A DNA stretch of 64,000 nt from Candidatus Eremiobacterota bacterium (GTDB lineage Bacteria; Vulcanimicrobiota; Vulcanimicrobiia; Vulcanimicrobiales; Vulcanimicrobiaceae): positions 1 through 64,000 of the forward strand of contig JAFAKB010000025.1 in the NCBI GenBank assembly GCA_019235885.1. The letters run 5' to 3'. The translations under genes were made by a program, and so were the position numbers. The notes below the pieces were generated by a model that was given only the letters and a program-made list of their open reading frames with translations, had not been told where the DNA came from and did no database searches. Position 1 is the first letter of the stretch. The number at the start of each line of letters is the position of its first letter. Shown in pieces: positions 1 to 64,000 of the stretch.

Positions 1-30
1 CAATCCCAACTCTCAACGTCGTCATCCCTG

Positions 31-2121
31 TCATCCGCGGAACGGCGCGCCGAGCGCGATCGTGAGGGTGAGCTTCCCGCGCGTGACCTCGAACGTGTGC
101 GGCAGACCGTCGTACGCGCGACGCTGCGTTTGAAACGTCCCGTATTCCCACCAAAACTTGCCGTCGAGTTTCACGACGATATCGTTCGTTCGCAAACCGG
201 CGGCGTACGCCGGGCCGCCAGGCCGCACGAACGCCCGCATCTGTCCGTCGACGGTCTTGGAGAGCGAATAGAAGTACGTCGGCGCCGACCCCGGGACGTA
301 CGCGACGCCGCGGCCGAAGAGGGCGTCGGCGAGCTGCGGGTTCTCGACCATCCATGTCCGGAGGTTGAAGAGAACCGCGAAACCCGCTTCGCGTATGCCG
401 CTCTGCGTATCGGGCCAGCGCTCGCGCAACCGCTGGTCGGCGCGAACGTCGTGCCATTGATCGACCGGCCATCCGGCGCAGTCGCGCAGCTCGAGGCTCG
501 TGTCGAGGTAGCGCGTTTCCTCGTTCGCGCGGCCGACCACCCGGCTACCGACGACCGCCAGCGCCGAGTAGGTCGCGGTCGCACAGTCGCGATCCGCCGG
601 CATGCTCGCGAGCCGGATCCCGTTGACTTCCGGCCAGCCCCCGCTGATCTCGCGATAGACCGCGTCGGCCGCGATCGGACCGTAGATGCTGCCGTCATCT
701 GCTACGGCGATCGTCCGAGCCGCGTCGGCCGGGGCGAACAAGCCGTTCGGCGCTGGTGCGGTTTGCGCCGCGGCCGGCGCGATGAACGCAAACGCGGCCG
801 TTCCGAGCAAGCGGGGTCCGAATACTACAACGGCGAGCGTCGCGAGCGTCGCAACCACAATCTGATACGGAAGCGTCGCTTTGGTGATATCGTCAACGCC
901 CACGCCCGCGTAGTTCGCGACCCACACGTTCTGCGTGTTGGTCGGATCGCAGACGTTCTGCACCTGCACCACCGCCATCACCGCGGCGACCAGCGCGACG
1001 GCCGGAAGCACGTGCAGCGTCGCGAGGACCGTGTAGACGCCGATGCCGACGCCGTACGGGTTGAGCGGGCCGCGGTACAGCGCGAGCGGCGAGAGCAGCC
1101 CGAACAGCACGACGTACGCGAGCGGCGAGCGCGGCGCAGCCGCCGCGACCAGCGGCGTCACCGCGCCTTGCACTTGAGGCGTGTTTGCCGCGACGAGCAG
1201 CATCCCGATGCCGATCATCAGGATCGTCGCCGGCGCGACGTCCTCGATCCCGCGAATCCACGCGGCAACCAGCGTCTGCACCGCCGCGCGCGGCCGCGTC
1301 ACCAGCACGCCGTAGACCGACGCGAGCGCGAAGCCGACGATCGCGTCGACCCCGAAGCCGCGCAGCAGCACCAACGGCAGAACCGGCGTGATCAGCGCCA
1401 GGACGTCGGCGCGCTTGCGCGGCGCTTCGCCCGGCACGACGCTCGTCGCGTAGTCGCGCGTCGCGCGGGCGCGCACGAGCGCGTATGCGACGAGGACGAC
1501 GGCCTGCACGGCGAAGATCGCGAAGGCGTAGCTTTGGAACGTCGTGCGGTCGACGCCGAAGAGCGTGCTGTAGAACTTCCACTGCGCGATGTTCAAGATG
1601 TAGCCCAGCCCGAACGCCATCAGGAACAGCGTCGCCGACGTGGCGCGCGGTACGCCGACCGTCATCATGACCGGCAGCACGATCGTGCCGATCATGATGA
1701 TCGCGCCAAGTCCGGTGACGGTGGTGAACAGCACCGCGACCACCAGGCACAGCAGCAGCGAGAGCACCAGCGGGCGGTCGCCGCCGAACTCCGCCGCGTA
1801 CGTCACGAGCGTCTCGGCGATTCCGGTCGAGAGCACGACCCGGCTGAGCAGCGCGCCGAAGAACAGCGTCGCGTAGACCGGAGCGAGCTTCACCGCGCCT
1901 TGCACGATGACCGACGGAAGGTCGTGCGCGACCTTCGGATCGTCGGACGGCAGCGGAACGTGCACCAGCGGAACGCCCGCGAGCGCGGCCGTTGCGAGCG
2001 CCATCAGCGGCACCGCGAGCAGCGCGGGAATCTTGCGCGCGATCATCAGCCCCGCCAGGGCGAGGAAGACGACGACGATCGCGACGCCGGCTAGCGCGTG
2101 GATCGCATCACCTCGTCCCAC
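31..2121 (-). CDS. Ion-transporter-superfamily permease fused to a C-terminal PDZ-like domain
   Basis: About 696 residues. Residues 1-445 are a polytopic membrane permease with a dozen or so hydrophobic segments and re-entrant-like motifs (TVTGLGAIIMIGT; NVCDPTNTQNVW), resembling CitMHS/GntP-type anion or organic-acid carriers. An Ala/Pro stretch leads into about 250 soluble residues, most likely extracytoplasmic, ending in a PDZ-like fold around 620-690 (PGGPAYAAGLRTNDIVVKLDG). No stop separates the two parts. The GTG at 2121 is chosen because the first membrane helix begins just after it; an ATG at 2046 would cut that helix. The start overlaps the end of the GH20 gene by 31 bases, implying co-transcription. 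Substrate is unknown; an amino sugar or organic acid is an inference from the neighbour. Confidence 0.7.
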   Translation of the reverse strand: MGRGDAIHALAGVAIVVVFLALAGLMIARKIPALLAVPLMALATAALAGVPLVHVPLPSDDPKVAHDLPSVIVQGAVKLAPVYATLFFGALLSRVVLSTGIAETLVTYAAEFGGDRPLVLSLLLCLVVAVLFTTVTGLGAIIMIGTIVLPVMMTVGVPRATSATLFLMAFGLGYILNIAQWKFYSTLFGVDRTTFQSYAFAIFAVQAVVLVAYALVRARATRDYATSVVPGEAPRKRADVLALITPVLPLVLLRGFGVDAIVGFALASVYGVLVTRPRAAVQTLVAAWIRGIEDVAPATILMIGIGMLLVAANTPQVQGAVTPLVAAAAPRSPLAYVVLFGLLSPLALYRGPLNPYGVGIGVYTVLATLHVLPAVALVAAVMAVVQVQNVCDPTNTQNVWVANYAGVGVDDITKATLPYQIVVATLATLAVVVFGPRLLGTAAFAFIAPAAAQTAPAPNGLFAPADAARTIAVADDGSIYGPIAADAVYREISGGWPEVNGIRLASMPADRDCATATYSALAVVGSRVVGRANEETRYLDTSLELRDCAGWPVDQWHDVRADQRLRERWPDTQSGIREAGFAVLFNLRTWMVENPQLADALFGRGVAYVPGSAPTYFYSLSKTVDGQMRAFVRPGGPAYAAGLRTNDIVVKLDGKFWWEYGTFQTQRRAYDGLPHTFEVTRGKLTLTIALGAPFRG

Positions 2122-4142
2122 GGCGGGACCGTGCCGTTGCGCAGGTAGTCTTCGCGCATCACGCCGTCGATGCGGTCGGCGCAGCGCTGTGCGTCGTCTT
2201 CCGCGAGGCGGTAGTGCGTGAGGACGTGCGCGAGCCCGGGCTCGGTGCTCTCCCGGCGCCAGGCGGCGGCATACAGCGGCTCGGTGTTCGCAAGCGCGTC
2301 GCGCAGCTCCCAGCACAGGTACTTCGCGACGCCCAGGCTGCGGTAGACCTGCCCGAGTCCCGGCTTCGTCGCGTGCGCGCGCGCGTCGTCGTAGTAGTCG
2401 TGCGCCTCTTTTCCGATCTGCAAGCGGCGCGCCAGCTCGTCGTAGCGCAGCGCGCCCAGCTGCATCGCGGCGACCGCGTCCGAATGGAGCGGCGGGCGCG
2501 CCGACCACAGGTGCCGCAGCACCGTTTCGGCGCGGGTCCGAATGCCGGCGAGATCCATCGTCTGCGCGCGCGCCTGCACGCGCGGATCGAACGGGTCGCG
2601 CCAGAACAGGTAGTCGGGCGGATCGGACGGCGTCGTGCGCAGCAGCGCGCGAATCGCCTGCAACTGGTCGAGGTCGTCCGCGAAGCGCGGATCGTCGCTG
2701 CCGAAGAACGCGCGCGCGAACGCGCGGTGCCAGCTCCGCTCGTCGACCGGCACCGCTTGCCAGGCGCTGGCCGCGGCGTACGCGAGGGACGGCCACGTCG
2801 CTTCGTAGAGCGTCTCGCCGTCGTCGTGCCAGACCGTCATGAACATCCCGAGCACCCCGCGCGCGCCCTTCGCCTCCGCGGTGAATCGAGCGACGTTCCC
2901 GTACGCGGTCGCCAGATCGGGATAGATCTCGTTCCAGTTCGCCGCCCCCGGCGCGATCATCTGGTCGAAGCCGGCGTTCGCGACCGTGTCGATGTACGGC
3001 TTGTACGTCTTCTCGACGCCGTAGTGGAACGTCACGACGACGGTATCGCGCGGGATCAGCTTGAGGATGCTGGGGTCCTGCTGGATCGCATCGTCCCAGA
3101 TCATCGGCCGCGCGCCGCTGCCGTTCAGAAAGGAGGCGACGCGCGTGACGTGATCGGCGAAGACCTGCGGCGTGCGCGGGGTGCGGCCGCGGCCCAGGTC
3201 GATCGGTTCGTCGGACCCCAGGTGGACGAACGGCACCGGCTTCGCGGCGTCGGTGACGCTCTTTATCAGCGGCTCGAGGTAGGCATACGTGCGCGGATCG
3301 CTTTCAGCCAGCAGATAGCCGTGCGGGAGCTCGGCGAGCGGCGCGAGCACTTCCCACTTGAGCGACTCGTGCATGTGCGCGAACGTCTGCTGCTCCGGAA
3401 TCAGCGTGACGTGAAACCGCCGCGCGTAGACCGCGAGCTCGTGAAGCTGCGCCGGCGTCCAGCCGTTCGGCCAGGCGACGAACGGATGGCGCGGGTCGGC
3501 GACGACCTGCTCCATGTACGGCGACCAGCCGTTGATCTTCAGCGACGCCAGCGTGCGAATCCGGTACTTCGCGTACGCCATCGTCGGAAACGGCCCGCGC
3601 GAGACGTCGTCCGACACGATGCGCCAGCGCATCGCCGGTGCGTCGTCGACGTCGACGCACGGGAGCACCCAGCGCCCACGGCTGCGCACGGGAAGCTGCG
3701 CGAGCGTCATAAGGGCATCGAAGGCGCCTTCGTGATCATTCCGCGGTCCGTACCGGCCGTGATTCAGCTGATCGCTGATTTCGACGGACGAGCCGACTCG
3801 TAGGTGATACCTCGTCTCGGAATACGCGGGCAGCGGCGGAAGGTCGGCCCCCGTTATCTCGATCACCTCGACGTTCGAGCGTTTTGCAAGCACCGGCGCC
3901 GGGATGCCGAGCGCGGTCCAGCGTTCGCGGAGCAGCTCGAACCCGCCGCGATCGACGTTCGCCGGGAAGCGCAGCGGGCGATCCAACGCGTACGGCGCTC
4001 GGCACGGGTTCGAGCGCACGAGCCCGGGCTGGGGAACCAGCGGCGGGATCGGGACGGCGTTCGTCGTGGCGGCGGAGGGGCTCGCCTCCGTCGCGGCGGC
4101 TCCGGCGAGTAGGACGAACGCCGCGACGAGGAACGATCGCAC
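2091..4142 (-). CDS. Secreted GH20-family beta-N-acetylhexosaminidase-like protein
   Basis: About 683 residues. The GTG at 4142 gives a clean Sec signal (RSFLVAAFVLLAGAAATEAS). The middle is a TIM-barrel-like region with the HLGSDEP motif, matching the GH20 Asp-Glu pair in which Asp orients the substrate acetamido group and Glu is the acid. An N-terminal zincin-like GH20b region (ITGADLPPLPAYSETRYHL) precedes it; the C-terminal 200 residues are helical. GH20 enzymes release terminal GlcNAc/GalNAc from chitin, glycans or peptidoglycan. It overlaps the downstream permease and lies back-to-back with a serine hydrolase whose start is 20 bases away. Family call is firm; substrate is inferred. Confidence 0.75.
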   Translation of the reverse strand: MRSFLVAAFVLLAGAAATEASPSAATTNAVPIPPLVPQPGLVRSNPCRAPYALDRPLRFPANVDRGGFELLRERWTALGIPAPVLAKRSNVEVIEITGADLPPLPAYSETRYHLRVGSSVEISDQLNHGRYGPRNDHEGAFDALMTLAQLPVRSRGRWVLPCVDVDDAPAMRWRIVSDDVSRGPFPTMAYAKYRIRTLASLKINGWSPYMEQVVADPRHPFVAWPNGWTPAQLHELAVYARRFHVTLIPEQQTFAHMHESLKWEVLAPLAELPHGYLLAESDPRTYAYLEPLIKSVTDAAKPVPFVHLGSDEPIDLGRGRTPRTPQVFADHVTRVASFLNGSGARPMIWDDAIQQDPSILKLIPRDTVVVTFHYGVEKTYKPYIDTVANAGFDQMIAPGAANWNEIYPDLATAYGNVARFTAEAKGARGVLGMFMTVWHDDGETLYEATWPSLAYAAASAWQAVPVDERSWHRAFARAFFGSDDPRFADDLDQLQAIRALLRTTPSDPPDYLFWRDPFDPRVQARAQTMDLAGIRTRAETVLRHLWSARPPLHSDAVAAMQLGALRYDELARRLQIGKEAHDYYDDARAHATKPGLGQVYRSLGVAKYLCWELRDALANTEPLYAAAWRRESTEPGLAHVLTHYRLAEDDAQRCADRIDGVMREDYLRNGTVPPWDEVMRSTR

Positions 4143-4162
4143 GCCGCGCGCTACACCGGCGC

Positions 4163-5512
4163 GTGCGCCGTCTCCTCGCCGCCGTCTGCTCCGCCGCGCT
4201 CCTGTGCGCCGTCGCGCCCGCGACGGCGGCCGACCGAGGGACGAACGCGCTCGCCGTCGCGACCGCGTTGCCGCGCGACGCGACCGCACAGATCGACCGC
4301 CTCGTCGAGGACGGCATCCGGGCCGGCGACTTTCCCGGCGCGGTGCTCGTCGCCGCGTCCTCGCAGCGCGTGCTGTACCGTAAGGCGTACGGTGCGCGCA
4401 GCTACGAGCCGCGCACGATTCCCAACGACCCCGCGACGGTCTACGAGTTCGCCTCGGTGACGAAGCCGGCGATCACCGCGACCGCGGTGATGATCCTGGT
4501 CCAGCGCGGCGTGCTGCGCACCTCCGACACCGTCGCGCGCTGGATCCCGGAATTCGCCCAGAACGGCAAGCACGGCGTGACGATCGCGGAAATGCTCACG
4601 CACACCGCCGGGATGCCGCCCTCGTTCAAGGAGTCCGACTACGGCGCCGACCGCGCGAGGATCCTGAGGCACGCGTACGAGGCGCCGCTGCGCTTCGCGC
4701 CGGGGACGAGCAACGAGTACAGCAACCTCGCCTTCATCGTTCTCACCGAAGTGGTCGCGCGCGCGAGCGGAAAGCCGTACGAGCGCTTCGTGCACGACGA
4801 GCTGTTCGCGCCGCTCGGGATGCGCGACTCGTTCTTCGACGTCACGCTCGACGCCGCACACCGCGCGCGGCTCGCGCCGCAGCTGCGCGGCGAGACGACG
4901 GAGCTGCTGCGCAAGCGGTTCGGCACCGTTCCCGGCGTGAACGGCCACGCCGGCCTGCTCGCGACCGCCGGCGACGTCGCGAGGCTCGCCGTCGGATACC
5001 TGCGCGCGGCGCGCGATCTGCCGGCGCCCCGATTTCCGCTCGCCCCGCAGACCGTGCGCGCGATGACGACGCCGCGCTACGTCGGCGACGGCGAAGTGCG
5101 CGCGCTGGGCTGGGACCTCGACAGCGGGTTCTCGCGCAACCGTGGCGACGTGCTGCCGCGCGGCGGCTTCGGCCACACCGGCTCGTCGGGGACGAGCGTG
5201 TGGATCGATCCCGCGACCGACCTCGCCGTCGTCTTCGCTTCGAACGCGCACTACCCGGACGACAAGGGGCACAGCACCGTTCCGCTGGAGGCGGCGATCA
5301 ACGCGATCGTCTCGGCGCGCACGCGCTACGCGGCCAGCGGCGCCGATCCGCTCGCGGCCGCGCGCGCGCAGGACGCGCAGTTCTCCGCGGAAGCCGCGCG
5401 CAGCGCGCTCGGTTTTCCGGCCAGCCCGGGCCCCGCGCCGACGCCGCGTCCGTCGCCTTCGCCGCGGACCTCGTTTTCGCCGGCGCCTGCAGCGTCGTCG
5501 CCGCCGCCGTGA
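4163..5512 (+). CDS. Secreted serine hydrolase of the beta-lactamase/DD-peptidase (class C-like) family
   Basis: About 449 residues with a signal peptide after the GTG at 4163 (RRLLAAVCSAALLCAVAPATA). The three active-site motifs are present: SVTK with Ser98 and Lys101, YSN at 186-188, and HTG at 338-340. This is the PF00144 pattern seen in class C beta-lactamases, DD-carboxypeptidases and esterases; the sequence does not tell which. The C-terminus is a Pro/Ser-rich tail. Its stop overlaps the start of the next gene (GTGA), so the two are translationally coupled. Likely acts on peptidoglycan or an ester in the periplasm. Confidence 0.8.
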   Translation: MRRLLAAVCSAALLCAVAPATAADRGTNALAVATALPRDATAQIDRLVEDGIRAGDFPGAVLVAASSQRVLYRKAYGARSYEPRTIPNDPATVYEFASVTKPAITATAVMILVQRGVLRTSDTVARWIPEFAQNGKHGVTIAEMLTHTAGMPPSFKESDYGADRARILRHAYEAPLRFAPGTSNEYSNLAFIVLTEVVARASGKPYERFVHDELFAPLGMRDSFFDVTLDAAHRARLAPQLRGETTELLRKRFGTVPGVNGHAGLLATAGDVARLAVGYLRAARDLPAPRFPLAPQTVRAMTTPRYVGDGEVRALGWDLDSGFSRNRGDVLPRGGFGHTGSSGTSVWIDPATDLAVVFASNAHYPDDKGHSTVPLEAAINAIVSARTRYAASGADPLAAARAQDAQFSAEAARSALGFPASPGPAPTPRPSPSPRTSFSPAPAASSPPP

Positions 5513-6084
5513 ACGCGCGCGCCGCGCTGCTGCTCGCCTCGTCGTTGCTCTCGAGCAGTGATGAAGAGGTCGTGCAGCGCGTGCACGCGCGCATCGTCGC
5601 CGAGAACGTGCTGGTGCAGGCGTGCACGGACGTGCAGGCGCGCGATCCGGAACCCGGGCTGGCGTCGATTCACTTCAGCTACGAGATCCACGGCGCGCGC
5701 GTCGGAACGACGGCGCGCTACGCCGGCCGGGTCACCTTCGCGCTCGGCGAGGTGACGCTGCGCGTCCCGAAGTCGATCGTCTGGAAAGGGATGACGTCGG
5801 CCGACCGCGAGCGCGCCGACGCGTTCGTGCGCGCGATATACCACCATGAAGTCGGCCACGTGCGCATCGGCGAGTTGCTGCGCGACGCGCTGAACGCGAA
5901 CGGCACGATCAACGCCGCCGACTACTTCGCGTTCGGCGCGCAAGCCGACGCGCTCGGCCGCGAGGGCTTCGAGCGCTTCAAGCACGAGGAAGCCGCCTAC
6001 GACGAGCTGACCGACCACGGCCGCAAACAGCACCTCGCGTCCGGCGAGCTCGCCGGGCCCGACACCGTCCTCGATTGCAGGTGA
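5509..6084 (+). CDS. Secreted DUF922-type putative zinc peptidase
   Basis: About 191 residues, hydrophobic N-terminus (NARAALLLASSLLSSSDEE), then a domain resembling DUF922, whose members carry an HExxH zinc-binding helix. Here the motif reads HHEVGHVRIGE, with His-Glu-x-x-His intact. The GTG start lies inside the preceding gene's stop (GTGA overlap), placing it in one transcript with the serine hydrolase and suggesting joint action on cell-wall or secreted peptides. Catalytic activity of DUF922 proteins is predicted from the motif and is not well established. Confidence 0.65.
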   Translation: MNARAALLLASSLLSSSDEEVVQRVHARIVAENVLVQACTDVQARDPEPGLASIHFSYEIHGARVGTTARYAGRVTFALGEVTLRVPKSIVWKGMTSADRERADAFVRAIYHHEVGHVRIGELLRDALNANGTINAADYFAFGAQADALGREGFERFKHEEAAYDELTDHGRKQHLASGELAGPDTVLDCR

Positions 6085-6142
6085 CCGCGATCTCCTAAAG
6101 AATACCGAGGAAAACGCCCGGGCACTCTTCCGCGAGGTGGTT

Positions 6143-8239
6143 ATGTTCGTTTTGCGCCGTATCGTCAGATCGCTGGCAGTTCTCGCAGCGCTCGCGCTGC
6201 TGTTCGCGGGGAACGGCAACGTGCTCGCCGCCGGACTGTACGGTTTGAGCGGACCCGTCCCACCCGACTCCGCGCTGTCGAAGAGCTCGGCGGCGCACGG
6301 CTTCGACCTCGCGAGCCTCGATCCGACGTGCCCGGCGTGCAAGGACTTCGCGCAGTTCGCGACCGGCGGCTGGAAGACGAACAATCCGATCCCGGCCGAT
6401 CGCACGAACTGGGGGCGCGCCAACGTCCTGTTGCAGCAGAATCAACAGACGGTGCGGGGCATCCTCGAGGATGCGGAGCGTGCCGACGCCGCGCCCGGCT
6501 CCAACATGCAGAAGGTGGGCGACTTCTACCGCTCCTGCATGGACATGAAGGCGCGCGACGCGGCCGGCATCTCGCCGCTGAAGGCGCAGCTCGACCGCAT
6601 CGCCACGGCGACGCCCGCCGATCTCCCGGCGCTGCTCGCCGACCTCCACGTCGAGGGCGTCAACGCGTTCTTCGGCGCGGGCGGAACCGCGGACCAAAAG
6701 AACTCGGACGCGACGATCATCGGCTTCGGCCAGGGCGGCCTGGGGCTGCCGGACCGCGACTTCTACCTGAAGACCGACGCCAAGTCTCAGGCGATCCGCG
6801 ACGCGTACGTCGACTACATCGTGCGCGACCTCGCGCTGGCCGGCACGGATCAGGCGACAGCGCGCGCGCAAGCGGGCCGCATCATGGCCCTCGAGACCGC
6901 CATCGCGAAGTTCTCGCGCGACAACGTCGCGCTCAACGACGTCGAGCTCAACTACCACAAGACCGATCTGCGCGGGATGCAGCAAGCCGCGCCGGCGTTC
7001 GACTGGAGCCGCTACTTCACAGCGCGCTCGCTGCCGGCCGCGACGGCGCCGATCAACCTGAGCGACGCCGGCTACGCGCGCAACATCGCCGAGTTGATGG
7101 CTGCCACACCAATCGACGACGTGCGCGCCTACCTGCGCTGGCAGCTGATCGACAACTACGACGGCGTCCTTTCCCAGCCGTTCGTCGACTCGGCCTTCGC
7201 GTTCAACGCGGCGCTGACCGGCGCGAAGCAGCAGCGCCCCCTCGATCAGCGCTGCACGGCCTTGACCGACGGCTACCTCGGGGAGGCGCTCGGCGCGGTC
7301 TACGTCGCGAAGGCGTTCTCGCCGGAGGCGAAAGCGCGCGCGAGCGCGATGATCGCGAACCTGCGCTCGGTGCTGCGCGACGACATCGCCACCCTCTCCT
7401 GGATGAGCGAGGCGACCCGCAAGGCGGCGCTCACGAAGCTCGACGCGTTCAACGTGAAGGTCGGCTACCCCGACAAGTGGCAAGACTACTCGCGCTTCAA
7501 CGTCGTGGCCGGCCCGTTCGTGGCGAACACGATCGCGGGGAACCGCTTCGGCACGCTGATCAACGACGAGCGCATCGGCAAGCCGCGCGACCGCACGCTG
7601 TGGGGGATGACGCCGCCGACCGTCAACGCCTACTACAGCCCGATCAATAACGAAATCGTCTTTCCCGCCGGAATCCTGCAGCCGCCGTTCTTCAACCCGA
7701 CGAACGACGATGCGATCAACTACGGCGGGATGGGCGCCGTCATGGGCCACGAGATGACCCATGGCTTCGACAACACCGGCCGCAAGTTCGACGAGCACGG
7801 CAACAACCGCGACTGGTGGACACCGGCCGACGCGGCGGCGTTCGAGCAGCGCGCGGCCTGCGTCGAGCAGGAGTTTTCCGGCTTCAAGGTCGGCGACCTG
7901 AACATCAACGGCAAGTTCGTGCTCGGTGAGGCGATCGCCGACCTCGGCGGGATCACGATCGCGTACAAGGCGTTCAAGAAGTCGCAGCTCGGCAAACCAC
8001 AGCAGACGATCGACGGCTTCACCCCCGACCAGCGCTTCTTCCTCGGCTACGCGCAGTGGTTCACCCGCGAGTTCCGCGACCAGGAAGCGCGTAACCGCAT
8101 CACGACCGACCCGCACCCGAACGACTACTACCGCATCGACGGGACGGTGGCGAACCTGCCGGAGTTCGCGAGCGCGTTCTTCTGCAAGGCGAACGACCCG
8201 ATGGTGCGCCCCGCGGAGCAGCGCTGCAAGATCTGGTGA
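6143..8239 (+). CDS. M13-family (neprilysin/PepO-like) zinc metallopeptidase, secreted
   Basis: About 698 residues, the usual M13 length, with a signal peptide (FVLRRIVRSLAVLAALALLF). The ATG at 6143 is preferred over the GTG six bases earlier because a GAGGTGG Shine-Dalgarno lies at 6134-6140. Family marks are all present: NAYYSP followed by NEIVFPAGIL, the zinc helix HEMTH at 536-540, and the downstream GEAIADLGG with Glu596 and Asp600. M13 enzymes cleave short peptides on the N-side of hydrophobic residues. The C-terminal CKIW tail is the typical family ending (CxxW). Likely periplasmic or surface peptide degradation. Confidence 0.9.
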   Translation: MFVLRRIVRSLAVLAALALLFAGNGNVLAAGLYGLSGPVPPDSALSKSSAAHGFDLASLDPTCPACKDFAQFATGGWKTNNPIPADRTNWGRANVLLQQNQQTVRGILEDAERADAAPGSNMQKVGDFYRSCMDMKARDAAGISPLKAQLDRIATATPADLPALLADLHVEGVNAFFGAGGTADQKNSDATIIGFGQGGLGLPDRDFYLKTDAKSQAIRDAYVDYIVRDLALAGTDQATARAQAGRIMALETAIAKFSRDNVALNDVELNYHKTDLRGMQQAAPAFDWSRYFTARSLPAATAPINLSDAGYARNIAELMAATPIDDVRAYLRWQLIDNYDGVLSQPFVDSAFAFNAALTGAKQQRPLDQRCTALTDGYLGEALGAVYVAKAFSPEAKARASAMIANLRSVLRDDIATLSWMSEATRKAALTKLDAFNVKVGYPDKWQDYSRFNVVAGPFVANTIAGNRFGTLINDERIGKPRDRTLWGMTPPTVNAYYSPINNEIVFPAGILQPPFFNPTNDDAINYGGMGAVMGHEMTHGFDNTGRKFDEHGNNRDWWTPADAAAFEQRAACVEQEFSGFKVGDLNINGKFVLGEAIADLGGITIAYKAFKKSQLGKPQQTIDGFTPDQRFFLGYAQWFTREFRDQEARNRITTDPHPNDYYRIDGTVANLPEFASAFFCKANDPMVRPAEQRCKIW

Positions 8240-8278
8240 GCTGAAAGGGGAGCGCCGTGGCCGCACGAACCGACGGCC

Positions 8279-10051
8279 ATGGCGCTCAGCCCGCTCGACA
8301 TCGCCGTCATCGTCGCGTTCTTCGCGATCAACTTGGGGATCGGGCTGTGGTTCGCGCGCGGCAGCGGAAAGAACATCGGCGAGTACTTTCTGTCGGGCCG
8401 CAGCGCGCCGTGGTGGCTGACCGGCACCTCGATGGTCGCGACGACCTTCGCGGTCGACACGCCGCTCGCGGTGACAGGGCTCGTCGCGCAGAACGGGATC
8501 GCCGGAAACTGGCTGTGGTGGAACCTCGCCGCCAGCGGCATCCTGACCGTGTTCTTCTTCGCCGCGCTGTGGCGGCGCGCGGGCGTGCTGACCGACGTCG
8601 AGTTCATCGAGCTGCGGTACGGCGGCAAAGCCGCTTCGGCGCTGCGCGGCGTGCGCGCGGTGTACCAAGGCGTGCTCGTCAACACGATCATCATGGGCTG
8701 GGTCAATCTCGCGATGGTGAAGATCCTCAGCCTGACGCTGCACGTGCCGACGCTGCCCGCGCTCTACACCTGCCTCGCGCTGACCGCGCTGTACGTCACG
8801 ATCGGCGGCTTTTGGTCGGTGCTCGTCACCGACTTTCTGCAGTTCATCGTCAAGATGTCGATGGCGGTCGTGCTCGCCGTCGCGGCCGTCGCCGCGGTCG
8901 GCGGGATCGCCGCGCTCAAGGCCGGGCTGGCGAAGGTCGACGCGCAGCACGTCGCGAGCGGCGGTGGTTCGGTCCTCGCGTTCGTGCCCTCGGGTGACGC
9001 GAGCTGGATGCCGCTCACGACCTTCCTGGTTTTCATCGGCGTCGCGTGGTGGGCGTCGTCGTATCCCGGCGCCGAGCCGGGCGGCGGCTCGTACGTCGCG
9101 CAACGTATCTTCGCCTCTCGCAGCGAGAAGGACGCGGTGATCGCGACGCTGTTCTTCAACGTCGCGCACTACGCGCTACGGCCGTGGCCGTGGATCCTGG
9201 TCGCGCTCGCGGCGCTCGTCCTCTACCCGCACGGCGTGATCGGCGCGAACGGCAAGCCGGATCCCGAGCTGGGCTACGTGCAGACGCTGGTCGACCATCT
9301 CCCCGTCGCGCTGCGCGGCCTGATGATGGCCGGCTTCCTGGCCGCATACATGTCGACGATCGGCACGCAGCTGAACCTGGGCGCTTCGTACCTCACCAAC
9401 GACCTCTACCGCCGCTTCATCAAGCCCGCCGCGAGCGACGCGCACTACGTCGTCGTCTCGCGCTGGATGACGGTCCTTGCGATGGTGCTCGCCGCGATCG
9501 TCACGCTGTTCATGTCGTCGGTCAGCGAGGCGTGGAAGTACATGCTCACGCTCACCGCGGGGGTCGGGCTGGTGATGATCCTGCGCTGGTACTGGTGGCG
9601 GATCAACGCCTGGAGCGAGATCTCCGCCCTCGCCGCCTCGGCGATCGTCGGCAGCCTGTGCTACAGCAAGTACGTCGTCGCGGGCGACGATTCGAACGCC
9701 ACCGCGAAGCGGCTGTTGATCACCGTCGTGGTCACGACCGTCGTGTGGCTCGTCGTCACGTTCCTCACCAAGCCGGAGAGCAACGAGACGCTCACGCGCT
9801 TCTACGGGCGGGTGCGCCCCGCCGGGAACGGCTGGAACCCCATCGCGCGGCTTGTCCCGGGCGGCTCGGAAGACAATTTGGGAATCGCCCTGCTCGACTG
9901 GGTCGCGGGGCTGGGGCTCATCTTCGGGGCGCTGTTCGGGATCGGGCGTTTGGTGCTCGGCGACATCGCGCAAGGGCTCGCGTGGTGCGCGCTGGCGCTC
10001 CTCTGCGGGATCGTCATCGCGCGCACGCTGCGCGCCCAAAGCCACCCTTAA
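8279..10051 (+). CDS. Sodium:solute symporter (SSS family)
   Basis: 590 residues, about 13 transmembrane helices, with the family's early GRSAPWWLTGTSM region after helix 1 and the SSYPGAEPGG segment mid-protein. SSS proteins import sugars, amino acids or organic acids with Na+. It follows the M13 peptidase by 39 bases, which hints at peptide or amino-acid uptake, but substrate cannot be read from sequence. The last codons (ARTLRA then QSHP and stop) coincide with one copy of a 17-base direct repeat; the second copy at 12316 encodes ARTLRA followed by KGPA and a stop, so this C-terminus may have been rewritten by an insertion. Confidence 0.85.
   Translation: MALSPLDIAVIVAFFAINLGIGLWFARGSGKNIGEYFLSGRSAPWWLTGTSMVATTFAVDTPLAVTGLVAQNGIAGNWLWWNLAASGILTVFFFAALWRRAGVLTDVEFIELRYGGKAASALRGVRAVYQGVLVNTIIMGWVNLAMVKILSLTLHVPTLPALYTCLALTALYVTIGGFWSVLVTDFLQFIVKMSMAVVLAVAAVAAVGGIAALKAGLAKVDAQHVASGGGSVLAFVPSGDASWMPLTTFLVFIGVAWWASSYPGAEPGGGSYVAQRIFASRSEKDAVIATLFFNVAHYALRPWPWILVALAALVLYPHGVIGANGKPDPELGYVQTLVDHLPVALRGLMMAGFLAAYMSTIGTQLNLGASYLTNDLYRRFIKPAASDAHYVVVSRWMTVLAMVLAAIVTLFMSSVSEAWKYMLTLTAGVGLVMILRWYWWRINAWSEISALAASAIVGSLCYSKYVVAGDDSNATAKRLLITVVVTTVVWLVVTFLTKPESNETLTRFYGRVRPAGNGWNPIARLVPGGSEDNLGIALLDWVAGLGLIFGALFGIGRLVLGDIAQGLAWCALALLCGIVIARTLRAQSHP
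10019..10035 (+). repeat. Left copy of 17-base direct repeat bounding the low-GC insert
   Basis: GCGCGCACGCTGCGCGC lies in the last codons of the symporter gene and recurs exactly at 12316-12332. Including three bases upstream, 19 of 20 positions match. The two copies sit at the two sides of the lower-GC two-gene segment. Confidence 0.7.
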
Positions 10052-10154
10052 CCGCAGGCCGCAATTGCGAATGCGGCCTGCGATGGCAGGGGATGATCCC
10101 CATGAGGCGGTGAATTGGCATAGCCTCAATTTGCCATCAGACGGAGGCCTTGAG

Positions 10155-11699
10155 ATGCGCCGTCTTAGAACCCTGCTCGACCGTCGCAGCATTACACTGT
10201 TCTTCACAGTCCTGGCGCTTGGTCTTACTGCGGGACCGGTATCGGCCGGCGCAGCGAGTGCGTTTGGCAAACTGTTGGACAAAGGCGCGTTCACCGGGGC
10301 AGAAGCGATCGGGCGAGCCGTTGTCGGCAGAAGCACCAAAATAGGCCGGACCGCTATCGCCGTAACTGCAACCGACGGGCGGTATTACGCTCACTACATC
10401 GTAGACGGAGAGATACGGCGTTCGGTCGCCGTACCAAGCGCCCGGGCGAGCTCGACAGTAGGTCTCACGACGGCGCTCGGATTAGCGGCGACTGCGCCGC
10501 ACATCGTCCTCGACGTCGAAACGGTGGGACACGACTTGATCGATCGGATAGCAAAGCTCAATCGCACAGGCTTCTTCGTGCGCTTCCCGGATAACAGTGT
10601 TTATCCGTTGACGACTCTGGGGCACGGAGCTAAAGCAGAGATGGCGGTATTACGAGTCTCACATGACCTTTTCATCCCGGTCGATTCGTCGGCGAACGAC
10701 GTCATCAATGCGCTATCAAACGAGCATTTTTATTCACAGCGGATCGGCGTCATCTCGCTTGTTCATGATTCAGCCGTGAACGAAGCGGTTAACGCCCTTC
10801 GCGTTCCTCACGCCGTTGTTGATGTCCGCGCTGGCGTCGCGTCGAGTTCAATTTTGTCCGAATTAGCCTCGAAGGTGCGGCCCATGAAAGGGGACATGGT
10901 CTTCATCGTTGCGCATAATGAACGCGGCGATGTAGCGATCGTTGACGGCGGGCACGTAGTCTTCCGGAAACCGATGGCAGAGCTCCAGGAATTTCTATAC
11001 GACTGCTGCGGTAAGCGAGTGTTCCCGGTATCTTGCGGTTCGGCGGGATACTCCCCGGTCGGCGTGACGATTCCCGTCGTAGCCCAAATTGCAATCGCTC
11101 AGCTGAGGTTGGCGGTTGAAGCGAGAAATGCACTCGACTTTTACGACCGGCTTTCCTCAGCCCAGATGCCGTTGCTGATCGACGGTTACATCGCGAACGG
11201 TGTAATATATCATCGAATTCAGCCGTATTGGATCAGTCACCTCGAAAAATTGGAACCACTCGGCAGCGTTACATATCGGTATGGCAGTAGCTTTCGCGGT
11301 GCCGTAGACTTGATGGGTGAGGTAGCGGCATATGTTTTTGGCATTGCGATCTCCATAGCGTTACTGGCCTTGACAAATTCGAGTATTCCGTGGTTGCGAC
11401 TCCTTGGTTTTCCATTGACCGTGACCGTCCAGCCGGCCATTGCAATCCTCTCGCTACCGATAGCGGCAATAATATGGATACTCTTGCTTCTGCGATTCGC
11501 ACCATGGCTAGTGCGCATATTGTTCTTGCCAACATGGCCGGTTTTTGTGACGGCCGCACTCTTCATGGCGATTTATGAAGCGCTGCTCAGTGAGGATGCA
11601 CGAGAGTATAGCATCGACGAACGCATTGCAAATCTTGCTACCTCAAGTCGGGCGATGTTCGAGACGGCGTCGGTAATCTACGGAGTTGCACGGGGTTAA
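10155..11699 (+). CDS. Putative caspase/CHAT-like domain protein with C-terminal membrane segments
   Basis: About 514 residues. The ATG at 10155 follows GGAGG by seven bases. Residues 1-35 look like a Sec signal or anchor. Residues about 165-300 have alternating strand/helix character with MVFIVAHNERGD (His254) and, 40 residues later, VFPVSCGSAG (Cys294). That spacing and the flanking hydrophobic strands match the His/Cys dyad layout of caspase-like (CHAT, C25, clostripain) peptidases. From about residue 385 there are three to four membrane helices. If the N-terminal signal is real, the dyad would be outside the cytoplasm. Five bases separate it from the next gene. Overall family unknown; the peptidase assignment is an inference. 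Confidence 0.5.
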   Translation: MRRLRTLLDRRSITLFFTVLALGLTAGPVSAGAASAFGKLLDKGAFTGAEAIGRAVVGRSTKIGRTAIAVTATDGRYYAHYIVDGEIRRSVAVPSARASSTVGLTTALGLAATAPHIVLDVETVGHDLIDRIAKLNRTGFFVRFPDNSVYPLTTLGHGAKAEMAVLRVSHDLFIPVDSSANDVINALSNEHFYSQRIGVISLVHDSAVNEAVNALRVPHAVVDVRAGVASSSILSELASKVRPMKGDMVFIVAHNERGDVAIVDGGHVVFRKPMAELQEFLYDCCGKRVFPVSCGSAGYSPVGVTIPVVAQIAIAQLRLAVEARNALDFYDRLSSAQMPLLIDGYIANGVIYHRIQPYWISHLEKLEPLGSVTYRYGSSFRGAVDLMGEVAAYVFGIAISIALLALTNSSIPWLRLLGFPLTVTVQPAIAILSLPIAAIIWILLLLRFAPWLVRILFLPTWPVFVTAALFMAIYEALLSEDAREYSIDERIANLATSSRAMFETASVIYGVARG

Positions 11700-11704
11700 T
11701 TGCC

Positions 11705-12313
11705 ATGTCCGCTGTAATGCAAGTCAACGAGATAGTGAACCTGCTGACGCGACGCGCTCCGGACGCACTAAATTTGCTGCAGAGGACGTACGGCTCCGAT
11801 CCAATGCTGCAGTCTTTTGTGCTCGGTGAGGACGAGGCTGATGTGACCGTGCCACGCCTGCAGCTGGGGCGGGATTTAGCGCTAGCTGGTCTGAAGGAGA
11901 GCGCGGCGTTGTCGTCAGAGGCGACGCGGCGGCTCGCTGCGCGAATCAGCTTCGGCTTAAAGCTCCAATTGATTACGCAGATACTCACCACAATTGCAGG
12001 CATCGGAGTTATCACGTCACTGGCGAAATCGAACACGTCGATTGCCACATGGCTGGCGCTCGGTTCTGTCGTTTCCTCCATTTCGGGCGTGCTTGCTCAG
12101 TGGATGATGTCCTCTAAAGGAACATCAGACATTGCCGTTTCTGATCGCTACGCAAGACTCACAGCGGACGAGGTAAAAATTTCGCGCCTCATACGTGAGC
12201 TGCAAGTTTTTCAGCCGATTCGGATCGACGACAAGGCCGAATTGACGCGGCTCATTAACGAAGCGAACGGGCTAATCGAAGAAGTATGGACGCTGAGCCG
12301 TACAGTCACATGA
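11705..12313 (+). CDS. Two-TM helical membrane protein, SLATT/TRADD-N-like
   Basis: 202 residues. Long amphipathic helix, then two adjacent membrane segments at about 87-107 (LQLITQILTTIAGIGVITSL) and 113-134, then another long helix. This helix-TM-TM-helix plan is that of SLATT and TRADD-N-associated membrane proteins, which occur as putative pore-forming effectors in bacterial conflict systems. The similarity is architectural only; no residue signature is claimed. It starts five bases after the caspase-like gene and ends just before the right direct repeat, so the pair moves as a unit. A regulated membrane-permeabilising effector is the working hypothesis. Confidence 0.45.
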   Translation: MSAVMQVNEIVNLLTRRAPDALNLLQRTYGSDPMLQSFVLGEDEADVTVPRLQLGRDLALAGLKESAALSSEATRRLAARISFGLKLQLITQILTTIAGIGVITSLAKSNTSIATWLALGSVVSSISGVLAQWMMSSKGTSDIAVSDRYARLTADEVKISRLIRELQVFQPIRIDDKAELTRLINEANGLIEEVWTLSRTVT

Positions 12314-12315
12314 TG

Positions 12316-12332
12316 GCGCGCACGCTGCGCGC
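12316..12332 (+). repeat. Right copy of 17-base direct repeat bounding the low-GC insert
   Basis: Exact second copy of the 10019-10035 word. Read from the ATG at 12313 it encodes M-A-R-T-L-R-A-K-G-P-A then stop at about 12348, which parallels the symporter C-terminus up to ARTLRA. Normal high-GC sequence resumes after it. Confidence 0.7.
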
Positions 12333-12384
12333 GAAAGGGCCGGCGTAGGTCACCCGTTCCTCGCCGGCCCGAACGTAGCGCGGA

Positions 12385-12687
12385 TCAGTGACCGTGGTTG
12401 TTGTCGTACTCGAGCGCGTCTTCGAGCTGCTGGCGGGCGCGCTGGAGCAGATCGATGGCCTGCTCGCGGTGGCCGCCGTAGTCGCGCTGGTCGCGCTGGA
12501 GCATGTCGATGGCCTGCTCGACGTGGCGCATCTCGGCGCGAATGTTGCGGTCGCTCCCGCGCGGGCCGCGCAAACGCTGGTTGTACGCCGGGTTGGCGGG
12601 GTTGCCGGGGAGCTGCTGCGCCGAGGCCACCGTGCCGAGCGTGGTCGCGGCGACCGCCGCGGAGAGGACGATGAGACGAACGTTCAT
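12385..12687 (-). CDS. Small secreted helical protein of unknown function
   Basis: 100 residues. GAGGT lies five bases before the ATG at 12687. Signal peptide NVRLIVLSAAVAATTLGTVA with cleavage near ASA, then a Gln/Asn/Arg-rich helical segment containing two matched heptad-like stretches (REQAIDLLQRAR; VEQAIDMLQRDQ) and a His-rich end. Looks like a short periplasmic coiled-coil. No family recognised. It stands alone between the insert and the divergent cyclase gene. Confidence 0.7.
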   Translation of the reverse strand: MNVRLIVLSAAVAATTLGTVASAQQLPGNPANPAYNQRLRGPRGSDRNIRAEMRHVEQAIDMLQRDQRDYGGHREQAIDLLQRARQQLEDALEYDNNHGH

Positions 12688-12874
12688 GGATACCTCTGAA
12701 TGAATGCGGTGTGCGAATGATGTACGCCGAAGCGGCGTGACGCCATCGTAACGCGAGCGCTCCCTCGTCCCGCAACACATCTCAGCAAACTCTCAGCCGG
12801 GCTTCACCGGCCTTTCACCTAGCTGGGGAGCGGCCGCTGTCGGTCCCGGCCGATCCGGCCGATTATCCCGGTAT

Positions 12875-14026
12875 ATGGCCCTGCTGGTCGTGGTGATCGC
12901 TCTGGCGGCGCTCGGCGGAATCGCCGGGTGCCTCGTGGCGTGGCGCCGCTGGCGCGCCGAGCAGCGTGAGCTCGCGCGCGTGCGCGGCACGTTCGCGCGC
13001 TACGTCGCGCCGTCGGTCGTCGACGCGATCCTCTCGCGCAAGGACGAGCGGGTCTTCACGGGCCGCGCGGTCCGCGCGACGATCCTGGTCTGCCGCATCC
13101 GCGACTTCGCGCGTTTCATCGAGCCGCTCAGCCCGGAGCAGACGCTGCGCTATCTGAACGAGTTCTACGCGCTCGCGGGAACGGCGATCCAGCGGCACCG
13201 CGGGATCATCGACTCGTTCCTCGGCGACGGGATGGTCGGCGTGTTCGGCGTCCCGCTCGAGAACCCGACCCAGGAAGACGACGCGCTGCAGGCCGCGCTG
13301 GACATCGTCCGCCACGTCGTCGCGATGCGCGACCGGTGGGCGAAGCAGCACCGCAAGCCGTTCACCGTCGGGATCGGCGTGAACACCGGCGAGGTGATCG
13401 CCGGCGACGCCGGCTTCCGCGACCGGCGCGAGTTCACCGTCGTCGGCAGCGAGGCGACGTTCGCGCACCGCTTGCAGGAGTCGGCGTTCGAGCTCAACGC
13501 GTTCATCGTCGCGTCGCGCTCGACGTGCGCCTCGCTGACCACCGAGTACAACCTCGTCCCGCTCAGCAAGATCCCCGTTCCCGGCGTGCGCCGGCTGCTC
13601 GACGCGTTCGTCGTGCGCGGCCGCACCGGCGGCACCGAGCGCTTCACCGTCCCGGTCGACGCGCTCGTCGAGACGACCATCGAGACGTCCGCAACGACGC
13701 CCGAAACCGCGCCCGGTCCGGCCGCAGCCGTTCCGGCCGCGCCCGTCGCTGCGGCCGCCGCGGCGTCCGCGGCGCCGGCCGCCGCGGCGCAGCTCGTCCC
13801 CGATCCGCCTGCGCCTCCGCCTCCGCCGACGGCGCCGCCCGCGGAGCCGCCGCTCGCGCGGCCGCTGCGGCGCACCGCCGCGAACGCCGATACGGCCGTT
13901 TTCGGGCCGTCGCGCGTCCCGGACGGCTGGATCTTCCCGCCCGACGAGGCGGTGTCGATCCTGCCCGATCCGCCGCCCCCGCGCGCCACCTACGAAGACA
14001 GCGCCGGCCCGCCGCACCAGCTCTAG
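12875..14026 (+). CDS. Membrane-anchored class III adenylate/guanylate cyclase-like protein, catalytic site degenerate
   Basis: 383 residues: one N-terminal membrane helix (ALLVVVIALAALGGIAGCLV), a cyclase homology domain at about 60-240, then an Ala/Pro-rich linker and a short C-terminal domain. The fold is recognisable (RHRGIIDSFLGDGMVGVFG; VNTGEVIAGDAGF), but the first metal-binding Asp is replaced by Arg74 (VCRIRDF for the usual ADIxGF), the purine-specifying Lys is Ser114, and the late Asp/Asn pair reads GSEATF. Asp118 in GDG is kept. Catalysis by the usual two-metal mechanism is therefore doubtful; it may be a pseudo-cyclase binding partner or nucleotide sensor. Ends six bases from the convergent kinase gene. 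Confidence 0.75.
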   Translation: MALLVVVIALAALGGIAGCLVAWRRWRAEQRELARVRGTFARYVAPSVVDAILSRKDERVFTGRAVRATILVCRIRDFARFIEPLSPEQTLRYLNEFYALAGTAIQRHRGIIDSFLGDGMVGVFGVPLENPTQEDDALQAALDIVRHVVAMRDRWAKQHRKPFTVGIGVNTGEVIAGDAGFRDRREFTVVGSEATFAHRLQESAFELNAFIVASRSTCASLTTEYNLVPLSKIPVPGVRRLLDAFVVRGRTGGTERFTVPVDALVETTIETSATTPETAPGPAAAVPAAPVAAAAAASAAPAAAAQLVPDPPAPPPPPTAPPAEPPLARPLRRTAANADTAVFGPSRVPDGWIFPPDEAVSILPDPPPPRATYEDSAGPPHQL

Positions 14027-14032
14027 GCCGGC

Positions 14033-15400
14033 TTACACCTCGAGCGGGGTGGCGTCGCGCACGCGCGGGCGCGCGGCCGGCAGGTGGAGTGCGAAGACGG
14101 TCTCGCCGCGCTCGGCGCGTTCCAGGACGACGCGCCCGCCGCAGCGCGCCGCCGCGCGCTCGACGATCGCCAGCCCGAGCCCCGAGCCTTCGATCTCACC
14201 GCGTCCTTCGCCGCGGAAGAAGCGCTCGAAGATGCGTGCGCGCTCGGCGGGCGGAATCCCCGGGCCGCCGTCGCGCACGCGCACCAGCACCTCGTCGTCG
14301 CCCTCGTTCAGCGTGACGACCACCGGCGTTCCGGCGCCGTACTTCACCGCGTTGTCGACCAGGTTGCCGATCGCTTCGTGCAGATCGGCCGCGTCGGCGA
14401 GAATCTCCGGCGAGGAAGCCGCGTGCAGCACGACCTCGCCGCCGCGCGCCGAGGTGACGCCGGCGATCGCGTCGGCGGCGATCGCGGCGACATCGACCAC
14501 CGCGTCGGAGCGCGCCGCTTGCGGGCGCTCGAGCCGCGCGAGCACGATCAGCCGCTCGACGAGCGCGCGCATCCGCGCCGTCTGCGCCTGCAGCGTCGCG
14601 AGCGCGCGCTCGCGGCCGGCGACGTCGTCGGGTTTCGTCTTGCGCAGGATCTGCACGTAGCCGTCGATCACCGTGAGCGGCGTGCGCAGCTCGTGTCCCG
14701 CGTCGGCGACGAACCGTCGCATGTGCTCCTCGACGTAGCGCCGCTCCTCGAATGCCGCGGCGACCTTCTCCGTCGCGCCGTTGTACGCCGCGATCAGCGA
14801 GCCCAGCTCTTCGCGCTGGTCCTTCGCGCGCAGCGGCCGCGGGGTGAAGTCACCGCCGGCGAAGCGCCGCAGCTCGGCGGTCACCGTCAGCAGCGGCCGA
14901 ATCGCCTGGCCGGTGATCCATCGTGCGACGAGCCACGCGATCAACACCGAGAGGATCACGCACGCGCCGAGAACTTCGACGTACGCGTTGACCGCCGTGC
15001 GCAAGCGCCAGTAGTCGGGCCCGATCACGACGACGTCGCCGCGAACGTGCACCACGTGCGGCCGCGCGCCGAGCAGCGAGACGATGTTGAGGTTCTCGAC
15101 CCCGCGCGGAACCTCGTCGGGTCCGCCGGCCGGCGAACGGCGGTTCGGCGGCGGGACGCGCACCACGACGCCGTCGCGCTGCGCCTCGACTTGGATCAGC
15201 CGCTCGACGAGGGCGCGCGGCGCGTGCGGGTGCGCCGCGACGATCGTCTCGGCGATCCGCGCGCTGACCGCGAGCGCGTCGGTCGTCGGGCGCGCCAGCG
15301 CGTCGAACACGAACCGGGCGAGCAGGACGGAAGCGACGATCAGCGCGGCGGCGACGAGCGAAGCGTACGAGAGCGTCAGGCGCGCGCGCAGCGAGCGCAT
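14033..15400 (-). CDS. Sensor histidine kinase of a two-component pair
   Basis: About 455 residues. Two membrane helices (near 8-30 and 155-180) flank a periplasmic sensor of about 120 residues; HAMP at about 180-232; HisKA with AGHELRTPL and phospho-acceptor His236; HATPase_c with N box (NLVDNAVKYG), DGGPGI and GSGLGLAI. Its ATG overlaps the regulator's stop (TGATG), so the two are co-translated. OmpR-type partner. Signal sensed cannot be deduced; the shadowing gene downstream (degenerate cyclase) is convergent and not obviously related. Confidence 0.92.
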   Translation of the reverse strand: MRSLRARLTLSYASLVAAALIVASVLLARFVFDALARPTTDALAVSARIAETIVAAHPHAPRALVERLIQVEAQRDGVVVRVPPPNRRSPAGGPDEVPRGVENLNIVSLLGARPHVVHVRGDVVVIGPDYWRLRTAVNAYVEVLGACVILSVLIAWLVARWITGQAIRPLLTVTAELRRFAGGDFTPRPLRAKDQREELGSLIAAYNGATEKVAAAFEERRYVEEHMRRFVADAGHELRTPLTVIDGYVQILRKTKPDDVAGRERALATLQAQTARMRALVERLIVLARLERPQAARSDAVVDVAAIAADAIAGVTSARGGEVVLHAASSPEILADAADLHEAIGNLVDNAVKYGAGTPVVVTLNEGDDEVLVRVRDGGPGIPPAERARIFERFFRGEGRGEIEGSGLGLAIVERAAARCGGRVVLERAERGETVFALHLPAARPRVRDATPLEV

Positions 15401-16095
15401 CAGCCCTCGCGCAGCGAGTAACCGACTCCGCGGATCGTGTGGATCAGACGCGGCGCGCCGTCGGCGTCGATCTTGGCGCGCAGGTACGAGATGTACGTTT
15501 CGACGGTGTTCGGGGAGAGGTCGCGGTCGACGCCCCACACGTGGTCGAGTAGCTCTTCGCGGGTGAAGACGCGGTTCGGCCGGCGCGCCAGCGTCACCAG
15601 CAGATCGAACTCGCGCATCGAGAGATCGATGCGGCGCTCGCCGCGGCGCACGATCCGCGTCTCCAAGTCGACCGACAGGTCGGCGAAGGCGAGGTGCTCG
15701 ACGTGGCGCAGCGTCGGCCGGCGCAGCGCGGTTTGAATTCGCGCCGCGAGCTCTTCGAGGTCGAACGGCTTGGCCAGGTAGTCGTCGGCGCCCGCGCGCA
15801 GGCCGTCGATCCGGTCGCGCACGTCGCCGCGCGCGGTCAGCATCACGATCGGGACCTCGGTGAGCCGGCGCAGCAGCGGGATCAGCGCGATCCCGTCGAT
15901 CTTCGGCATCACCACGTCGAGCACGATGCACTGCGGCTGCCAGTCGCGTACGAGCGCCAGCCCGTCGGCCCCGTCGACGGCGGTCCGCACGGCGAAGCCT
16001 TCCTGGGTCAGCCCGACCTCGAGCATCTCGCGGATCGCGGCCTCATCGTCGATCACGGCGACCCGTTCCGGGACCTGTTCCATCGCCAGCATCAT
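15400..16095 (-). CDS. OmpR/PhoB-family response regulator
   Basis: 231 residues. Receiver domain with acidic pair DDE near 20, phospho-acceptor Asp60 in IVLDVVMPKIDG, Thr in MLTARG and Lys in LAKPFD; C-terminal winged helix (Trans_reg_C) with SPNTVETYISYLRAKID and the RGVGYSL wing. The first of three possible ATGs is chosen: GGAGG sits seven bases upstream. Co-operonic with the kinase. About 60 bases separate it from the divergent dioxygenase gene, so it might control that gene as well as itself, an inference only. Confidence 0.92.
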   Translation of the reverse strand: MMLAMEQVPERVAVIDDEAAIREMLEVGLTQEGFAVRTAVDGADGLALVRDWQPQCIVLDVVMPKIDGIALIPLLRRLTEVPIVMLTARGDVRDRIDGLRAGADDYLAKPFDLEELAARIQTALRRPTLRHVEHLAFADLSVDLETRIVRRGERRIDLSMREFDLLVTLARRPNRVFTREELLDHVWGVDRDLSPNTVETYISYLRAKIDADGAPRLIHTIRGVGYSLREG

Positions 16096-16155
16096 GCGCA
16101 CGCCTCCTGGGAGATTTCTGGAGCGGGTCCCAGCCGCCCCGTTGAAGATGGGCGC

Positions 16156-16830
16156 GTGCACCACGACGACCGCTTCACCCGCCGGACCGCGCTCGGCGCC
16201 CTCGCCGGCCTCGGCGCCGCGCTCGCCGGCCTCCCCGCGGGGGCCGCGCCGGACTGCGTGATCAGCCCGGAGCTGACCGCCGGGCCCTTCTTCGTCGACG
16301 AGCACCTGGACCGGTCCGACGTCACCGCGGACACCGGCGTTCCGGGCGTGCGGAACGCGGTGCCGCTGCGGCTGGCGCTGCGCGTGTACGCAATCAATGC
16401 CGGCCGCTGTGCGCCGCTCGCCGGCGCGCACGTCGACCTGTGGAACGCCGACGCGCTCGGTACGTACTCCGACGTCGACGGCGCGCGCGGGCAGCGTTTC
16501 CTGCGCGGCTATCAAGTCACCGGCCGCGACGGCGCGGTCGCGTTCACGACGGTGCATCCCGGCTGGTACCCCTCGCGCACGCCGCACGTTCACGTTCTTG
16601 TGCGCACGTATGCGCGCGGGAACGACGTGACGCACTCGTTCGCGACGCAGCTGTTCTTCGACGACGCGATCAACGACACGGTGCTCGCGAGCGCCGCGTA
16701 CCGCCCGCACGGCGCGCGCGACACGCGCAACGCGAACGACGCGTTCTACACGCCGAAGACGCTCGTGCCGCTGAAGCGCGAAGGCCGCGGCTACGCCGGA
16801 ACGTTCACGCTCGGCGTGCGCTTCGGTTAG
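16156..16830 (+). CDS. Tat-exported intradiol ring-cleavage dioxygenase-like protein
   Basis: About 224 residues from a GTG at 16156. Twin-arginine signal (TRRTALGALAGLG). Domain has the intradiol pattern LWNADALGTYSDV followed by VHPGWYPSRTPHVHVLV, which supplies the Tyr and two His ligands of the non-haem Fe(III) centre. Classical members split catechols between the hydroxyls; secreted Tat-type members in soil bacteria are mostly uncharacterised and may act on lignin-derived aromatics. The stop TAG overlaps the convergent ridA-like stop (TTAG shared). Divergent from the two-component pair. Confidence 0.8.
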   Translation: MHHDDRFTRRTALGALAGLGAALAGLPAGAAPDCVISPELTAGPFFVDEHLDRSDVTADTGVPGVRNAVPLRLALRVYAINAGRCAPLAGAHVDLWNADALGTYSDVDGARGQRFLRGYQVTGRDGAVAFTTVHPGWYPSRTPHVHVLVRTYARGNDVTHSFATQLFFDDAINDTVLASAAYRPHGARDTRNANDAFYTPKTLVPLKREGRGYAGTFTLGVRFG

Positions 16831-17195
16831 CCCTTCGGCCGCGCGGCGATCGCGGTCACTTCGAAGCGCGCGCCGAACAGCAGCGGCCCCGAGCCGAGGA
16901 ACGCGCGCGCCGGGTACGGCCCGTCGAAATAGGTCACGTAGACTTCGTTGAACGGCGCGTAGTCGCGCTCGACGTTCGGCGCGTGGACGGTCACCATCAC
17001 GAGATCGTCCATCGTCAGCCCCTGGCGGCCGAGCACCTCGCGCAGCGCGTTCAGCACGAGGCGAGCTTCCTCGCGCACGTCGGCCGGCGGCTTCGTCGTC
17101 CCACGCTCGAGGCCGATCTGCCCGGCGACGTACACGGTGTCGCCGGCGCGAACCGACTCGCTGAACGGGAGGTTCTTGATGCGTTCGTCAGCCAT
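16827..17195 (-). CDS. RidA-family (YjgF/YER057c/UK114) protein
   Basis: 122 residues. N-terminal SESVRAGDTVYVAGQIGL and C-terminal PARAFLGSGPLLFGARFEVTAIA are the family core. The Arg of the substrate pocket appears in PYPARAFLG. RidA proteins hydrolyse reactive enamine/imine intermediates such as 2-aminoacrylate; many paralogues lack a known substrate. The start overlaps the end of the antiporter gene by eight bases, so it is the last gene of a sirtuin-antiporter-RidA operon. It ends in a 4-base stop overlap with the dioxygenase gene. Confidence 0.85.
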   Translation of the reverse strand: MADERIKNLPFSESVRAGDTVYVAGQIGLERGTTKPPADVREEARLVLNALREVLGRQGLTMDDLVMVTVHAPNVERDYAPFNEVYVTYFDGPYPARAFLGSGPLLFGARFEVTAIAARPKG

Positions 17196-18372
17196 GCGCG
17201 GCGGCTTCGCTCCTCGCGCTGGGCTCCCCGCGCGGGTAGAGCCGCGCCAGGACGAGCCCGAGCGGCGCGCCCTGCACGACGACGGTGAAGAGCACGACGG
17301 CGAACGTCGCGTCGATGATCCGCGGCCGGAACGGCAGCGAGTCCGGAAGCGAAAGCGCGAGCGCGAGCGGGAGCGCGCCGCGCATCCCGGCGAGGAAGAT
17401 CGTGATCTGCTCGGCTCGCGCGCGGCTTGCGGCAAGCGCGAGCAGCGCACGCGCGAGCAGCACCGCGGCGAGCGCCGCGGCGACCAGCGCGGGCTCGTGC
17501 GCGATGCGGTCAGGTCGAATGACCAAGCCGGTCGCGATGAAGACGACCGCGTTCGCGACGAACGCCAAGCCGGCCCACACGTGGTCGACCTCGTCTGCGT
17601 TGGTGATCGCGCGCGGCATTCGCGCGACCATCGCGCGCAGCGCGATCGCGCCGGCCGCGGTGGCGAAGATTCCCGAGCAGTGCAGCGCGTACGCCGCGAT
17701 GTACGCGCCGTACGCGAGCACGATCGTCACGGCCGCCTCGTACTCGGCGGCTCGCGTCGCGCGCAGCACGCCCGCGCACAGCGCGCCGAACGCAACGCCG
17801 ACCAGCGACCCGCCGGCGATCTCGAGCGCGCCGAAGAGCACGTCGGAGCCGATCGAGCTCGGCGCGCCGGCCGCGAACGGCAGCGCGAACGCGAACAGGA
17901 TCAGCGCGATCCCGTCGTTGCTGAGCGACTCGCCTTCGACCAGCGTGCGCAGGTCGGCCGGGACGCGCACGCGGCGGAACGCCGCGACGACGGCGACCGG
18001 GTCGGTCGCCGCAACGATCGCGCCGAACAGCAGCGCCGGCGCGAACGGGAGCGCGCGGGCGAGCGCCACGCCGCCGGCGACGATCAGCGCGGTGAGCAGC
18101 GTACCCGGGACGGCGAGCAGCGCGATGCGCGCCGCGGTGCGGCGCAGCGCGTCCAGATCGAGATTCCACGCCGCCTCGAAGATCAGCGGCGGGAGGAACA
18201 CGAACAGCAGCGTGTCGCCGAACGCGAACGGCGGCGGAATCTGAAAGAGCGCGCCGATCGCGACCAGCGCGACCGCCGCCGGAACGCGCACGCGCTCGGC
18301 AAGGATCGCGATCAGCACCGCGGCGGCGAGCAGCGCGACGAACGCGCCGACGCCGTGCGCGACCTCGTTCAC
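17188..18372 (-). CDS. CPA1-family Na+/H+ (cation:proton) antiporter
   Basis: About 394 residues with 11-13 membrane helices. Ion-binding motifs of NhaP/CPA1 carriers are present: ATDPVAVVAAF and the GESLSNDGIALILF segment with the conserved Asp. The GTG start overlaps the sirtuin stop (GTGA). No large cytosolic tail, so about the minimal CPA1 length. Function: exchange of Na+ or K+ for protons, pH and salt homeostasis in the inner membrane. Confidence 0.88.
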   Translation of the reverse strand: MNEVAHGVGAFVALLAAAVLIAILAERVRVPAAVALVAIGALFQIPPPFAFGDTLLFVFLPPLIFEAAWNLDLDALRRTAARIALLAVPGTLLTALIVAGGVALARALPFAPALLFGAIVAATDPVAVVAAFRRVRVPADLRTLVEGESLSNDGIALILFAFALPFAAGAPSSIGSDVLFGALEIAGGSLVGVAFGALCAGVLRATRAAEYEAAVTIVLAYGAYIAAYALHCSGIFATAAGAIALRAMVARMPRAITNADEVDHVWAGLAFVANAVVFIATGLVIRPDRIAHEPALVAAALAAVLLARALLALAASRARAEQITIFLAGMRGALPLALALSLPDSLPFRPRIIDATFAVVLFTVVVQGAPLGLVLARLYPRGEPSARSEAAAHG

Positions 18373-19118
18373 CGCGCCAGCTCGGGGAGCACGTCCGACG
18401 CGCGCGCGCGGATCGAGCGGTCGGCGTGCGCGGTGAGCGCCGTCTCTTCGGGATTGATCTCGACGACGTACGCGCGCGTGCAGCGCTTCGTCGCGAGCGA
18501 CGCGGCCGGCTGCACCATTCCCGACGTGCCGACCACGAGCATCAGCTCGGCGCGCGCCGCCGCGGCGAACGCCGCTTCGAGCACGCGCGGCGGAAGCGCT
18601 TCGCCGAACCACACGATGTCGGGCCGCCACATCCCGCCGCAGTCGTGCCCGAGCAGCGCGCGGTCCGCGGCCGCGACGTTTTCGCCGAGCTCGGCCAGAA
18701 CGTCGTCGAGCGGGCGGCGGGCGTCGCAGCGGCTGCATTTCGCCTCGCGCATCTTGCCGTGCAGTTCCAAGACGTTGCGCGAGCCGGCGCGCAGGTGGAG
18801 CGAGTCGACGTTCTGCGTCGCCAGCGTGAAGTCGGGAACGCGCGCTTCGATCGCGGCCAGCGCGACGTGCGCCGGCGACGGCTCGACCGCGGCGTGCGCG
18901 CGGCGCCGCTCGGCGTACCAGCTCCACACCAGCAGCGGATCGCGCGCGAAGCCTTGCGGCGAGGCCAGCTCTTCGACCCGGTGCGTGCGCCACAGCCCGC
19001 CGACACCGCGGAACGTCGGCAGCCCGCTCTCGGCGGAGATGCCGGAGCCGGTGAGCACGCACACGCTGCGCGCCGCGCCGAGGCGTGCGCGCAGATCGTC
19101 CGGTTCGGTCACCGGCAT
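18369..19118 (-). CDS. Sir2-family NAD-dependent protein deacylase (CobB-like)
   Basis: 249 residues. GSGISAESGLPTFRG binds NAD, TQNVDSLHLRAG follows, and the catalytic His is in ELHGKM. WYAERRR carries the Tyr/Arg pair that selects acidic acyl groups in class III sirtuins (SIRT5/CobB), so desuccinylase/demalonylase activity is plausible. The zinc site is incomplete: CSRC is present, but the second pair reads LLGHDCGG with only one Cys. ATG at 19118 chosen for length and motif position. First gene of the operon with antiporter and RidA. Confidence 0.88.
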   Translation of the reverse strand: MPVTEPDDLRARLGAARSVCVLTGSGISAESGLPTFRGVGGLWRTHRVEELASPQGFARDPLLVWSWYAERRRAHAAVEPSPAHVALAAIEARVPDFTLATQNVDSLHLRAGSRNVLELHGKMREAKCSRCDARRPLDDVLAELGENVAAADRALLGHDCGGMWRPDIVWFGEALPPRVLEAAFAAAARAELMLVVGTSGMVQPAASLATKRCTRAYVVEINPEETALTAHADRSIRARASDVLPELAR

Positions 19119-19183
19119 CCGTTCGGCGCCCCGGGACGTTACCCCGGCGAGGTGACCGCCGTGACGACGCGAAGGCCCGGGCG

Positions 19184-19717
19184 ATGGATCCCGGGGTCCG
19201 CCTGATGGAGAGAGTCCGTGCGCGCGACGTCGCCGCGTTCGAAGCGCTCTATGGCGGCTACCACCGGCTCGTGTTCGGGATCGGGCTGCGGATGCTCGGC
19301 GATCCAACCTTGGCCGAAGATTTGACGCAGAACGTGTTCATGAAAGTTTGGACCGCCCCGGACGCGTTTCGCGGCGGCTCGTTCGTCGCGTGGGTTTCGC
19401 GCGTCGCCCGGAACCGGGCGCTCGACACGCTGCGCGCCAAAGCGGTTCGCCCGGAGGCGGAGATTCCGGTCGACTTGCCGCTCGAAGGCGCGCTCGACGA
19501 CGACGTCTTCGCGCGGCTCGACGCACAGCGCGTGCGCGACGCGCTGGCGAAGCTGCCGCCCGAGCAGCGCGCGCTGATCGAGATGGGATTCTTCGGCGGC
19601 GTCACGCACCAAGAGCTGGCGAAGCGCACCGACACGCCGCTCGGCACGGTGAAGACGCGCATTCGCAGCGGCTTGCGGCGGATGCGCGAAGCGCTCGGGG
19701 AGCGGGTCTCGCGATGA
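19184..19717 (+). CDS. ECF-family RNA polymerase sigma factor
   Basis: About 177 residues. Region 2 (ALYGGYHRLVFGIGLRMLGD, AEDLTQNVFMKVW) and region 4 (LPPEQRALIEMGFFGGVTHQ, TPLGTVKTRIRSGLRRMREAL) are clear; no region 3, as expected for the ECF class. Start at 19184 ATG; an in-frame ATG at 19205 is the alternative. Its stop overlaps the anti-sigma start (ATGA), a standard sigma/anti-sigma arrangement resembling SigK/RskA. Confidence 0.92.
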   Translation: MDPGVRLMERVRARDVAAFEALYGGYHRLVFGIGLRMLGDPTLAEDLTQNVFMKVWTAPDAFRGGSFVAWVSRVARNRALDTLRAKAVRPEAEIPVDLPLEGALDDDVFARLDAQRVRDALAKLPPEQRALIEMGFFGGVTHQELAKRTDTPLGTVKTRIRSGLRRMREALGERVSR

Positions 19718-20502
19718 ACGACGCCTCGACGCAAGACCCGATGATGGAGTCGGTCGCGCTGTACGCGCTCGGCGTGCTGCCGCGCGAAGAGGCGGCGCTG
19801 GTCGCCGCGTTCATCGCGAACGACGACGACGCGCGCCGCGAGTACCTCGAGCTGCGCGCGGCGGCCGACGCGCTCGCGCTCTCCGCCGACGAGCCGGTCG
19901 ACTCGGCGCGCTCGGCGCGCATGCGAGAGCGGCTGCTGGCGCGCGTTCGTTCCGACGCCGAGCCGGGCGCGACCGCGTTCCAGCGCCGCGCGGCCGTCGT
20001 GTACCCCGCATGGCTCTGGGGGACCGGGCTGGCCGCCGCGGCGGCGATCGTGTTCTCCGTGATCACGGTCGCGCAGGACGTGAACCTGCGCGGTCAGCTC
20101 GCGCAGGCGCAAAGCAACAACGCGAGCCTGCGCACCCAGCTGGCGCAGAACGACCGCGTCGCGAGCCAGAACCGCCGCACGCTGACCGACCTCGCCGCCG
20201 CGGACTCCAAAGTCTATCCGGTCTCGGTCGGCCACGTCGTCGTTCGCGGCGACCGCGCCTATTTCGCGCTCTCGAAGCTCGCCGCGCTGCCGAAGGGCAA
20301 GGTCTACCAGGCCTGGACGCTGCCGAAGGGCGCGAAGACCGTGGTCCCCAGCGTCACCTTCACCCCGAACGCCGACGGCGTCGCGGTGGTCGCGCTGCCG
20401 GTCGACGCGCGCGGGCTCGGAGCCGTCGCGCTCAGCGTCGAACCGGAAGGCGGAAGCAAGGCGCCGACCACGACGCCGACCTTCGTCCGCCCGCTCTCCT
20501 GA
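19714..20502 (+). CDS. RskA-type membrane anti-sigma factor
   Basis: About 262 residues. N-terminal zinc-less anti-sigma helical bundle (SVALYALGVLPREEAALVAAF), one membrane helix near 100-125 (LAAAAAIVFSVITVAQ), a short coiled coil, then the extracytoplasmic RskA domain (KVYQAWTLPKGAKTVVPSV). It should hold the upstream sigma factor at the membrane until its periplasmic domain is cleaved. Translationally coupled to the sigma gene. Confidence 0.9.
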   Translation: MNDASTQDPMMESVALYALGVLPREEAALVAAFIANDDDARREYLELRAAADALALSADEPVDSARSARMRERLLARVRSDAEPGATAFQRRAAVVYPAWLWGTGLAAAAAIVFSVITVAQDVNLRGQLAQAQSNNASLRTQLAQNDRVASQNRRTLTDLAAADSKVYPVSVGHVVVRGDRAYFALSKLAALPKGKVYQAWTLPKGAKTVVPSVTFTPNADGVAVVALPVDARGLGAVALSVEPEGGSKAPTTTPTFVRPLS

Positions 20503-20526
20503 CGAGACCACGACCTGCTCGAGCCC

Positions 20527-21336
20527 GTGACCCGCGCGACGCGCCGTGAGGCCATCGCCTACGCGGCGCGCCGCCCGTACGACAACGCGTTCCTCCAGTG
20601 GGTGCTCGAGGGCGGCCACGGCCCCGGCGCGTCCGACGAGCTCTTCCTCAGCCGTGACTACCGCGGCCGCCTCGACGGGCTGGTCTACTACGGCGCGCAG
20701 CTGGTCCTCGCCGCCGACGACCGCCGCGCGGTCGACGCGTTCGCCGTCGAGACGCGCAAGCACCGCGGCCTGCGCAGCTTCGTCGGCCCCAAGGAAACCG
20801 TCGACGCGCTGTGGGCGGCCGTGCAAGGCTGGCACCCGGCGCCCGAGATCGTGCGCGAGCACCAGCCGGTCTACGCGCTCACGCCGGCGGCGCTGCGCGC
20901 GAGCGGGCCCGACGTGGACGTGCGGCGGGCCCGTCCCGACGAGGCCGAGCTGATCGCCGAGCACAGCGGCGCGATGATCCTGGCCGAGCTGGGCTACGAC
21001 CCGCGCGCCAACCGCGCCGGGTTCGCCGGCACCATTCGGCGCGCGATCGCGAGCGGCGTGTGGTGGGTGTGGATCGTCGACGGCGTGCTGCGCTTCCAGC
21101 TCAACGTCGGCCCGCGCACCGCCGCGACGGCGCAGTTGCAAGGCGTCTGGACCCCGCCCGAGCAACGCGGGAAGGGATATGCCCGCCTGGCGCTCGGCGC
21201 GATCGCGCGCCGCCTGTTCGGCACGGAAGCGAGCCTCTCGCTCTACGTGAACGACTTCAACGCGCCCGCGCTCGCCCTCTACGAACGGCTCGGGTTCGTG
21301 CGCGTCGGCACGTTCGCGACGTACCTGTTTCCGTGA
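20527..21336 (+). CDS. GNAT-family N-acetyltransferase with DUF4081-like N-terminal domain
   Basis: 269 residues from GTG 20527. The C-terminal half is a GNAT fold with the acetyl-CoA loop QRGKGYA and the ALALYERLGFVRVG end; the N-terminal half resembles DUF4081. This two-domain type is common in Actinobacteria-like genomes; substrates are unknown. Its stop overlaps the DUF3810 start (GTGA). Confidence 0.8.
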   Translation: MTRATRREAIAYAARRPYDNAFLQWVLEGGHGPGASDELFLSRDYRGRLDGLVYYGAQLVLAADDRRAVDAFAVETRKHRGLRSFVGPKETVDALWAAVQGWHPAPEIVREHQPVYALTPAALRASGPDVDVRRARPDEAELIAEHSGAMILAELGYDPRANRAGFAGTIRRAIASGVWWVWIVDGVLRFQLNVGPRTAATAQLQGVWTPPEQRGKGYARLALGAIARRLFGTEASLSLYVNDFNAPALALYERLGFVRVGTFATYLFP

Positions 21337-22460
21337 GGTTTCGGCGGCGCGCGCGGCTCCCTTGGCGCGCGCTCGCGCTCGACGCGCTCGCGGTGGTGCT
21401 CGCATACGCCGCCTCGTCGGCGCCGCTCCCTCGCGGCTGGATCGAGCACGGGTACGCGAACGGGTTCTTCGCCGCGCTGAACCGCGCGCTCGTCCCGCTG
21501 ACGAACGCCGTTCCGTTCGCCGCCGGCGATCTCGAATTGCTCGTCGTCCTCGTCGCGCTGATCTGGTGGTGGCTGCGCGCGGTTCGCGGCGCGCCGCGCG
21601 GGCGCAAGCGCTACGCGGTGCTCGCGCTGCTGGCGCACACGGCCGGCATCGTCGCGCTCGGAATCGTCGTCTTCGAGCTGCTGTGGGGACTCAACTACCG
21701 GCGCGCCACCGTCGCCGCGCGCGTCGACTACAGCGAGCAGCGCGTCACCGCCGCCGCCGTGGCGCGCTTCAGCGAGCGGATCGTCGGCATCTTGAACCAC
21801 GACGTCGCGGCGGCGCACGCCGAGAGGCTCGATCGCGAGAAGCTGCGCGACGCGTACGAGCCGGTGATCGCGCGGCTCGGCGACGATTGGGAGGTCGCCG
21901 TGACGGTGCCGAAGACCACGATCCTGGAGCCGTACTACGAAGCGGCCGGGATCGGCGGCCAGTACTCGCCGTTCTCGTTCGAGACGTTTCTGAACGCCTC
22001 GTTCCTGCCGTTCGAGGTGCCGCGCGCGCAGGCGCACGAGTGGGCGCACGTCGGCGGCTTCACCGACGAAGGCGACGCGAACTACATCGGCACGCTGGCG
22101 TGCCTGCGCTCGGACGACCCGCTGATCCGCTACTCCGGCGCGTACTGGACCTACTTCGAGCTGCCCGAGGCGCAGCGCCGGCGGCTGCGGCTCGACCCGC
22201 GCGTGGTGGCCGACTTCAAGGCCAGCCGCGCCCGGTTCTTGCTGCACTACAAGCCGCAGCTCTTCGCGTTCCAGTGGCGCTTCTACGACCGTTTCCTGCG
22301 CTCGAACGGCGTGCGGGGCGGCGTCGCGTCGTACGGCTTCTTCCTGAAGCTCTTGGTCGGCACGCGGCTGGACGCCGCCGGGCTGCCGGTAGTACGATCA
22401 GGGTTCGCAAGCGAACCCCTCCTCGGTCCTGGACGGACCGAGTCCGAAAAAGGAGGCTGA
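21333..22460 (+). CDS. DUF3810 membrane-anchored putative metalloprotease
   Basis: About 375 residues: three membrane helices in the first 110 residues, then a domain with HEWAHVGGFTDEGDANYI, an HExxH zinc motif followed by a candidate downstream Glu, characteristic of DUF3810. It overlaps the acetyltransferase start-stop. The last 20 codons are unusual: they contain two perfect DNA stem-loops and encode a low-complexity tail, suggesting that part of the 3' end serves the next gene's mRNA as much as this protein. Confidence 0.75.
   Translation: MRFRRRARLPWRALALDALAVVLAYAASSAPLPRGWIEHGYANGFFAALNRALVPLTNAVPFAAGDLELLVVLVALIWWWLRAVRGAPRGRKRYAVLALLAHTAGIVALGIVVFELLWGLNYRRATVAARVDYSEQRVTAAAVARFSERIVGILNHDVAAAHAERLDREKLRDAYEPVIARLGDDWEVAVTVPKTTILEPYYEAAGIGGQYSPFSFETFLNASFLPFEVPRAQAHEWAHVGGFTDEGDANYIGTLACLRSDDPLIRYSGAYWTYFELPEAQRRRLRLDPRVVADFKASRARFLLHYKPQLFAFQWRFYDRFLRSNGVRGGVASYGFFLKLLVGTRLDAAGLPVVRSGFASEPLLGPGRTESEKGG
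22401..22442 (+). promoter_or_regulatory. Tandem stem-loops ahead of the hdeD-like gene
   Basis: First hairpin: GGGTTCG at 22401-22407 pairs with CGAACCC at 22412-22418 around a CAAG loop. Second: CTCGGTCC at 22422-22429 pairs with GGACCGAG at 22435-22442. They end 20 bases before the ATG, just upstream of AAGGAGG. No T-run follows, so simple intrinsic termination is unlikely; an mRNA processing or stability element is possible. Confidence 0.45.
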
Positions 22461-22461
22461 A

Positions 22462-23016
22462 ATGGTTGCCCGACTCGCCTCACACTGGTGGTTGTTTCTC
22501 ATCCGCGGGATCCTGGCGCTGGCGCTGGGGATCGCGTTTCCGTTCTTTCCGGGCGCCGCGATCTTCACGCTGGCGATCCTGTTCGGCGCTTACGCCTTCG
22601 TCGACGGGATCGTCGCCATCGCGGCGGCGCTTCGCATGAACCACGCCGAAGCGAACTGGTGGTGGCTCGTGCTCGAAGGCGTGCTCGGGATCCTCGTCGG
22701 CGTGCTGACGTTCTTCTATCCCGGGATCACCGCGCTGTGGCTGGTCTACCTGTTCGGCGCCTGGGCGGTCATCACCGGGATCCTCGCGATCATCACCGCG
22801 TTCCGCATCCGTGCCGCGGTCGGGAACGAGATCCTGATGATCCTCTTCGGTGCGATCTCGGTCATCGCCGGCGTCGTGATCTTCCTCTATCCGCTCTACG
22901 GCGTGCTCGCGCTGGTCTGGACGGTCAGCATCTACGCGATCCTAGCGGGAATCTTCCTGATCGGGCTCGCGCTGCGGCTGCGCGGGCTGGGCCAGAGCGT
23001 CGCGAGAGCGGTCTAG
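22462..23016 (+). CDS. HdeD-family (DUF308) membrane protein
   Basis: 184 residues, six membrane helices arranged as repeated two-helix DUF308 units (FPGAAIFTLAILFGAYAFVDG; YPGITALWLVYLFGAWAVITG), the HdeD pattern. HdeD in E. coli protects at high cell density in acid; most homologues are uncharacterised. A near-consensus AAGGAGG lies seven bases before the ATG, one of the strongest ribosome sites in the window, so high expression is likely. Confidence 0.88.
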   Translation: MVARLASHWWLFLIRGILALALGIAFPFFPGAAIFTLAILFGAYAFVDGIVAIAAALRMNHAEANWWWLVLEGVLGILVGVLTFFYPGITALWLVYLFGAWAVITGILAIITAFRIRAAVGNEILMILFGAISVIAGVVIFLYPLYGVLALVWTVSIYAILAGIFLIGLALRLRGLGQSVARAV

Positions 23017-23017
23017 C

Positions 23018-24616
23018 ATCGTCGAGCCGCAACCGCCGGACTTCGACAAGCGCGGCCGCGCCCTGATCGGCGAGGTCGCGCACCTGCTCGCTGCCGATCG
23101 CAGCCCGCGCGAGACGATCGCTTCGCTGTGCGAGCTGCTCACGCGCGTCATCGACGCGTCGGTCTGCTTCGTCGCGCTGCGCAGCGGCGCGGCGCTGCGG
23201 ATCGAGTACGTCAAGGACCACGGCGTAGGGCGCGCGCAGCCCGAGCACGTGATCGAGCGCGGCGGCCGCTCGTGGGAGACGATGCGGACCGGCCGCTCGC
23301 AGCTCTTCCGCACCGCCGAAGACTGGGCGGCGGTGCGGCGCCTGCCGCTCAACAAGGCGCAGCCGTGGACCGACGACACGGTCTCCGCGATCTTCGTCGC
23401 GCTGCAGGCCGGCGGCGAGCGAATCGGCGTGCTCTCGGTGCAGAGCCCGAACGAGCACGCGTACGACGAGAACGACGTCACGCTGATGGAGGCGATCGCG
23501 CGCTACTTGGCGATCGCGGTGCGCAACCAGCGCCTCTTCGCGCGGCTGCAGCGCGTCGCCGAGGTCGATCCGCTGACGGGGCTCGCGAACCATTCGACGG
23601 TGCTGCGCAACATCGACGAGCGGCTCGCGGCGAACGACGGGTGCCTGGGCGTCATCTTCCTCGACGTCACCAACTTCGGGCGGATCAACGACGTCTACGG
23701 CACGCGCGTCGGCGACCGCGTCCTCGACGCGCTGGCGGAACGCCTCGCCACGCTCGCCGACGCCGAGACGCTCGTCGGGCGCTTCCGCGGCGACGACTTC
23801 GCGCTGGTCGCGCGGCGCGACACGCGCGCGCAGATCGCGCAGCTCGTCGAAGAGGCCGCCGCGCGCACCGCCGACCTCGCCTTCCGCGGCGACGACGACG
23901 TGATCCCGATCTCCGTGAACCTCGGCTGGGTCACCGCACCCGAAGAAGGTTCGGTGCGCGCCGATCTGCTCGCGCTCGCCGAGCTGCGGCTGCGGCTGAG
24001 CCTGCAGCAAGGCGGCGCCGCGGTCGGCGCCGAGATCGCGCCGCTGCTGCGCTTCGGCAGCTTCGGCGACGTCGAGCCGCTCGTCGAGGCGGCGCTGGTG
24101 CGCGATCCGTACACGCGCCTGCACCTGCTGCACGTGAACCACATCGCGCAGGCTTGGGCGCCGCGCCTGCAGCTCGAAGGCGAAGCGCTCGAGACGTTCG
24201 TGCGCGCGGCGCTGTTGCACGACATCGGAAAGCTGCTGATCCCGGACGCGATCCTGCTCAAGCCGGCGAAGCTCGAGCCGCACGAGTACCGCACGATGCA
24301 GCGCCACGCCGAGTACGGCTGCACGCTCCTCGCCGGTTATGCCGGGTTCGCCGATGTCGCGCGCGTCGTCGGCGAGCACCACGAGCGCTGGGACGGGCTC
24401 GGCTATCCGAACGGCCTCGCCGGAACGGCGGTCGACCCGATGGCGCGCGCGGTCAGCGTAATCGACGCGTTCTCCGCGATGACGCTCGACCGCCCGTACC
24501 ACCGCGCGATCGCGGAGGCCGATGCGCTGCGCGAGCTCGAGCGCTGCAGCGACACGCAGTTCGACCCCGCAATGGTGCGCTCGTTCTGCGCGATGCGCCG
24601 CGAAGCAAGCGCGTAG
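23018..24616 (+). CDS. GAF-GGDEF-HD-GYP cyclic-di-GMP signalling protein
   Basis: About 532 residues if it begins at 23018. GAF domain at about 20-170; a GGDEF-like domain at about 185-330 with RGDDF in place of GGDEF, so probably not a cyclase; HD-GYP domain from about 375 with HDIGK (His401), HAEYG, HHERWDGLGYP and DAFSAMT, the full metal and GYP signature for c-di-GMP hydrolysis. The frame has no ATG, GTG or TTG before 23249, yet GAF sequence clearly extends upstream of that GTG. An ATC at 23018 or a CTG near 23069 are candidate starts, or a base error is present. The gene follows HdeD directly. Confidence 0.8.
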   Translation: MVEPQPPDFDKRGRALIGEVAHLLAADRSPRETIASLCELLTRVIDASVCFVALRSGAALRIEYVKDHGVGRAQPEHVIERGGRSWETMRTGRSQLFRTAEDWAAVRRLPLNKAQPWTDDTVSAIFVALQAGGERIGVLSVQSPNEHAYDENDVTLMEAIARYLAIAVRNQRLFARLQRVAEVDPLTGLANHSTVLRNIDERLAANDGCLGVIFLDVTNFGRINDVYGTRVGDRVLDALAERLATLADAETLVGRFRGDDFALVARRDTRAQIAQLVEEAAARTADLAFRGDDDVIPISVNLGWVTAPEEGSVRADLLALAELRLRLSLQQGGAAVGAEIAPLLRFGSFGDVEPLVEAALVRDPYTRLHLLHVNHIAQAWAPRLQLEGEALETFVRAALLHDIGKLLIPDAILLKPAKLEPHEYRTMQRHAEYGCTLLAGYAGFADVARVVGEHHERWDGLGYPNGLAGTAVDPMARAVSVIDAFSAMTLDRPYHRAIAEADALRELERCSDTQFDPAMVRSFCAMRREASA

Positions 24617-24637
24617 CGCGCTCGCGGACGGCAGAGC

Positions 24638-25450
24638 CTACGCGAACGCCGGCGCGAGGCGGCGCGCGTTCTCGGCCGTGATCGCGCGCAGCGCCGGTTC
24701 GGCCAGGCCCAGCGCGCGCAGGCCGTTCAGCTCGCCGTCGTACGGGTGCGGGATGTTGGGCCAGTCGGTGCCGTAGACGATCTGGCGCGCGCCGCGCTCG
24801 ACGTCGGCCCGCGCGACGTTCACGCGCATCGGCGAGTCGAGCGCGAACGCCATCGTCGTGTCGAGGAACAGCCGCGGCTCGCTTCGCATCAGCTCGAGGT
24901 AGCGCGCGTGATCCGGCGCGCCGAAGTGCGCGACCACGACGCGCAGCGTGGGATGCCGCTGCAGCACGTGCGCGATCCGCGTGGGACCGTCGTTCGTCTC
25001 GCTCGACCACGGGATCGCGCCGGCGTGCACCAGCACGAATCCCTCGTGCTCCGCGACCGCGTCGAGGACCGGGCCGAAGCGCGGGTCGTCGAGCGGCAAG
25101 TTCTGCACCGTCTCGTGCACCTTCAGCCCGGCGCAGCCGCCGCGCAGCGCGGCGCGCATGTCGCCGGCCGGATCGGGGTCGTCGAGATGCACGGTGGCGA
25201 GCGGGATCGCGCCCGGGCCGAGCTCGCGCGCGGTCGCGTTCAGCCAGTCGTTCAGCTCGTGCGCCATCCCCGGCTTGTGCGCGTACGAGAAGAAGGCGAA
25301 CTTCTCGACGCCGTGCTCGCGCAGCACGCGCGCGACCGCGTGCGGCTCGGTCGGATTGTGGTCGAGCACCCATGTCGTGCGCTCGGCGAACCAGCGCCGG
25401 ATCGCGGCGAACAGCCGCGGCGGATGCAAGTGCGTGTGGACGTCGATCAC
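24638..25450 (-). CDS. Amidohydrolase-2 family metal-dependent hydrolase
   Basis: 270 residues from GTG 25450. N-terminal HTHLHP metal motif, central LVHAGAIPWS and VVAHFGAP His residues, and late YGTDWPNIPH Asp, the order seen in amidohydrolase_2 (ACMSD-like) TIM barrels. Members are decarboxylases or hydrolases of aromatic or lactone substrates; no substrate can be named. It stands alone between convergent and divergent neighbours. Confidence 0.82.
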   Translation of the reverse strand: MIDVHTHLHPPRLFAAIRRWFAERTTWVLDHNPTEPHAVARVLREHGVEKFAFFSYAHKPGMAHELNDWLNATARELGPGAIPLATVHLDDPDPAGDMRAALRGGCAGLKVHETVQNLPLDDPRFGPVLDAVAEHEGFVLVHAGAIPWSSETNDGPTRIAHVLQRHPTLRVVVAHFGAPDHARYLELMRSEPRLFLDTTMAFALDSPMRVNVARADVERGARQIVYGTDWPNIPHPYDGELNGLRALGLAEPALRAITAENARRLAPAFA

Positions 25451-25585
25451 CGCATGCCAGTACCGCGCCTCGCGAGGGCTCGGTTGCGGTCGAAACCGTA
25501 TGCCCGATCCGGTACGGAATCCTTAACCTGCGGATCGGGTCGAGCCGCCAGGAGTCGGGCGGCGAAGGGCGCACCTCCCACGGTC

Positions 25586-26461
25586 ATGCAAAAGGCCACC
25601 GCCAAGCGGCGAACCCCTGCCTTGGTCAATCTGATCGGGCTCTCCGTGGTACACCTGGGCGCGCTGTGCGCCCTCATCCCAGGCACGTTCCACTGGAGCG
25701 CGCTGATCGTCTTGGCGGTGCTCTACTACACGACCGGCGCGTGGGGCGTGTGCTTGTGCTACCACCGCGTGCTCACCCACCGCAGCCTGAAACTCTGGAA
25801 GCCGCTCGAGTACGTGACCGCGGTGTTCGGGGTGCTGGCGATGCAAGGCGGTCCGATCGACTGGATATCGACGCACCGCAAGCACCACGCGCACACCGAC
25901 AAGGAAGGCGATCCGCACGACATCCACAAGGGCGTGCTGTGGGCGCACATGGAGTGGCTCTACAAGCGCAACGAGGCGATGCTGAGCATGGACGAGCAGC
26001 TGCGGCTCGCGCCCGACCTCGCGAACGACCGGTTCTACCGTTTTCTCGAAGCGACGAACATCTGGTGGACGGTCGCGCTCGGCGTGGTGTTGCTCGCCGT
26101 CGGCGGCTGGTCGTGGCTGATCTGGGGTGTCTTCGTGCGGGTCGTCATCACCTACCACATCACCTGGCTCGTGAACAGCGCGGCGCACTACAGCGGGTAT
26201 CAGAGCTTCCGCACCGGCGACAAGTCGACGAACAACTGGTGGGTCGCGATCCTGGCCTGGGGCGAAGGCTGGCACAACAACCACCACGCGTTCCCGTTCA
26301 GCGCGCGCCACGGCCTGCGCTGGTTCGAGTTCGACGCGACCTGGTGGACGATCAAGGTGCTGGCCTGGCTGAAGCTCGCGCGCGACATCAAGCTCCCGAC
26401 GCCGCAGATGGTGCAGCGCCTCTCCATCCGCACCCCGCAAATCCAGCGCAAGCGCGCGTAA
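25586..26461 (+). CDS. Acyl-lipid/acyl-CoA delta-9-type fatty acid desaturase
   Basis: 291 residues with four membrane helices and all three His boxes in order: HRVLTH, HRKHHAH and HNNHHAF. This is the membrane di-iron stearoyl-CoA/DesC type, which introduces a cis double bond and so tunes membrane fluidity. ATG 25586 gives a short basic N-terminus. Divergent from the amidohydrolase with 135 bases between. Confidence 0.9.
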   Translation: MQKATAKRRTPALVNLIGLSVVHLGALCALIPGTFHWSALIVLAVLYYTTGAWGVCLCYHRVLTHRSLKLWKPLEYVTAVFGVLAMQGGPIDWISTHRKHHAHTDKEGDPHDIHKGVLWAHMEWLYKRNEAMLSMDEQLRLAPDLANDRFYRFLEATNIWWTVALGVVLLAVGGWSWLIWGVFVRVVITYHITWLVNSAAHYSGYQSFRTGDKSTNNWWVAILAWGEGWHNNHHAFPFSARHGLRWFEFDATWWTIKVLAWLKLARDIKLPTPQMVQRLSIRTPQIQRKRA

Positions 26462-26532
26462 CGCCGGAAGGACCGGTTAGGTAGGGACGAACGCCTCGTA
26501 GTGTGCGCTGCGCAACGCGGGACGATACGTGC

Positions 26533-26739
26533 GTGAACGCCGAAGACCGTCCCGTGGAAGAGCGCCGCAAAGGTGAGGACCGCCGCAAGCTGTACGGCAA
26601 GCCGTTCCTGGCGATGCTCGCCGGCGCGCTCCCCGAAGACCGCCGCAAAGGCGAGCGCCGCAAGAGCCTGTCCGAATCTGCCAAGCAGCGCGCCGAATCG
26701 ATCCCGACGATTCGAGGGGACGACACGGCGTTGGAGTAG
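26533..26739 (+). CDS. Small Arg/Glu-rich protein with a duplicated ERRKGEDRRK motif
   Basis: 68 residues from GTG 26533. The motif EERRKGEDRRK recurs as EDRRKGERRK about 25 residues later, separated by a short hydrophobic stretch (PFLAMLAGAL). The charge pattern suggests RNA, DNA or lipid-headgroup binding. No family recognised; a regular, strongly charged repeat in a small frame supports it as real rather than chance. Confidence 0.5.
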   Translation: MNAEDRPVEERRKGEDRRKLYGKPFLAMLAGALPEDRRKGERRKSLSESAKQRAESIPTIRGDDTALE

Positions 26740-26772
26740 CGCGCCCCCGCCTGAGCGGGTGCTATTCCGGCG

Positions 26773-27402
26773 TTACTTCGCGATCGCGTAGGTGACCGTT
26801 TCGCTGACGGGGACGGACATCATGAGCGTCTCGGTGTCGATCGCGAATACGCCGCCGAATGGGCCTGCGCGCGGACAACCGTCGCTCTCCGCCACGGCGA
26901 GGCGTTCGCCGAGATGGACCGATCCGTTGGCGGCGATCGCTTCCGCGCGCCGCCGGGCGTCGGCGAGCGCGGACTCGCGCGCCCGTTGCTCGATCGGCGG
27001 GCAGTCGCCAGCGAGGCCATAGAACTGAGCCCTCGTCAGGGCGACGAACGACGCGAACTGCGGCGGCACGTTTGCGCCCAGCTGCGAGACCGCGTGGGTA
27101 ACGGCGTCGACCTTCGCTCGCGTCAGCCCGGTCAGATGACCGTGGACGACGATCATCTGCGCATTGCCCATCAGCCCGGTGTCCGCGGAAGCATCCGTCA
27201 CGCCGGCGGCTTTCAGCCGCGAGGCCATATAGCTGCCGTCGTCTCCGGCCAACCGGTTCATCGAGACACGCACGACGACGGTCGACACGGCCGCCGACGC
27301 GGTCCCGTTGCCGGTGACCGTGATCCCTTGCTGCGGCGGCGTCTGCGCGCCCGCGCCGACTGGAACACAGATCAAGAGCAACGTCGCGAGAACCGGCTTC
27401 AT
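26773..27402 (-). CDS. Secreted SIMPL-domain (DUF541) protein, copy 1
   Basis: 209 residues with signal peptide (KPVLATLLLICVPVGAGA) and the SIMPL start ITVTGNGTASAAVSTVVVRVSM. SIMPL/DUF541 proteins form periplasmic or surface oligomers; some affect oxidative stress or immune signalling. Copy 2 at 29618-30244 is very similar along its whole length, also at DNA level, so this is a recent-looking duplication. The tRNA-Sec gene lies 45 bases upstream in the same orientation. Confidence 0.85.
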   Translation of the reverse strand: MKPVLATLLLICVPVGAGAQTPPQQGITVTGNGTASAAVSTVVVRVSMNRLAGDDGSYMASRLKAAGVTDASADTGLMGNAQMIVVHGHLTGLTRAKVDAVTHAVSQLGANVPPQFASFVALTRAQFYGLAGDCPPIEQRARESALADARRRAEAIAANGSVHLGERLAVAESDGCPRAGPFGGVFAIDTETLMMSVPVSETVTYAIAK

Positions 27403-27447
27403 CGAGCACCTCCGGGCATCAGGGAACCACGGCCGCGCAGCAGCGCG

Positions 27448-27541
27448 TGGCGGGAACGTGTCGGAATCGAACCGACCAGCCGCCTTGCGACGGCCTCACC
27501 GGTTTTGAAGACCGGGCGAGCCACCAGACCCGTACGCTCCC
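27448..27541 (-). tRNA. selC: Selenocysteine tRNA (anticodon UCA)
   Basis: On the minus strand an 8-base acceptor (GGGAGCGT with ACGTTCCC, one G-U) is followed by a D-arm region, an anticodon stem CCGGT/ACCGG with loop CTTCAAA (anticodon UCA, plus-strand 27506-27508), a long variable arm (GCCGTC, GCAA loop, GGCGGC), and a T-arm GTCGG-TTCGATT-CCGAC. Discriminator G and encoded CCA complete it. The extended acceptor, long variable arm and UCA are diagnostic for tRNA-Sec. selA, selB, selD and selenoproteins are not in this window. Confidence 0.93.
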
Positions 27542-27547
27542 ATACCG

Positions 27548-27574
27548 CCTATACCGATTTTCGCGAAACCCCAA
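27548..27574 (-). promoter_or_regulatory. Possible promoter of the tRNA-Sec gene
   Basis: Minus strand TATAGG (27548-27553) lies seven bases before the tRNA 5' end, with a -35-like TTGGGG at 27569-27574, 15 bases upstream. Spacing is shorter than ideal. Confidence 0.35.
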
Positions 27575-27747
27575 GACGGCCGAATAACGTCAGCTAATTG
27601 ACTACTACGACCGAGTCGCGCTCGCGCTCCTTTGCCGAGATCACACGATGGCAATATCCGCGACTCTTACATTAGTGCGAGTGATGTGTCCTTCTGCCCT
27701 CGCGCGAGATTTCGGTTCCTGCAGTCTGGTCGCATGACCGAACCGTA

Positions 27748-28332
27748 TCAGGGTTCACCTTGTCGAACGAGTCTGTCGGAGGGAAATGCGCTAATGTTCG
27801 AACCGCCGAAGGCCGGTGCTTGTATTTCGAAATCGCTGCCAACGCTTTCCATGTCCGCACCGTGCGTCATAAGATCTGCTTGAAGTTCAACCGGCAATGG
27901 TGGTCTCCACGCAACATCCGCATTGCGGGAAATCGCCGCGTCTTCGTAAGGGTTGTCAAAGGTAAGATTTACGTTTTCCCACGAGTCGTGATATCTTTCG
28001 GGAAGAAATTTCTTTATCGCGAACAGAGTCGGGCGGCGATCACCGAACGCAGATCGTTGAATGAGAATATCTTCTGGGACGATGACCCCTCTTTTGCGAA
28101 GTTCGTCCGGATTTAGCAATACCGCTTTTACGAAAACAGGCCTTACTTCCGGTGGAAGCGCATTCATTTCCTCGCAAACAGCTACAAATGAGTCTGTAGT
28201 GACGAACGAAATCAGGTCCTCATATGATTCGTTCATCGCGCGAGTCAGTTCATCTCGATCGTAACTGCGACTAGAATAATACATTTCACCATTCCTGCCT
28301 GGAACGAAGTGGTTGCCTTTAAGTTGGCGCAA
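27748..28332 (-). CDS. Unknown protein sharing a module with its neighbour
   Basis: 194 residues, TTG start at 28332 (ATG 28284 region possible). The stretch NPDELRKRGVIVPEDILIQ, followed by a strand-like RRPTLFAIKKFLP, aligns with SVDALRKAGIDLPSDMRVSS of the upstream gene. The layout resembles the nitrile-hydratase-alpha-like leader (NHLP) used by some RiPP precursors, but this is a visual comparison. Lower-GC codon use than the genome core. Fourteen bases separate the two genes, which share one promoter. Confidence 0.55.
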   Translation of the reverse strand: MRQLKGNHFVPGRNGEMYYSSRSYDRDELTRAMNESYEDLISFVTTDSFVAVCEEMNALPPEVRPVFVKAVLLNPDELRKRGVIVPEDILIQRSAFGDRRPTLFAIKKFLPERYHDSWENVNLTFDNPYEDAAISRNADVAWRPPLPVELQADLMTHGADMESVGSDFEIQAPAFGGSNISAFPSDRLVRQGEP

Positions 28333-28346
28333 ACATGTTCATCGCG

Positions 28347-28982
28347 CTAAGTCGAAGCGCCAGCGCAACCACATACCGTGGCTGCACCAGCACCTGCGCA
28401 GGCTCCGAACCCCATCGGTCCCGATACAGGGGCGCCGAGGTTTCCTGTGCCAGGCAAGCGATGTTGCATGGCTAGACGCCAGAAATACGAGTCCCGATCA
28501 AACAAATCGATGGGCGCCTGACCGGCGGAATTCTGAAGGAATTGCACGACCGGATTGGGTTTTTGCCCGGAGTAGTCATCCCCAAATTCGATCGCGGCCG
28601 GCCAGCCCGATTCAAAATATCTGCTCGAGACTCTCATGTCGCTTGGCAGATCTATACCTGCCTTACGTAGCGCGTCGACGGAAAGGCGTTTTGATGCTTC
28701 AAGCAAGCGCTGCTCAGGGGGCGCACCCCTTACCTTTTGTAGTTGTTGGAGCAATTCCGGCGAGGTCATTACCTGCGCCAGCTGCCTTGTAATCGTTCTC
28801 AACCGGTCGGCGCTCAATGCAGCCGCAGCCGCACTCGGCGCTCCGTCTGCGAGTATCGCTGCTCCGGCTGCGGTGATCGCACCGATGACCGCACGGCGCG
28901 ATGGCATTCTCGCCTTTACTTGCGTTCTTTCTTTCGCGCCGACCGCGAGATTTGCGTGTTCATGCGAGGTCGACTCTGCCAT
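28347..28982 (-). CDS. Candidate leader-bearing precursor protein with Cys/Gly/Ala-rich C-terminus
   Basis: 211 residues. A basic N-terminus contains PSRRAVIGAITAAGAAI, a Tat-like or Sec-like signal. Next comes a helical segment, then SVDALRKAGIDLPSDMRVSS, similar in position and sequence to NHLP leaders and to the neighbouring protein. The last 20 residues are strikingly biased: GFGACAGAGAATV then CGCAGAST, with three Cys in a Gly/Ala background, like a core peptide for thioether or azole formation. No modifying enzyme is visible nearby. A structural Cys-rich tail is the main alternative. Confidence 0.5.
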   Translation of the reverse strand: MAESTSHEHANLAVGAKERTQVKARMPSRRAVIGAITAAGAAILADGAPSAAAAALSADRLRTITRQLAQVMTSPELLQQLQKVRGAPPEQRLLEASKRLSVDALRKAGIDLPSDMRVSSRYFESGWPAAIEFGDDYSGQKPNPVVQFLQNSAGQAPIDLFDRDSYFWRLAMQHRLPGTGNLGAPVSGPMGFGACAGAGAATVCGCAGAST

Positions 28983-29023
28983 TATATCCGGCCTTCTGCG
29001 CGAGGAGGTTTTGTTAGAGCTTT

Positions 29024-29053
29024 ATTCTAGCACACGCTCGGCTTTACCGGCAA
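29024..29053 (-). promoter_or_regulatory. Sigma-70-like promoter for the two-gene lower-GC unit
   Basis: Minus strand TTGCCG (29048-29053), 18-base spacer, TAGAAT (29024-29029). The -10 hexamer ends about 40 bases before the ATG at 28982. It is the clearest -35/-10 pair seen in the window. Confidence 0.5.
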
Positions 29054-29204
29054 AGAGATTTATCGGCTCGCCGTGCCCTTAGTAGCACGAGGTTCTTATA
29101 TCCGTGCACCTGCTTGGCGAAGGAAATCGCCGCTCGCGCAAGCGCTTCGCCGGGCCACGACGGCGTTAGCGCGCTAGGCTTGCTATATCAGGCGCTAACT
29201 ATAG

Positions 29205-29525
29205 AGACGGGCGGAAATCCAGCACCTTGGCAGCAAAGAGGACCAAGTTCTCGGAGCGCAATTCACGCGGCTAGGACCAGTCTCCGAGAAGTTCAGCTTG
29301 ACCTGGGATGCGTATCTGCTCGACGGCACGACGAAGATTCCGGTCCTGCTCGACGATCGAAAGTATCCGGTCGCCGGTACGCACGCGTGGCCGAAAGCGA
29401 TGACCCTTGCGGCTGGACAGCAATACGCCACCTGGGCAAAATTTGAAGATCCCGGTGCCGACACGAAGACGATCACGGTTGTGATTCCAGGCGCCGACCC
29501 GTTCGAAAACGTTCCGATCTCCTAG
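29205..29525 (+). pseudogene. Remnant: C-terminal fragment of a secreted-type beta-rich protein
   Basis: Open frame from 29205 with no good start; a TTG at 29298 would give 75 residues. The coding character is good (LTWDAYLLDGTTKIPVLLDD; FEDPGADTKTITVVIPGA) and reads like the last beta-strands of a larger domain. Upstream sequence is closed by a stop at 29202 and has no matching frame, so the 5' part appears lost. Sits between the lower-GC unit and SIMPL copy 2. Confidence 0.35.
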
Positions 29526-29540
29526 CGCGCTTTCGCTAGG
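29521..29540 (+). terminator. Stem-loop at the end of the remnant gene
   Basis: CCTAGCG at 29521-29527 pairs with CGCTAGG at 29534-29540 around a six-base loop; the stop codon of the remnant lies in the stem. No T-run. Confidence 0.4.
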
Positions 29541-29578
29541 TCGCGCCGGCTCTTCGCGCGCAGTAGGTTCTACCGGCA

Positions 29579-29605
29579 GCCGCTGGTGCTCATCGATCTG
29601 ACGAG
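29579..29605 (+). repeat. Displaced fragment of the racemase-family gene
   Basis: 27 bases match 30488-30514 with one mismatch; the exact core is GTGCTCATCGATCTGACGAG. In the intact gene it encodes PLVLIDLTS. Here it is noncoding, next to the 3' end of SIMPL copy 2. Confidence 0.6.
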
Positions 29606-29617
29606 TTCTGCGCTGCG

Positions 29618-30244
29618 CTACCTCGCCAGCGTGTAGGTGACGGTTTCGCTCACTGGGACGGACATCGAGAGCGTCTCGGTGTCGATCGCGAACGTGCCGC
29701 CGAACGGCCCCGCGCGCGGGCAACCGCCGCTCTCGACGACCGTGAGGCGCTCGCCGAGGTGGACCGCGCCGTTGGCGGCGATCGCTTCCGCGCGGCGCCG
29801 TGCGTCGGCGAGTGCGGCCTCGCGCGCACGCTGCTCGATCGCCGGACAGTCGGTCGCGAGCCCGTAATAATGCACTCCGCTCAGAGCGACGAGGGATGCG
29901 AACTGCGGCGGCACGTTCGAGCCGAACTGCGAGGCGGCCCGCGTGACGGCGTCGAGCTTTGCCTTCGTCAAGCCGGTCACATGGCCGTGCACGACGATCA
30001 GCTGAGGACCGCCCGCCATTGCCGGTTCCGCCGTTGCATCTGCCACGCCGGCCGCTTTGAGACGCGCGACCATATAGCTTCCGTCGTCTCCGGCGAATCT
30101 GTTCATCGACACGCGCACGATGGCGCTCGAAACGACCGCCGACGCGCTCCCGTTGCCGGTTACCGTGATTCCCTGTGGCGAGGTCTGCGCGCTCGCGGCA
30201 AGCGGCACACCGACGATGATCAGCGACGCAAGAGCGCGTTTCAT
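29618..30244 (-). CDS. Secreted SIMPL-domain (DUF541) protein, copy 2
   Basis: 208 residues, signal peptide KRALASLIIVGVPLAASA, then ITVTGNGSASAVVSSAIVRVSM. Near-identical plan to copy 1, including the C-terminal GPFGGTFAIDTETLSMSVPV segment and the Cys pair DCPAIEQ/GGCPRAG, which may form a disulphide. The codon use of this copy is typical of the genome. Divergent from the racemase-family gene with about 150 bases between. Confidence 0.85.
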   Translation of the reverse strand: MKRALASLIIVGVPLAASAQTSPQGITVTGNGSASAVVSSAIVRVSMNRFAGDDGSYMVARLKAAGVADATAEPAMAGGPQLIVVHGHVTGLTKAKLDAVTRAASQFGSNVPPQFASLVALSGVHYYGLATDCPAIEQRAREAALADARRRAEAIAANGAVHLGERLTVVESGGCPRAGPFGGTFAIDTETLSMSVPVSETVTYTLAR

Positions 30245-30392
30245 TCAGAAACCTCCCGGCCTGAGGAGCAACTATCGTTTTCCAGCCGGTTCGAGTGTCC
30301 TTGTCCAACCGGGTCGTGAACGAGCCGGCGGCCGCGCCGGCGAACCGGCCGTAACCGGGAGAGTCTACCGCCGGCATCGCACCTCGCATCCC

Positions 30393-31463
30393 ATGAGCGA
30401 CCTCACCATTCGCAGTGTCCGGGCTCGTGGGCTCGACCTCACGCTGCAGAAGCCGGTCGAGACCGCGAGCGGGGTGATGCGGTCGGCGCCGCTAGTGCTC
30501 ATCGATCTGACGAGCGACGAAGGGATCGTCGGAAAGAGTTACGTGCGGTGCTACACGCCGGTTGGGCTGAAGCCGCTCGTGACGCTGATCGAGAATCTCG
30601 AGCCGCTGCTGAAAGGCGATGCGGCCGTGCCGTTCGCGGTCGAGGCGAAGCTGCAGCGGCACTTCCGGCTCCTGGGGCCGCAAGGGTTGACCGGGATCGC
30701 GATGGCGGGGATCGACATGGCGCTGTGGGACGCGCGCGCGAAGGCGTGCGGCGTTCCGCTGGTGACGCTGCTCGGCGGCGCGCCGAAGCCGATCCCGGCC
30801 TACGCGAGCCTGCGCACGATGAGCCCGGACGGTGCCGCTACTGAAGCCACCGAGCTGATCGCGCTCGGGTTCGACGCGATCAAAGTGAAGGTCGGGCGCA
30901 GCGATCTGGCCGCGGATCTCGAAACGATTCGTGCGGTGCGGCGCGCGATCGGCGATTCCGCGAAGCTGATGGTGGACTACAATCAAAGCCTCTCGGTGCC
31001 GGATGCGATCGAGCGCGCGCGCATTCTCGACGACGAAGGGCTGTACTGGATCGAAGAGCCGACGCGCGCCGACGACTACGAAGGCCATGCGCGCATCGCC
31101 GCAGCGGCGAAGACGCCGATCCAGCTGGGCGAGAACTGGTGGGGACCGCACGACATGGCGAAGTCGATCGCCGCGCGCGCTTCCGACCACGCCATGCTGG
31201 ACGTGATGAAGCTCGGCGGCGTCACCGGCTGGGTGCGCGCCGCCGCGCTCGCCGAAGCCGCGAGCCTCCCCGCATCGAGCCATACGTTTCCGGAATTCAG
31301 CGCGCACCTGCTCGCCGTCACGCCGACGGCACTCTATCTCGAATATCTCGACCACGCCGGCCCGATCTTGCAGCAGCCCGTCGAGCTGAAGGACGGTCAC
31401 GTCGTGATCCCGGACCGCCCGGGCACCGGCTTGGAATGGGACGAGAAATCTCTCGCCGGTTAG
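30393..31463 (+). CDS. Enolase-superfamily enzyme, mandelate racemase/muconate lactonizing type
   Basis: 356 residues. MR-subgroup catalytic set is complete: Lys164-x-Lys166 (IKVKVG), metal ligands Asp195 (VDYNQ), Glu221 (WIEEPT) and Glu247 (LGENWW), and His297 in ASSHTF. This pattern abstracts the alpha-proton of a carboxylate; mandelate racemase itself uses Lys166 and His297. Substrate is not determined, sugar-acid or mandelate-like. Its TAG overlaps the convergent stop of the RraB-like gene (shared TTAG). Confidence 0.87.
   Translation: MSDLTIRSVRARGLDLTLQKPVETASGVMRSAPLVLIDLTSDEGIVGKSYVRCYTPVGLKPLVTLIENLEPLLKGDAAVPFAVEAKLQRHFRLLGPQGLTGIAMAGIDMALWDARAKACGVPLVTLLGGAPKPIPAYASLRTMSPDGAATEATELIALGFDAIKVKVGRSDLAADLETIRAVRRAIGDSAKLMVDYNQSLSVPDAIERARILDDEGLYWIEEPTRADDYEGHARIAAAAKTPIQLGENWWGPHDMAKSIAARASDHAMLDVMKLGGVTGWVRAAALAEAASLPASSHTFPEFSAHLLAVTPTALYLEYLDHAGPILQQPVELKDGHVVIPDRPGTGLEWDEKSLAG
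30488..30514 (+). repeat. Parent copy of the 27-base fragment repeated at 29579
   Basis: Lies inside the 5' part of the racemase-family gene. 26 of 27 bases match the displaced copy. Confidence 0.6.
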
Positions 31464-32023
31464 CGTTGGAGTTGTGCCTCCCAGCCGTCGTACCGGCCGT
31501 GATACTTCACGACGAGCTCGTCGAAGATCGGTCGGGTATCGCGAAACGTCTGGAGCGACGGAACCGCCGTCTTCTCGGCGATGACCGCCCAATCATTGTA
31601 CGCACGTCCGTCCGAGAGTTTCCCGAGTGGTGCCTCGACCCAAGCATGATACCCGTACGCGCGCAGCGTCAGCGCAACTGCTCCGGCTTCGCGCTCCGTC
31701 GGCATGTAGAAATAGTGACGGATGTTCGTCGGCCGCGAGACGTCCGAGCCCGCTTTTCGGAGCGCGGCGATCACCGCGCGGTCGGCCGCGTCGGTACCGC
31801 GCGGCACCGGGCCGATTCGCTGGACGACCGGCGCGTTGCCCGACCCGTTGCCCGGTTGCGCGACGTAGATGGCCGGATCGTCCGCGCCCGCATCGTGCGA
31901 CGGGGCGGCGGTTCGCTGCGAAACCGGCGTATCGTTGGGGCTCACGCTTGTTCGCGTGGTGACCACGCCGGCCACGATCAAGAGCGCGACGAAAAACAGG
32001 ATTCCGAGTACCGACGGCCTCAT
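31460..32023 (-). CDS. Membrane-anchored RraB-like (ribonuclease E inhibitor B) protein
   Basis: 187 residues. N-terminal anchor or signal (SVLGILFFVALLIVAGVVTT), a Ser/Pro/Asp-rich linker, then a domain resembling RraB: IRHYFYMPTEREAGAVALTL, YNDWAVIAEK and the ending KYHGRYDGWEAQL, where YDGWE is the hallmark. E. coli RraB is cytosolic and binds RNase E; here a membrane segment puts the domain probably outside, so another role is likely. Convergent stop overlap with the racemase-family gene. Confidence 0.65.
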   Translation of the reverse strand: MRPSVLGILFFVALLIVAGVVTTRTSVSPNDTPVSQRTAAPSHDAGADDPAIYVAQPGNGSGNAPVVQRIGPVPRGTDAADRAVIAALRKAGSDVSRPTNIRHYFYMPTEREAGAVALTLRAYGYHAWVEAPLGKLSDGRAYNDWAVIAEKTAVPSLQTFRDTRPIFDELVVKYHGRYDGWEAQLQR

Positions 32024-32118
32024 CGCCGTTGAACGAGCTCCTCCGAAGCGGTTTCTTTGTTTCCGCTGTTCGCGCAGTACCGGCAGGCACCTTGACCAAG
32101 CATGGTGGAGCTAACCGC

Positions 32119-33750
32119 GTGAACGTCAGCGCTGCAGGGATCTCAGTCCTCGTCGCCGCGCTGCTGACCGCGTGCTCCCAGGGCCAACAGCAGACCGCCT
32201 TGTCCAGCCGCGGTAGCACGAGCTTTCTCGCCGTCGCGCAGCAGCGTGAGCCGGCGACGCTCAATCCCGCGCTCGAGAACGGGACCGCCTCCACCGAGTG
32301 GGGCGAGCTGCTCTTTCAGTACCTCGTGAAGTACGACGACCGCGGCGTGCTGGTCGGCGACGCGGCCACCGAAGTTCCCACGCTGAACAACGGCGGCATC
32401 TCCAAGGACGGGCTCACGATCACGTACCATCTGCGGCCCGGCTTGAAGTTCGCCGACGGGCAGCCGCTGACGGCGCACGACGCGGCGTGGTCGATCGAAG
32501 CGATCAACAACCCCGCGAACAACGCGCAGTCGCGCTTCGGTTACGAGGTCGTGCGCAAGGCCGAGGCGCGTAACGACACGACGCTGGTGCTTCATCTCAA
32601 GCGCCCGTTCTCGCCGCTGCTCACCGTCGTGCTCGCGCCGCAAGGCTTTCCGATCCTCCCCGCGCACCTGCTCGCGAGCCTGCCCGACTTCAACAAGATT
32701 CCGTTCAACGCGATGCCGGTCGGCTCGGGGCCGTACGTCGTGACGAAGTGGGTGCGCGGCGACCGCGTCTCGCTGCGGGCGAACCCGTACTACTACCGCG
32801 GCAAGCCGCGGATCGAGCGGCTCGACATCCGCTTCGTCCCCGACCCGAACACCGCGATGAACCTCCTCCGCACGGGCGAGGTCGGCGGCTACTTCTCGGA
32901 CCTGGACTACGGCAACTACCCGCTGCTGCGAGCGATTCCGGGAATGCGCGTCACCAAGATGCCGATGAACGCGGTCGGCGCGATCATCTTCAACACGCAG
33001 GACCCGCTGACCAGCGATCCGCGCGTGCGACGCGCGCTGGCCGAAGCGATCGACATCCCGGCGACGATGCAAAAGACGTACCGCGGGGCGGTCAGCACGA
33101 CGAACGCCGGGCGCGGGCTCTTCATCTGGGCCTATGATCCGCGCGCCTATCCCGACGTGAAGTACGATCCCGCAGCGGCGCGCGCGCTGCTCGACGCCGC
33201 GGGCTGGAAGCTCGGCGCCGACGGAGTGCGCCGCAAGGACGGTAAGGCGCTCGATGTGCTCTTCATCCTGCAGGCCGGGACGCCGGGCGACGCGATCATC
33301 GGCAACGCCGTCGCGCAATATTTCAAAGCAGTCGGCGTCAACGTCACGCTCAAGGCGTTCAACGTCACGCAGCTCGTCGCGCCGGCGAACCAAGGCGGAC
33401 CGGTCTACGGCGGCAAGTTCCAGCTGGCGCTCTACCCGTTCGTCAACGGCGACGACCCCGACACCACCGACCAGTTCAGCTGCGCGACGGTCCCGCCGCG
33501 CGGTTACAACAAGTCGCGCATCTGCGATCCGCGCATCGACGCGCTGCTCGCGCAGGGCCAGCGCACGTACGACCTCGCGCAGCGCAAGGCGATCTACGCG
33601 CGCCTAGAGGCGATTCTGCACGAGCAGATGCCGATCGTGCTGCTCTACCAGCGGCCCGAGCTCGACACGTTCACCACCCGCCTGCGCAATCAGACCACCT
33701 CGCTCTCGACCGCGTGGTGGAACGCCGGCGCCTGGGCGCTCGCGCCGTAG
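32119..33750 (+). CDS. Family 5 extracellular solute-binding lipoprotein (peptide/nickel-type ABC), orphan
   Basis: 543 residues from GTG 32119, chosen because it places a lipoprotein signal directly (SVLVAALLTACSQG, lipobox LTAC) and GGTGGAG precedes it. SBP_bac_5 features follow: ISKDGLTITYHLRPGLKFADG, VGSGPYVV, and a second lobe with the MPIVLLYQ end. Members capture oligopeptides, nickel or glycosides. No permease or ATPase genes adjoin it. A paralogue with the same motifs is at 51467-53110. Confidence 0.85.
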   Translation: MNVSAAGISVLVAALLTACSQGQQQTALSSRGSTSFLAVAQQREPATLNPALENGTASTEWGELLFQYLVKYDDRGVLVGDAATEVPTLNNGGISKDGLTITYHLRPGLKFADGQPLTAHDAAWSIEAINNPANNAQSRFGYEVVRKAEARNDTTLVLHLKRPFSPLLTVVLAPQGFPILPAHLLASLPDFNKIPFNAMPVGSGPYVVTKWVRGDRVSLRANPYYYRGKPRIERLDIRFVPDPNTAMNLLRTGEVGGYFSDLDYGNYPLLRAIPGMRVTKMPMNAVGAIIFNTQDPLTSDPRVRRALAEAIDIPATMQKTYRGAVSTTNAGRGLFIWAYDPRAYPDVKYDPAAARALLDAAGWKLGADGVRRKDGKALDVLFILQAGTPGDAIIGNAVAQYFKAVGVNVTLKAFNVTQLVAPANQGGPVYGGKFQLALYPFVNGDDPDTTDQFSCATVPPRGYNKSRICDPRIDALLAQGQRTYDLAQRKAIYARLEAILHEQMPIVLLYQRPELDTFTTRLRNQTTSLSTAWWNAGAWALAP

Positions 33751-33878
33751 CTGCTCGCCGGTGTGGCGCGCCGGGTCGCCGACCGGCCGTTGGGAAAAAA
33801 GTCCCACGACGTTCGGGCCGCCCGCCTTGTGAACGGCGCCACTCGCCTCGGAACATGGAGGAAAAAGGAGTTTGCTCC

Positions 33879-34262
33879 ATGCCTTCCTTTCCGGCTGCGG
33901 CGTTGCCGGCATTCGCGCAGGTCAGCGGCGTCGAACCGATCCGGCGTTCCGACGAGCACGGCGGCCACGGGCCGATCGTCTTCCGGCGGCTGCTGACGCA
34001 GCGCGACTTCGCCGCCGCGGTCGACTTCGTCGACGTGACGACGATCCCGGCCGGCAGCACGATCGGGACCCATCGCCACGACCGCAACGAGGAGCTCTAT
34101 TTCGTCCTCTCTGGCGAGCCGCTCGTCGAGGTCGACGGCGACGCCAGGCGGCTGCGGCCCGGTGACGTTGCGATCGTTCGTTCGGGGGGCCGTCATTCGC
34201 TCGTCAACGACACCGCAGCCGACGTGACGATCGCGGTGATTCAGCTGCCGGTCGGCACATGA
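33879..34262 (+). CDS. Cupin-domain protein, first gene of the cyclitol-type operon
   Basis: 127 residues; AAGGAG lies eight bases before ATG 33879 (an in-frame ATG at 33855 is the alternative). Single cupin with metal motif 1 GTHRHDRNEELYFVLSG and motif 2 PGDVAIVRSGGRHSLVND. It overlaps the cyclase gene by 4 bases (ATGA). Cupins in sugar pathways act as epimerases, isomerases or dioxygenases; here it may isomerise a keto-cyclitol or regulate entry, an inference from position. Confidence 0.8.
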   Translation: MPSFPAAALPAFAQVSGVEPIRRSDEHGGHGPIVFRRLLTQRDFAAAVDFVDVTTIPAGSTIGTHRHDRNEELYFVLSGEPLVEVDGDARRLRPGDVAIVRSGGRHSLVNDTAADVTIAVIQLPVGT

Positions 34263-35404
34263 ACGTCTCCGCGGCGGACCTGGCGCGAGCGCGTGCGACC
34301 GGGACGAGCTACCGCGTCGAAGTCGAACGCCGGATCGCCTACGAGGTTCGCGAGACGATCGGCTCGGCGTTCGACCTCGCGGATTCGAGCCTTGCCGACG
34401 CGCTGGAAGGCCGGCCCGTCTTCGTCGTCGTCGACCGGCGCGTCGACGCAATCTACGGCACCGCGCTGCGCGCGTACGCCGCCACGGCGCTGCGATGCTT
34501 GGCGATCCATCCGCTGCACGCCGTCGAGACGACGAAGTCGCTTTCGTCGGTCGAGTCCCTGTGCGCCGCGATGCACGCGGCGGGTTTGCCGCGCGAGGGC
34601 GTGCTGCTCGCGGTCGGCGGCGGCGTGACGCTGGACCAGGCCGGCCTTGCCGCGGCGCTGTACCGGCGCGGCGTGTGCTACGCGCGGCTGCCCACGACGC
34701 TGGTCGGGATCGTCGACGTGGGCGTCGGCATCAAACAAGCCGTCAACGCCGAGGGCGGCAAAAGCTTGATCGGCGCGTTCTACCCGGCGTACGTCAACCT
34801 CACCGATACGACGTTTCTGGGCTCGCTGCCCGAGCCCGCGATCGCGTGCGGGATCGCGGAGATCGCGAAGATGGGGATGATCTGCGACGCACGGCTCTTC
34901 GAGCTGCTCGAACGTGACGGCGCCGATCTGCTGGCGTCGCGCTTTCAGCACCATCCGTCGGCCCGCGAGGTGATCGCGCGCGCGCAAACGACGATGATCG
35001 ACGAGTTGCGCGAGAATCTCTTCGAGGACGACCACGCGCGCTTCGTCGACTTCGGCCACACGTTCAGCCCCGCGCTCGAAGCGCGCACGGGGTATCAGCT
35101 CGCGCACGGTGAGGCGGTCGGCGTCGACATGGCGCTCGCCACCGCGATCGCGGTCGAACTGAACCTCTGCGAGGCGGCGGTGCTTGGGCGGCTCGCAGCC
35201 TTGCTGCGCGCGGCCCGTTTGCCGGTCGTTCACGACGCGCTTGAGCTGGAGCTTGCGCTGGAAGCGCTGTCGGCTGCGCGCGCACATCGCGGCGGCGCGC
35301 TGAACCTCGTCGTTCCCCGGCGGGTCGGTGCGGTGACGTTCGTGCAAACGGTCGAGCCGGCGCTGCTCGCGGCGGCGCTCGCGCGGGTGCGCTCGGCCGC
35401 GTGA
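34259..35404 (+). CDS. Sugar phosphate cyclase, EEVS-type (sedoheptulose 7-phosphate cyclase-like)
   Basis: 381 residues, dehydroquinate-synthase fold. NAD loop GGGVTLD at about 119, then YRRGVCYARLPTTLVGIVDVG and GIKQAVNAEGGKSLIGAF; zinc ligands Glu201 (GIAEIAK), His267 (FGHTFSPALE) and His283 (AHGEAVG). DHQ synthase normally has GGKTGVN and GHTFGHAIE; the YRRG, LVGxVDxGVGxK and HTFSPALE forms are typical of 2-epi-5-epi-valiolone synthases (AcbC, ValA) and relatives. Expected product is a C7 cyclitol from sedoheptulose 7-phosphate. Exact subclass (EEVS, EVS, DDGS) needs a tree. Confidence 0.85.
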   Translation: MNVSAADLARARATGTSYRVEVERRIAYEVRETIGSAFDLADSSLADALEGRPVFVVVDRRVDAIYGTALRAYAATALRCLAIHPLHAVETTKSLSSVESLCAAMHAAGLPREGVLLAVGGGVTLDQAGLAAALYRRGVCYARLPTTLVGIVDVGVGIKQAVNAEGGKSLIGAFYPAYVNLTDTTFLGSLPEPAIACGIAEIAKMGMICDARLFELLERDGADLLASRFQHHPSAREVIARAQTTMIDELRENLFEDDHARFVDFGHTFSPALEARTGYQLAHGEAVGVDMALATAIAVELNLCEAAVLGRLAALLRAARLPVVHDALELELALEALSAARAHRGGALNLVVPRRVGAVTFVQTVEPALLAAALARVRSAA

Positions 35405-36363
35405 CCGTTCTCGCCGCAGATCTCGGCGGGACGTGGCTGCGCACCGCGGTGCTGGACGGCGACGCGCTGCGCGGCGTTCGCCGGCGGCGGCTGCGCACGG
35501 TGTTCGACGGCCGCAGCGCGACGGAGGTGTGGGACGACGTCGTCGACGGCATCGGCGCCGCCGCGCGCGGCCACGCGGCGCGGAGCGCGGAGCGCGTCGC
35601 GATCGCGTTTCCCGGGCCGCTCGCCGCCGGCGTCCCGCTCGCCGCGCCGACGCTCACGGGAGACGTCGGCGTACCGGCGGACCTCGTCGCGCGCATCGCC
35701 GACGCGACAGGGAAACGGGTCGCGCTGATCAACGATGTCGCCGCCGCGGCGGCGTTCTTGGCGACGCGCACCGCCGACCGTGACTTCTTCGTGGTCACCG
35801 TCAGCAGCGGCATCGGCAGCCGCGTCCATCGCGGCGGCGCGGCGCCCGCGCGCGCCGGCTACGACGGTGAGATCGGCCACCTGCGCGCCGATCCGCGGCC
35901 GGATGCGCCGCGCTGCGACTGCGGCGGCCGCGGCCACCTCGGCGCGCTCGCCTCGGGCCGCGCGGTCGAACGGCTCGCTCGCCGCGCCGCGCGCGAAGAT
36001 CCGCAGGCGTTCGCGGCGTCGGCGTGCGCGCGCGCCGGCGCCACCGCCGAGACGCTTTCGAACGAGCTGCATCTCGTCCCGGCGATGCTCGCGGGCGACG
36101 GGTGGAGTCTGGCGCTGTTGCGCCGGGCGACCGCGCCGCTGGCGCGGTTCGCGCTCGCGGTCGTCGTCGCGGGCGGGCTCGAACGCATCTACGTGATCGG
36201 CGGTTTCGCGGTCGCGCTCGGCGAGGTCTATCGCGACGCGCTGACGGCGGAGATCGAAGCGCTGCTCGACTCGCCGGCGATCGCGCTCGACCCGCGCGAG
36301 CTCGTCCGCGTCGTCGATCCCGGAACGGAGGCGGCCCTGCGCGGCGCCGCGCTCGCCGCGTGA
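35401..36363 (+). CDS. ROK-family sugar/cyclitol kinase
   Basis: 320 residues. ATP-binding LAADLGGTWLRTAVLDG, mid-domain NDVAAAAAF with catalytic Asp, EIGHLRA, and the ROK zinc motif CDCGGRGHLGALASG with two Cys seen. ROK kinases phosphorylate glucose, ManNAc, allose or cyclitols; AcbM and ValC of acarbose and validamycin pathways are kinases of this kind acting on C7 cyclitols. GTGA overlaps on both sides place it between cyclase and nucleotidyltransferase. Confidence 0.85.
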   Translation: MTVLAADLGGTWLRTAVLDGDALRGVRRRRLRTVFDGRSATEVWDDVVDGIGAAARGHAARSAERVAIAFPGPLAAGVPLAAPTLTGDVGVPADLVARIADATGKRVALINDVAAAAAFLATRTADRDFFVVTVSSGIGSRVHRGGAAPARAGYDGEIGHLRADPRPDAPRCDCGGRGHLGALASGRAVERLARRAAREDPQAFAASACARAGATAETLSNELHLVPAMLAGDGWSLALLRRATAPLARFALAVVVAGGLERIYVIGGFAVALGEVYRDALTAEIEALLDSPAIALDPRELVRVVDPGTEAALRGAALAA

Positions 36364-37094
36364 GCGAGGTCGCGCTGTTGATGGCCGGGGGCCGCTCGGA
36401 GCGCATGCGCGCCGCCGCCGGCCCGCGGCACAAAGCGCTGACCGAGGTCGGCGGCCGCACCTTGATCGAGCACAACACAGCGCAGCTGCTCGATGCCGGC
36501 TTCGAGGAGATTGTCGTCGTGCTGGGCGCCGGCGAAGCGGAGCTCGCCGCGTTCGTCGACGAACGCATCGTGCCGTTCGCGCGAGCGCGCAGAGCGCGGA
36601 TACGAACCGAGATCGAGGCCGTGCCGCTGGGAAACATCGGTTTCGCCGGGACGTTCGCCGCGTCCGCCGGCGACGTGCTCGTGGTGTACGTCGACAATCT
36701 GTGCGCGCTCGACCTGCGCGAGCTGCTGGCGTTCCATCGCCGGGAGCGCTGCGACTTGACAATCGCGACGCACGAAGAGGCGTTCCCGATTCCGTACGGC
36801 GAGCTCGACGTGCGCGACGGCCGGGTCGTCGGCTATCGCGAGAAGCCGCGGCTGCGCGTGCGCGTCTCGAGCGGGACGTGCGTCGCGGGTCCCCGCGCGC
36901 GCGCGCTGATCGCGCCCGGCCGCAAGCTCGACGCGCGCGATCTCTTCGCGCTCGTCACGGCGGCCGGCCTCACGGTCGGCGCGTTCGAGCACGACGCCGC
37001 CTGGGTCGACGTCAACGATCCGGCCGCGGCGCGCCGCGCCGAAGAGCTCCTCGCCGCCGATCCGCACGCCTTCCGGACGGTCGTGCGCGCATGA
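36360..37094 (+). CDS. NTP-transferase (sugar/cyclitol-1-phosphate nucleotidyltransferase-like)
   Basis: About 244 residues. N-terminal LLMAGGRSERM followed by HKALTEVGGRTLIEHN is the nucleotide-binding signature of the NTP_transferase family, with VVYVDNL as the metal-binding Asp region. Length corresponds to the catalytic core without a left-handed helix domain. In cyclitol pathways (ValB, AcbR) such an enzyme makes NDP-cyclitol. GTG start overlaps the kinase stop. Confidence 0.82.
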   Translation: MSEVALLMAGGRSERMRAAAGPRHKALTEVGGRTLIEHNTAQLLDAGFEEIVVVLGAGEAELAAFVDERIVPFARARRARIRTEIEAVPLGNIGFAGTFAASAGDVLVVYVDNLCALDLRELLAFHRRERCDLTIATHEEAFPIPYGELDVRDGRVVGYREKPRLRVRVSSGTCVAGPRARALIAPGRKLDARDLFALVTAAGLTVGAFEHDAAWVDVNDPAAARRAEELLAADPHAFRTVVRA

Positions 37095-38284
37095 GCCGCC
37101 GCATCTCGATCCTTTCGATCGCCAACGACGTCCCGCACGGCGGCGACGAGAACAGGCTGCTCTCGTTCTCGCAGCACATCGACCGCGATCGCTTCGACCA
37201 CCACGTCGTGATCGTCAAAGCCGCCGATCCGGCGATCGACGCGCGGTTCGGGACGCTGCGCGGGGAGTTTCGCGCGCGCGGGATCCCGCTGATCGAGCTG
37301 GGGATGCGGCGGCCCGGACACGCGGTCGGTTCCGACCGGCTGCGCCGTCTGCCGCACGCCGCCGCAACGTTCGCGCGCAGCGTCGCGAAGCTTTCGCGGC
37401 TGGTGCGCGAGCTGCACGTCGACGTTCTCGACGGGCACATCGGAACCGGAAACCAGCTCGCGGTCGCCACCGGCTTCACGACGCGCAAACCGGTGGCGGT
37501 GACGACGTACCACGCCGAAGTCTTCACCCCGCGCTGGCTGTGGTATCCGGTGCAGCAGGCGACGCTGCGCGGCGCCGACGTGATCATCACCGATTCGCAT
37601 CAGCGGGCCGACGCGATGCGCGGCTTCCTGCGCGCGCCGCGCGCGCCGATCGAGATCATTGCGAACGGAATCGACGCCGAGCCGCCGCGCCGTCCGGCGG
37701 CGGAGGTTGCCGCCGAGCTCGGCATTCCGCCCTCGGCGATCGTCGTCGGCCAGATCGCCGGGATGGTGCCGACGAAAGGCTGGGCGCCGCTGATCGAAGC
37801 GGCGGCGCAGGTGCTCGCGCGCGATCCGCGCGCGTTCTTCCTGTGCATCGGCCACGATCGCTACGCGCCGTGGTTTCGCCCGCAGCTGCAGGCTCGCGCG
37901 GAGGAGCTGGGCATCGCGGACCGCATTCGTCTCGTCAGCTATCCGGGGCACAATGCCGACGTGTGGCAGCTCTTCGACGTGCACGTCCACGCCTCGCTGT
38001 TCGACTCGCTGCCGAATGCGATCATCGAAGGGATGGCGTACGGGAAACCCGCCGTCGTCACCGACGTGGGCGACTGCGCGCGAACCGTGATCGACGGCGT
38101 CTCTGGAATCGTCGTCCCGCCGAACGATCCGTCCGCGCTGGCCGGCGCGCTGTTGCGCATGCTCGCCGATCCGGCGCTGCGCGCGCGCTGCGGCGCCGCG
38201 GCGCGCGCACGCTACGAACTCGGCCACCGCCCGGAAGTGATGACCGACGGTCTGCAGGCGCTCTTCGAGCGGATGGCGGCGTGA
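37091..38284 (+). CDS. GT4-family glycosyltransferase (GT-B fold)
   Basis: About 397 residues. N-terminal domain with NDVPHGGDENRLLSF and a donor-site half with GQIAGMVPTKGWAPLIEAA, HASLFDSLPNAIIEGMAYGKPAVVTDVG, the E-x7-E retaining GT4 motif. Likely cytosolic, joining the activated sugar or cyclitol to an acceptor. ATGA overlap with the nucleotidyltransferase and GTGA with the next gene. Confidence 0.87.
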   Translation: MSRRISILSIANDVPHGGDENRLLSFSQHIDRDRFDHHVVIVKAADPAIDARFGTLRGEFRARGIPLIELGMRRPGHAVGSDRLRRLPHAAATFARSVAKLSRLVRELHVDVLDGHIGTGNQLAVATGFTTRKPVAVTTYHAEVFTPRWLWYPVQQATLRGADVIITDSHQRADAMRGFLRAPRAPIEIIANGIDAEPPRRPAAEVAAELGIPPSAIVVGQIAGMVPTKGWAPLIEAAAQVLARDPRAFFLCIGHDRYAPWFRPQLQARAEELGIADRIRLVSYPGHNADVWQLFDVHVHASLFDSLPNAIIEGMAYGKPAVVTDVGDCARTVIDGVSGIVVPPNDPSALAGALLRMLADPALRARCGAAARARYELGHRPEVMTDGLQALFERMAA

Positions 38285-39189
38285 GAACGTTCGTCTCGGG
38301 AGCGGGCGGTTTCATCGGCCGCGCGGCCGTGCGCGCGCTGGCGCGCCGCGGCGACGAGGTGGTCGCGCACGTCGGCCCGCCGGGCTGCGGTCTGACGGTG
38401 CCGCCCGAAGCGGTCGCGTCGCTCGAGTTCGAGCTCGGCGACCCGCGCGATCTCGCACCGTTGCTGCGTGACTGCGACGCGGTCGTGCACCTCGCCGGAC
38501 CGGCGTCCGTCGTCGCCTCGTTCTCCGATCCAGACGGATATCTGCGCGCGCACGCGCTCGGCACCGCGGCGCTGATGCGGGCAGCCGCCGGCGTCGGCGT
38601 ACCGCGCTTCGTCTACGTCTCGTCGGCCGAGGTGTACGGACGAACCCGCGCCGCGCGCGTGCGGGAGGACGCTCCGTTGCAGCCGCGCTCGCCGTACGCG
38701 GCGGCGAAGGTCGGCGGTGAAGCCGCCGTCGGCGCCGCGGCGCGCACGAGCGGAACGAGCGCCGTGATCCTGCGGCCGTTCTCCGTCTACGGCCCGGGGC
38801 AGCGCGCGGCCTCGCTGCTCGCGACGATCCTCGCGCAAGCGGTCCGCGGAGAGCGCGTCGCGGTCCGCGATCTCGCGCCGGTGCGCGATTACTGTCACCT
38901 CGACGACGTCGCGAACGCGATCGCGCGCGCGTGCGAGGTCCGCGTCGATGAGGTCGTCGCATTCAACGTCGGCACCGGCGTCCCGACGAGCGTGGGCGAG
39001 CTCATCGAGGAAGTCTTCGCCGCGTTGGGCCGCCCCGGTTCGTACGAGGAGCTGGGCGCCGACCGCGGCGCCGCGGAGATCTTTCGCCTCGTCGCCGATC
39101 CCGCGCAGGCCGCGGACGCGCTCGGCTGGCGCGCCGAGATCGCGTTGCGCGACGGAATTCTGAGCGCGCTCGAAGCAGTGATCGCGTGA
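38281..39189 (+). CDS. NAD-dependent epimerase/dehydratase (extended SDR) A
   Basis: 302 residues. GAGGFIG nucleotide loop, catalytic SSAEVYG and SPYAAAK (Tyr-x3-Lys), RPFSVYGPGQR substrate segment. Typical of UDP-glucose/GlcNAc 4-epimerases and related sugar dehydratases. Tailoring role inferred from position in the operon. Confidence 0.85.
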   Translation: MRTFVSGAGGFIGRAAVRALARRGDEVVAHVGPPGCGLTVPPEAVASLEFELGDPRDLAPLLRDCDAVVHLAGPASVVASFSDPDGYLRAHALGTAALMRAAAGVGVPRFVYVSSAEVYGRTRAARVREDAPLQPRSPYAAAKVGGEAAVGAAARTSGTSAVILRPFSVYGPGQRAASLLATILAQAVRGERVAVRDLAPVRDYCHLDDVANAIARACEVRVDEVVAFNVGTGVPTSVGELIEEVFAALGRPGSYEELGADRGAAEIFRLVADPAQAADALGWRAEIALRDGILSALEAVIA

Positions 39190-40238
39190 GCGAGACGCTG
39201 CTGCTGACCGGCGCGCAAGGATTCGTCGGCCGCTGGTTCGCCGCCGCATCGGGTTTCGGGCGCGTCGTCGGAGTCGGCCGTTCGCCGCGCCGCGCGAGCT
39301 TCACCCACGAGGCAACGCTCGGGCCGCACCGCGTGACCGCGCCGCTCCCGTCCGCGCTGCGCTCCGCACCCCAGACGGAGTACGTGAGCTGCGACGTCCG
39401 CGACGAGCACGCGCTGATCGCCTTGTTGCGAACGGAGCGCCCGCACGCGATCGTACACCTCGCCGCGGCGCTCCGCGACGATCCGCCGAGCGCGCTCTTC
39501 CCCGCGAACGTCGACGGCACGATCGCGCTGCTGCACGCCGTCGCGTGCAGCGGCGTGCGCGTCGGGCGGATCGTGCTCGGATCGAGCGGCTCGGTCTACG
39601 GTGCGCCGCAGCGGCTGCCGGTGCGCGAAGACGACGGCGTGAACCCGCCCGACCTCTACGCCGTCAGCAAGCTCGCCGCGGAGTGGTCCGCGCACGTCCT
39701 CGCGCGCGAGCTCGGTCTTCCGCTCGTCGTCGCGCGCATCTTCAACGTCGTCGGACCCGGCCTGGACGAACGGCACGCGTGCGCGCGCTTCGCCTCGCAG
39801 CTCGCCGCCGCCGCGCACGGCTACGCCGAGCGCGTCGTCGTCGGCGACCTCAGCCCGACGCGCGACTTCGCCGACGTGCGCGACGTCGCCGCGGCGCTCG
39901 CGATCCTGGCGCGGCGCGGCGCCGCCGGCACGACCTACAACGTCGCGAGCGGCCGCGAGACCGCGCTGCGAGAGGTGTTCGAGATACTGCTCGAGCACAG
40001 CGGGGCCGGCGAACGGGTCGAGGTCGTGCGCGGGTACCGGCGCGCGGCCGACTGCCCGCGCGTCGTCGCCGACGTCGGCCGCCTCGCGCAGCTCGGCTAC
40101 GCACCCGCGCACGCGCTGAGCGGCTCGCTCGCCGACCTGTACCGGTATTATGCGGACGACGTCGCGCGCGCGGTCGCAGCGGCGCCGACGAACGGCGCCA
40201 ACCGCGACGCGATCGCGGCGGACGCGACCCACGGATGA
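39186..40238 (+). CDS. NAD-dependent epimerase/dehydratase (extended SDR) B
   Basis: 350 residues. LTGAQGFVGRW loop, SSGSVYG, YAVSKLAAEW (Tyr-x3-Lys) and RIFNVVGPG; closest in style to GDP-mannose 4,6-dehydratase/RMD. Last gene of the seven-gene unit. Its final 91 bases overlap the 3' end of the convergent GH4 gene, an unusually long tail-to-tail overlap. Confidence 0.83.
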   Translation: MSETLLLTGAQGFVGRWFAAASGFGRVVGVGRSPRRASFTHEATLGPHRVTAPLPSALRSAPQTEYVSCDVRDEHALIALLRTERPHAIVHLAAALRDDPPSALFPANVDGTIALLHAVACSGVRVGRIVLGSSGSVYGAPQRLPVREDDGVNPPDLYAVSKLAAEWSAHVLARELGLPLVVARIFNVVGPGLDERHACARFASQLAAAAHGYAERVVVGDLSPTRDFADVRDVAAALAILARRGAAGTTYNVASGRETALREVFEILLEHSGAGERVEVVRGYRRAADCPRVVADVGRLAQLGYAPAHALSGSLADLYRYYADDVARAVAAAPTNGANRDAIAADATHG

Positions 40239-41398
40239 GCGGCTAACACGCCCGTGATCGCGGCATCGTCGCGCGCCACGACGGCATCCGCGGCGAGCGC
40301 CTCGTACGAGATCAGCGCGCGCAGCATCGCCGCGATCGCGGGCGGAGGCGCGTGGGTCGGCTGCGCCACGAACGCGCCGTCGCGAACGACGTGCGGAACC
40401 TCCACGACGTCGTCGCGGGAAAAGCCCTCGAGATACCCGGCGTTGCGAACGGTGAGAAAGAAGACGTCGTCCGAGCTCCCGTCGATCGCCGCGCGGATCC
40501 ACGGTGCGACCGCGCGCGGGTACCAGGGCGCCGGCCGCCGCGTGAGCGCGCTGCGAATCGCCGCCGCGTCGCCGCGTTCGAACGCGTCGTACGCGGCGGC
40601 GGCGATCTCCGCGAGCACCGCAGCGCGCGCCGTTGCCGTTCGCTGCGCCGCGCGCTGCTCGGCGACGACCGCGTCGCGCTCGTCCTGCAATCGCACGTAG
40701 GGCAACGGCACGGTCCGCGTCGCGCGAATCGTGGCCGCGCTCGGATAGGACGCGTTCTCGCGCGTCGCCGCATACGCTTCGACGAGGTCCTCTCCGGCGC
40801 GCTCGAGCGAGGTGAACCAGCCGAGATGGTTCACGCCCGCATAGCGAAAGGCGATCGGCTCCGCGACCCTCACCGCTGCGGCGATCTCACCGAGCACGAC
40901 CGCCGGCAGCTCACACAGCCCGGCGACGTCGAGCTCGGGAAACGCGGCGAGCGCGCAGCGCGTCAGGATGCCGAGCGGAGCCGTCAACAGCGCGACGCGC
41001 GCCTGCGGTGCCTCCGCTGCGACGGCCGAGAGCACGTCGTGCAGCGCAGGCCACGAACGCCACGCTGCGGCGAGCCCGCCCGGCCCGAGCCCTTCGTCGC
41101 CCGGAATCCCCTCGGCGAGCGGAAACGACTCGTCGTGCGCGCGCGCCGCCAACCCGCCGGCGCGCAGCTGCACGACGATCAGCGCTGCACCGTTGAGCGC
41201 CGCGCGCAGGTCGGTCGTGGTCGACAAGCGAGAGGCAAGCATCGGTTCGAGGACGACGGCGGCGCGGCGAACCGCGTCGAGACGGCGCGCGTCGCGGCCG
41301 TGAAGCACAAAGCTGAGCCGCGAATCGCGTGCAAGCCGCGGCTCGGCGAGCAAATGCGGCGTGCTCGGCGCGCTGCCGCCGACCACGACAACCTTCAC
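40148..41398 (-). CDS. GH4-family NAD/metal-dependent glycosidase-like protein
   Basis: 416 residues from GTG 41398. N-terminal Rossmann start KVVVVGGSAPSTPHLL, then LLTAPLGILT where GH4 usually has a TNPxGxxT segment (Asn replaced), GLCE with the metal-binding Cys, and AGVNHLGWF with the metal-binding His. GH4 enzymes open glycosidic bonds of 6-phospho-sugars by an oxidation-elimination route using NAD+ and Mn2+. Convergent with the operon, so it could degrade or recycle the product or supply a sugar; inference only. Confidence 0.75.
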   Translation of the reverse strand: MKVVVVGGSAPSTPHLLAEPRLARDSRLSFVLHGRDARRLDAVRRAAVVLEPMLASRLSTTTDLRAALNGAALIVVQLRAGGLAARAHDESFPLAEGIPGDEGLGPGGLAAAWRSWPALHDVLSAVAAEAPQARVALLTAPLGILTRCALAAFPELDVAGLCELPAVVLGEIAAAVRVAEPIAFRYAGVNHLGWFTSLERAGEDLVEAYAATRENASYPSAATIRATRTVPLPYVRLQDERDAVVAEQRAAQRTATARAAVLAEIAAAAYDAFERGDAAAIRSALTRRPAPWYPRAVAPWIRAAIDGSSDDVFFLTVRNAGYLEGFSRDDVVEVPHVVRDGAFVAQPTHAPPPAIAAMLRALISYEALAADAVVARDDAAITGVLAAHPWVASAAIASRLAPFVGAAATARATSSA

Positions 41399-41417
41399 GC
41401 CGCTGGCGGCGCCGGAG

Positions 41418-41786
41418 CTACTCTTCGTTTTCGTGCTCGGGCGGGTCGACCAGCGTGATCGGACCGTCGAACACCTCGAGGATCTCGCTGCCCGCGACGA
41501 CGACCGCGTCGCGCTCTTTGTCGACGATCGCCTCGCTGGCCTCGAGCCACGCGATCGGTCCGTCGTCTTCCTCACCCTCGCCGGGCGCCAGATAGGCGAA
41601 CTCCAACAAGCCGACCGCGGCGAGCGCGTCGACGATCGCGGCCGCCGGCGCGAGCGCTTGGGCGCGCGCACCATCGTCCCCGTCGTCCACCTTGCGCAGC
41701 AGCGCGCGCAGCGGTTCCGAGAGGTGCTTGGTCACCTCAGGATGATCGAGCGGATCGGCCTGCGTCTGCGTATCGTCTTGGTTCAC
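41418..41786 (-). CDS. Small acidic protein of unknown function
   Basis: 122 residues from GTG 41786. Strongly acidic with no signal peptide; contains LSEPLRALLRKVDDGDDGAR and a strand-rich second half (AVVVAGSEILEVFDGPITLV). Nineteen bases upstream of the GH4 gene, same strand, so co-transcribed. Not recognised; could be a regulatory or chaperone-like partner. Confidence 0.6.
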   Translation of the reverse strand: MNQDDTQTQADPLDHPEVTKHLSEPLRALLRKVDDGDDGARAQALAPAAAIVDALAAVGLLEFAYLAPGEGEEDDGPIAWLEASEAIVDKERDAVVVAGSEILEVFDGPITLVDPPEHENEE

Positions 41787-41884
41787 CCGGCGGCGCTTTC
41801 GACGCGGGCCTCGAAACACATGGCGCGGCGACCACCTGCCCGGCCGCAGGGAACCACGCCGAACGGCTCACTCGTTCCTCTCAG

Positions 41885-42664
41885 GTGTTCACCACGCTGC
41901 AGGCTCGCCGGGCCCGGGCCGTCCTTGCCGTGCTTCTCTTTCTCGCATGCGCTTTGAGCGTCGCGCCGCTCGCGTCGCCCGCAGCGGTCTCGCGGACGCC
42001 TGCGAAGCGCGCGCTCGCCGCGAAGAAGCCGGCGCCGAAGAAAAAAGCCGTTCGGACGGCCGCATATCACCCGCACGCCGGCCTGGCGCCGGCCGACGAG
42101 TATTTCGGGCACTTGGGGATGAGCGTACTCGGCGTGCGCAACAAGGTCAAAGATCTCGGGCTCGACGCCGACTACCATCCCGAGCACGACAAAGCGGTGC
42201 TGAACAACGCGCTGTGGGTCGAAGACGCGATGCGCGACTGGGCGAAGAAGTATCCGTTCGACCGCTGGTTGCCGCGCTACGCGTACGCGCTGGAGCAAAT
42301 GTACGAGCGCATTCCGGGCGACGACGCGCACAAGCGCGCGCTCAAGCAGATCGCGTACATCACCGCGTACTTTCCGCAGACACAATACGGCAAGGTCGGC
42401 CGCGCGAAGCTCGCGCAAGGCGTGCCCACGCCCGATCCGTCCGACACGCCGCAGCCGCTGACGGATCTCGAGCGCCTCGCGCTGCTCGACGGCAAAGTCA
42501 CCCCGACGATCCCGCCCGCCGCCACGCCGACCCCCGCGCCGACGCCCTCCGCATTACCGTCCGCGGCGCCGGCGACGGAACCGGCCGCCGAACCGAGCGC
42601 GAGCCCGTCACCCGCTGGGCCGGGCACGCCCGCGCCCTCGGCGACGACCCGCCCGCAGCGATAG
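41885..42664 (+). CDS. Secreted protein with helical core and Pro/Ala/Ser-rich tail
   Basis: 259 residues from GTG 41885. Signal segment ARAVLAVLLFLACALSVAPL, a basic Lys/Ala/Pro linker, a folded part of about 110 residues (LGMSVLGVRNKVKDLGLDAD; YAYALEQMYERIPGDDAH), then 80 residues of Pro/Thr/Ala/Ser. Helical core might be a single TPR-like unit. Family not recognised. Confidence 0.6.
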   Translation: MFTTLQARRARAVLAVLLFLACALSVAPLASPAAVSRTPAKRALAAKKPAPKKKAVRTAAYHPHAGLAPADEYFGHLGMSVLGVRNKVKDLGLDADYHPEHDKAVLNNALWVEDAMRDWAKKYPFDRWLPRYAYALEQMYERIPGDDAHKRALKQIAYITAYFPQTQYGKVGRAKLAQGVPTPDPSDTPQPLTDLERLALLDGKVTPTIPPAATPTPAPTPSALPSAAPATEPAAEPSASPSPAGPGTPAPSATTRPQR

Positions 42665-42741
42665 CGCAGCAGGGAGGCGTAGAAGGGATATCTTTGCGGT
42701 ACAGAGTATCCGCTTCCAACCCGCCTGTATCGGAGCCGCCC

Positions 42742-43356
42742 GTGGACGTCACCCGCGCCATCGCCGACCTCGACGAAGTCCGCTCCCGCCTCGCCTCCGT
42801 CCAGCGCTTCCGCGGCCTTTCCGGGCCCGCGGCGCTCGCCAGCGGGGTCGGCGCCTTCGCCTGCGGGCTGCTGCAGCTCGCCGTCGCGCCGAGCCCGCAC
42901 GGGGCTGAGGCGGCCAGCTACGTCGCCATCTGGATCGCCTGCCTGGTCTTCGCCCTGGCCGTGAACTACGGCGCGGTCGCGGTCTGGCTGGTCAAGAACT
43001 GGTCCTCGCGGACCCGGACCGAGCTCCAGACCGCGGCGGTCGCGATCGTCCCGTCGGTCGTCGCGGGCGGCGCGTTCACCGCGGCGCTGCTGGCGCGCGG
43101 CGAGATCGGGCTGCTCCCCGGGACGTGGGCGCTGTGCTACGGCCTCGGGCTGCTGGCGGCGCGCGCGATGCTGCCGCGCGGCGTCGGCGCGGTCGCGATC
43201 GCGTTCGCGGCGATCGGCTCGGCGCTGCTCTTCGCGGCTGGGACGAACGCGCTGGCCTGGTGGGTGATGCCGCTGACGTTCGGTTTCGGGCAGATTGCGA
43301 TCGGGCTGCTGATCGCGCGCGACGAGGCGCGCAGCCCGCGCGAGGTGCGGGTGTGA
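42742..43356 (+). CDS. Polytopic membrane protein paired with a winged-helix regulator
   Basis: About 204 residues from GTG 42742; a short N-terminal helix (DLDEVRSRLASVQRFR) then six membrane helices. Its stop overlaps the start of a winged-helix regulator (GTGA). Membrane protein plus small HTH_34-type regulator is a recurrent two-gene arrangement, suggesting the regulator controls or is controlled by the membrane protein. Function unknown. Confidence 0.7.
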   Translation: MDVTRAIADLDEVRSRLASVQRFRGLSGPAALASGVGAFACGLLQLAVAPSPHGAEAASYVAIWIACLVFALAVNYGAVAVWLVKNWSSRTRTELQTAAVAIVPSVVAGGAFTAALLARGEIGLLPGTWALCYGLGLLAARAMLPRGVGAVAIAFAAIGSALLFAAGTNALAWWVMPLTFGFGQIAIGLLIARDEARSPREVRV

Positions 43357-43709
43357 ACGACGCACCGTTCGCGTTCCCCGGCTTGGAACGCATCTTTCAC
43401 GAGCGCGGACGGCTCGCCGTGTGCGCTTGCCTGATCGCCAATCCCGACGGGATGCGGTTCACCGACCTGCAGGACGCATGCGGCTTGACCGACGGCAACT
43501 TGAACCGCCATCTGCACGCGCTGGCGGAAGTCGGCGTGGTCACCAGCGAGCGCGTGCGCGGCAACGGCCGCCCGACCACGATCGTGCGCATCACCGACGA
43601 CGGGCGCGCGCGCTTTCTGACCTACGTCGACGAACTGGAAGCGGTCGTGCGCGGCGTGCAGCGGCAGGCCGACTCGCCGGCCGGCCCGCGGCTGGCGACG
43701 CAGCCGTGA
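43353..43709 (+). CDS. Winged-helix transcriptional regulator (HTH_34/MarR-like)
   Basis: 118 residues. MRFTDLQDACGLTDGNLNRHLHALAEVGVVTSERVRGNGRPTT is the winged helix, typical of PF13601 proteins; a C-terminal helix likely dimerises. Coupled to the membrane protein upstream and to uppS downstream (GTGA). Confidence 0.85.
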   Translation: MNDAPFAFPGLERIFHERGRLAVCACLIANPDGMRFTDLQDACGLTDGNLNRHLHALAEVGVVTSERVRGNGRPTTIVRITDDGRARFLTYVDELEAVVRGVQRQADSPAGPRLATQP

Positions 43710-44425
43710 TCGAACGCGCACCCGCCCTCACCGGCGTGCCGCGGCACGTCGCGATCATCATGGACGGCAACCGCCGCTGGGCGCGCGCGCACGGCGTGCC
43801 CGCGCTCGAAGGCCATCGCAAAGGGATGCACGCGCTCGAGCGCGCGGTCGACGCGGCGTTGCGCACGGGGATCGCGATGGTGACCGTGTACGCCTTCAGC
43901 GAGGAGAACTGGTCGCGCGAGCAGCGCGAGGTGTTCGGCTTGTTCGGCATCGCCGAAGCGTTCGCGCGCGAGAAGGCGGCCTCGCTCGCCGCGCGCGGCG
44001 TCCGCGTGCGCGTGATCGGTCGCCGCGACCGCTTGCCGAACGGCGTGGTCGACGCGTTCCGCATTCTGGAAGAACGCACCGCGCACGGCAACGCGATGCT
44101 GCTGACGATCGCGGTCGACTACGGCGCGCGCACCGAGCTGCGCGACGCGTGCCGCGCGCTCGCGCGCGACGTCGCCGCGGGGCGGATCGCGCCCGAGCAG
44201 ATCGACGAGGACGCGATCGCGGCGAAGCTGTGGACCGCGGGGCTGCCCGACCCGGATCTCGTCGTGCGCACGGGCGGCGAGCTGCGGCTCTCCAACTTCT
44301 TGCTCTACCAGAGCGCATACGCCGAGCTGTGGTCGACCAACGATCCCTGGCCCGACTTCGACGGCCGCACCCTCGGCCTCGCCGTCGACGCGTTCGCGGC
44401 GCGCGAGCGCCGCTTCGGCCGTTAG
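43706..44425 (+). CDS. uppS: Isoprenyl transferase (undecaprenyl diphosphate synthase family)
   Basis: 239 residues. IMDGNRRWA with catalytic Asp20, ALEGHRKGMHAL, YAFSEENWSR, and the C-terminal LPDPDLVVRTGGELRLSNFLLYQSAYAELW. Extends FPP with IPP in cis to give C55 or similar carrier lipid for peptidoglycan and glycans. Shares a TTAG stop overlap with the convergent regulator gene. A second, non-window uppS may exist since this copy is in an operon with a regulator. Confidence 0.93.
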   Translation: MIERAPALTGVPRHVAIIMDGNRRWARAHGVPALEGHRKGMHALERAVDAALRTGIAMVTVYAFSEENWSREQREVFGLFGIAEAFAREKAASLAARGVRVRVIGRRDRLPNGVVDAFRILEERTAHGNAMLLTIAVDYGARTELRDACRALARDVAAGRIAPEQIDEDAIAAKLWTAGLPDPDLVVRTGGELRLSNFLLYQSAYAELWSTNDPWPDFDGRTLGLAVDAFAARERRFGR

Positions 44426-45828
44426 CCGAAGACCAGGGCGCGGAAGCGCGCGTCGTCGCGCAGCGCGGTCAGCCGCGGGTCGAGCGCGTAGAGCCCGCGC
44501 TCGTTGCGGTTCTTCTTGTCGCGCAGCCCGAGCTCGACCCACGCGACGGCGTCGGCGCGGCGCCCGAGCGCCAAGCACAGCGCGGACGCCAGCGCCACGT
44601 CGACGTGCTCGCCGGCTTTGCGATTCGGCTTGAGGTTCGGGAGCGCGCGCGGCGGGCGGCCGGCGCGCGCGTCGACCAGCGCGGAGAGCATCGCGGCGAA
44701 GTCGCGCTTCTGCGCCGGAAGCTTCAGCTTTGCGATCTCGGCCCGCGCTTCGTCGCTGCGCCCGAGCTCGAGATCGGCCAGCGCGATCGTCTCGACCGCA
44801 CCGAAGTCGACCGCGTCGAGCTCCGAGAGCTGCTCGAGCGCGGCGCGCGCTTCGGCGTAGCGGTGCGCGTAGTAGAGCGCCTTGCCGTACCACACGAGGT
44901 TCATCTTGCTCAAGGGGTCCAATTGCGTCGCGCGCAGCAGCATCGTGCGCGCGGCTTCCGCGTTGCCGCGGTAGAGGTGATCGATGCCGAGCAGCTCGTA
45001 GGCGGGCGCGTCGTCGGGGCGGTACGCGACCGAGACGTGCAGCATGGTCTCGGCGCGGTCGAGATCGCCGTCGCGCTGCAGCGCGACCATCCCGAGCGCC
45101 GCGAACGCTTCGCCCGAATGCGAGTCGCGGCGCAGCGCGCTGTGCGCGTACTCCTCGGCGCGGCGGAACGCGACGTCCGCCGGCGCGATCGCTTTGAAAT
45201 CCCAGTCGCCGATCTCGGCGTAGGTCACCGCCAAGCCCGCATATCCGCGCGGATCGTCGGGTGCGAGCGCGACGACCCGGCCGAAGTGCACCAAGCTCGC
45301 GCGCATTCCGGCTTCGGTGCGGCGGTCCCAGGTGTAGCGCCCGAGCGTGTACGCACGCGCCGCCTCGCCGCTCAGCGGCGGCGGCTCGCGCGAGACGCGG
45401 CCGAACGAGACGCCGCCCGACGCGAACGCGATAATCGCCAATGCCGCCACGGCGCGCAACGCAAATGCGGCGCGCGCGGCGACGCCGCGTTTGCGCGCCG
45501 CCGCACCGTTCTCGACGATGCTGACCGGCGCGGCAAAACGATAGCCGCGGCGCGGGACCGTCTCGACGAAGGCGCGGCCGTCGCCGCGCGGGTCGAGCGC
45601 GCGCCGGATCAGATAGATCGTCTGCGTGAGGTTGCCGTCCTCGACGAAACCCTCGGGCCACAGCGCGTCGCGTAGCGTGTTCTTCTCGACCAGCGCGCCC
45701 GGCTCGGCGAGCAGCAGCCCCAGCGCTTCGGCGACTTTCGGCGCCAGCGGCACGCTGCGGCCCTCGCGGCGGAGGACGCGCTCGTCGCGGTCGAAGCTGA
45801 AGGGCGGGAAGGCGATCCGGACGCCCAT
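44422..45828 (-). CDS. Membrane-anchored winged-helix regulator with TPR sensor (CadC/ToxR-like plan)
   Basis: 468 residues. Residues 1-100 are a Trans_reg_C winged helix (LRDALWPEGFVEDGNLTQTI; RRGYRFAAP), then a single membrane helix (ALRAVAALAIIAFASGGVSF at about 120-140), then TPR-like repeats (PRGYAGLAVTYAEIGDWDF; EAFAALGMVALQRDGDLDRA). DNA binding in the cytosol and TPR outside suggests one-component transmembrane signalling. Target unknown. Confidence 0.82.
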   Translation of the reverse strand: MGVRIAFPPFSFDRDERVLRREGRSVPLAPKVAEALGLLLAEPGALVEKNTLRDALWPEGFVEDGNLTQTIYLIRRALDPRGDGRAFVETVPRRGYRFAAPVSIVENGAAARKRGVAARAAFALRAVAALAIIAFASGGVSFGRVSREPPPLSGEAARAYTLGRYTWDRRTEAGMRASLVHFGRVVALAPDDPRGYAGLAVTYAEIGDWDFKAIAPADVAFRRAEEYAHSALRRDSHSGEAFAALGMVALQRDGDLDRAETMLHVSVAYRPDDAPAYELLGIDHLYRGNAEAARTMLLRATQLDPLSKMNLVWYGKALYYAHRYAEARAALEQLSELDAVDFGAVETIALADLELGRSDEARAEIAKLKLPAQKRDFAAMLSALVDARAGRPPRALPNLKPNRKAGEHVDVALASALCLALGRRADAVAWVELGLRDKKNRNERGLYALDPRLTALRDDARFRALVFG

Positions 45829-45858
45829 GGTAGCCGCCCGGAACTTCGCCGTGCGCGC

Positions 45859-48030
45859 TTAGACCCCGCCTCCGACCCGCATGAGATATTTCACGATCCA
45901 GCGGTCCAGCGTCGAGGTGGCGGCGGGCGTCCCGTAGTTCACGAAGAGCTCGTTGCCGTTCGCGAACTTCTTGCGCAGCGAAGCTGCCAAATTTCTGCCG
46001 GGGGACGCGAAGCCGCCCCGCCCGCTCACGTCGCGGTAGGCGATGCTGGCGTTCCCGTCGCGCCCGAACGGGACGGCAAGCGAGAGCCGGCGCAGCCACT
46101 GCCCGTCGCTGAAGCCCGAGTACGCGGCCTCGCGCGTCCCCGCGTAGTCGAACGAGAGGCTCGCCGAGCCGAGCGCGCGCGTCAGCGTCGTCGTCGTCTG
46201 GTGAAGCTGGAACGGCCCGAACGGTCCGGCCTGGTAGTCGGTGCGGATCGAGCTCGGCGTTCCCTCGCCCAAACCGATTCCCGCGCTCCAGGTCTTGAAC
46301 GGCAGCAGCTGCTGATCGCGGTAGCCGTGCGTGCCGCCGGAGAAGTAGTCGCCTTCGTACGTGCGCTGCGAGCCGACTTGATCGTTCAGGTACAGCGCGA
46401 GCTTCGAGCGCATCCGCAGCGTGAGGTACGCGTCGGCGTCGCTCTCGTGCACGTTTCCTTGCCGGTCGAGCCAGCGGTCCCAGTACAGATACAATTCCGC
46501 ATTCTTCACCGGACCGCGCTTCGGCGAGCGGGTGAGATCGAGTGAGAATTCCGGGCCGCGCACGTCGGCGATGTTGGTGAAGCCGTCGACCGGCGCGTAC
46601 CATGGCCCGACGTCGAGCCACGTGAGGTTCGCCTCGAGACCGGGTTTCTGTATGTCGATGAACGCCGCGTTCTTCTGCGCCTCGCCCGCGCTCGGCACGA
46701 ACGTTCCCGTCTCTTGCGCGTGCATCGCGGAATAGACGAGCCCGCTCGCGAGCGAACGGCCGAAGCCGCCGATCTCCCACGAGCGGTCCTCGCCGTTCGA
46801 GTGCGCGGCGTTCACGCCGTCGATCCAGTAGCCGAACGTGTTGTCGGGCCGGCGGTGCTTGAACCCGAACGCGAGGTCGTCGAAGAGCATCCCGGTCTGC
46901 GGGTTCGTCCCGCGCACTTCGAGCGCGCCGAACGACTCGGAGCCTTTCGTGCCGACCAGCTTGAGCCCGCGGTCGAACGGCCCGATCGCGGGCGAGTAGA
47001 ACAGCACCTCGTTCGGAAGGTTCAACTCGAAGCCCTCGAGCGCGGGGTTGACGTACGGCGCGCCTTGCGCGAAGAACGGCCGGTACTCGGTGAACGCGCG
47101 GCGGAACTGCTGCGGCGCGATCGTCTGCTGGTCGACTTCGACGTTCGAGAAGTCGGGCGAGAACGCGCCCACGAACGTCGTCGTCGCGTCGATCGGAATC
47201 GCGACGTCGGCGCCGGCGGTGCGCGGCGTTTGGCGCACCGTCGCGCCGGACGGCACGGTGAACGAGCTGCGGTCGGTGCCGGCGCTTTCGAGCAAGAACG
47301 CTTCGGCGCGCGGCTTCGGCGGCGGGACCGCGCCGCTCAGCGATACGCCGCGGACGCTCGGCCAGAAGCGCCAGTCGAAGCCGAGGTTCGGCCAGCCCGG
47401 AATCGCCTGGTACGCCATCAGCGGAGCGTACGCGAGCGTTTCGTGCTCGGCGCTCGCCGCGACGTTTCGCACGACGTTGATCTTCCACTTCTGCGGGCCG
47501 TTCGCGGCGAGCTTCAGCGCGCCGTACGGGATGCGCAGCACCGCGTTCCAGCCGTCGGCGGTTGCCTTCGCGACCGCGCTCCACTCCGGCTTGTAGCGCG
47601 CGGTCTCGCTGGCGAACGCATAGCGCGTCCCGCGCGGCGTCACCGCGAACATGTACGCGCGCCCGCCGTTCCCGGTCACGTCGAGCAGGACGGCGACGAA
47701 GTCGTCGGTGCCGTAGCCGACGTCGTCGGTCGCCTGCGTCGCGACGAGCGGCGTCTTCTGCTCCGCTCGCACGCCGACGTACAGCGCGCGGTCGTCGTAC
47801 CACAGCGAGACCGCCGTGGCGACGCCGGCCGGTGACTTCGAGCCCAGATCGAAGAACGGCCCGGTCAGCGCGCCGTCGGCCCAGCGCGGGTCGCTCAGCG
47901 AGGCGTCGAGCGGGAGCGGCGTCGCCGCGCGCCGGACCTCGACCCGGTCGGCCGGCGCGAGCGAGACGGCCAGCGCCCCCGGCGGCAGAGCGAGCACGAG
48001 GACCGCGCCCGCGATGAGTCGGCGAAGCAT
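45859..48030 (-). CDS. DUF5916 protein: CBM9-like domain plus outer-membrane beta-barrel-like region
   Basis: 723 residues with signal peptide (LRRLIAGAVLVLALPPGALA). Residues about 35-230 resemble the carbohydrate-binding module 9 domain found at the N-terminus of DUF5916 proteins (DASLSDPRWADG; ALYVGVRAE). The rest is rich in alternating aromatic/hydrophobic strands (LYLYWDRWLDRQGNVHESDADAY is one stretch, trimmed) compatible with a barrel. It supports a diderm envelope. Proposed role: outer-membrane binding or uptake of glycans; DUF5916 itself is uncharacterised. Confidence 0.75.
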   Translation of the reverse strand: MLRRLIAGAVLVLALPPGALAVSLAPADRVEVRRAATPLPLDASLSDPRWADGALTGPFFDLGSKSPAGVATAVSLWYDDRALYVGVRAEQKTPLVATQATDDVGYGTDDFVAVLLDVTGNGGRAYMFAVTPRGTRYAFASETARYKPEWSAVAKATADGWNAVLRIPYGALKLAANGPQKWKINVVRNVAASAEHETLAYAPLMAYQAIPGWPNLGFDWRFWPSVRGVSLSGAVPPPKPRAEAFLLESAGTDRSSFTVPSGATVRQTPRTAGADVAIPIDATTTFVGAFSPDFSNVEVDQQTIAPQQFRRAFTEYRPFFAQGAPYVNPALEGFELNLPNEVLFYSPAIGPFDRGLKLVGTKGSESFGALEVRGTNPQTGMLFDDLAFGFKHRRPDNTFGYWIDGVNAAHSNGEDRSWEIGGFGRSLASGLVYSAMHAQETGTFVPSAGEAQKNAAFIDIQKPGLEANLTWLDVGPWYAPVDGFTNIADVRGPEFSLDLTRSPKRGPVKNAELYLYWDRWLDRQGNVHESDADAYLTLRMRSKLALYLNDQVGSQRTYEGDYFSGGTHGYRDQQLLPFKTWSAGIGLGEGTPSSIRTDYQAGPFGPFQLHQTTTTLTRALGSASLSFDYAGTREAAYSGFSDGQWLRRLSLAVPFGRDGNASIAYRDVSGRGGFASPGRNLAASLRKKFANGNELFVNYGTPAATSTLDRWIVKYLMRVGGGV

Positions 48031-48195
48031 GACTCGACCCTAGCAGCGCCGCCCGCGCCGCGTCGTTCAAGCCGCGCTCAATCCCGCCGGCGGCCGTCTC
48101 ACGGAACCCTCACGCCGCATTGCCGCGGCCCGCGCGCTCGCAGCAACCGAGCGGCCGGGACGACGGAAGCAGGTGCGCCGGCGAAGGTTTCCTGT

Positions 48196-48201
48196 TAGAA
48201 T
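48196..48201 (+). promoter_or_regulatory. -10 element giving a possible leaderless typA transcript
   Basis: TAGAAT ends eight bases before the ATG at 48210, the spacing expected when transcription begins at or next to the start codon. No good -35 is seen. Confidence 0.4.
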
Positions 48202-48209
48202 AGGTGCTT

Positions 48210-50048
48210 ATGGCCCAGACTCGGACGCGGCCCGACATCCGCAACGTCGCCATCATCGCCCACGTCGACCACGGGAAGACGACGCTGGTCGACGCCATGT
48301 TCCGGCAGAGCGGGATCTACCGCGAGGGTCAGCAGGCCGAGACGCGCGCGATGGACTCCAACCCGCTCGAGCGCGAGCGCGGGATCACGATCCTGGCCAA
48401 GAACACCGCGATCGAGCACGCCGGCGTGAAGTTCAACATCGTCGACACGCCCGGCCACGCCGACTTCGGCGGCGAGGTCGAACGCGTGCTGCAGATGGTG
48501 CAGGGCGTGGTGCTGCTGGTCGACGCGGCGGAAGGGGTGATGCCGCAGACGCGCTTCGTGCTGCGCAAGGCACTCGAGCTCGACCTGCGCGCGATCGTCG
48601 TCATCAACAAGATCGACCGCAAGGACGCGCGCCCGGTCGAGGTCGTCGACGAGGTGTTCGACCTCTTCATCGAGCTGGGCGCCTCGGACGAACAGGCCGA
48701 CTTCCCGGTGGTCTACGCGAACGGCAAGGCGGGGATCGCCAAGTACGAGCTCGCCGACGCGAGCAGCGATCTGGAGCCGCTGTTTCGAACGATCGTCGAG
48801 CACGTCCCCGAGGCGCCGGCCGAGGACGGCGGCTTTCAAATGCTCGTCTCCGCGATCGACCACAACCGCTACGTCGGGCGGATCGGGATCGGGCGCATCT
48901 TCCGCGGCAGCGCGCGCGTGAACGCGCCGATCGCGAAGGTGGCCCGCGAGGGCACCGTGACGCCGGGGCTGCGGCTGACGAAGATGCTCGCGTTCCACGG
49001 CCTGGAGCGAATCGAGATCGAGGAAGCCTCGGCCGGCGACATCGTCTGCGTCTCGGGGATCGAGGGCTTGAACATCGGCGACACGATTGCCGACGCGGCG
49101 CAGGCGGAGGGGATCGACGCGGTCGCGGTCGACGAGCCGACGGTCTCGATGTACTTCATGGTGAACGCTTCGCCGTTCGCCGGGCGCGAGGGTAAGTATC
49201 TGACCTCACGGCAGATTCGCGAGCGGCTGATGCGCGAGCTCGAGTCGAACGTCGCGCTGCGCGTCGAGGAGACCGACTCGGCCGACACCTTCGAAGTGCG
49301 CGGCCGCGGCGAGCTGCATCTCTCGATCCTGATCGAGACCATGCGGCGCGAAGGCTACGAGCTGGCGGTCAGCAAGCCGCGCGTGATCATCACCGAGCGG
49401 CACGGCGTGAAGATGGAGCCGGTCGAGTACGTCGTGATCGACGTGCGCGAAGAGTACGCCGGCGCGGTGATCGAGGCGGTGGGACGCCGGCGCGCGCAGA
49501 TGTCGAACATGGTGACGGTCGGCGAGACGCGCCGGCTCGAGTACACGATGCCGACGCGCGCGATCTTCGGCCTGCGCGGCGAGCTGCTGACGCTCTCGCG
49601 CGGGACGGCGGTGATGTCGCACGTCTACTACACGCATCAGCCGCTCGCCGGCGAGATCCCGGGCCGCAGCAACGGCGCGCTCGTCACCAGCGACACCGGC
49701 AGCGTCACCGCCTACGCGCTGATGGGTTTGGAGCAGCGCGGCCGCTTCTTCGTCGAGCCGGGCACCGAGGTGTACGAAGGGATGATCGTCGGCCGGGCCA
49801 ACGACGACAAGGACGTCGCGATCAACGTCGTGCGCGCGAAGAAGCTGACCAACATGCGCGCCGCAGGAAGCGACGAGAACGTCAAGCTGCCGCCGGCCGA
49901 GGAGATGTCGCTCGAGCGCGCGATCGAGTTCATCGAAGACGACGAGCTGGTCGAGGTGACCCCGCGCTCGATCCGGCTGCGCAAACGGCTGCTCGACGAA
50001 TCGGAACGGCTCAAAGCGCGCAAACGCGAGAAGGCGCTGGCGGGCTAG
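48210..50048 (+). CDS. typA: Ribosome-binding GTPase TypA/BipA
   Basis: 612 residues. G1 [10 protein letters not shown]2 RGITI, G3 [13 protein letters not shown]4 NKIDR, then domains II, III and V and the TypA-specific C-terminal part ([36 protein letters not shown]). TypA binds the 70S ribosome and helps 50S assembly and stress or low-temperature growth. Monocistronic-looking, followed by a phosphatase gene 20 bases later. Confidence 0.95.
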
Positions 50049-50068
50049 CACCCAAAAGAGCGCCGGAC

Positions 50069-51418
50069 GTGCCTCGAACGCTCTTTTCGTTCCGGGGTCT
50101 GATCCTTGTCTTCGGGCTGGTCGCAGTCGGTCTTCCGCTGGCGCTGGTCTGGCAGCTGGGTGTGGTCCGGACGCTGAACATCCTGAACAACGACATCGCG
50201 CTGACCCGCCAGGGAGAGCTCGCGGCCGCAGCCGTGCTGCAGCTCCAACTCGACGAGGAGACGGGGCTGCGCGGGTACGCCGCGACGCACCGGCGCACGT
50301 TTCTGGGCCCGTACGAACGCGCGCAGACCCTGTTCCCCGAACGCCTCGCGGAGCTGCAGCAAGTGGTCGACGAGATGGGCACGCCGGCCGACCGCAAAGC
50401 GGTCGGCGATATGCGCCGCATGAACGCGGAGTGGCAGCGCACGGTCGCCGAGCCCGAGCTCACGGGCGCGCCCGGACAAGCCGCCCGGCTGCTGCGCGGC
50501 AAAATGCTGATCGACCGCTTCCGCCGCGACGTCGGACCGGTCGACGCGCACTTCGCCGCGCGCTACGGCGAGGCGCTCGCGCAGCGCGAGCGCACGATCC
50601 GCACCACCTCGTTCGTCTCGTTCGCGGCGATCGCACTGATCATGCTCGAGGTTCTCGTCTTCGCGCTCGTCGTCGCGCGCATGCGGCGCGAGCTCGACCG
50701 CGAGCGCGGCTTCGTCGAGACGCTGCAGTCGGCGGCCTCGGTACGGCTCGTCACGCCGCCGTACCTCGCGGTCGGCACCGCATACCGCTCGGCGACGCGC
50801 GGAACGCGGATCGGCGGCGACGTCTACGACGTGTACACGATCGACTCCGACCGCACGTTGCTGGTCGTCGGCGACGTCAGCGGCAAAGGGCTGGCGGCGG
50901 CGGTCGACACGACGTTCGTGCGGTACGGGCTCCGTGCGCTCGCCGGCGAGGGGCTGGCCCCGGAAGAGATCGTGCGCCGCTTCGACGCGCTCTACCACGC
51001 CGCGAATCCGAGCCCGGAATCGTTCGTCTCGCTCGTCGCCGCCATCTACGACCGGCGCGACGGCTCGCTGGCCTACACGAACGCCGGACACGAAGGCGCC
51101 TGGGTGCGGCGCGGGATCGACGTGGAGCAATTGCCGCCGAGCGGCCCGATCGTCGGGCTCGGCAGCGTTCCGTTCGCCGCGGCCCGCACGGCGCTCGGGC
51201 CGGGTGAGTTTCTCATCCTCGCCACAGACGGGTTGACCGAAGCGCGCGACCCGCGCGGCGCGCTCGTCCCAGCCGACCGCGTCCGGGCCTGGCTCGCGGC
51301 GGCCGACGCGCGCTCGCCGCAGAGCCTGGTCGACGACTTGGCTGCGTTTGCGACGCGCTACACGCGGGGGCGCGTCAACGACGATCTGGCGATCCTCGCC
51401 GTTCAGCCTCTGCCGTAA
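50069..51418 (+). CDS. CHASE3-like sensor with SpoIIE/PP2C serine phosphatase domain
   Basis: 449 residues. Two membrane helices (about 10-32 and 190-210) enclose a helical periplasmic CHASE3-like segment with DEETGLRGYAATHRRTF; the cytosolic C-terminus is a SpoIIE phosphatase (RIGGDVYDVYTID; VVGDVSGKGLAAAV; LATDGLTEAR; NDDLAILAV) with metal-binding Asps. Such proteins dephosphorylate anti-anti-sigma factors (RsbU-like). No anti-sigma partner is adjacent. Confidence 0.87.
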   Translation: MPRTLFSFRGLILVFGLVAVGLPLALVWQLGVVRTLNILNNDIALTRQGELAAAAVLQLQLDEETGLRGYAATHRRTFLGPYERAQTLFPERLAELQQVVDEMGTPADRKAVGDMRRMNAEWQRTVAEPELTGAPGQAARLLRGKMLIDRFRRDVGPVDAHFAARYGEALAQRERTIRTTSFVSFAAIALIMLEVLVFALVVARMRRELDRERGFVETLQSAASVRLVTPPYLAVGTAYRSATRGTRIGGDVYDVYTIDSDRTLLVVGDVSGKGLAAAVDTTFVRYGLRALAGEGLAPEEIVRRFDALYHAANPSPESFVSLVAAIYDRRDGSLAYTNAGHEGAWVRRGIDVEQLPPSGPIVGLGSVPFAAARTALGPGEFLILATDGLTEARDPRGALVPADRVRAWLAAADARSPQSLVDDLAAFATRYTRGRVNDDLAILAVQPLP

Positions 51419-51466
51419 CGCTGCAGCGCGGGCGGTGGGCGCGCCGCCGAGCGAGAACGCCGCCGC

Positions 51467-53110
51467 ATGAAACGTCTGGGCATCCTGGCCGTCTCGCTGG
51501 CGCTCGTCCTGTCCGCCTGCACGCGCGTCGTCGAGACGAACGCCTCCGGCGCGGGCGGCGAACGGCACCCGTGGACGCAGCCGGGGGTGCTCCGGTTGGC
51601 GAGCTTGAGCGATCCGGACACCTTGAGCCCGCTGCTCTCGTCGTTCCAGGTTTCCGTCGACTTGTCGATGTTCTGGGCCGGCTATCTGTTCAACTACAGC
51701 GACGCCGGGGAGCTCGTTCCCGAGCTGGCCACCACCGTGCCGACTCTCGAAAACCACGGGATCTCGAAAGACGGCCTGACGATCACGTACCACCTTCGGA
51801 AAGGCGTGCAGTGGCAGGACGGCGCGCCGTTCTCGGCCGACGACGTCGTGTTCACCTGGCGCGCCGTGATGAACCCGAACAACAACGTTCAGACGCGCAC
51901 CGGCTACGACGACATCGCGTCGATCGACGCGCCGGACGGCGCCACCGTGGTCGTCCACCTCAAGAAGCCGTTCGCGCCGTTCGTGAACTCGTTCTTCACC
52001 ATGGGCCCGACGCCGTATCCCGTCTATCCGAAGCATCTGCTCGCGCAGTACCCCGACATCAACCACGTCGCGTACAACAGCAAGCCGGTCGGAACCGGGC
52101 CCTTCATCGTGCAGGAGTGGCACCGCGGTCAGGTCCTGCGGATGGTCGCGAACCCGCACTATTGGCGGGGCGCGCCGAAGCTGAAAGAGGTCCAGTACCG
52201 CGCCATCCCCGACGAGAACACGCTGACGACGAGCATGCGCACGCACGAGATCGACTTGTGGTACAACGCTTCGTCGACGAACTACCCGGTCGCTTCGAAT
52301 ATCCCCGGAACGCACGCCGTCCTCACCCCGTTCACGCAGTACTCCCGAATCGGCTTCAACGTGCAGCGCCCGATCATGTCGGAGCTCGCCGTGCGTCGCG
52401 CGATCGCGTACGCCACCGATCGGCACACGCTGATCGACAAGATCACCTACGGCGTGAACGTGCTCGGCGAAGGCGACCAGCCGGCGTTCTCGTGGGCACA
52501 CGACCCGAACCTGCGCTCGATCCCGTTCGACCCTGCGCAGGCGCGCGCCGCGCTCGACGCCGCCGGCTGGAAGACCGGGCCCGACGGGATACGGTCGAAA
52601 AACGGGCAGCGGCTGCACATCACGATCGTCACCACGACCGGGAACGCCGTCGGGGACCGCCTCGCCGTCTTCCTGCAGTCGGCGTGGAAGGACGTCGGGA
52701 TCGAGGCCGAGGTCAAGGCGTACTTGTCGTCGCTGATGTTCGCAAACTATCAAGCGGGCGGGATCATCCAAACCGGCAAGTTCGACGTCGAGTTCTCGTC
52801 GTGGCTCAACGGGATCGACCCGGACGACTCGACGAACTTCACCTGCGCAGCGATCCCGCCGAACGGCCAGAACAGCTACCGCCTCTGCAACGCCGAGCTG
52901 GACGCGCAAGAGCGGATCGCGATGAGCTCCAACGACCCCGCCGTTCGCAAGGCGGCGTACGCGAAGATCCAAGAGATCCTCGTCGACCAGGTCCCGATGG
53001 TGACGATGTGGTTCGCACGCCGCTTCGACGTGGTGACCGACGATCTGAAAGGCTACAAGCCGGCCCACGCCGTGACGACGTTCTGGAACAGCTGGGAGTA
53101 CTCGATTTAG
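51467..53110 (+). CDS. Family 5 extracellular solute-binding lipoprotein, second orphan copy
   Basis: 547 residues, lipoprotein signal with LSAC box (ILAVSLALVLSACTRVVE). Shares with the 32119 copy the string GISKDGLTITYHLRKG and the overall SBP_bac_5 plan (GTGPFIVQEW; NPHYWRGAPK). No ABC permease or ATPase genes flank it. Convergent with rpiA, stops overlapping as TTAG. Likely peptide or glycoside capture, or a chemoreceptor accessory. Confidence 0.85.
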   Translation: MKRLGILAVSLALVLSACTRVVETNASGAGGERHPWTQPGVLRLASLSDPDTLSPLLSSFQVSVDLSMFWAGYLFNYSDAGELVPELATTVPTLENHGISKDGLTITYHLRKGVQWQDGAPFSADDVVFTWRAVMNPNNNVQTRTGYDDIASIDAPDGATVVVHLKKPFAPFVNSFFTMGPTPYPVYPKHLLAQYPDINHVAYNSKPVGTGPFIVQEWHRGQVLRMVANPHYWRGAPKLKEVQYRAIPDENTLTTSMRTHEIDLWYNASSTNYPVASNIPGTHAVLTPFTQYSRIGFNVQRPIMSELAVRRAIAYATDRHTLIDKITYGVNVLGEGDQPAFSWAHDPNLRSIPFDPAQARAALDAAGWKTGPDGIRSKNGQRLHITIVTTTGNAVGDRLAVFLQSAWKDVGIEAEVKAYLSSLMFANYQAGGIIQTGKFDVEFSSWLNGIDPDDSTNFTCAAIPPNGQNSYRLCNAELDAQERIAMSSNDPAVRKAAYAKIQEILVDQVPMVTMWFARRFDVVTDDLKGYKPAHAVTTFWNSWEYSI

Positions 53111-53799
53111 CCCGGTCGCGGGCGCGTCAGTTCGCGGACGCCGCCGGGCTCGCCGACGAGCACGGCGGCGGTGAGCGCGGATGCGAACAGGCCCGTTGCG
53201 ACGACGCCGTGGATCGCACGCAGCGCCGCGTCGAGCGCCGCCGGGTCATCGATGAGTCCAAACGAACAGTTGAGGATCGCGTTGCCGTTGTCGGTGACGT
53301 ACGGCGTTTCACCGCCGCGCCGTTCGACGCGCGCGTCGGGGAAGGCCGGCTCGATCGCACGCTCCACCATGCGCACGCTGAACGGCACGACCTCGACGGG
53401 AGTGGTGAAGGCACCGAGCTGTTCGACCAGCTTCTCCGGCGTAACGATGACGACAAACGTTCTCGCGGCGAGCGCCACCGCTTTTTCGCGGAACAGCGCA
53501 CCGCCGGCGCCTTTCGTGAGCGACCAATCCGCGGCGACCTCGTCGGCGCCGTCGATCGCGACGTCGATCTCCCGCTCGCCGAGCGCGACCAGCGGAATCC
53601 CGAGCTCGCGGCACTGCAGCTCCGTCGCAACCGACGTGGCGACCGCGACGATCTCTTCGCCGCGCCCGACGCGCTCGCCGACGCGCTCGACCGCCCAGCG
53701 CGCGGTGGAACCGGTGCCGAGACCGACGCACGTTCCCGCGCGGACGTAGCGATCGACCGCGGCGTAGCCCGCCGCGCGCTTGAGGTCGTCGGTCGTCAT
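53107..53799 (-). CDS. rpiA: Ribose-5-phosphate isomerase A
   Basis: 230 residues. GLGTGSTARWAVE, DGADEVA with catalytic Asp, KGAGGALFREK with catalytic Glu, and NAILNCSFG are the RpiA signatures. Interconverts ribose 5-phosphate and ribulose 5-phosphate in the pentose phosphate pathway. That pathway also makes sedoheptulose 7-phosphate, the expected substrate of the cyclase at 34 kb. Confidence 0.95.
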   Translation of the reverse strand: MTTDDLKRAAGYAAVDRYVRAGTCVGLGTGSTARWAVERVGERVGRGEEIVAVATSVATELQCRELGIPLVALGEREIDVAIDGADEVAADWSLTKGAGGALFREKAVALAARTFVVIVTPEKLVEQLGAFTTPVEVVPFSVRMVERAIEPAFPDARVERRGGETPYVTDNGNAILNCSFGLIDDPAALDAALRAIHGVVATGLFASALTAAVLVGEPGGVRELTRPRPG

Positions 53800-53828
53800 C
53801 CCGGGCGATCTACCTCACGATACGGAGC

Positions 53829-53854
53829 GGGCCCTCGCATCGCTGCGAGGGCCC
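53829..53854 (-). terminator. Strong stem-loop after the 68-residue secreted-protein gene
   Basis: Eleven perfect base pairs: GGGCCCTCGCA (53829-53839) with TGCGAGGGCCC (53844-53854), loop TCGC. It lies 30 bases beyond the stop of the minus-strand gene and before rpiA. Confidence 0.7.
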
Positions 53855-53885
53855 CCGTGAGATGCTGCCGATGCGTCGCGCGGTC

Positions 53886-54092
53886 CTAGTACCGGCGCGC
53901 CTGGCAGTGGCCGGGAATCCAGCGGCCGTTCGGACCGCGGTGCGCCGGGACCCAGTGCGATCCGCGCGGGCACCGGCGGTGATTGCCCATCATGTTGTCG
54001 TGGTCGCCGTGCTTGGCGAGGGCCGGGGCCGGGGCGATCGCGAGGCCGGCGGCCATCGCGAGCGTCATAACTGAGACGATGAACTTGGTCAT
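53886..54092 (-). CDS. Small secreted protein with CPxGxHWV motif (copy A)
   Basis: 68 residues. GGAGGAATTCCC leads into ATG 54092. Signal peptide TKFIVSVMTLAMAAGLAIAP, then a His/Asp/Met-rich patch and CPRGSHWVPAHRGPNGRW, ending in PGHCQ. The Cys-Pro-x-Gly-x-His-Trp-Val start and Gly-x-Cys end match copy B, giving one likely disulphide. Own terminator and ribosome site; abundantly expressed small periplasmic protein is likely. Function unknown. Confidence 0.7.
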   Translation of the reverse strand: MTKFIVSVMTLAMAAGLAIAPAPALAKHGDHDNMMGNHRRCPRGSHWVPAHRGPNGRWIPGHCQARRY

Positions 54093-54183
54093 GGGAATTC
54101 CTCCGGATAAATACGAATGAGGACTACGAGGAGGAGAGCCGTTCTCGCGAGCGAGCGCGCCTCCTGGTCCGCATAACGTAACG

Positions 54184-54207
54184 AGAGCCCCGTTGGTGCG
54201 GGGCTCT
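54184..54207 (-). terminator. Stem-loop after the 71-residue secreted-protein gene
   Basis: AGAGCCCCG (54184-54192) pairs with CGGGGCTCT (54199-54207) around TTGGTG, downstream of the minus-strand gene ending at 54250. Confidence 0.7.
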
Positions 54208-54249
54208 GCGCAGTTCGTTACCGGCAGGCCGGCGCGGTTCACACCCTGC

Positions 54250-54465
54250 TCAGCGGCAGTAGCCCTTGACCTTCACGCCCTTCTTCGTCGTGTAGCCCTG
54301 CACCCAGTGCTTGCCGGGCGGGCACATGTGCTTCTTGCTGGAGTGCATCATCATCTTGTTGTGTTTGGCCGGTTTGTCACCGGTGTCTTGCGCATTCGCG
54401 ACGGTAAATCCGGCCAGCGAAGCGGCGAATGCGAGGCCGCTGAGAATTGCGATGACTCGACGCAT
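54250..54465 (-). CDS. Small secreted protein with CPxGxHWV motif (copy B)
   Basis: 71 residues. GAGGAGGGTTACCC precedes the ATG. Signal RRVIAILSGLAFAASLAGF, then KHNKMMMHSSKKHM (Met/His/Lys-rich) and CPPGKHWVQGYTTKKGVKVK ending GYCR. Same Cys frame as copy A. Met/His content hints at metal binding, but there is no test of that in the sequence. Confidence 0.7.
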   Translation of the reverse strand: MRRVIAILSGLAFAASLAGFTVANAQDTGDKPAKHNKMMMHSSKKHMCPPGKHWVQGYTTKKGVKVKGYCR

Positions 54466-54563
54466 GGGTAACCCTCCTCAATGAAGGCTAGAATGAGCAG
54501 GGTGTTCCTTCGGCGGCTGCGCGCGCACCTTCCGATGCCGACTCAGTCGCCCGCTTCTGGCAC

Positions 54564-57196
<2,633 letters not shown>

Positions 57197-57197
<1 letters not shown>

Positions 57198-57223
57198 TCG
57201 CACTCTACAACCGAGAGTGCTAA
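57197..57223 (-). promoter_or_regulatory. CIRCE operator (HrcA site) of clpB
   Basis: TTCGCACTC, nine bases, GAGTGCTAA: the CIRCE inverted repeat (TTAGCACTC-N9-GAGTGCTAA) with one mismatch. It abuts the clpB start codon, overlapping it by one base. Confidence 0.93.
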
Positions 57224-57313
57224 GCCAAAGGTTGCACCCGCTTGCTCTGGCCGCGCACCGATTTCGGTGAAGGAGTTCCGGCTATGCTGTTCCAACGGGT
57301 GTTCTAACGAGCT

Positions 57314-57535
57314 ATGATTCACCTTAAGCTCACCAAGGTCGGCAACTCTGTCGGCGCAGTTCTTCCCAAGGAAGCGCTTGCACGGATGCACGTCGACGCC
57401 GGCGATACGATCTATCTCACGGAGGCACCTGACGGCTTTCGCGTCACGCCGTACGATCCGCAGTTCGCACGCCAGATGGGCACCGCCGAGCGGGTCATGA
57501 AGAAGCGCCGGAGCGTGCTCCGCAAACTTGCCTGA
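57314..57535 (+). CDS. AbrB/MazE-type antitoxin
   Basis: 73 residues. Swapped-hairpin AbrB domain HLKLTKVGNSVGAVLPKEAL then a short basic tail that would cap the toxin. Stop overlaps the Doc-family gene by eight bases. Probably represses its own promoter. Type II antitoxin by context. Confidence 0.85.
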   Translation: MIHLKLTKVGNSVGAVLPKEALARMHVDAGDTIYLTEAPDGFRVTPYDPQFARQMGTAERVMKKRRSVLRKLA

Positions 57536-57917
57536 GGAGATCGACTGGCTCAGCACGGCGCTGGTTCTCGCAGTCCAGGAAGCACAACTGGCGGAACACG
57601 GTGGCGCGCGCGGAATCCGCGATGCTGGGCTCCTCGAATCCGCGCTCGCGCGACCGCAAAATGCCGCCGCATATGCGAATCCGGACGTCCCCGAGCTCGC
57701 CGCGCTCTACGCGCTGGGAATCATCCGGAATCATCCGTTCGTCGACGGCAACAAGCGCGTCGCGACGGTCTTGCTGGAAACGTTCTTGGAGCTACACGGC
57801 TACGCGCTGGCCGCATCCGACGCGGAGCTCTTTTCCGAGATCATGGCGCTGGCCGCAAGCGAGGTGGGTGACGATGCCTTCACGGCTTGGGTTCGCCAGC
57901 ACAGCCGCAGGACCTGA
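57528..57917 (+). CDS. Doc-type Fic-domain toxin
   Basis: 129 residues from a TTG start at 57528. Fic/Doc motif HPFVDGNKRVA with His69, Asp73, Asn75, Lys76 and Arg77. Doc of phage P1 phosphorylates EF-Tu; canonical Doc is HxFxDANKR, here Gly replaces Ala. Nucleotidyl or phosphoryl transfer to a translation factor is expected. TTG start and antitoxin overlap would keep toxin below antitoxin level. Confidence 0.88.
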   Translation: MPEEIDWLSTALVLAVQEAQLAEHGGARGIRDAGLLESALARPQNAAAYANPDVPELAALYALGIIRNHPFVDGNKRVATVLLETFLELHGYALAASDAELFSEIMALAASEVGDDAFTAWVRQHSRRT

Positions 57918-57958
57918 TCGCGTAACCACCGCGTGGCGGAGAAGGTTGTGCCCGACGC

Positions 57959-59062
57959 ATGGATTCGGCCGATGCCTTGCCCGGGATCGCGCGCGGCGCG
58001 TTTCGCGCGCTGTTCGTGTACGACGTTGCCGACACGATCGATCTAAGCCGGCTGCGCAGCGTGCGCGGCGAGGGCGTGTCGCGCGCGCCGCTGCAGCTCC
58101 GGCGCGAAGCCAGCTCGGAGTTCATTCAGTACCCGGTCGTGCCGGTCATCGTGCGGCTTGCCGACTTGGAGCACCCGCGCGCGACGATGCGCGCGAAGAT
58201 CTTCGATTTCGGCGTGGTTTCGGTGCGCATCACCGTTCCGTTCGAAGACGGATCGTGGCGCGAGTTCGCCGAGCTGGCGCGACGGCTGCGGCGCGATCCC
58301 GCGCTCGAGGCGCAGGCACGCGCGGCGCTCGACGACGTCGTCGGCGAGCTGGATGATGCGCTCGACGAGCCGCATCCTGCGCTGGTCGAAGACTACTTCA
58401 TCCTCGAAGTCGAGCATTTCGACGGGAACGTCGTCGCGAGCCGGCTGACCGGCGAGCTCGCTTCCGCGCTCGCGCAGCTGCTACTCTTCGAGGACCGCGA
58501 GCTCGTCGAAAGCGAGCACCAAGAAGCGCTCAGGCTCGCGTACTCCTACTATCCCGACGATCTCACCGTGGTGCAGTGGGACGCGGCGTTCGTCTACGAC
58601 CGGGCGGACGGCGCCGAAGCGGTCGAGGACATCCTCGAGTTCGCGAACTCGCAACTGGTGGAGTTCCGCACCTACGACGCGCGGCTCGACGCGGAGCTCG
58701 ACGCGATCTACCGGCTCGAACCGGGCCGGCGCGCCGGACGCTTTCTGCACCGCGGCGCGGCGGAACGTGCGGCGCAGGTGCGCTTCCTGCTGGTCGACAT
58801 CCTCGAGCTGACCGATCGCACCACCAACGCCCTCAAGATCATCGGCGACGCGTACTACGCGCGGCTGTACCGCGGCGTCGCCGGTCGCTTGGGTCTGGCC
58901 GACTGGCAACGCCAGATCGACGCGAAGCTGCGCAGCGTGAGCGAGATGTACCGCGTCTTTCAGGACGAGGCGCAGCACGCGCGCAGCCAGGCGCTGGAGA
59001 TCATCATCATCGTGCTGGTCGCGATCGAAGCGGTCATCGGCGTCATCGCCTTGCGCCACTGA
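57959..59062 (+). CDS. RMD1/YagE-family (DUF155) C-terminally anchored protein
   Basis: 367 residues. Mixed alpha/beta N-terminal part starting GAFRALFVYDVADTIDLSRL, long helical middle (LLVDILELTDRTTNALKIIG) and a C-terminal membrane helix ALEIIIIVLVAIEAVIGVIA, the arrangement of DUF155/RMD1 proteins. Eukaryotic members are mitochondrial; bacterial ones are uncharacterised. Family by pattern, not by residue signature. Confidence 0.6.
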   Translation: MDSADALPGIARGAFRALFVYDVADTIDLSRLRSVRGEGVSRAPLQLRREASSEFIQYPVVPVIVRLADLEHPRATMRAKIFDFGVVSVRITVPFEDGSWREFAELARRLRRDPALEAQARAALDDVVGELDDALDEPHPALVEDYFILEVEHFDGNVVASRLTGELASALAQLLLFEDRELVESEHQEALRLAYSYYPDDLTVVQWDAAFVYDRADGAEAVEDILEFANSQLVEFRTYDARLDAELDAIYRLEPGRRAGRFLHRGAAERAAQVRFLLVDILELTDRTTNALKIIGDAYYARLYRGVAGRLGLADWQRQIDAKLRSVSEMYRVFQDEAQHARSQALEIIIIVLVAIEAVIGVIALRH

Positions 59063-59162
59063 AGCCGCTTCCGAGATTCTTAGCGGCGCCCAGATTACGC
59101 CGCCAGGATTCGAGACGGCGGGCAACTCAAGAGGCGTGGCATCCCTTTTCAAGGAGCTGCGA

Positions 59163-59648
59163 ATGCGTATCGTACGACCGCTATTTGCCACGCTTGGACT
59201 CGCCGTTTTGTTTTGTACCGTGCCGGCGGGAGCAGCGCCGACACCGGCGCCGCCCGATCCGGCGATCACCGCGCTGCCCGGAAAGATGGTTGCCGCGCTC
59301 GTCTCGAATGACGCTGCGACGCTGCGGGCGAACTGCGCGGCGAGCGCGACGGTCGTCGACGAGTTCGCTCCCTATGTGTGGTCGGGCGCGGACGCGTGCG
59401 CGAAGTGGGCTGCGGCGTTTAAGGCGTTTGCCGCGCAGATGAAGATCACGAACCCGAAAGGGACCGTCAAGCCGAACCCGCTCGTCGACATCTCGGGGAA
59501 CCGCGCCTACATGACGGCGCAGCTGCGCTTCGACGCGACGATGGCCGGCAAGCCGGTCCCGGAAGAAGGCACGTGGACGTTCGTGCTCGTGAAATCAGGC
59601 GGCGCGTGGAAGGTCACGAACCTCGCCTGGGGGACGCTCCACCGCTGA
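59163..59648 (+). CDS. Secreted SnoaL/DUF4440-like protein (NTF2 fold)
   Basis: 161 residues; AAGGAG seven bases before ATG 59163. Signal RIVRPLFATLGLAVLFCTVP, then an NTF2-like cone (VSNDAATLRANCAASATVVD; GNRAYMTAQLRFD; GTWTFVLVKSGGAWKVTNLA). Such domains bind small ligands or act as lyases. No partner evident. Confidence 0.72.
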   Translation: MRIVRPLFATLGLAVLFCTVPAGAAPTPAPPDPAITALPGKMVAALVSNDAATLRANCAASATVVDEFAPYVWSGADACAKWAAAFKAFAAQMKITNPKGTVKPNPLVDISGNRAYMTAQLRFDATMAGKPVPEEGTWTFVLVKSGGAWKVTNLAWGTLHR

Positions 59649-59679
59649 CGGCGCGATCCGCCGAACGGCTGAGCACGGC

Positions 59680-60798
59680 ATGACGATCATGCTTGTGACA
59701 CGGGTTGGTGTCTCTGTAGCGCTCGGAGTCGCGCTTTACGCCCCCAGCCCCGGCTTTGCCCGTCCCGGCGAAGGCGTTACCGATGCGCTGAGCGTGCGGG
59801 CGACCGGCGCGTTCACGCGATACGTGCTGCCGCGTGACCCCGACGATCCCTTTGACCGTCCGGACGCCTTGACGATCGGCAACGACGGCGTGGTGTGGGT
59901 ATCGGAGGAGACGACGTCGCCGCCGTCGAGCGTCGATCGCAGCACGTACTGGATCGCACGCCTCGATCGGTCGGGAACGCTCAAGCATTTTCACGTTCGG
60001 GGCAACATTCCACCGTCTCCGCCGGGGTGGCCGACGAGCGGTCCGGACGGTGCACTGTGGTTCACGGCTGGGGCCGGTGTGCAACGGATGAGCACGAACG
60101 GCGTGTTCACCGCATTTCCGTTTCCCGCGCGGCGGTTCTTTGGCGGTAGGCCCGTCAGCGGGCCTGACGGAGCGCTCTGGTTCACCGCAGAAGCTGACGG
60201 AGCGCAGGGCATAGGCCGAGTTACTACCTCCGGTGCCTTCACGTTCTACCGCGCGCGCACGCCCTGCCGACTCGGATCCCTCGCAAGCGGACCGGACGGA
60301 GCCTTATGGTTTACCGAGTCTTTCTGCGATAGTCCGATGGAAGTTTCCGCAAGAGTCGGTCGCATGACGACATCGGGAGCCTTCCGCGAGTATCGCCCGC
60401 CGCGCCTGGCCGGCCTCAACGGGTGGGACCTTGGTATCGCAGTCGGCTCAGATGGAGCGCTTTGGCTCGCCGGGGACGGAGCGGCCGTTTATCGGTTCGC
60501 TCTGTCCGGCGTCGTGACGGCGTACCGAATCCCCAGCGGATATTCTCCGAAGGAGATCGTGGCAGGCTCGGACGGGGCTCTCTGGTTTACCGAGAGCTAT
60601 ACCGTCGGCCACGCCTTGCGCAGCAGGTTAGGCCGCATCAGCACCTCTGGTGTCATCACTGAATTCTCCGTGGCGAGCGACCGTGGGATCTACGGGCTCG
60701 TCGCAGACCGGCGCGGCGGGATCTGGTTTATCGAAGGCGCACCGATCAATACCGTCGTGCGTGCCTCGATCGGCAAGCTGACGAGCAAGGGCGAATAG
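59680..60798 (+). CDS. Secreted seven-bladed beta-propeller, virginiamycin B lyase-like
   Basis: 372 residues with signal peptide. Seven blade repeats built on GPDGALWFT, including TIGNDGVVW, three exact GPDGALWFT, GSDGALWLA, GSDGALWFT and RRGGIWFIE. Vgb opens streptogramin B rings; most relatives in soil genomes are not lyases. Propeller fold is firm, lyase activity is not. Confidence 0.8.
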   Translation: MTIMLVTRVGVSVALGVALYAPSPGFARPGEGVTDALSVRATGAFTRYVLPRDPDDPFDRPDALTIGNDGVVWVSEETTSPPSSVDRSTYWIARLDRSGTLKHFHVRGNIPPSPPGWPTSGPDGALWFTAGAGVQRMSTNGVFTAFPFPARRFFGGRPVSGPDGALWFTAEADGAQGIGRVTTSGAFTFYRARTPCRLGSLASGPDGALWFTESFCDSPMEVSARVGRMTTSGAFREYRPPRLAGLNGWDLGIAVGSDGALWLAGDGAAVYRFALSGVVTAYRIPSGYSPKEIVAGSDGALWFTESYTVGHALRSRLGRISTSGVITEFSVASDRGIYGLVADRRGGIWFIEGAPINTVVRASIGKLTSKGE

Positions 60799-60808
60799 GC
60801 CGCGGCGG

Positions 60809-61123
60809 CTAGGCTTTCTTGCAGTCGTGGTGCTCGGTGACGGTCCGGCCGTTCTCCGGATACGACGGATCGTCGATCGTGTACTCCGCGTCGGATTTCT
60901 TGGTCCACGCCGCCGACGCGCCGGGCGCCGGTGAGACGTAGTCCCACGCCCAGCCTGTCTCGCCGGTGCTCATACTCCGCATCCCGTAGTACTGACCGTT
61001 GCTGTGCGCGCCGAAGCGGATCCAGCGTCCGCGATCGACGCATTCGGGCGCTACGGCGCAATCGGCCCCTATTACCGGCCCGAAGGTGCCGCGCTGCTCG
61101 CTCGCGCGTACGCGCGAAAGCAC
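60809..61123 (-). CDS. Hypothetical protein with paired Cys, possibly 5'-truncated
   Basis: Up to 104 residues, true start uncertain. Coding character strongest from IGADCAVAPECVDRGRWIRF onward, with GETGWAWDYVSPAPGASAAW and a C-terminal HHDCKKA. Three Cys suggest export, but no signal peptide is present in the frame, so the 5' end may be missing. Convergent with the propeller gene, 10 bases apart. Confidence 0.4.
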   Translation of the reverse strand: MLSRVRASEQRGTFGPVIGADCAVAPECVDRGRWIRFGAHSNGQYYGMRSMSTGETGWAWDYVSPAPGASAAWTKKSDAEYTIDDPSYPENGRTVTEHHDCKKA

Positions 61124-61340
61124 CGCCTCGCCGACGCGGCGACAGCTCGCCTACGCGCAGGCCCACGCGGATGAGTTCTTGGCGAACGACCTTGCCGCCG
61201 CGGCCTCGGCGGTGGGTGAGCCCGCGCTCGCGCGCGCCGTATTGCGCCGCATTCGCGGGCACCGCCTGGGCACTGAGGACGCAGCCCGCGCCTTTGCGCT
61301 CAGCTCAGCCCTCAGGCCGCTCGTCGCCTACGCGCGGTAA
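61034..61340 (+). pseudogene. Possible frameshifted remnant of a small gene
   Basis: One frame reads IDAFGRYGAIGPYYRPEGAA and LLARAYARKHRLADAATARL up to a stop near 61171; a second frame from 61137 reads QLAYAQAHADEFLANDLAAA through 61340. Both have GC-rich codon use and together would make one helical protein with a frameshift. It overlaps the minus-strand hypothetical, so at most one is real over 61034-61123. Confidence 0.25.
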
Positions 61341-61378
61341 GCGCAATTCCGCTCGCCCGAGCCGGATGCGGGGCGCGG

Positions 61379-61600
61379 TCAGGCCGCTTCCGGGCCGAGC
61401 TCGAGCTCCTCAGCGCCCGTCGTCGCAAGTGGAATCGGCTGTCCGTCCGCTACCATCGCTTCCAGGTGCCAGGCGACGGCCTTTCGCAGCAGCTCCCGCG
61501 TATCGTCCCGACTGCTCCCGGCGGCCGCGACGCCAGGCAGATCCGGCACGTACGCGCTGAAGCCGGTTGGCGTCGCCTCATAGATCACCGCGTATCGCAT
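61379..61600 (-). CDS. hicB: HicB-family antitoxin
   Basis: 73 residues. Partial RNase H-like HicB fold: AVIYEATPTGFSAYVPDLPG, then a helix with DDTRELLRKAVAWHLEAM. Starts two bases after the hicA stop, with GGAGGTGACG ahead of ATG 61600. Short form without a DNA-binding tail, so autoregulation may be weak. Confidence 0.87.
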   Translation of the reverse strand: MRYAVIYEATPTGFSAYVPDLPGVAAAGSSRDDTRELLRKAVAWHLEAMVADGQPIPLATTGAEELELGPEAA

Positions 61601-61602
61601 CG

Positions 61603-61788
61603 TCACCTCCATCCGGCCTGCCGTTCGATCGACCGCAGAGTCTTCGGCGCGACGTCGGCATGATCGTGCCCCGCTACGGTCACGGTCCCGGGCTTCGATT
61701 GGTGCTTCCATTGTTCGTGACTCCCTTCGCAGCGCATGCGACGCCAGCCGTCCGCACGGAGCAGACGGCGTACCTCTCGAAATTTCAT
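61603..61788 (-). CDS. hicA: HicA-family mRNA interferase toxin
   Basis: 61 residues, double-stranded-RNA-binding-like fold: REVRRLLRADGWRRMRCEGS, HEQW with the catalytic-type His, and TVTVAGHDHADVAPKTLRSI ending in QAGW. Cleaves mRNA independently of ribosomes. Toxin precedes antitoxin, the usual order for HicAB. Confidence 0.88.
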   Translation of the reverse strand: MKFREVRRLLRADGWRRMRCEGSHEQWKHQSKPGTVTVAGHDHADVAPKTLRSIERQAGWR

Positions 61789-61862
61789 GACAGCAGACCT
61801 CAGCTGTCAATCCCGCAGAGACGCGTTCCCGCAAGGGCCGCCGCAGGCTGCGGTTCAGGACC

Positions 61863-61928
61863 TCATCGCAGGTCGCGTACGCCGCGGTACTTGAGGTAGC
61901 TCCTCGTCAGCGCGCCGGCGGTCGCGAA
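61863..61928 (-). pseudogene. 3' remnant of a second phenylacetate-CoA-ligase-type gene
   Basis: 22 codons read FATAGALTRSYLKYRGVRDL then R and stop, aligning with the end of the intact ligase ([20 protein letters not shown] then RLR stop). No matching sequence upstream of the remnant. It lies between HicAB and the intact gene. Confidence 0.55.
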
Positions 61929-61974
61929 AGCGTGAACTGCTGCGTGGGGCGCTCGTCCCCGTACGCAGCAACTA

Positions 61975-63384
61975 CTACCTCAGACGCTCGTCGCGGACGC
62001 GGCGCGATTTTAGGTCGGTGCGCGTCAGCGTGCCGGCCGGCGCGAAGTTGACATCGGCGCGGATGCCGAGTTGGCGCTTCAGTCGCGCCACGACGCGTTC
62101 GCGCAGTGCGCTTTCGTCGGAGGCGCTGGTGAGTTCCGCACGCACGGTGAGCTCGTCCAGCGCGCTCGGGCGTGAGACGACGATCTCGTACTCGGTGCCG
62201 AGCTCGGGGAACGTGCGCAGCACGTCTTCGATTGCGCTGGGGTAGATGTTTTCGCCGCGGACGACGAGCATGTCGTCGATGCGGCCGATGATGCCGCGCG
62301 GGAAGCGCGGATAGGTTCGCCCGCATGGGCACGGGTCGTTCGTCCACTCGGCGAGGTCGCCAGAGATGAGGCGAATCATCGGCTGGCCTCGGCGCTCGAG
62401 TTGCGTGTAGACCGGAGTCCCGGTCGTGCCGTACGGGAGCGGCTGCATCGTCTGCGGGTCGAGGAGCTCGGCGTAGACGACGTCCTGCCAGAGGTGCATT
62501 CCGGTGCGATGCGCGCACTCGGTGATGTTCATCCAGGGCGTCACCTCGCCCATCGAGCCGCTGTCGATGCAGATCGCGCCGAACGTCTCTTCGATCAAAC
62601 GCTTCGTCGCCGGAATTCCGGCGCCGGGCTCGCCCGAGAAGAACATGATCCGCAGACCCAGCTCGCGAGCATCGACGCCTTCGGCGCGCGCAGTTTCGGC
62701 GATCCGCAGCGCGTACGACGGCGTGCCGTAGAACGCGGTCGGCGTCATCTGCTGCATCCACGAGATCGCCTGCAGCGTCATCCCGGGGACGCCGGCGCCG
62801 AACGGGAACGCCGCCGCGCCCAGCCGCTCGATCCCGGCGAGCGCGCCCCACGACCCGACGTACAACGAGAAGATGGAGCCGATGAACACCAGATCGCTCG
62901 GGCGCAGCCCGAAGCTCCACATGATCCGCGCGTGCGCCTCGGCGATGCGCTCGTAGTCGTCGCGCGACCACGCGAACGCGGTCGGCCGGCCGCTCGTCCC
63001 CGACGTGCCGTGCACGCGCACGACCTCGCTCGGGTCGACGCACAGATACGAGCCGAACGGAGGATTCGCCGCCTGATCGGCGCGCAGATCGGCTTTTGCG
63101 ATCGTAGGCACCTTCGCGAAATCCTCGAGCGACTTGACGTCGCCGGGCTCGAGCCCCGCAGCGCGCCAGCGCTCGCGGTAGAACGGCGCGCGCTCGTACG
63201 CCCACGCCATCAGGGCCTGAATCTTGCGCAGGATGACGGCGTTGCGCTCGTCCTCCGACATCGTCTCGCGCGCCTTGTCCCAGTAGATCGCCTCGGTCGG
63301 CGGACGATACGACCCATCGTACACCGGCGGCCAAGCTTGCTGCGCCGGCCCGGACGCACCGGCGCTCTCCGCCGGGTGGATCAT
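61975..63384 (-). CDS. Phenylacetate-CoA ligase-like acyl-CoA synthetase (PaaK family)
   Basis: 469 residues. AMP/ATP loop [20 protein letters not shown], adenylate motif [12 protein letters not shown], a Cys-rich PaaK insert [12 protein letters not shown], hinge [20 protein letters not shown] and C-terminal domain with Lys in [10 protein letters not shown]. Makes acyl-CoA from a carboxylate with ATP. ATGA overlap with the B12-binding gene upstream suggests that it primes the acid that the mutase rearranges, instead of phenylacetate. Confidence 0.88.
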
Positions 63385-63812
63385 CGCGAGGCGGCGGCTT
63401 CGCGGCGCGCGCGGTCGCGACCGTACTCGCGCACGATGCGCTCGATTCCGTCGATCAGCTCCTGGGTCGAGGCTTCGGCGTTGAACACTTCGCGCACGCC
63501 GATCGCCTTGAGCTTCGGTATGTCGTCCTCTTGGATCACGCCGCCGCCCAGCACGACGATGTCGTCGACCTCGCGCTCTTTCAGCAGCTCCATGATCTTC
63601 GGAAAGACCGTCATGTGCGCGCCGGAGAGGATGCTCACGCCGACGACGTCGACGTCTTCCTGAATCGCGGCGTTCACGATCATCTCGGGCGTTTGGTGCA
63701 GGCCCGTGTAGACGACCTCCATCCCGGCATCGCGCAGCGAACGCGCCAGCACCTTGGCGCCGCGGTCGTGGCCGTCGAGGCCGGGCTTCGCGACCAGCAC
63801 TTTAATGGGCAT
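63381..63812 (-). CDS. B12-binding subunit of an acyl-CoA mutase (methylmalonyl-CoA mutase small/C-terminal domain type)
   Basis: 143 residues. Cobalamin motif [11 protein letters not shown] (Asp-x-His-x-x-Gly), then [12 protein letters not shown] and [10 protein letters not shown], the standard Rossmann-like B12 fold. GGAGG lies eight bases before ATG 63812; the TTG at 63827 is less likely. Separate B12 subunits pair with a large mutase chain in methylmalonyl-, isobutyryl- or 2-hydroxyisobutyryl-CoA mutases. Overlaps both neighbours. Confidence 0.88.
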
Positions 63813-64000
63813 GAACCGGTCCTCCAAGAATCGTCAGGACAGCGTCGATCGCATCGTTGCGGGTGATCTCGTGACCGCGCAACCGCTCGAGCACCGCGGC
63901 GGCGTCGGGCGACTGCAGCGCGGCAAGCGCCTGCGCGACGGCGCGATCGCGCACGCGGCGCACCACCTCGAAACGCACGGCGCGCACGGCGTTCGAATCC
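63802..64000 (-). CDS. Partial gene, 3' end only, upstream of the B12 subunit
   Basis: At least 65 residues, open to the window edge; the visible part is helical ([38 protein letters not shown]). It overlaps the B12-subunit start by 11 bases. By position it could be the mutase large chain or the MeaB-type GTPase chaperone; the short stretch does not decide. Confidence 0.6.

Follow-up and report, generated by a model that had tools for sequence, protein, structure and literature searches.

The window, a stretch of 64,000 nucleotides from a Candidatus Eremiobacterota bacterium (contig JAFAKB010000025.1), contains at positions 33879-40238 seven open reading frames, all on the + strand and joined by six consecutive 4-base overlaps, ATGA or GTGA (34259-34262, 35401-35404, 36360-36363, 37091-37094, 38281-38284 and 39186-39189). 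A Shine-Dalgarno-like AAGGAG (33865-33870, + strand) lies 8 bases 5' of the first ATG. The genes and overlaps are those described in a previous reading made from the sequence only, and a Pfam search backs all seven family assignments. The first gene (33879-34262) encodes a cupin of 127 aa (Cupin_2, 9e-16) with HxH...E and H...N metal-binding motifs, whose best PDB match is 1o4t. It is followed by an EEVS-like sedoheptulose-7-phosphate cyclase (34259-35404, 381 aa; DHQ_synthase, 5e-29, and DHQS_C) and a ROK-family kinase (35401-36363, 320 aa; ROK, 4e-22), by its family a candidate cyclitol 7-kinase comparable to AcbM and ValC. Then come a nucleotidyltransferase of the sugar-1-phosphate type (36360-37094, 244 aa; NTP_transf_3/NTP_transferase), matching hexose-1-phosphate cytidylyl- and guanylyltransferases in the PDB, and a GT4 glycosyltransferase (37091-38284, 397 aa), assigned by Pfam GT4 domains and by GT4 enzymes of the PDB. 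The last two genes encode extended SDRs with Pfam Epimerase matches of 3e-47 and 2e-41: SDR1 (38281-39189, 302 aa) resembles NDP-sugar 4-epimerases and 4,6-dehydratases, and the closest solved structures to SDR2 (39186-40238, 350 aa) are GDP-4-keto-6-deoxyhexose reductases. An eighth gene (40148-41398, - strand) converges with the operon, its 3' end overlapping that of SDR2 by about 90 bases.

The second gene product is a member of the sugar phosphate cyclase superfamily. The motifs YRRG, LVGIVDVGVGIK and HTFSPALE, pointed out previously, are all present, and the metal ligands of the DHQ synthase (DHQS) fold (Glu, His, His) are kept as the invariant E201, H267 and H283. Where DHQ synthases have NxGHTFGHxxE the cyclase reads DFGHTFSPALE, the Asn being replaced by Asp264 and the His by Pro271. 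Its best PDB match by sequence is ValA (220 bits; DDGS 176, DHQS 135, DOIS 98). ValA is also the best match of the predicted fold (model pLDDT 93.9; TM 0.91, 1.5 A), with DOIS at rank 47; in the cyclases of relatives, an N-terminal extension is modelled with low confidence (pLDDT 57). D264 and H343 align with D281 and H360 of ValA, the diagnostic residues of EEVS, and structure work on ValA reportedly found that these two sites separate the classes of sugar phosphate cyclases. Fingerprint sites of this kind have been mentioned for cyclases (PMC4426668). In the tree the cyclase does not cluster with true DHQ synthases but is separated from them at 100% SH-aLRT, and the genome encodes another, separate DHQS. 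Sequence and model together thus support the view, already proposed, that the enzyme would act on sedoheptulose 7-phosphate and is not a DHQ synthase.

The product is likely, but only likely, to be 2-epi-5-epi-valiolone (EEV), because the clade of the window cyclase falls outside the clade uniting ValA and DDGS (99% SH-aLRT). For the same reason, in a tree whose references are ValA, DDGS and DHQS, we use "EEVS-like" and not EEVS: the earlier EEVS label holds for the kind of enzyme, a cyclase of sedoheptulose 7-phosphate, while its membership of the clade is unproven. The clade position would also suit an enzyme making another C7 product, 2-epi-valiolone or an undescribed isomer, which the remaining pathway would then handle. 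In addition, the residue that follows the conserved K159 is Gln, His, Gly or Cys in 17/17 cyclases linked to a GH4 gene, and Thr in 43 of the 50 that lack this link (non-Thr 7/50). But this pattern leans on only 3-4 independent pairs, and both D264/H343 and the best fold match are those of an EEVS; we consider another product unlikely, though with a real chance of being correct. Coevolution of residue 160 with GH4 is not claimed, the pairs being so few. Whether the GH4-linked cyclases arose once was put to a topology test, which neither established nor rejected this (p-AU 0.205).

The convergent gene was overlooked when the set was read as a seven-gene pathway; the seven genes stand, and this eighth member alters the chemistry to be expected. 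It encodes a GH4-type NAD/metal-dependent enzyme of 416 aa, with the N and C domains (PF02056 and PF11975) above the cut-off and 6-phospho-beta-glucosidases as PDB matches. Its Cys162, His191 and Tyr234 align with Cys162, His192 and Tyr241 of BglT, so that by fold and catalytic set the predicted protein belongs to glycoside hydrolase family 4. The CN and NP substrate-site motifs of 6-phosphoglycosidases are not kept: Glu163 and Asp101 stand where glycosidases have Asn and Gln, and Ala140 turns NP into AP. In the tree, the 15 GH4s linked to a cyclase group together as a single clade (SH-aLRT 100), with Cys, His and Tyr intact and a signature of its own, CE[L/V]P in 15/15, the reference glycosidases (BglT, 1S6Y) having CNVP.

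The GH4 gene is found at 7/7 Eremiobacterota loci. Among the 117 genomes of families f1-f3, it is present in 6/6 with the cyclase and in 0/111 relatives without it; the chance of the two genes hitting the same six genomes would be 3e-10 if the genomes were independent. In most relatives it comes directly after the kinase, and at ten loci it follows ROK on the same strand (L034-L038, L045, L046, L081, L086 and L164). At one locus from Acidobacteriota (L049) the other genes are present, but its genome has no GH4, and a Gfo/Idh oxidoreductase takes that place; GH4 is thus replaceable. Could it be an ordinary catabolic phosphoglycosidase that lies by chance beside the operon, or a recycler of the finished glycoside? 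Its family is one of glycosidases, and in the window the gene is convergent, outside the operon. We nevertheless hold this to be improbable in view of its strict co-occurrence with the cyclase, its same-strand position in ten relatives' loci and its separate clade with altered active-site motifs; a recycling role keeps some probability. GH4 enzymes turn over 6-phosphohexosides through an oxidation, an elimination, the addition of water and a reduction (PMC10628242). We tentatively propose that the window enzyme performs such a redox-elimination on a 7-phosphocyclitol, in place of AcbL/AcbN of acarbose. With similar reserve, the whole clade may have moved from glycoside cleavage into biosynthesis, where it would dehydrate/reduce or epimerise 7-phosphorylated C7-cyclitols.

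The conservation of gene order, a prediction of the sequence-only reading, was found in related genomes. Five further Eremiobacterota have the set (7 loci in 6 genomes of the phylum), and Acidobacteriota, Myxococcota and Pseudomonadota carry it in whole or part. Because order and content are kept in relatives, the operon is not a chance arrangement. The order cyclase, then ROK kinase, is kept at 7/7 loci of Eremiobacterota and is widespread in other phyla too. The cupin adjoins the cyclase in six loci (L034, L035, L036, L046, L047 and L049); it is missing at 3/7 Eremiobacterota loci, with no close homologue in the genomes G109, G052 and G043. A profile search of genome contigs with the cyclase gave 115 relatives, the best 80 of the 115 being kept; a single-sequence search of the genome contigs with the window cyclase gave no match. 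In tblastn against plasmids, the top match of the cyclase, in Streptomyces clavuligerus, reached 42% over 74%, and the matches listed for GH4 were ordinary 6-phospho-beta-glucosidases, at most 29%. The carbasugar pathway into which this GH4 clade may have been recruited would then be patchily distributed over at least four phyla.

The operon anatomy, the ValA-like cyclase with EEVS residues, the conserved set and the co-occurrence and clade of GH4 together make it probable that the eight genes form a pathway for a C7-cyclitol (carbasugar) glycoside, whose substrates, step order, product and acceptor we infer. The cyclase would convert sedoheptulose 7-phosphate into a valiolone-type ketone, most likely 2-epi-5-epi-valiolone, and the ROK kinase would add a phosphate, with O-7 as the most likely site. 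In the loci that have it, the cupin is a candidate epimerase/isomerase of the cyclitol ketone and would epimerise carbon 2, beside the ketone. The resulting 7-phosphocyclitol, a carbocyclic analogue of the usual hexose-6-phosphate, would be the substrate of GH4, whose bound NAD and Cys/His-held metal would serve a transient oxidation and an elimination, and the cyclitol phosphate would come out unsaturated or reduced. The nucleotidyltransferase would then activate carbon 1, the SDRs would tailor the nucleotide-linked cyclitol or its partner sugar, and GT4 would form the (pseudo)glycosidic bond. Activation of C7-cyclitols by ROK kinases and nucleotidyltransferases, as previously invoked, has precedent in acarbose and validamycin, as has the glycosyltransferase role (PMC9200736). 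In acarbose, AcbU and AcbJ are required for shifting the phosphate to C1 (PMC9200736). Observations against the pathway are that no C1-kinase, 7-phosphatase or phosphomutase is among the genes of the set, that some Eremiobacterota loci have no cupin and L049 no GH4, and that the product could differ given the position of the cyclase clade.

The previous remark that an aminotransferase is missing is true of the window operon and untrue of the system. Cyclase, cyclitol-kinase-type and nucleotidyltransferase genes are present in the operon with no aminotransferase, a content other than that by which C7N-aminocyclitol clusters are recognised. Genes for DegT aminotransferase, Gfo/Idh and NUDIX proteins lie within related clusters (L035, L036, L045, L046 and L049), and a non-aminated product would therefore be a feature of the window variant. 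These clusters, and five DegT genes of the host genome, all on other contigs, would fit an aminocyclitol made with an aminotransferase encoded elsewhere. This we find rather improbable, since no aminotransferase is linked in the operon or in the examined flanks of L033, L034, L037 and L038, and the in-cluster Gfo/Idh partner is absent too. As to the "polymer" formerly suggested as product, polysaccharide genes beside two relatives' clusters give a weak hint, and nothing in the window does. Lastly, the best NCBIfam model of the cyclase is aroB, though under the cut-off (212 vs 305 bits), but a DHQS paralogue of primary metabolism is ruled out, to the point of being barely worth considering, by its replaced residues, the tree split and the separate DHQS.

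Characterised C7-cyclitol pathways, which yield drugs and crop protectants (acarbose, validamycin), are mostly from Actinobacteria, and Eremiobacterota are a poorly known phylum. The glycoside pathway proposed here would extend such pathways to Eremiobacterota, Acidobacteriota, Myxococcota and Pseudomonadota. A literature search for GH4 or cupin together with valiolone found no paper; both enzyme types are without cyclitol precedent in that search, and none of the C7-cyclitol pathways found in the literature has the GH4 member. A new activity is predicted for a glycosidase family whose unusual redox mechanism suits a cyclitol phosphate well, and the prediction is testable with few purified proteins.

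Compared with acarbose (AcbC, AcbM, AcbO, AcbL, AcbN, AcbU, AcbJ, AcbR, AcbS), the window shares a cyclase of the sedoheptulose-7-phosphate kind, a ROK-family kinase (here a candidate 7-kinase), a nucleotidyltransferase (here a putative cyclitol one) and a GT-B-type transferase (PMC9200736). It differs by having the cupin and GH4 at the presumed steps of AcbO and AcbL/AcbN, no second kinase or phosphatase, a GT4 instead of a GT5, and no aminosugar genes in the operon. With validamycin (ValA, ValC, ValB, ValL/VldE) it has in common the ROK kinase, the nucleotidyltransferase and, in ValA, the closest solved structure, whereas its cyclase is of another clade and the operon lacks a GT20-type pseudoglycosyltransferase and an aminotransferase. 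The GH4 6-phospho-beta-glucosidases (BglT, 1UP4-1UP7; 1S6Y) share with the window enzyme the fold family, the metal Cys and His, the catalytic Tyr and the N-terminal Rossmann GGS/GGG motif; the window enzyme has CELP for CNVP, DE(G/T) for QET and AP for NP, and differs also by its genomic link to cyclases. The ebo operon is likewise an uncharacterised operon around a non-DHQS sugar phosphate cyclase, EboD (PMC5133447), but its partners are a UbiA-type prenyltransferase, a metallo-hydrolase and a xylose-isomerase-like protein, with no kinase, nucleotidyltransferase or glycosyltransferase of the window kind. Streptol, an EEVS-derived non-aminated C7-cyclitol (PMC8599487), and streptol glucoside (PMC12411853), both of the Psychotria leaf-nodule symbiont, are earlier examples of the type of compound proposed for the window.

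The seven genes read from sequence alone as a candidate C7-cyclitol glycoside operon (33879-40238, plus strand) were recovered as ORFs at these coordinates. Each family (cupin, sugar phosphate cyclase, ROK kinase, nucleotidyltransferase, GT4 glycosyltransferase, SDR1 and SDR2) is backed by Pfam, and every start codon overlaps the preceding stop by four bases, six times in succession. The cyclase motifs already quoted are present, and a ribosome-binding AAGGAG lies upstream of the first ATG. The high G+C content yields many long overlapping ORFs; real genes were picked by family matches and conservation. An eighth member, a GH4-type gene (PF02056 and PF11975; 416 aa), occupies 40148-41398 on the minus strand, its 3' end overlapping the last SDR gene by ~90 bases. 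The flanks encode a peptide-binding protein, an enolase-family enzyme, an undecaprenyl pyrophosphate synthase-like protein, BipA and a Clp ATPase. Two further long ORFs of the window have coding-like composition and no Pfam match: 17137-19152 (plus, 672 aa) and 45862-48030 (minus, 723 aa).

Among sequences of solved structure, the window cyclase (34259-35404, plus strand; 381 aa) best matches ValA, the EEVS of validamycin (220 bits), ahead of DDGS (176), V. cholerae DHQS (135) and DOIS (98). Its AlphaFold model (pLDDT 93.9) ranks the folds identically: ValA TM 0.91 (1.5 Å), DDGS 0.90 (2.0 Å) and DHQS ~0.8. The two sites separating EEVS from DDGS are D281 and H360 in ValA versus A268 and T347 in DDGS (numbering verified); with Asp264 and His343 the window cyclase has the ValA state at both. 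Where DHQS has its own specific Asn and His, the window cyclase has Asp264 and Pro271, and a second family member, on another contig of the genome, has the DHQS residues. In trees of 70-82 sequences, with ValA, DDGS and DHQS as references, sedoheptulose-phosphate type cyclases split from DHQS with full support. The window cyclase belongs to a 12-member clade (SH-aLRT 99) from Eremiobacterota, Acidobacteriota, one Syntrophaceae MAG and one further bacterium, which is excluded from the clade joining ValA and DDGS (99). Because it has the EEVS residues but did not group with characterised EEVS in the tree, we label it a putative "EEVS-like" sedoheptulose-7-phosphate cyclase, not an EEVS.

Across the window cyclase and 66 relatives, residue 160 (codon 34736-34738) directly follows a conserved lysine; 17/17 GH4-linked enzymes have Gln, His, Gly or Cys there, and 43 of the 50 without a GH4 link have Thr; the independent changes are too few to claim co-evolution with GH4. 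Another cyclase from the same family of Eremiobacterota (L039 of genome G116, 1755-2918 on a 5.3-kb contig) is 34% identical to the window's, groups in the tree on the side of ValA and has Tyr at the Pro271 position. Several relatives' cyclases carry a fast-evolving N-terminal extension of ~150-300 residues, absent from the window's and without Pfam match (L034 10355-11203; L035 2457-3281; L036 8942-9397; L037 10456-11199; L047 8071-8982). Modelled at low confidence (pLDDT 57), the extension looks like actin-fold proteins of the ROK/hexokinase type (Mlc, ManNAc kinase) and might thus represent a kinase domain that has degenerated and is joined to the cyclase.

The expectation that relatives keep the gene set was borne out: five more genomes of the phylum have homologues of 46-54% identity. 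All seven Eremiobacterota loci, window included, have the ROK kinase gene directly after the cyclase and a GH4 family member; a nucleotidyltransferase-GT4-SDR block lies near the cyclase at most, at times divergent, and a cupin at four. The GH4 gene is immediately 3' of the kinase gene on the same strand in L034-L038, and on the minus strand in the window. A GH4 profile search covered 149 genomes of the phylum; among the 117 of the window's family, order and class, GH4 occurs only in the six that have this cyclase. The linkage is strong, and the chance of picking the same six genomes (3e-10 if genomes were independent, which they are not) is not to be taken as a probability.

Among the best 80 of 115 loci from scanning 84,980 species genomes with a profile, Streptomyces and Bacilli often have the cyclase-cupin-ROK core and no linked GH4. 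Compact GH4-free cores include L053, L054, L060, L075 and L095 (Bacilli) and many Streptomyces loci (e.g. L068, L105); in the main Streptomyces cyclase group, position 343 is Arg, not His, and the product may be a different one. Linked GH4 genes occur in Terriglobia (L045), Acidobacteriaceae (L046), a further genome of the Acidobacteriota search (L164), Chromatiaceae (L081), Methylobacterium variabile (L086), Geminicoccaceae (L079), a gammaproteobacterium (L101), Myxococcota (L050; in L052 as a fragment) and another bacterium (L051). L045 combines cyclase, kinase, GH4, nucleotidyltransferase, GT4 and both SDRs, and L081 has the same genes in a different order. In L049, which is closely related to L046, the remainder of the set is present, with a Gfo/Idh/MocA oxidoreductase 3' of the kinase gene (family assigned via homologues); the genome has no GH4. 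The recovered genomes of L047 and L048 also have no GH4. The set is in none of the ten further genomes from the window's genus, and the Acidobacteriota search gave a match at or below 1e-100 in 2/396 genomes; this patchiness suggests that the set moved as a block by transfer.

As to the product, extra glycosyltransferases flank L034 and L038, and L038 has an O-antigen ligase-type (Wzy_C) gene, a weak hint that the cyclitol ends in polysaccharide in some relatives; the window's own flanks show no sign of such a role. A DegT-type aminotransferase lies in or beside the cluster in L035, L036, L045, L046, L049 and L050, mostly with a Gfo/Idh oxidoreductase and at several loci with a NUDIX gene; for L081 there is only a DegT gene. 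Since none was found within the stretches read of the window, L033, L034, L037 and L038, the non-aminated product of the sequence-only reading is still a fair guess for this variant, though five DegT genes elsewhere in the window's genome call for caution.

The window GH4 is closest to 6-phospho-beta-glucosidases. Its Cys162, His191 and Tyr234 align with T. maritima BglT residues Cys162, His192 and Tyr241, which in GH4 serve as ligands of the metal and as catalytic base. Fifteen GH4s that are linked to a cyclase fall into a single clade (SH-aLRT 100), separate from 16 other GH4s. All 15 have CE[L/V]P, in contrast to CNVP in BglT and its relatives; cyclase-linked members have a DE motif where glycosidases have QET, and the window's own group has AP or SP in place of the BglT-type NP.

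Pseudosugar pathways with a sedoheptulose-phosphate cyclase, a ROK kinase and a nucleotidyltransferase are already known, as are the non-aminated C7-cyclitol streptol (PMC8599487) and streptol glucoside (PMC12411853). No paper pairing GH4 or a cupin with valiolone was found, subscription papers being outside the search; as far as the literature searched allows, what is new is the membership of GH4 and a cupin, the phyla that host the set and the separate clade of its cyclases, and priority is not claimed. The ROK kinase adjoining the cyclase is of the same family as AcbM (acarbose) and ValC (validamycin), which make C7-cyclitol 7-phosphates in those two pathways (PMC9200736). The nucleotidyltransferase is similar to enzymes that transfer cytidylyl or guanylyl groups to hexose 1-phosphates; the cyclitol nucleotidyltransferases ValB and AcbR produce GDP-valienol (PMC9200736). 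In the acarbose pathway, activation depends on the prior action of a C1 kinase and a C7 phosphatase; the set contains neither, which leaves a gap. Because SDR1 resembles NDP-sugar 4-epimerases and 4,6-dehydratases, and SDR2 GDP-4-keto-6-deoxyhexose reductases, they may take the NDP-cyclitol or a partner sugar. For the GT4 enzyme, the NDP-cyclitol may be the donor, or the cyclitol may be the acceptor that it glycosylates. In acarbose, the kinase step is followed by water loss (AcbL) and ketone reduction (AcbN); neither step has an evident counterpart here, unless one of the SDRs fills that role. The chemistry of GH4 glycosidases on 6-phosphohexosides comprises NAD oxidation, elimination, water addition and reduction (PMC10628242), and a 7-phosphorylated C7-cyclitol is a carbocyclic analogue of hexose 6-phosphate. 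We tentatively infer, at somewhat less than even odds, that the GH4 protein performs the AcbL/AcbN-type steps: it would act on the 7-phosphocyclitol, with loss of water and ketone reduction by redox-assisted elimination, Glu163 serving as the new acid.
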